A stretch of DNA of 14,345 bases from Candidatus Izemoplasmatales bacterium (GTDB taxonomy: Bacteria > Bacillota_I > Bacilli_A > Izemoplasmatales > Hujiaoplasmataceae). The stretch covers positions 1 to 14,345 of the forward strand of contig JAQVTV010000012.1 of NCBI GenBank assembly GCA_028699855.1, given 5' to 3'. The position numbers and the translations under genes were made by a program. The notes below the pieces were generated by a model, which saw only the letters and a list, made by a program, of their open reading frames with translations, was not told where the DNA came from and did not search any database. This document shows, piece after piece, positions 1 to 14,345 of this stretch. How positions within the stretch are numbered: position 1 is the first letter of the stretch; each line of letters begins with the position of its first letter.

Positions 1-800
1 AAAATTCCCGAACGATCGGTGCCTTGTATCGTCAAATTGGAAATGGTTTTGCCATTGCCGTTGAAAGTTCGCGTAAAGTTGTGATTCACATATCCCCATG
101 AGAAACCGGTAAAATCAAGATCATTCGCCAAATAAAAGACAGGACCCGTATCGCTCCCGATATGGCCGGTTGTCACGAGTTCATGGAACTCAGCGGTCGT
201 GCGAACGGCTGTCCCCTCGGGCTCTGGGACATCTTCGATCCAATACGCATAAAGGATCAAATTCCCTTGTACGGTATCAACTGAGAAATCCCATTCGTTG
301 AGATAGGCCGCTTCACGATACCATCCCGCAAAAACAAAGCCATCCCGAGTCGGGGGAATGGGGGCGTCGATCAAAGAGCCATGAGTCAAATCATGATAAC
401 CACTCGTCGGTGTGCCGCCAACCCCATTGAAAGATACCGAGTAAAGCGCCTCGGTTGTTGGCTTGGTAGTCGTCGGTAAGAAGGTCGTCGGCGCATGTGT
501 CGTCGGCGTGATTGTCGTTGGCTCATGCGATGTCACCGCATGAGTCGTCGGCACTTCTGTGGTCGGAACCACAGTCGTCGGCGACTGCGTCGTCAAATCA
601 GTTGTCAGTACCGATGACGTGGGTATGGATGTCGATGAAACATAGGTTGTCGGGGTTTCGTTCGTGACAACCTGTGTTGTGGAATCAGAAGATACAATCG
701 TGCTTGGAAAGGTCGTTTGATCATTGCATGCCGCAATAGCCAATGTCAGAAAAACGGCGAAGCCAACCATGATTAATTTGATACGTTTTGTCTTGTTCAA
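1..800 (-). CDS. Secreted lipoprotein with Thr/Pro stalk, InlB B-repeat and start of a beta-helix domain (C-terminus beyond window)
   Basis: I read this frame open from a TTG start at 800 to the window edge, about 266 codons. The TTG is preceded by GAGG about 9 nt upstream, and it places a short basic n-region and hydrophobic core ahead of a lipobox ending IAAC (Cys about residue 24), so export and lipid anchoring are expected. Residues about 28-98 are a low-complexity stalk rich in PTT/TT units, as in surface spacers. Residues about 102-168 form one Listeria-Bacteroides (Flg_new/InlB B-repeat) module, with the typical SVSFNG..GG start, a central FAGWY and a closing LYAYW. After a short linker, the last ~70 residues contain FNGNGKTISNLTI, the signature of GLUG/right-handed beta-helix surface domains. 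The likely role is adhesion or polymer binding at the cell surface; the ligand is unknown. The true C-terminus is not visible. Confidence 0.85.
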   Translation of the reverse strand, partial: MNKTKRIKLIMVGFAVFLTLAIAACNDQTTFPSTIVSSDSTTQVVTNETPTTYVSSTSIPTSSVLTTDLTTQSPTTVVPTTEVPTTHAVTSHEPTTITPTTHAPTTFLPTTTKPTTEALYSVSFNGVGGTPTSGYHDLTHGSLIDAPIPPTRDGFVFAGWYREAAYLNEWDFSVDTVQGNLILYAYWIEDVPEPEGTAVRTTAEFHELVTTGHIGSDTGPVFYLANDLDFTGFSWGYVNHNFTRTFNGNGKTISNLTIQGTDRSGI

Positions 801-839
801 TGAATATTCCTCGCTCAAATAGATGATTTGCGAATGTGA

Positions 840-851
840 GAAAACGTTTTC
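840..851. promoter_or_regulatory. LacI/CcpA-type operator palindrome
   Basis: GAAAACGTTTTC is a perfect 12-bp palindrome placed just downstream of the -10 at 860-865, where a bound repressor would block initiation. The CG-centred A/T-armed form is that of LacI-GalR family operators and resembles a catabolite-responsive element except at its outermost bases. This suggests sugar-controlled expression of the surface lipoprotein; which regulator binds cannot be told from the sequence. Confidence 0.6.
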
Positions 852-859
852 GCGCCTTC

Positions 860-888
860 ATAATACATTATGAAAAGCGCTAAGTCAA
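860..888 (-). promoter_or_regulatory. Sigma-A-type promoter of the surface lipoprotein
   Basis: Reading the minus strand, a -35 TTGACT (883-888) and a -10 TATTAT (860-865) are separated by exactly 17 nt and lie about 60 nt upstream of the TTG start at 800. Both hexamers are close to consensus. Confidence 0.75.
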
Positions 889-1059
889 CGGGTTTTATCG
901 CATTTGTCCAAAAAACAAGACATCGTCTATTATGTCGCACGATTTATGTTTCATTTGATTGGATGATTACAAATGGATGATATACACCGATTTCCAACCT
1001 CATCTAGTGCGACTCATCGGTTGTCATTGATACCTGAAACGTACGACTGTTTCGTGCGT
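889..1059. other. Intergenic stretch without recognisable gene
   Basis: This lies between the lipoprotein promoter and the terminator of the next minus-strand unit. I see only a small inverted repeat (GAAAC...GTTTC around 1036-1053) and no convincing coding frame or RNA fold. Confidence 0.5.
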
Positions 1060-1089
1060 AAAAAAACACCCCCGTAAACGAAGGGTGTT
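1060..1089 (-). terminator. Rho-independent terminator of the Nudix/membrane-protein unit
   Basis: On the minus strand, AACACCC pairs with GGGTGTT (1083-1089 with 1065-1071) and is followed directly by a run of seven T (1060-1066). It sits about 50 nt beyond the stop codon of the 102-residue membrane protein. Confidence 0.85.
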
Positions 1090-1138
1090 GATGTCCTCAA
1101 ATACTAGTTCGTGAATGACTCTCTTACTTTGAATGTGG

Positions 1139-1447
1139 TCAAAGTTTATAGTCTTCAGGATCGATTTTGAATGAGTCCTCATCGTAGAGTGCTTGATTGA
1201 TTTTTTGAGATGGCTCTGATTGTATTTCATCTTTGATTTGTACTAATGTATTGCTCTTATCAGAATCAGTAGTCCCAGGTTTACCCGCCTGTTTGAATGA
1301 AGAGATGAACGATATCACGATAATCACACTGAAAACCCGTGAAATGCCATCCCATGTGGCTTCATCCAGATTCACACTTGCACGAATCATGCGCGAAACG
1401 ATAAAAGCGACAATCATTATGAAAGCAAAATAGTGGCGTTTCTTCAT
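1139..1447 (-). CDS. Small two-helix membrane protein of unknown function
   Basis: The product is 102 residues and belongs to no family I recognise. Residues about 4-22 and 33-51 are hydrophobic and likely form two membrane helices joined by a short loop (ASVNLDEATWDG). The remaining half is a polar, acidic tail (DSDKSN...DEIQSEP...DEDSFKIDPEDYKL), probably cytoplasmic or peripheral. Its ATG overlaps the TGA stop of the upstream Nudix gene as ATGA (1444-1447), the classic arrangement for translational coupling, and a shared terminator follows. It is therefore likely made with the Nudix protein, and it may work beside it at the membrane. That last point is inference only. Confidence 0.7.
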   Translation of the reverse strand: MKKRHYFAFIMIVAFIVSRMIRASVNLDEATWDGISRVFSVIIVISFISSFKQAGKPGTTDSDKSNTLVQIKDEIQSEPSQKINQALYDEDSFKIDPEDYKL

Positions 1448-2565
1448 GAGGACTTCTTTCTAGCGCTTTTTGATTTCGGTTCGATATCCAGGAAAGCCTT
1501 GACATCATCGAGCGCAAACAATCGATAGTGGGGATGATAATGTTGTTTGAATGCAAGAGAATGAGATGGGGCGCTGTCGACTTGATCTATCCAGCGATCG
1601 AGTTGATCACATATGGTGGTGACATCGATTTTTTTGGGATATTTCTTGTGAAAATGGCATAACAGCGCAAGTTGATCGATAAGTGTAATATCGCTATCTT
1701 GCGCGTTTTTCGACTTCTCTATCGCTCGGAGAAACAGATGGGCGAAGGTGGCGCAGTCTACGATACCTTCCCGTATCACATCCAGTGAGACCCAACACCA
1801 GTCGGAGTTGATTTGATGAACGAGCGGCACACGAGATTTTCCCTCTTGCAGTTCCTTGATGAGTGAGTCGATGATCCTTTCATGTGTGTATGTCGAACTG
1901 AAATGGCGGGGACCAAACACGCCCTGATAAATAATCTTCAAATAATCTGCGGTTTCACTTTTCGGGAAAATCGAATGGAAAGTTTGATAGATACCAGAAA
2001 CAACTTGGCCTTCAGGTGTCCGAGACAGGATTTTTCCCATGTGCATGAGTGAATGACGATATATTTTTTTGTCAAGGAGGGACTCGATGCGGAAAAAGCG
2101 GTCACGTAACACGTCGACATAACCTTCGGTGCGAACGAAGCGTTTGAACTCGCGATAGGGCAAAAAGCGATAATCGACGGTCTCATTTTCACATAAAATC
2201 ACCCTTGGGTGCGGGTGGCCGATCCATACAAGAAACGACTCGATCATCGCGTTACGCGTGACACAAGTATCGATATGTTCAATCATACTCGGATTGGCCG
2301 TCAATCCGGTCTCTTCTTTGAGTTCTCTGAGTGCTCCTTCTACCATGGATTCTCCCATCATAATGGAGCCACCCGTGATTTCCCAATAGTGACCGTAATG
2401 CTTCTTCGGATGACGCTTCGTGATGAGTACTTCGCCCAATGAATTAACCGAGTAGATCTCCACCACCCGATGATATACGCCTTCAGGTATGGCATCGCCT
2501 CTTTTTATGGGTTGATCCAGGGGTTTTCCATTACAATCTATTCCATCCCACCATTCATCTCGCAT
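1444..2565 (-). CDS. Nudix hydrolase fused to an uncharacterised C-terminal domain
   Basis: The product is 373 residues. I chose ATG 2565 over the upstream TTG at 2580 because GAGGTG sits 5 nt before the ATG. Residues about 1-160 are a Nudix domain with the N-terminal style of IDI-like Nudix proteins (EWWDGIDCNGKPL..., then YHRVVEIYSVNSLGEVLITKR). The Nudix box at about 66-88 fits GX5EX7REUXEEXGU fully (G..E..RELKEETGL), so the metal-binding Glu residues are present and hydrolysis of a diphosphate linked to another moiety is expected; the substrate is unknown. Residues about 165-370 are a mostly helical region with the motif YQGVFGPRHF (about 213-222). It resembles, from memory, a family of stand-alone hypothetical Firmicute proteins carrying a KLIYQ-x-x-FGxxH motif; I cannot verify this here. 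The gene is coupled to the small membrane protein downstream. Confidence 0.85.
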   Translation of the reverse strand: MRDEWWDGIDCNGKPLDQPIKRGDAIPEGVYHRVVEIYSVNSLGEVLITKRHPKKHYGHYWEITGGSIMMGESMVEGALRELKEETGLTANPSMIEHIDTCVTRNAMIESFLVWIGHPHPRVILCENETVDYRFLPYREFKRFVRTEGYVDVLRDRFFRIESLLDKKIYRHSLMHMGKILSRTPEGQVVSGIYQTFHSIFPKSETADYLKIIYQGVFGPRHFSSTYTHERIIDSLIKELQEGKSRVPLVHQINSDWCWVSLDVIREGIVDCATFAHLFLRAIEKSKNAQDSDITLIDQLALLCHFHKKYPKKIDVTTICDQLDRWIDQVDSAPSHSLAFKQHYHPHYRLFALDDVKAFLDIEPKSKSARKKSS

Positions 2566-2608
2566 TAGAACACCTCGCAAAGATAAATTGCTTTATTCAG
2601 CCGATATC

Positions 2609-2636
2609 ATTGTACACTATTTTTCCTGAAACACAA
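2609..2636 (-). promoter_or_regulatory. Promoter of the Nudix unit
   Basis: On the minus strand, -35 TTGTGT (2631-2636) and -10 TACAAT (2609-2614) are 16 nt apart and about 44 nt upstream of the ATG at 2565. The -10 matches five of six consensus positions. Confidence 0.5.
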
Positions 2637-2723
2637 AGTCGTTTTTCTATGTAAAGAAATCATTCTCGATCAGATAACGTGGATTTACCCCAGCAATATC
2701 ATGTAAATACGCGTAACCAAATC

Positions 2724-2750
2724 ATTATTTTTTCACTAAAACTAAATAAT
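2724..2750. promoter_or_regulatory. Inverted repeat in the divergent region ahead of the polyphosphate operon
   Basis: ATTATTT (2724-2730) and AAATAAT (2744-2750) form a 7-bp perfect inverted repeat with a 13-nt loop, about 70 nt upstream of the ATG at 2822. It could be a regulator site. AATAAT at 2745-2750 is a possible -10, but no good -35 accompanies it, so I could not fix the operon promoter. Confidence 0.25.
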
Positions 2751-2821
2751 TCCGACACAGTATTCACATGATCGAGGATTATGATGGAGCCATACATTCA
2801 TTATTGATTAGAGAGGTCTAT

Positions 2822-4504
2822 ATGAAAAAAATCCTATCTGTTTGCGCACTGTCATGGATTGCATTATGCTTCGGCTGCGCACTCGATGGCCACGATCAAC
2901 CAAGGACCGTGGTGGTTCAACCTGAAGACATCACGAATATTGCTTCGACCTATATTGATGACATTGTTTTTGATGTTGAAGGCATATCATCGTCGAATCA
3001 TATTGCCGTCATCAGCGATCATTGCATTCGGATTGGTGAGGCTGGCGATTATCGATTATCTGGCAGCCATCCTGATTCTCAAGTGATTGTGGATGCGGGC
3101 GATGATGATACCGTCCGTCTCGTCTTTGATGACCTTCAACTTACAAGTCTCAACAGCCCCCCGATTCTGATTCAAAATGCGAAAAAAGTGATTATCTATC
3201 TGATGCCAGGGACGGAGAATTCACTTCAAGATTCCGCTGCTTCACAATCTGAAGAACGAGCGTGTCTTTTTAGTCGCGACGATCTGACGATCACAGGAGA
3301 AGGTAGCCTTGAGATCAATGCAAATCTCAATCATGGCATCAAAGCCAACGATGACTTACTTATATGGAATACGACATTGAACATCGATGCCACAAATCAC
3401 GCCATCTCCGTACATAACCAATTAGGGATGTCGGGTGCGTCCATCACGCTCACGTCAGGAGGTGATGGTATTCATGTAGAAAACGACACCGAGCCCCTTG
3501 TATCCCTGTTGCATATCGATTCAGGCTCCCTCGTTATCACTTCCGCTCAGGATTCCTTGAGCAGTTCCGGAGAAATATGGATCACAGGTGGAACCTTGAA
3601 TCTGACTTCTGGCGTCAACTCAACGAGTGCCACCACAAGCATGAAGGGGATCAAAGCATCACATACCATTTGGCTGAGCGGTGGCACCTACGTGATCCGA
3701 TCTCAAGAAGACGGAATTCATTCCAACGGACAGATAACGATTGACGGTGGTGAATATTCAATTTCCGCGAAAGATGATGGAATCCACGCTGATAATCAAC
3801 TGATAATCAACGGCGGAACAATCACAATCAGTGAATCCTATGAGGGTATTGAAAGCAAGGATATCGTGATCATGGGCGGTCTGATTACGATCAAATCCAG
3901 TGACGATGGTGTCAACGCTACTGGTGATCACACAACTACTCCGGGTCAATTTCGACCCGGAGGCATGATGGAACAAGGTAATGGAAGTCTCTTAATTGAA
4001 GGCGGGACTCTGATCATCAATGCTTACGGTGATGGCATTGATGTCAACGGTTCTATCAAAATGACTGACGGATTGGTATTGATTTCCGGACCGACATCCA
4101 GCAATAATGGCGCGATCGATTACGACAATTCGTTTTCCATTACTGGTGGAACCCTCGTCGCCTGCGGATCTGCTGGTATGGCACAAAATGTCAGTTCAGC
4201 CACGAACCAAGCATCGATTCTCGTCAATCTGCCTTCTTCTCAATCCGTATTCTTCAGGATTGTGGATGCAAGCGGAGAAAACATCGTCACTTTCTATCCG
4301 GGTAAATCATGTCAATCATTTCTCGTTTCATCTCCAAAGCTTCAAAGAAACACAACTTATTCAATCTATTATGGTGGCACTATGACGAATACAGTGGAAA
4401 AAATCGGTGGATTGTACCTCGATGGCACATATTCTAGTGGTACATTCTACCAAACGGTCACACTAAACTCCTCGATTACAAATCTCGGTTCCGTGAGGCG
4501 TTAA
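2822..4504 (+). CDS. Secreted Cthe_2159-like carbohydrate-binding beta-helix protein
   Basis: The product is 560 residues. The frame extends upstream to 2768, but ATG 2822 is preferred because GAGAGG lies 5 nt before it and the protein then opens with a signal peptide (MKKILSV...). A Cys at residue 19 (LCFGC) makes lipid anchoring possible, though the lipobox is not canonical. The body is a long right-handed parallel beta-helix: repeated rungs such as LTITGEGSLEI, GGTYVIRSQEDGIHSNGQITIDGG, SAKDDGIHADNQLIINGG and KSSDDGVNATGD, with recurrent acidic DDG(I/V) turns. This is the pattern of Pfam Cthe_2159 (formerly DUF4353), whose founding member is a calcium-binding beta-helix protein reported to bind cellulose and polygalacturonate. 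The last ~100 residues form a separate beta-rich tail. It heads the VTC/DUF4956 operon, so a role in binding an extracellular polymer next to that membrane module is plausible. Confidence 0.85.
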   Translation: MKKILSVCALSWIALCFGCALDGHDQPRTVVVQPEDITNIASTYIDDIVFDVEGISSSNHIAVISDHCIRIGEAGDYRLSGSHPDSQVIVDAGDDDTVRLVFDDLQLTSLNSPPILIQNAKKVIIYLMPGTENSLQDSAASQSEERACLFSRDDLTITGEGSLEINANLNHGIKANDDLLIWNTTLNIDATNHAISVHNQLGMSGASITLTSGGDGIHVENDTEPLVSLLHIDSGSLVITSAQDSLSSSGEIWITGGTLNLTSGVNSTSATTSMKGIKASHTIWLSGGTYVIRSQEDGIHSNGQITIDGGEYSISAKDDGIHADNQLIINGGTITISESYEGIESKDIVIMGGLITIKSSDDGVNATGDHTTTPGQFRPGGMMEQGNGSLLIEGGTLIINAYGDGIDVNGSIKMTDGLVLISGPTSSNNGAIDYDNSFSITGGTLVACGSAGMAQNVSSATNQASILVNLPSSQSVFFRIVDASGENIVTFYPGKSCQSFLVSSPKLQRNTTYSIYYGGTMTNTVEKIGGLYLDGTYSSGTFYQTVTLNSSITNLGSVRR

Positions 4505-4506
4505 TC

Positions 4507-5223
4507 ATGAGTCACATGTTTATTCGCTATGAAGAAAAATATCTTGTCCATGCGTCCAAAAAAAAAATATTGCAGAAATATCTCGAGAAACACCTCGCAC
4601 GTGATCGCTTTTCCCTAATGGATAATGGATATCGCGTGTACAGCATATATTTCGATACTCATGACCATCACATCATTCATCAGTCGATTGAACACCCGAA
4701 ATATAAAGAAAAAATGCGAATACGTGCCTACGAACTCCCCACTGCAACAACCCGAGTATACCTTGAACTCAAGAAGAAAGATCATGCGCGGATAAGCAAA
4801 CGAAGGATCTGTCTTTCGCTAGATGATGCTCTAGCTTTTGTCGCAGGAACGTGTTGTCCTACATTTGATGACTATCAGAACACACAGATCACACGAGAAC
4901 TCGATTATTACCTTCATACCCATTTGTTAACTCCTAGCTATCTCATCAGTTACCAACGGGTGGCATTTCATAATCTTGACGGAAGTCTCCTCAGAATCAC
5001 CTTTGATGATGATATCACGTACAATAGTGATCCTCGAGATCTCATTGATTTCAAGGGGAGAGTCATCCTAGATAAGGAATATTCGCTTATGGAAGTCAAA
5101 ACGGAACACAATTACCCCCTTTGGCTTACTAACAAACTCTCAGAACTCAAACTATCCAGTCTATCATTTTCAAAATACGGCAATGCCTATAAAAATACCT
5201 TGACAGGAGTTGAACACAGATGA
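4507..5223 (+). CDS. VTC-domain polyphosphate polymerase
   Basis: The product is 238 residues with no membrane segment, the size of a lone VTC catalytic domain. It starts 2 nt after the preceding stop codon with GTGAGG upstream; a second ATG at 4516 is a less likely start. The landmarks of the triphosphate tunnel fold occur in order: RYEEKY at 7-12, YFD at 48-50, KEKMRIRAY at about 67-75, ELKKK at 87-91, SKRR at 97-100, SYQR at 148-151, RITFDDD at 163-169, MEVK at 195-198 and SKYG at 222-225. In yeast VTC4 the equivalent basic residues line a tunnel that binds polyphosphate and the Glu binds the metal, making polyphosphate from ATP. No key position appears lost. It overlaps the DUF4956 membrane protein by 4 nt, which suggests the soluble enzyme is held at the membrane by that partner. 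Confidence 0.9.
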   Translation: MSHMFIRYEEKYLVHASKKKILQKYLEKHLARDRFSLMDNGYRVYSIYFDTHDHHIIHQSIEHPKYKEKMRIRAYELPTATTRVYLELKKKDHARISKRRICLSLDDALAFVAGTCCPTFDDYQNTQITRELDYYLHTHLLTPSYLISYQRVAFHNLDGSLLRITFDDDITYNSDPRDLIDFKGRVILDKEYSLMEVKTEHNYPLWLTNKLSELKLSSLSFSKYGNAYKNTLTGVEHR

Positions 5224-5906
5224 TTCTCAACATATTTCTGCTCTCAACAGATGAACTCTCGTTGGGAACAGTATTAATCGTGATGCTTTTCGCGGTGTTG
5301 CTCGGTGGCATCTTGACGATGACATATGCTTTCACGCACCGTCTGGAAGGATTTGATCGATCGTTTTGCGTCACATTGCTGATGCTTCCCATTGTTGTCT
5401 CAGTGATTATCATGTTGGTTTCTAACAACATCGCGCGCGCCTTTAGTCTCGCGGGCGTATTTACACTTATACGCTTTCGTTCCACATTATCCGATACCAA
5501 AGACATCACCTTCATTTTCGCATCTGTGGCCATCGGTTTAATTTGTGGCATGGGTTATACAGGTTACGGAATCGTGGTCGCACTCTTTATCGCGTTATTG
5601 ATGGGTTTGCTTCATATCATTCATTTCGATGCAGAAACTGAATCGAGAGCCAGACTGAAAATAGTCATACCTGAAAGCTTGAATTACCCTCACGCTTTCG
5701 ATTCGGTCTTCATGAAATACCTTAAGTCATATAAACTAAACCGAGTGAAGACAACTGATTTCGGCACCACTTTCGAACTGACTTACGATATCCAATTCAA
5801 ACCTGATATCAATCAGAAGGGTTTTCTCGATGATCTCAGGGTTAAAAATAGCAATCTCAATATTGCATTGACGTCCGCATATGTCGCTCAAGTCACAGAA
5901 TCTTGA
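5220..5906 (+). CDS. DUF4956 membrane protein, partner of the VTC enzyme
   Basis: The product is 228 residues. The ATG overlaps the TGA of the VTC gene (ATGA at 5220-5223), so the two are translationally coupled. Four hydrophobic segments lie at about 16-37, 50-67, 97-112 and 116-135. Between the second and third is the conserved DUF4956 core, AFSLAGVFTLIRFRSTL..DTKDI..IF, at about 74-100, with paired Arg residues. Residues about 145-228 form a soluble, probably cytoplasmic alpha/beta tail. DUF4956 proteins are common neighbours of bacterial VTC proteins but their biochemical role is not settled. By analogy with the membrane domain of the eukaryotic VTC complex, this one could anchor the polymerase or pass its product across the membrane; that is inference. 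No terminator was found directly after the gene. Confidence 0.85.
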   Translation: MILNIFLLSTDELSLGTVLIVMLFAVLLGGILTMTYAFTHRLEGFDRSFCVTLLMLPIVVSVIIMLVSNNIARAFSLAGVFTLIRFRSTLSDTKDITFIFASVAIGLICGMGYTGYGIVVALFIALLMGLLHIIHFDAETESRARLKIVIPESLNYPHAFDSVFMKYLKSYKLNRVKTTDFGTTFELTYDIQFKPDINQKGFLDDLRVKNSNLNIALTSAYVAQVTES

Positions 5907-6226
5907 TTATCGATCTCATGCACGATACAACCACAAGGAATACGAAAGACTCTCTAGCTTATTTTCGAGATAGTAGTACAAAATGTTTTAAAATGTAGGA
6001 GTATTTCTTGCTCATTACATCTGGCAATCACTTCAAAGAGGTAATAATTCTTAGGCTGTCCTTTTTTGATGAAGTTGAACAGGAAAAATAGTTGAGATAG
6101 TGTAGGTGGCCTCGCAAATAAAGAACCACATCCGTTAAGATGTGGTCCGATGGTATTCTGTGTGACGGCCTTGAGATAATCGTTGATGCTATCGATAATT
6201 TCAACATCGAAAAGGATGACCCATCC
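5907..6226. other. Convergent intergenic region between the polyphosphate operon and the BspA-like gene
   Basis: The only clear element is the minus-strand terminator hairpin at 6125-6146. The plus operon has no obvious hairpin with a T-tract. On the minus strand, the reading frame of the BspA-like gene stays open for 90 further codons after its TAA, down to a TAG at 5954-5956 (see findings). Confidence 0.5.
6113..6146 (-). terminator. Rho-independent terminator of the BspA-like gene
   Basis: ACCACATC (6125-6132) and GATGTGGT (6139-6146) form an 8-bp perfect stem with a 6-nt loop. On the minus strand it is followed by TTCTTTATTT, an imperfect but T-rich tail. It lies about 80 nt past the TAA at 6227. 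Confidence 0.7.
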
Positions 6227-9200
6227 TTATTCGGGAGCGACGACACTCGGATGGTGGCAGTCAAAATACATGGCGATCTCCGCAACTGTCAGCGTGGTCG
6301 TAATCTCCTTGATATAGTGAGGCAAAATCGTCACATCAGAAGGCATGACGATCGTGAGCACATCCGAAATGATGATCTCGGGATCATAAAACATCCTGAA
6401 GAAAGCTAAATGGTACTCGTTATTCGGGAAATACCCTGAGAAGTCCAGAGTCACAACGCTATCGCCGGGATAGGTGGTCTGTGTCACGACCATGACATGT
6501 CCGGGGATGACTAAGTGGTTGGTTTTGGCCGGCGAAGCGATACGCATCGCGAAGACATTGACTAAATCTGGAACTGTGATGGTATCGACGACGGTTTCGA
6601 CTCCAAACAAGACATCGCCAATCACAAAGTATCCTTCAGGTGTCAAGTAGTTGTGAATCACAGAGGAGTTGTCGAATAGATAGTTGCCCACATATACCAA
6701 TGCGGAAGAATCCGCAAAGGTCACCGATTCAAGACTAGAGGTGTTCGAAAATGCGTGTTCATAGATCGAATGCACATTGGCAGGAATCGTCATAGAGGTT
6801 ATCACGGCGTTATCGAATGCCTTTTGGTATATCACTTCCAAGGAATCCGGCAAGATCACTTCTGTCACTTGAGCATTTCTGAACGCATAGGGGCCGATGT
6901 ACTTGATGCCATCCGGCACAGTGACCTGCCCGGTTGCGAGCGTCGCCAGATGGAGATAATCACCGAAAATGACGAGGTTATCAGCGGTCACTTCCTGGAA
7001 CTTATCATATGGAGCGACCATCCCGAATGCGGAAGAGCCAACATAAGTTGGGTTGAACCCGGCTTCCCAAGTGATGCTCGTGATCGAGCTGGCAGATGAG
7101 GATATCGCGCTTGACCCGATATACTTCACAGTGGCGGGAATATGAACGCTCGTGAGATTCGGAAAATACCCGGTAATCGCGCCGTCACAAATGGTGACGA
7201 CCGAACCCAAATCGAGAGAAGTGATGGCCACGGGAAGCGTTTGAATCGCACCCATAACGATTACCTCGACCCCTGGCGGGATGACGACATCGGAACTCGC
7301 GCCCTTATATTTCAACAAGTATTTGCCAACGACAACATAATCATCGGGATGATTGTTGAGCCAAGAAGTCGCCACAAAAGGGTTGGAGAGGATATTGCTG
7401 AGATTCCCTGCATCCAGAAATGTGACGCTAGCAAGGGAATTGCAGCTTGCAAAAGCATCCTTGCCAATGGTGGTGACGCTAGCTGGAATCGTTACCGCAG
7501 TCAAAGGATCTCCGAAAAACGCTTCGACACCAATCGCTTCAAGACCATCATGAAGCGTGATCGTCGCGAAATCACTGACGACATAGAAAGCTCGGTCTCC
7601 GATTTTTTTCAAGGGCGTTCCCGCCTGAAAGACCACTTCAGGCAGATGGTACGAGGCTTCAAAGGCACTGATGCCTAGTGTCACCAATCCACTTGGCATC
7701 GTCAGTGTTTGACTGGCAAAGGTTGCGTAATTAAAGGCGTATTTACCGATCAATTGAATCGTGTCGGGAAGGGTGATCGCATTCAAGAATATGGCTTGAT
7801 GGAACGCATACGGCCTGATTTCCTTCAAGTTGGCATTAAAGGTGATATTCTCGATCGTCACACCGGTGAATGCACCTTCAGATATCGCGACGACTTCGTT
7901 CGGAATGACGACATTCACGCCATCACCGAGGTATTTAACAAGCAAGTCGTTGATGATCAGATAATCCGATGGATAAGTGGAAAGATACGGAGTGCCCTTG
8001 AAGACATTATTGCTGAGATAGACGATATTCTCCTCGTTTTCAAAGGTGACTGTTTCGATATTTGAAAGGGCAAAAGCTTCTTCGTTGATATGGGTTAACG
8101 AAGACGGAATTACGATTGTGTCGATTCCGGTTTTTGAGAATGCCCAGTAACCGATCGATTTGATCGAGCTGGGAATGATGATTGAAGTCAGGTTGGACGC
8201 GTTGTAAAACATCCGAGGCGGAATCGACAGAAAGTGGGTCGTAACCGGAAAACTGAATGAAGATAACGTCGTGATTCCTTCAAAAATGCCGATGCCGAGA
8301 TTGAGAACAGAATCAGGAAGTGATACTTCGGTCAGCGCGGTATTGGCAAAAACATAATTGTCGAGTCCAATCAAGTTCTCACAACTGGAGATGTTGACGT
8401 TGACTAGGGCATTTTGATTGTAAAAAGCGTTGTCTCCGATAAATTTCATCGTGCTCGGAAGGACGACTTCGGTCAGTGTGTTCTGTGGGCTCCACACATT
8501 AAAAGCGTTGGCGCCGATAACCTCATAACCTTCATCGAAGATGATCTTGGTCGCTTTCCTGATTCCGAGTGACTCAGCGGCGGAAGCGTTGATGCCGATG
8601 ATCGGATTGCCATCGATCTCAGCAGGTAAAAGCAACTCGGTGCCGGAGTAGCTGTCGCTCACTTCTGAGATGTAATAACCGCGAATACCGGAATAAGGAT
8701 CATAGTACTCTTCATACGTGATATGGGTCGTGTCGACCGACCATTTAGCATAGAATGTGGTGTCCTGAGATATGAAGATCGTCCCGGTAACCGCTTCTCC
8801 TGTCAATCCCGAATGATCATACCAGCCATCAAAAGAATAGCCGATTCTGATGGGAACTTGATTGATTGTGTGGTGTTCACCGGTATTGCTGTAGAAAACG
8901 ACCGGATCGATGGCGTCTCCGCCATTGGTTTCAAAAGTGATGGTGATGCGCGGCATCAATTCCCAAAAGGCATATAGGGTTTGCGAAGTATTGAAGATCG
9001 TCGCATCATTCACTTGTGTTCCTTGGCCGTTCGGAGCAGTGAACCAACCGAGGAAATTATGGTTGGTGTATGTCGATGACTTATTGGAAATCAAGATTGT
9101 CGAACCAGGAACGATCGTCTCCGATGAAACCGGAGATCCTCCGTACGCATTGAACGAGATGCTGATGGTTGCGGCTGTCGTGATGGGTGAGGCAGTCGTC

Positions 9201-9460
9201 CCGATTGTGGTCAGAGGCGGAGAGGTCGTTATTGACGTGCTTGCAGGAGCGAAAGTCGTCGATATGGATGGACTCTGAGTGGTTGAACTCGTAATCGCAC
9301 TTGTGGTAATGGGCATTGTCGTTTGACCTTGATTCTTGTTGCAGTTGGATATGAGACTGATTAAAACAATGATGATGATCACCGCCAATGCGGTGATCAT
9401 GATGGAATGAATCCGATTGTTTGTGATAAAAGCGAGTATTTTTTGCCATAGCTTTTTCAT
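6227..9460 (-). CDS. BspA-like leucine-rich repeat surface protein with two InlB B-repeats
   Basis: The product is 1077 residues. ATG 9460 is preceded by GGAG at an 8-nt spacing. Residues about 18-39 are a strongly hydrophobic signal/anchor helix, ending in SNC at 38-40; the Asn before the Cys makes a lipobox doubtful, so a plain N-terminal anchor is equally possible. Residues about 47-97 are a Thr/Ser/Pro-rich stalk. Two Listeria-Bacteroides (Flg_new) B-repeats follow, at about 98-168 (FNAYGG...FLGWF...LYAFW) and 171-241 (FETNGG...FDGWY...FYAKW). From about 275 on the protein is built of BspA-type LRR_5 repeats, recognised by recurring LPDSV..IG..AF..... and IP.SV..I...AF units. Family members act in adhesion, host or matrix binding and coaggregation; the ligand here is not known. 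The stalk and B-repeat design matches the lipoprotein at the left edge. The gene is monocistronic, with its own promoter and terminator. Confidence 0.9.
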   Translation of the reverse strand: MKKLWQKILAFITNNRIHSIMITALAVIIIIVLISLISNCNKNQGQTTMPITTSAITSSTTQSPSISTTFAPASTSITTSPPLTTIGTTASPITTAATISISFNAYGGSPVSSETIVPGSTILISNKSSTYTNHNFLGWFTAPNGQGTQVNDATIFNTSQTLYAFWELMPRITITFETNGGDAIDPVVFYSNTGEHHTINQVPIRIGYSFDGWYDHSGLTGEAVTGTIFISQDTTFYAKWSVDTTHITYEEYYDPYSGIRGYYISEVSDSYSGTELLLPAEIDGNPIIGINASAAESLGIRKATKIIFDEGYEVIGANAFNVWSPQNTLTEVVLPSTMKFIGDNAFYNQNALVNVNISSCENLIGLDNYVFANTALTEVSLPDSVLNLGIGIFEGITTLSSFSFPVTTHFLSIPPRMFYNASNLTSIIIPSSIKSIGYWAFSKTGIDTIVIPSSLTHINEEAFALSNIETVTFENEENIVYLSNNVFKGTPYLSTYPSDYLIINDLLVKYLGDGVNVVIPNEVVAISEGAFTGVTIENITFNANLKEIRPYAFHQAIFLNAITLPDTIQLIGKYAFNYATFASQTLTMPSGLVTLGISAFEASYHLPEVVFQAGTPLKKIGDRAFYVVSDFATITLHDGLEAIGVEAFFGDPLTAVTIPASVTTIGKDAFASCNSLASVTFLDAGNLSNILSNPFVATSWLNNHPDDYVVVGKYLLKYKGASSDVVIPPGVEVIVMGAIQTLPVAITSLDLGSVVTICDGAITGYFPNLTSVHIPATVKYIGSSAISSSASSITSITWEAGFNPTYVGSSAFGMVAPYDKFQEVTADNLVIFGDYLHLATLATGQVTVPDGIKYIGPYAFRNAQVTEVILPDSLEVIYQKAFDNAVITSMTIPANVHSIYEHAFSNTSSLESVTFADSSALVYVGNYLFDNSSVIHNYLTPEGYFVIGDVLFGVETVVDTITVPDLVNVFAMRIASPAKTNHLVIPGHVMVVTQTTYPGDSVVTLDFSGYFPNNEYHLAFFRMFYDPEIIISDVLTIVMPSDVTILPHYIKEITTTLTVAEIAMYFDCHHPSVVAPE

Positions 9461-9499
9461 GTATTCATCTCCAATGTGTCAAATATAGTTAATATGTAT

Positions 9500-9528
9500 A
9501 TTATATCTTCACTCTTGAAATAGGAAAA
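9500..9528 (-). promoter_or_regulatory. Possible promoter of the BspA-like gene
   Basis: On the minus strand a perfect -10 TATAAT lies at 9500-9505, about 40 nt upstream of the ATG at 9460. The hexamer 17 nt further upstream (TTTTCC, 9523-9528) is a poor -35, so the call rests on the -10 and its position. The rest of the 9461-9762 gap holds the terminator at 9619-9667 and small inverted repeats, among them ATGCAC/GTGCAT (9698-9716). Confidence 0.4.
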
Positions 9529-9618
9529 GATGATGTCTAAAAAAAGTCTATGTCGTTGTTCCTTGTGATTTGAAACGGACACTGCTCTTTTGAGACAAAA
9601 CTGTATATGGCAGTATAC

Positions 9619-9667
9619 AAAAAAAGCGGATGCCTGGCAATGACATTGGATTGGTGTCATGGCATCC
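9619..9667 (-). terminator. Strong rho-independent terminator of the phosphohydrolase operon
   Basis: On the minus strand, GGATGCC plus ATGACA (9655-9667) pair with TGTCAT and GGCATCC (9628-9634 and 9640-9645), forming a 13-bp stem interrupted by a 5-nt bulge (9635-9639). A run of seven T follows (9619-9625). It ends transcription from the histidine phosphatase gene about 95 nt after its stop and insulates the BspA-like gene. Confidence 0.85.
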
Positions 9668-9762
9668 AACCTTGAATATATGTCTTTATTCGACACGATG
9701 CACGCTGATTGTGCATGAACAGACACGCAGAAGCTTTTCGCGATTGATTGGATCTCAGGATG

Positions 9763-10440
9763 CTATATCTCTTTGTCTAAATGGCTGCGATTGGATAAGG
9801 AAAGCACTTTGGGATATGAATAACCTTCCTCGTTCTTAAACTCGATCAGGCTGATTTCGGCATGGCCCAACTCAAAATGAGTGCAAAATTGCGGATAGGG
9901 AATGTTGAGCAAATGCGATAGAAAAGCGTATCCGAATCCTTGATGGGCAAACACGGCTACGCGATCATCGTTTTCATCGACAACCTTGTATTTGCTGTTG
10001 CCCAAATGTAGATATCCCAAACCAGAAAAAAATCGATCGCTTTCAACTTGTATCCGACTCATTTCGACTTGGAATGGCTTATTTTCGAATTCGGGATGTT
10101 CATACCATTTTAATCCTAAATCAATGATATCCTGCGTATGGAATAGTTCGATGGTCTTCTTTGATTGAAACAACCAACTCTTCCCTGATGGCGTGTCGAT
10201 TGTCAGATTATTCCATACGTGCTTTTCATTCGCAAAATCTAAATATGCAATTTCTTTGTTCAATCGCTTGGAGGTAGGCATAGCCGTCATGATCGCTCTG
10301 TTTGAAGTCGATGAGAATATTTGGTCAACACCGTCAATGGATAAGCATGTTGCGACAGCTTCTGCTTGTTGCTTCCCGAGTTCAGTCAACCCGTCTGGGT
10401 CGTATGTGGGTTCTCCGTGTCTTATGTAGATGATAAGCAT
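9763..10440 (-). CDS. Histidine phosphatase superfamily (phosphoglycerate mutase-like) protein
   Basis: The product is 225 residues. ATG 10440 has AGGAG 7 nt upstream. The N-terminal RHGE motif (Arg7, His8, Gly9 in YIRHGEP) carries the His that becomes phosphorylated. LTELGKQQA (18-26) and SSTSNRA (43-49, Arg47) are the next conserved blocks, and the second catalytic His is at 166 in VFAHQGFG. All four elements of the phosphate pocket are therefore present and the enzyme is probably an active phosphatase or mutase; the substrate cannot be told. The region between about 70 and 155 is longer and less conserved than in minimal family members and probably forms the substrate cap. There is no signal peptide, so it should act in the cytoplasm. 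It lies 24 nt downstream of the metallophosphoesterase gene, in the same operon. Confidence 0.88.
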   Translation of the reverse strand: MLIIYIRHGEPTYDPDGLTELGKQQAEAVATCLSIDGVDQIFSSTSNRAIMTAMPTSKRLNKEIAYLDFANEKHVWNNLTIDTPSGKSWLFQSKKTIELFHTQDIIDLGLKWYEHPEFENKPFQVEMSRIQVESDRFFSGLGYLHLGNSKYKVVDENDDRVAVFAHQGFGYAFLSHLLNIPYPQFCTHFELGHAEISLIEFKNEEGYSYPKVLSLSNRSHLDKEI

Positions 10441-10464
10441 CCGTATTCTCCTAAGTTTAGATAA

Positions 10465-11280
10465 TTATTTAATGATGATCTTATTGACGCTGCCAATCAG
10501 ACCGCTTGAACAACAGTATTGGGGTTTGTTTGGTGCAATCAAAGATGTGATGGAGCCATGGGTGTGACCACATAACACCGCTTTAACTTCGTCTGATGAA
10601 CAGACCAAGTGTATGAAATTGCTTGTGACTTCATCGCAGTCATGATCACTCATCGAATAATATGAGTCCAGTTTCATGAATTGATCACGATTATATTCTG
10701 TCATCATCGGTACATGCATCGTCAAAATAATCGACTTCTTATAATCAAGCAATTGTCTGAAAGTGCTAAGTTGAGAAGGTTGAATCTTTCGAGTTGAATT
10801 ATGGATGGACACTACGAGAAATTCATCAAACTCGACATAATATAAGTCACAATTGCCTTGACAAAGATCTTGGAACAACGCGGATGGATATTCATGGTTT
10901 CCACATAGAAACAAGTATGGGCTGTTAAGGCGTTTGATTGATTTTGCCAAATAAGCATAATTAGCCTGAGAATAATAATCAATGATATCTCCCGTCAATA
11001 AGACTAAATCGGGCTGATTATTGTTCGCATATTCGATTAACTGAGTAAGGCACTCAGTGGATGGAAGCAATAACTCTGAATCATAATTTTCTTTAAACTT
11101 ACGTGCGAAATTAAGCCGCTGTTTCAGCCATAATTTTTCTTGATTGATCGCCTTAGTTATTGATTGATGATCATCGTGTTGCTCATATGTAGCCACATGA
11201 ACATCACTAAACTGGATCAATCTATGTTCCTTTGAAAGACCTAAATCTATATTTAGTAACTTTTCTTGTATGAAACTCAT
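10465..11280 (-). CDS. Calcineurin-like metallophosphoesterase
   Basis: The product is 271 residues. The five metal-binding motifs occur in order: FSDVHV (Asp26, His28), LLTGDIID (Gly97-Asp98), LCGNHEY (Asn128, His129, Glu130), TMHVP (His189) and CGHTHG (His239, His241). It should therefore bind two metal ions and cleave phosphoester bonds; whether it acts on proteins, nucleotides or phospholipids is not visible. About 65 residues, many of them charged, separate the first two motifs and look like a helical insert. There is no signal peptide or membrane helix, although the C-terminus is hydrophobic. The ATG is preceded by AAGGA 9 nt upstream. It is the first gene of a two-gene operon with the histidine phosphatase. 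The upstream DNA is very AT-rich; TTGTGA (11326-11331) followed by TATTAG at 17 nt is a weak promoter candidate. Confidence 0.88.
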   Translation of the reverse strand: MSFIQEKLLNIDLGLSKEHRLIQFSDVHVATYEQHDDHQSITKAINQEKLWLKQRLNFARKFKENYDSELLLPSTECLTQLIEYANNNQPDLVLLTGDIIDYYSQANYAYLAKSIKRLNSPYLFLCGNHEYPSALFQDLCQGNCDLYYVEFDEFLVVSIHNSTRKIQPSQLSTFRQLLDYKKSIILTMHVPMMTEYNRDQFMKLDSYYSMSDHDCDEVTSNFIHLVCSSDEVKAVLCGHTHGSITSLIAPNKPQYCCSSGLIGSVNKIIIK

Positions 11281-11407
11281 ATTATCTCATCCTTATCCGA
11301 GTCTAATAATATAATATATCACTTTTCACAACAGATATAAACATTCGCCGACTTTTTTTGTCATATGCAATCATTAGGGTTAGTTGAAAAACCGTAAAAT
11401 GTATTTA

Positions 11408-11424
11408 TGTCAATAACGTGGACA
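11408..11424. repeat. Right terminal inverted repeat of the IS3-like element
   Basis: TGTCAATAACGTGGACA lies just after the OrfB stop (11427-11429) and matches the left end apart from two inserted bases and one substitution. Confidence 0.65.
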
Positions 11425-11426
11425 CA

Positions 11427-12300
11427 CTAAGGAAGAATTTCTTTCTTTGAATAATGCACTTCATAAAGTGTCTTATAATCGATGGAACTATGGATCTTTC
11501 TTCGATTATAGAACCCTTCGCTGTAGCAAAATATGACTGTTTTTGCTTCTTTGGATTTTATAAGATAACTCGATTAAGCTTTTCTCGTTTGATGATCGAA
11601 TGAAACGCTTCAATCGGAGCGTTGTCCTGTGGAATCCCTTTACGTGAGTATGAGTGAAGGATTCCGTTTGCCTGTAAGATCTATTCGACATCATAACTGA
11701 GATATTGATTGCCTAGACCCGACTGAACCATGATACCTCTTGTGTCATGTGTTTTATATACAGCTTGTCGTAATGATTCCAAAACGATCTCTTTGCACAT
11801 ATGTTTTTGATAGGAGTTACCGATAATCAAGCGAAAATGCATATCCATGACACTTGCCATATAGGTCCATCCTTCATATACGGTCCAGACATAGGTGATG
11901 TCCATTGTCCATTTCTAGTTAGGATAATCTGTACTGAAATCCTATTCCATCAGGATCTCTTTGTCATCTGAAGCCTTTTCTGTCTTTCCTAGTTTAAATT
12001 TCTTAGTGATGATAGAACGCAAGCTTAGGCGCTACATATAGGTGCTTACGCGCTTTAGAGACGCATAGTAATCTTGTTTCATCAATTCCTTGAGAATCTT
12101 TGTGCTCCTTATATGGAATCAAATTCATTGTAGATGTTGATGATTCTTGATTCCAGATCGATTCGATCGATTTATTCATTGCTCATGGTATGATTCATGA
12201 TCTTGTTTACGGTACTTCGATTCAACTTCAGCACTCTGCACATGATTGCGATCGGGTATATATGTTTGAATAACTAGATAAAGTCGACTTTTGCTTTTAG
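11427..12300 (-). pseudogene. IS3-family transposase OrfB (rve integrase core), decayed
   Basis: The remnant is readable in pieces: YPIAIMCRVLKLNRSTVNK near the start, then a region with several stops and a frameshift, then WTMDITYVWTVYEGWTYMASVMDMHFR, the beginning of the integrase core with the first Asp (MDITYV). The stretch that should read HSDxGxQY is VQSGLGNQY, so the catalytic Asp has become Gly. After another stop come SYSRKGIPQDNAPIEAFHSIIKREK, with the catalytic Glu, and, after a frameshift, EGFYNRRKIHSSIDYKTLYEV up to a TAG at 11427-11429. This is the standard order of an IS150-type OrfB. Premature stops, at least two frame changes and the lost Asp show that it is dead. Confidence 0.85.
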
Positions 12301-12301
12301 T

Positions 12302-12645
12302 GTTTTTTTGGCGAATATGGCTGTCGCCTTTAATATGATATCATTCTCCATTTCCAATTACTTTATGCGTTACTTCATAGCTTTGAATTCTTGTTTGTTT
12401 ATCTTCCCACCTTCTTCGGAGGTGGTAAATGGTTTTAGTTCTGATACCCATTTATAGATGGTTCCTGTGGGTACGCCATATTCACTTGATAGCTTCCGTA
12501 CGGATTGTCCAGTTTTATGTATTTCGTAGATCTGTTTATTAAACTTCCGGGGATAACGATATCTCTCCAGTTCAAATTGCATCAAACCTATGCTTGTCAT
12601 ATGTGTAAGTTGACCGAGGCTAATACGATTTAGCACCTTAGTCAA
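12302..12645 (-). pseudogene. IS3-family transposase OrfA (helix-turn-helix protein), decayed
   Basis: The first 91 codons (12645 to 12370) are open from a TTG and encode YPRKFNKQIYEIHKTGQSVRKLSSEYGVPTGTIYKWVSELKP, the HTH_Tnp_1 domain of OrfA proteins. Two in-frame stops follow, after which the normal OrfA tail is still legible: LEMENDIILKATAIFAKK. A run of seven A on the minus strand (12303-12309) sits where IS3-family elements carry the slippery site for the -1 frameshift that fuses OrfA to OrfB. An 11-bp direct repeat, TTTAGCACCTT, occurs at 12629-12639 and 12648-12658 around the start. The truncated product could still be translated but would be only the DNA-binding part. Confidence 0.8.
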
Positions 12646-12752
12646 ATTTTAGCACCTTTCGCCTTGTTTTTATAGCAGCTTACTCTTTATAGCATTGATA
12701 TCGGTTTGTGATTACATGAAAATCACAATTTTTCCAAATAAACTGATTATGT

Positions 12753-12767
12753 TGTCCACTTTTGACA
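12753..12767. repeat. Left terminal inverted repeat of the IS3-like element
   Basis: TGTCCACTTTTGACA on the plus strand, the inverted partner of 11408-11424, upstream of the OrfA remnant. Confidence 0.65.
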
Positions 12768-12793
12768 AATCATACTTATTAATAGATTAGTGA

Positions 12794-12813
12794 AAATTCA
12801 TTGATTCCCGGAA
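12794..12813 (+). repeat. Outer flanking repeat, left copy
   Basis: AAATTCATT (12794-12802) is followed by the dyad TTCC-C-GGAA (12805-12813). The same two elements occur in the same order and orientation at 14307-14324, outside the other end of the ATPase cassette. Confidence 0.45.
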
Positions 12814-12818
12814 AAAGG

Positions 12819-12865
12819 TTGTCCCGTTTTCTATTTATTAACAATTGGTTATTGTCCCGTTTTCT
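12819..12865 (+). repeat. Pair of direct repeats downstream of the ATPase gene
   Basis: TTGTCCCGTTTTCT occurs at 12819-12832 and again at 12852-12865, 33 bp start to start. The second copy overlaps the end of the ATPase gene and supplies its last codons (KTGQ-stop on the minus strand). The DNA between the copies does not resemble the DNA between the matching pair at the other side of the gene. Confidence 0.8.
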
Positions 12866-14213
12866 TGGATGATAAAACACCCAAATTGAGCGGTTCTCTC
12901 TTTTTAATCATTTCTGTTTTTCCGATGAACATAATCATATATATTGGTAAATACATGATTTTATCTTTTTGACTAACGTTGAAGTTAGATAACACGATTG
13001 AGCTATTAAACTGACGTGTCGACATAAAATAGGACAATGCAGAATGTTTTTGATAATCCTTACCGCTTTTCACTTCGATTGGAAGTAATTCATTGTTATG
13101 TTCAACAAGAAAATCCACTTCACCATGCTTTTTGCTATTAAAATAGTAATTTTTGTACCCGTGTGCTGTTAGTTCTTGTGCAATGGCATTTTCAAACATG
13201 GAACCACAATTGATATCTTTACCTTTCTCAAGAAGTCTTAAAATAGTAGCTGACCCATATGTGCTTGTTAGCATCCCGACATCCGAAAGAAATAATTTGA
13301 AAAGATTACTTTTCTTACTAGCTTCCAATGGAATCTCGAATTCAGTTACATTATAGACGGGCAATGATACTCCAGCATCGATTAGCCAGTTAAAACTGTT
13401 TTCATACCGATCAAAACGTAGTTCTTTATCAAGGTTAGTGAAAATGTAGCGTTTGTTTTTGGTGTTTAACTCGGATGGAATTAAATCATATGTTCTAAGG
13501 AGTTTCAGTTTCTTTGACTGCTCATATTTTGTGAAGTCTTTTCGATACTCCCTTATAATTTTTCCGTGAACTTTTGAGACTTGAACTAAATCATTTGAAT
13601 CAAGGTAGGTTTGCACAGCTTCAGGCATTCCACCAACGTTCAAATACGTGTAGAATGCTTCAATGATTTTATCATGAACAAAATCATCAACAGGAGTCAA
13701 TTGAGTGTAACATTGTTTTAAATTACTGATAACATCATCGCCAAGTCCATTTGCGATTAAGAATTCTTCAAAATCCATTGGATACATATCGATGGTTGTA
13801 AGATATCCAACGGGAGCAGAACGGAGATCAGTAAGTTCTACCCCGAGCAGTGATCCACTCAGTACATATTTAAATTTCCCTTGTTCAACTAAGAATTTTA
13901 TGATTGTAACGATTTCTTTGCATTCTTGTATTTCGTCAAAGAAGATCACAGTTCCGTCTTTAAGTTGTTTATTTGCTGCTACACGTATTGCCATTAAGAA
14001 TTTGTCAGCATCTTCTTCAACGGCAGATTTGAATATATCTAATAATTTGGGTTGCTTAATAAAGTTAAATTCAATGAAGTCCGCTGCTTTCTTTTTTAAG
14101 GTTTCACGAATGATGAATGATTTGCCGACTTGTCGGGCTCCAGTGATTAATAGCGCGTCATTTCCCTTTTGAATCCACTCTTCAATTTGTTTCTTTATTT
14201 TTCTAAACAACAT
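12849..14213 (-). CDS. AAA_14/DUF4143 family ATPase
   Basis: The product is 454 residues. ATG 14213 is preceded by AGAGGTGG about 5 nt upstream. Residues about 1-150 form a P-loop ATPase (AAA_14) with Walker A GARQVGKS (25-32) and Walker B VIFFDEIQ (89-96, Asp93-Glu94). The conserved SGS sensor-like motif (119-121) and the YPMDFEEFL block (144-152) are both typical of this family. The C-terminal part is DUF4143, with MFENAIAQEL (339-348) and a restriction-endonuclease-like core: GEVDFLV (Asp367) and PIEVKSG (Glu380, Lys382). The family is widespread, often multicopy and linked to accessory DNA, but its function is not established; ATP-dependent action on DNA or a partner protein is a guess from the nuclease-like fold. 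The gene is AT-rich, stands alone and is framed by direct repeats on both sides. Confidence 0.88.
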   Translation of the reverse strand: MLFRKIKKQIEEWIQKGNDALLITGARQVGKSFIIRETLKKKAADFIEFNFIKQPKLLDIFKSAVEEDADKFLMAIRVAANKQLKDGTVIFFDEIQECKEIVTIIKFLVEQGKFKYVLSGSLLGVELTDLRSAPVGYLTTIDMYPMDFEEFLIANGLGDDVISNLKQCYTQLTPVDDFVHDKIIEAFYTYLNVGGMPEAVQTYLDSNDLVQVSKVHGKIIREYRKDFTKYEQSKKLKLLRTYDLIPSELNTKNKRYIFTNLDKELRFDRYENSFNWLIDAGVSLPVYNVTEFEIPLEASKKSNLFKLFLSDVGMLTSTYGSATILRLLEKGKDINCGSMFENAIAQELTAHGYKNYYFNSKKHGEVDFLVEHNNELLPIEVKSGKDYQKHSALSYFMSTRQFNSSIVLSNFNVSQKDKIMYLPIYMIMFIGKTEMIKKREPLNLGVLSSKKTGQ

Positions 14214-14233
14214 ATGACCACCTCTGCAACTAT

Positions 14234-14262
14234 ATTGTACTACTATTTGTCCCGTTTTACAA
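14234..14262 (-). promoter_or_regulatory. Promoter of the ATPase gene with a repeat box inside the spacer
   Basis: On the minus strand, -35 TTGTAA (14257-14262) and -10 TACAAT (14234-14239) are 17 nt apart and about 20 nt upstream of the ATG at 14213. The repeat box at 14247-14258 fills most of the spacer and touches the -35, so whatever binds the repeat would compete with RNA polymerase. Confidence 0.6.
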
Positions 14263-14293
14263 TGCTATTTTAGGTTGAATTGTCCCGTTTTCT
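14247..14293 (+). repeat. Pair of direct repeats upstream of the ATPase gene
   Basis: TTGTCCCGTTTT occurs at 14247-14258 and TTGTCCCGTTTTCT at 14280-14293, again 33 bp start to start and in the same orientation as the pair at 12819-12865. The inner copy overlaps the promoter. Confidence 0.8.
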
Positions 14294-14306
14294 AACTGTC
14301 TAAAAT

Positions 14307-14325
14307 AAATTCATTCCAGGGAATG
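14307..14325 (+). repeat. Outer flanking repeat, right copy
   Basis: AAATTCATT (14307-14315) overlaps the dyad CATTCC-AG-GGAATG (14312-14325). It matches the left copy at 12794-12813 in its first 9 bp and in having a TTCC/GGAA dyad next to it. Confidence 0.45.
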
Positions 14326-14345
14326 TGCTTGGTAATCGTTCAACT

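Follow-up and report, generated by a model that had tools for sequence, protein, structure and literature searches.

Near one end of the window, by which we mean the whole stretch of 14,345 nucleotides that was analysed, lies a gene for a predicted ATPase-nuclease, accompanied by a pair of short direct repeats (boxes) on its promoter side and a second pair at its 3′ end. The features of this unit, all given on the gene strand, are the following:

12849..14213, minus strand: predicted ATPase-nuclease gene (AAA_14 + DUF4143, 454 aa, PADLOC candidate PDC-S01), from domain profiles
14218..14225, minus strand: ribosome-binding-site-like AGAGGTGG before the ATG, read from the sequence
14234..14239, minus strand: putative -10 hexamer TACAAT, 17 bp after the -35, a consensus match only
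14247..14258, minus strand: promoter-proximal box of the 5′ array, AAAACGGGACAA, between -35 and -10
14257..14262, minus strand: putative -35 hexamer TTGTAA, which shares two bases with the proximal box, a consensus match only
14280..14291, minus strand: distal box of the 5′ array, 33 bp from the proximal box
12852..12863, minus strand: inner box of the 3′ pair, overlapping the last ATPase codons, from the sequence and the Paracholeplasma vituli comparison
12819..12830, minus strand: outer box of the 3′ pair, 33 bp further, on the same grounds

The box and its gene in the window

All four boxes are exact copies of TTGTCCCGTTTT on the plus strand (at 12819, 12852, 14247 and 14280; n = 4), which reads AAAACGGGACAA on the minus strand of the gene, and the start-to-start distance is 33 bp in both pairs. 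A preliminary description of the locus had reported four direct copies in two 33-bp pairs with unrelated DNA between them, and position, orientation, spacing and the unrelated filler were all borne out. It had also placed an ATPase gene between the pairs: an AAA_14-DUF4143 gene does lie there, but the box at 12852 falls inside the last codons of this gene rather than outside it. When up to two mismatches were allowed, TTGTCCCGTTTT matched the window eight times against 1.46 expected, a number reached in none of 200 shuffles, and the four window copies are the only exact ones in the source draft genome (1.34 Mb, 68.5% complete). About 33 bp separate the end of the upstream pair from the ATG. 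Taken alone, the promoter match of the window is unexceptional, as six promoter-like sites were found in the region against 7.2 expected in shuffles.

Just beyond the 3′ pair, at 12370-12645, we observed an ORF with a transposase-like helix-turn-helix (HTH_Tnp_1, below cut-off), and no other ORF of at least 80 aa was listed between it and position 11280. Further away, at 2768-5906 and 6227-9460, the window holds Cthe_2159 carbohydrate-binding, VTC-domain and DUF4956 genes in a row, followed by a gene for a 1077-aa BspA-type leucine-rich repeat protein.

In the ATPase-nuclease, AAA_14 (PF13173) covers residues 18-152 (89.4 bits, cut-off 27) and DUF4143 (PF13635) residues 225-384 (103.2 bits, cut-off 28.1). 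The Walker residues G30, K31, D93 and E94, together with E341, E380 and K382, are invariant in all 96 homologues compared, and D367 is D in 75 and E in 21 of them. Since E341, D367, E380 and K382 are PD-(D/E)XK-like, and weak matches of residues 332-398 to NERD, Mrr_cat, Cas4 and YraN agree with this reading, the C-terminal part fits a PD-(D/E)XK nuclease. A winged helix is possible in the first half of DUF4143; an ArsR-type HTH profile matched within this domain in one relative, from a clade lacking arrays, just below cut-off. Sequence searches of the PDB returned relatives for the P-loop part alone. In profile searches, neither the window protein nor the unit gave a transposase or recombinase domain, and the protein matched no replication or partition family above cut-off; a weak DnaA ATPase match appeared in 3 of the 96 homologues. 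PADLOC profile PDLC04792 (PDC-S01) matched residues 1-438 of 454 at 8.5e-180. The family is large, with at least 8000 homologues scored in one search and as many as 11 DUF4143 matches in a single genome, but of the 5.39 million papers searched one names DUF4143 and three mention PDC-S01.

Array spacing across ATPase clades

A protein search of 395 genomes of the class gave matches in 84 genomes at E up to 1e-60, and part of these protein matches were scanned upstream for any pair of 12-mers agreeing at 11 or more positions, irrespective of their letters. Among the 80 genes with enough upstream DNA, the spacing was 33 in 64 and 32 in 12, and every other spacing from 20 to 60 occurred at most three times. 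Outside the upstream region, the same scan at 33 found 1 pair in 84 downstream regions and none inside 81 genes.

We then placed 132 DUF4143 ATPases in a tree, which divided into a clade that we call c33 (n = 96, including the window protein; weak root support, 0.63), its sister clade c23 (n = 21; root support 0.999) and two further clades (n = 15). Direct repeats at 32 or 33 bp lie upstream of 82 of 95 c33 genes, against 0.8 expected from dinucleotide shuffles, and repeats at 66 bp in 50 genes; downstream, a pair at 33 was found in 1 of 95. With the loci found via the box itself removed, 75 of 88 c33 genes show the 32/33 spacing. One of the 13 c33 members below threshold has a pair at 34 bp. 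Sister clade c23 has a spacing of its own, with 23 bp in 19 of 21 genes (0.05 expected) and 46 bp in 16 of 21. In the two further clades (15 genes), 23 bp occurred in none and 32 bp in one, so arrays of this kind are not universal among DUF4143 ATPases. An array holds two to seven copies, mostly three. The preliminary description had asked whether the spacing would be fixed in relatives, and within a clade it is nearly constant.

The arrays occur across phyla. Eight of ten named relatives, located on plasmids and one phage-collection scaffold, carry a 32/33 array, the spacing being 33 in Vescimonas, Prevotella, Collinsella, Agathobacter and the phage-collection scaffold, and 32 in Acinetobacter, Vibrio and Criblamydia; no such array was found upstream of the Segatella locus, where the match begins only at residue 30, or the Fusobacterium locus. 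Named c23 relatives (30-45% identical) have a spacing of 23 in Bacteroides ovatus, B. uniformis, Collinsella, Lentilactobacillus and Actinomyces oris. A Prosthecochloris gene shows 23 bp at 10/12 matching positions and a more distant Novosphingobium gene 22 bp, and none of these spacings was found upstream of five other distant genes. Two viral-contig loci hold a 30% relative.

As a control we examined 160 other ORFs of the fetched loci, leaving out four ORFs that share upstream DNA with an ATPase; spacings of 33 and 32 were found in four and two of them, and 23 and 15 in none. One of the four at 33 is an ATPase that has lost its Walker motif. At locus L015 (G375:C18), an ATPase copy with Walker A lost keeps three boxes at 33 bp. 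Simple slippage is unlikely as a full account of the arrays, spacer identity being below 0.5 in 44 of 76 c33 and 5 of 12 c23 arrays, and it may be the source of copies in arrays whose units are more alike.

The DUF234 ATPases (PF01637 + PF03008; PADLOC PDC-S27, which two of these relatives match) show a third spacing. An 11-mer pair with at least 10 matching positions lies 15 bp apart upstream of 14 of 19 genes (L200-L224) and is often palindromic; over spacings of 11 to 100, only 30 besides 15 reaches three occurrences, and downstream none does. Under the stricter 12-mer rule the count is 12 of 18. Among seven named DUF234 plasmid loci, two have the pair at 10/11, one of them in the archaeon Halalkaliarchaeum (L227, upstream of 692), and two more at 9/11. 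We regard the DUF234 result as weaker than that for DUF4143. Spacings of 33/32 and 23 bp correspond to roughly three and two helical turns; 15 bp is no whole number of turns, but the boxes there are often dyads. In a third DUF4143 clade, of GIRRSGKS type, the promoter of three of seven genes (L156, L161, L143) is flanked by two long box copies spaced 73-97 bp, which may be a variant geometry of this principle.

Box letters, promoter motifs and arrays apart from the gene

The repeated letters vary from gene to gene while the spacing stays. In c33, mean box similarity falls from 11.0/11 at 90-100% protein identity to 9.1 at 50-60%; below 50% identity it is 7.5-7.7 versus 7.2-7.3 for shuffled boxes, near chance and still slightly more alike. 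In c23, boxes are no more alike than by chance even at 60-70% protein identity (5 pairs), a quicker change than expected of an ordinary operator; as c23 has few close pairs, the decay with protein identity is read from c33. Paralogues within each of three genomes (G087, G129 and G286) have different boxes when compared by eye. When protein positions were compared with box similarity in an exploratory scan, the signal rose only weakly around residues 290-315 (365 related pairs, r 0.24), and we claim no significance for it. In nine genomes, which were chosen for holding the pair, all 23 places with the exact 12-mer lie within arrays. Because the exact 12-mer is confined to arrays in these nine genomes, and paralogues have different boxes, we rejected a global regulator as the binder.

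Many boxes coincide with promoter motifs. A TTGNAA box is present in 46 arrays. With one mismatch allowed, a TATAAT follows this hexamer at a distance of exactly 17 bp in 18 of them when the penultimate box is considered, in 10 when the last box is, and in 5 of 33 for the box before the penultimate one; no other offset gives more than 6. These consensus matches suggest that in at least 18 of the 46 arrays a box also serves as the -35 of the gene, in which case the next box would lie about at the transcription start. By the same kind of match, the boxes lie over or next to the promoter of their own gene, as in an operator array.

The window unit was compared with that of Paracholeplasma vituli, which belongs to a different family of the same class and has a 92% identical ATPase. 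The two units align over 1573 columns with 86% DNA identity, both box pairs included, and this degree of identity across families suggests horizontal transfer of the unit between the two lineages. Homology continues past both outer boxes, for 43 bp on the 3′ side and, on the 5′ side, for at least 50 bp, at which point the contig is almost at its end. In the 5′ filler, insertions and deletions cancel (4 against 3 + 1), so that the spacing is kept at 33. At the 3′ end, P. vituli has a TAG stop directly before the inner box; the same codon is AAG in the window, and the frame runs through the box for four codons to a TAA. An outer direct repeat, AAATTCATT, had been proposed as a target duplication, a proposal that the comparison does not favour: a third copy lies at 12121, 9 of 200 shuffles reach three copies, which puts the repeat near chance, and AAATTCATT is absent at the corresponding P. 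vituli positions.

A box pair at both ends of the gene was found in 2 of 82 array-bearing genes, namely those of the window and P. vituli. Thirteen other c33 genes have a single downstream box-like match at 10/12 or better, which is attainable by chance. We rejected the possibility that the 3′ pair was the leader of a lost second ATPase in tandem, as tblastn with 96 c33 proteins at E 0.01 found no remnant downstream in the window or in P. vituli. By eye, we saw no leader-like promoter and start after the 3′ pair.

In a collection of genomes of 84,980 species, the exact pair at 33 bp occurs in eight stretches, seven from Bacilli or Erysipelotrichaceae and the eighth from P. vituli. By tblastn, two of these (L001 and L004) have three boxes followed by a 64-65% identical ATPase, and the P. 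vituli stretch (L006) contains the start of the 92% identical ATPase; in the other five, no ATPase was detected at E up to 1. With up to three mismatches, the pair was found in 8 of the 395 genomes of the class, the window's own included, a number of which little can be made since a reversed control pattern also matched 6 of 395.

Boxes without an adjacent ATPase, which we term orphan arrays, were thus present in five genomes, and this counts against the expectation that the boxes always flank a DUF4143 ATPase gene. An E limit of 1e-10 gave no ATPase in genomes G191 and G436 and, in G437-G439, only other ATPases of at most 37% identity; tblastn of 96 c33 proteins at E 0.01 found no ATPase remnant at the orphan loci. 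Three orphan double-box arrays from horse-gut Bacilli (L002:2511-2555, L003:828-872 and L007:3058-3102) share a block of ∼130 bp with differing neighbours, and no cognate ATPase was found for them; within the blocks the boxes are perfect and the surroundings have drifted. The L007 block is flanked by two copies of TCAAGCCCGTWAGGG. The other two orphan arrays (L005:1506-1550 and L008:5596-5640) keep, by eye, part of the L001/L004 ATPase leader, and were apparently left over after loss of the ATPase gene. On a viral contig (L009:3031-3075), the 12-mer is part of an 11-bp tandem repeat, with an inverted copy at 3210; this looks unrelated.

A probable operator array and its alternatives

In our view the boxes are probably a self-specific operator array for autoregulation, and the ATPase-nuclease encoded next to them probably binds it co-operatively. 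The protein would bind two to seven boxes of its own just upstream of its own gene, along one face of the DNA, with the spacing set by the build of the protein (33/32 bp in c33, 23 in c23 and 15 in DUF234). As the -35 often lies within a box or beside one, protein on the array would block RNA polymerase and thereby keep the nuclease scarce. Since the geometry is fixed and the letters drift, protein and boxes would change together, and each gene copy of a genome would be controlled separately. Autoregulation had been named before as one option, which gains from the promoter-side position of the arrays and the clade-wide spacing (82/95); the latter also strengthens the earlier argument that fixed spacing without fixed filler points to a protein on several boxes along one DNA face. 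The 3′ pair (2/82) and the orphan arrays (five genomes) go beyond simple autoregulation, and there may be a second binder besides the ATPase.

The array could instead be the working site of a defence or selfish module, where the ATPase-nuclease would assemble in fixed geometry and wait, parked or sensing, until infection releases or activates it; repression would then be a by-product. The conserved nuclease-type residues and clade-specific spacing are compatible with such a role, as are arrays of up to seven boxes, seemingly more than simple repression needs, a turnover of boxes as fast as in an arms race, the persistence of orphan arrays with perfect boxes, and the listing of both families by PADLOC as defence candidates (PDC-S01 and PDC-S27). 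Yet the placement at the promoter and the absence of the box elsewhere in nine genomes need autoregulation only, and the literature examined, as far as its accessible text goes, records no demonstrated defence activity for the family; we therefore think this alternative unlikely. The earlier suggestion of a small mobile cassette, bounded on either side by double boxes with a target duplication outside them and mobilized by the ATPase, fares worse. It could draw on the pairs at both ends in the window and P. vituli, on the likely horizontal transfer of a unit 86% identical across families, and on the orphan arrays if these were scars of excision. Against it stand the rarity of two-ended units (2/82), the lack of a transposase or recombinase domain, homology that passes the outer boxes, and an outer repeat that is near chance and not conserved; moreover, L005 and L008 keep, by eye, ATPase leaders of different lengths, which fits decay and not exact excision. 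The two-ended count, the P. vituli comparison and the near-chance outer repeat led us to reject such a cassette as the general reading, and we find it very improbable. We give hardly any weight to a CRISPR-like or other RNA guide array with boxes as repeats and fillers as guides: the repeats are short and regular and the fillers differ, but promoter motifs in the last array units imply that the array is mostly not transcribed with the gene, the fillers themselves are alike in many arrays, and the window unit has no Rfam match.

Returning to the autoregulatory array, fast letter change and the number of boxes leave room for what may be a further role in a defence or selfish function. A speculative extension, which we put forward as conceivable although somewhat doubtful, is that PDC-S01 and PDC-S27 genes are one-gene 'address' modules, in which the array, beyond its use as an operator, itself takes part in the immune or selfish function and infection sets the parked nuclease free. 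Each copy would have its own array, the assembly geometry would be fixed by the clade (33/32, 23 or 15 bp), and box letters and protein would diversify together, so that paralogues, or rival copies on plasmids and phages, avoid cross-talk.

PDC-S01 and PDC-S27 have been described as ATPase domains fused to the PD-(D/E)XK superfamily, and PDC-S01 is reported to rank fourth in frequency among defences across prokaryotes (PMC12988326). The window protein resembles PDC-S01 by its near full-length profile match; what sets the present families apart is the upstream arrays, none of which is described in the main text of that paper, where the words promoter and operator are absent and the passages with 'upstream' or 'repeat' are not about such arrays. 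The literature that we searched, whose scope did not include the founding PDC preprint (Payne 2024), likewise gave no account of them.

The array marks a very common, uncharacterised gene, a candidate for phage defence, and offers a first handle on what its protein binds. It allows targets to be predicted from sequence alone, and makes the function of the protein testable by simple binding and reporter assays. In addition, fixed spacing combined with free letters makes the arrays a clean natural data set for the co-evolution of protein-DNA recognition.

Several known systems combine repeated sites with a neighbouring gene. Transposon ends such as those of Tn7 contain several spaced binding sites; the arrays share the multiple spaced sites but differ from such ends in that a pair at the other end was found in only 2 of 82 genes and a transposase domain is lacking. 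Plasmid iterons and centromere repeats (parC) are direct repeats of constant spacing beside the gene of a DNA-binding protein or ATPase, which the arrays resemble in their direct orientation, constant spacing and adjoining gene, whereas profile searches with the window protein gave no replication or partition family above cut-off. Autoregulatory promoters with multiple operators are also known from restriction-modification systems, as C-protein boxes, and from antitoxins. Like them, the arrays consist of repeated, self-specific boxes over the promoter of a gene whose product probably binds them; here, however, the presumed binder is the ATPase-nuclease itself, the boxes form two to seven direct repeats, and their spacing is fixed over a deep clade while the letters drift.
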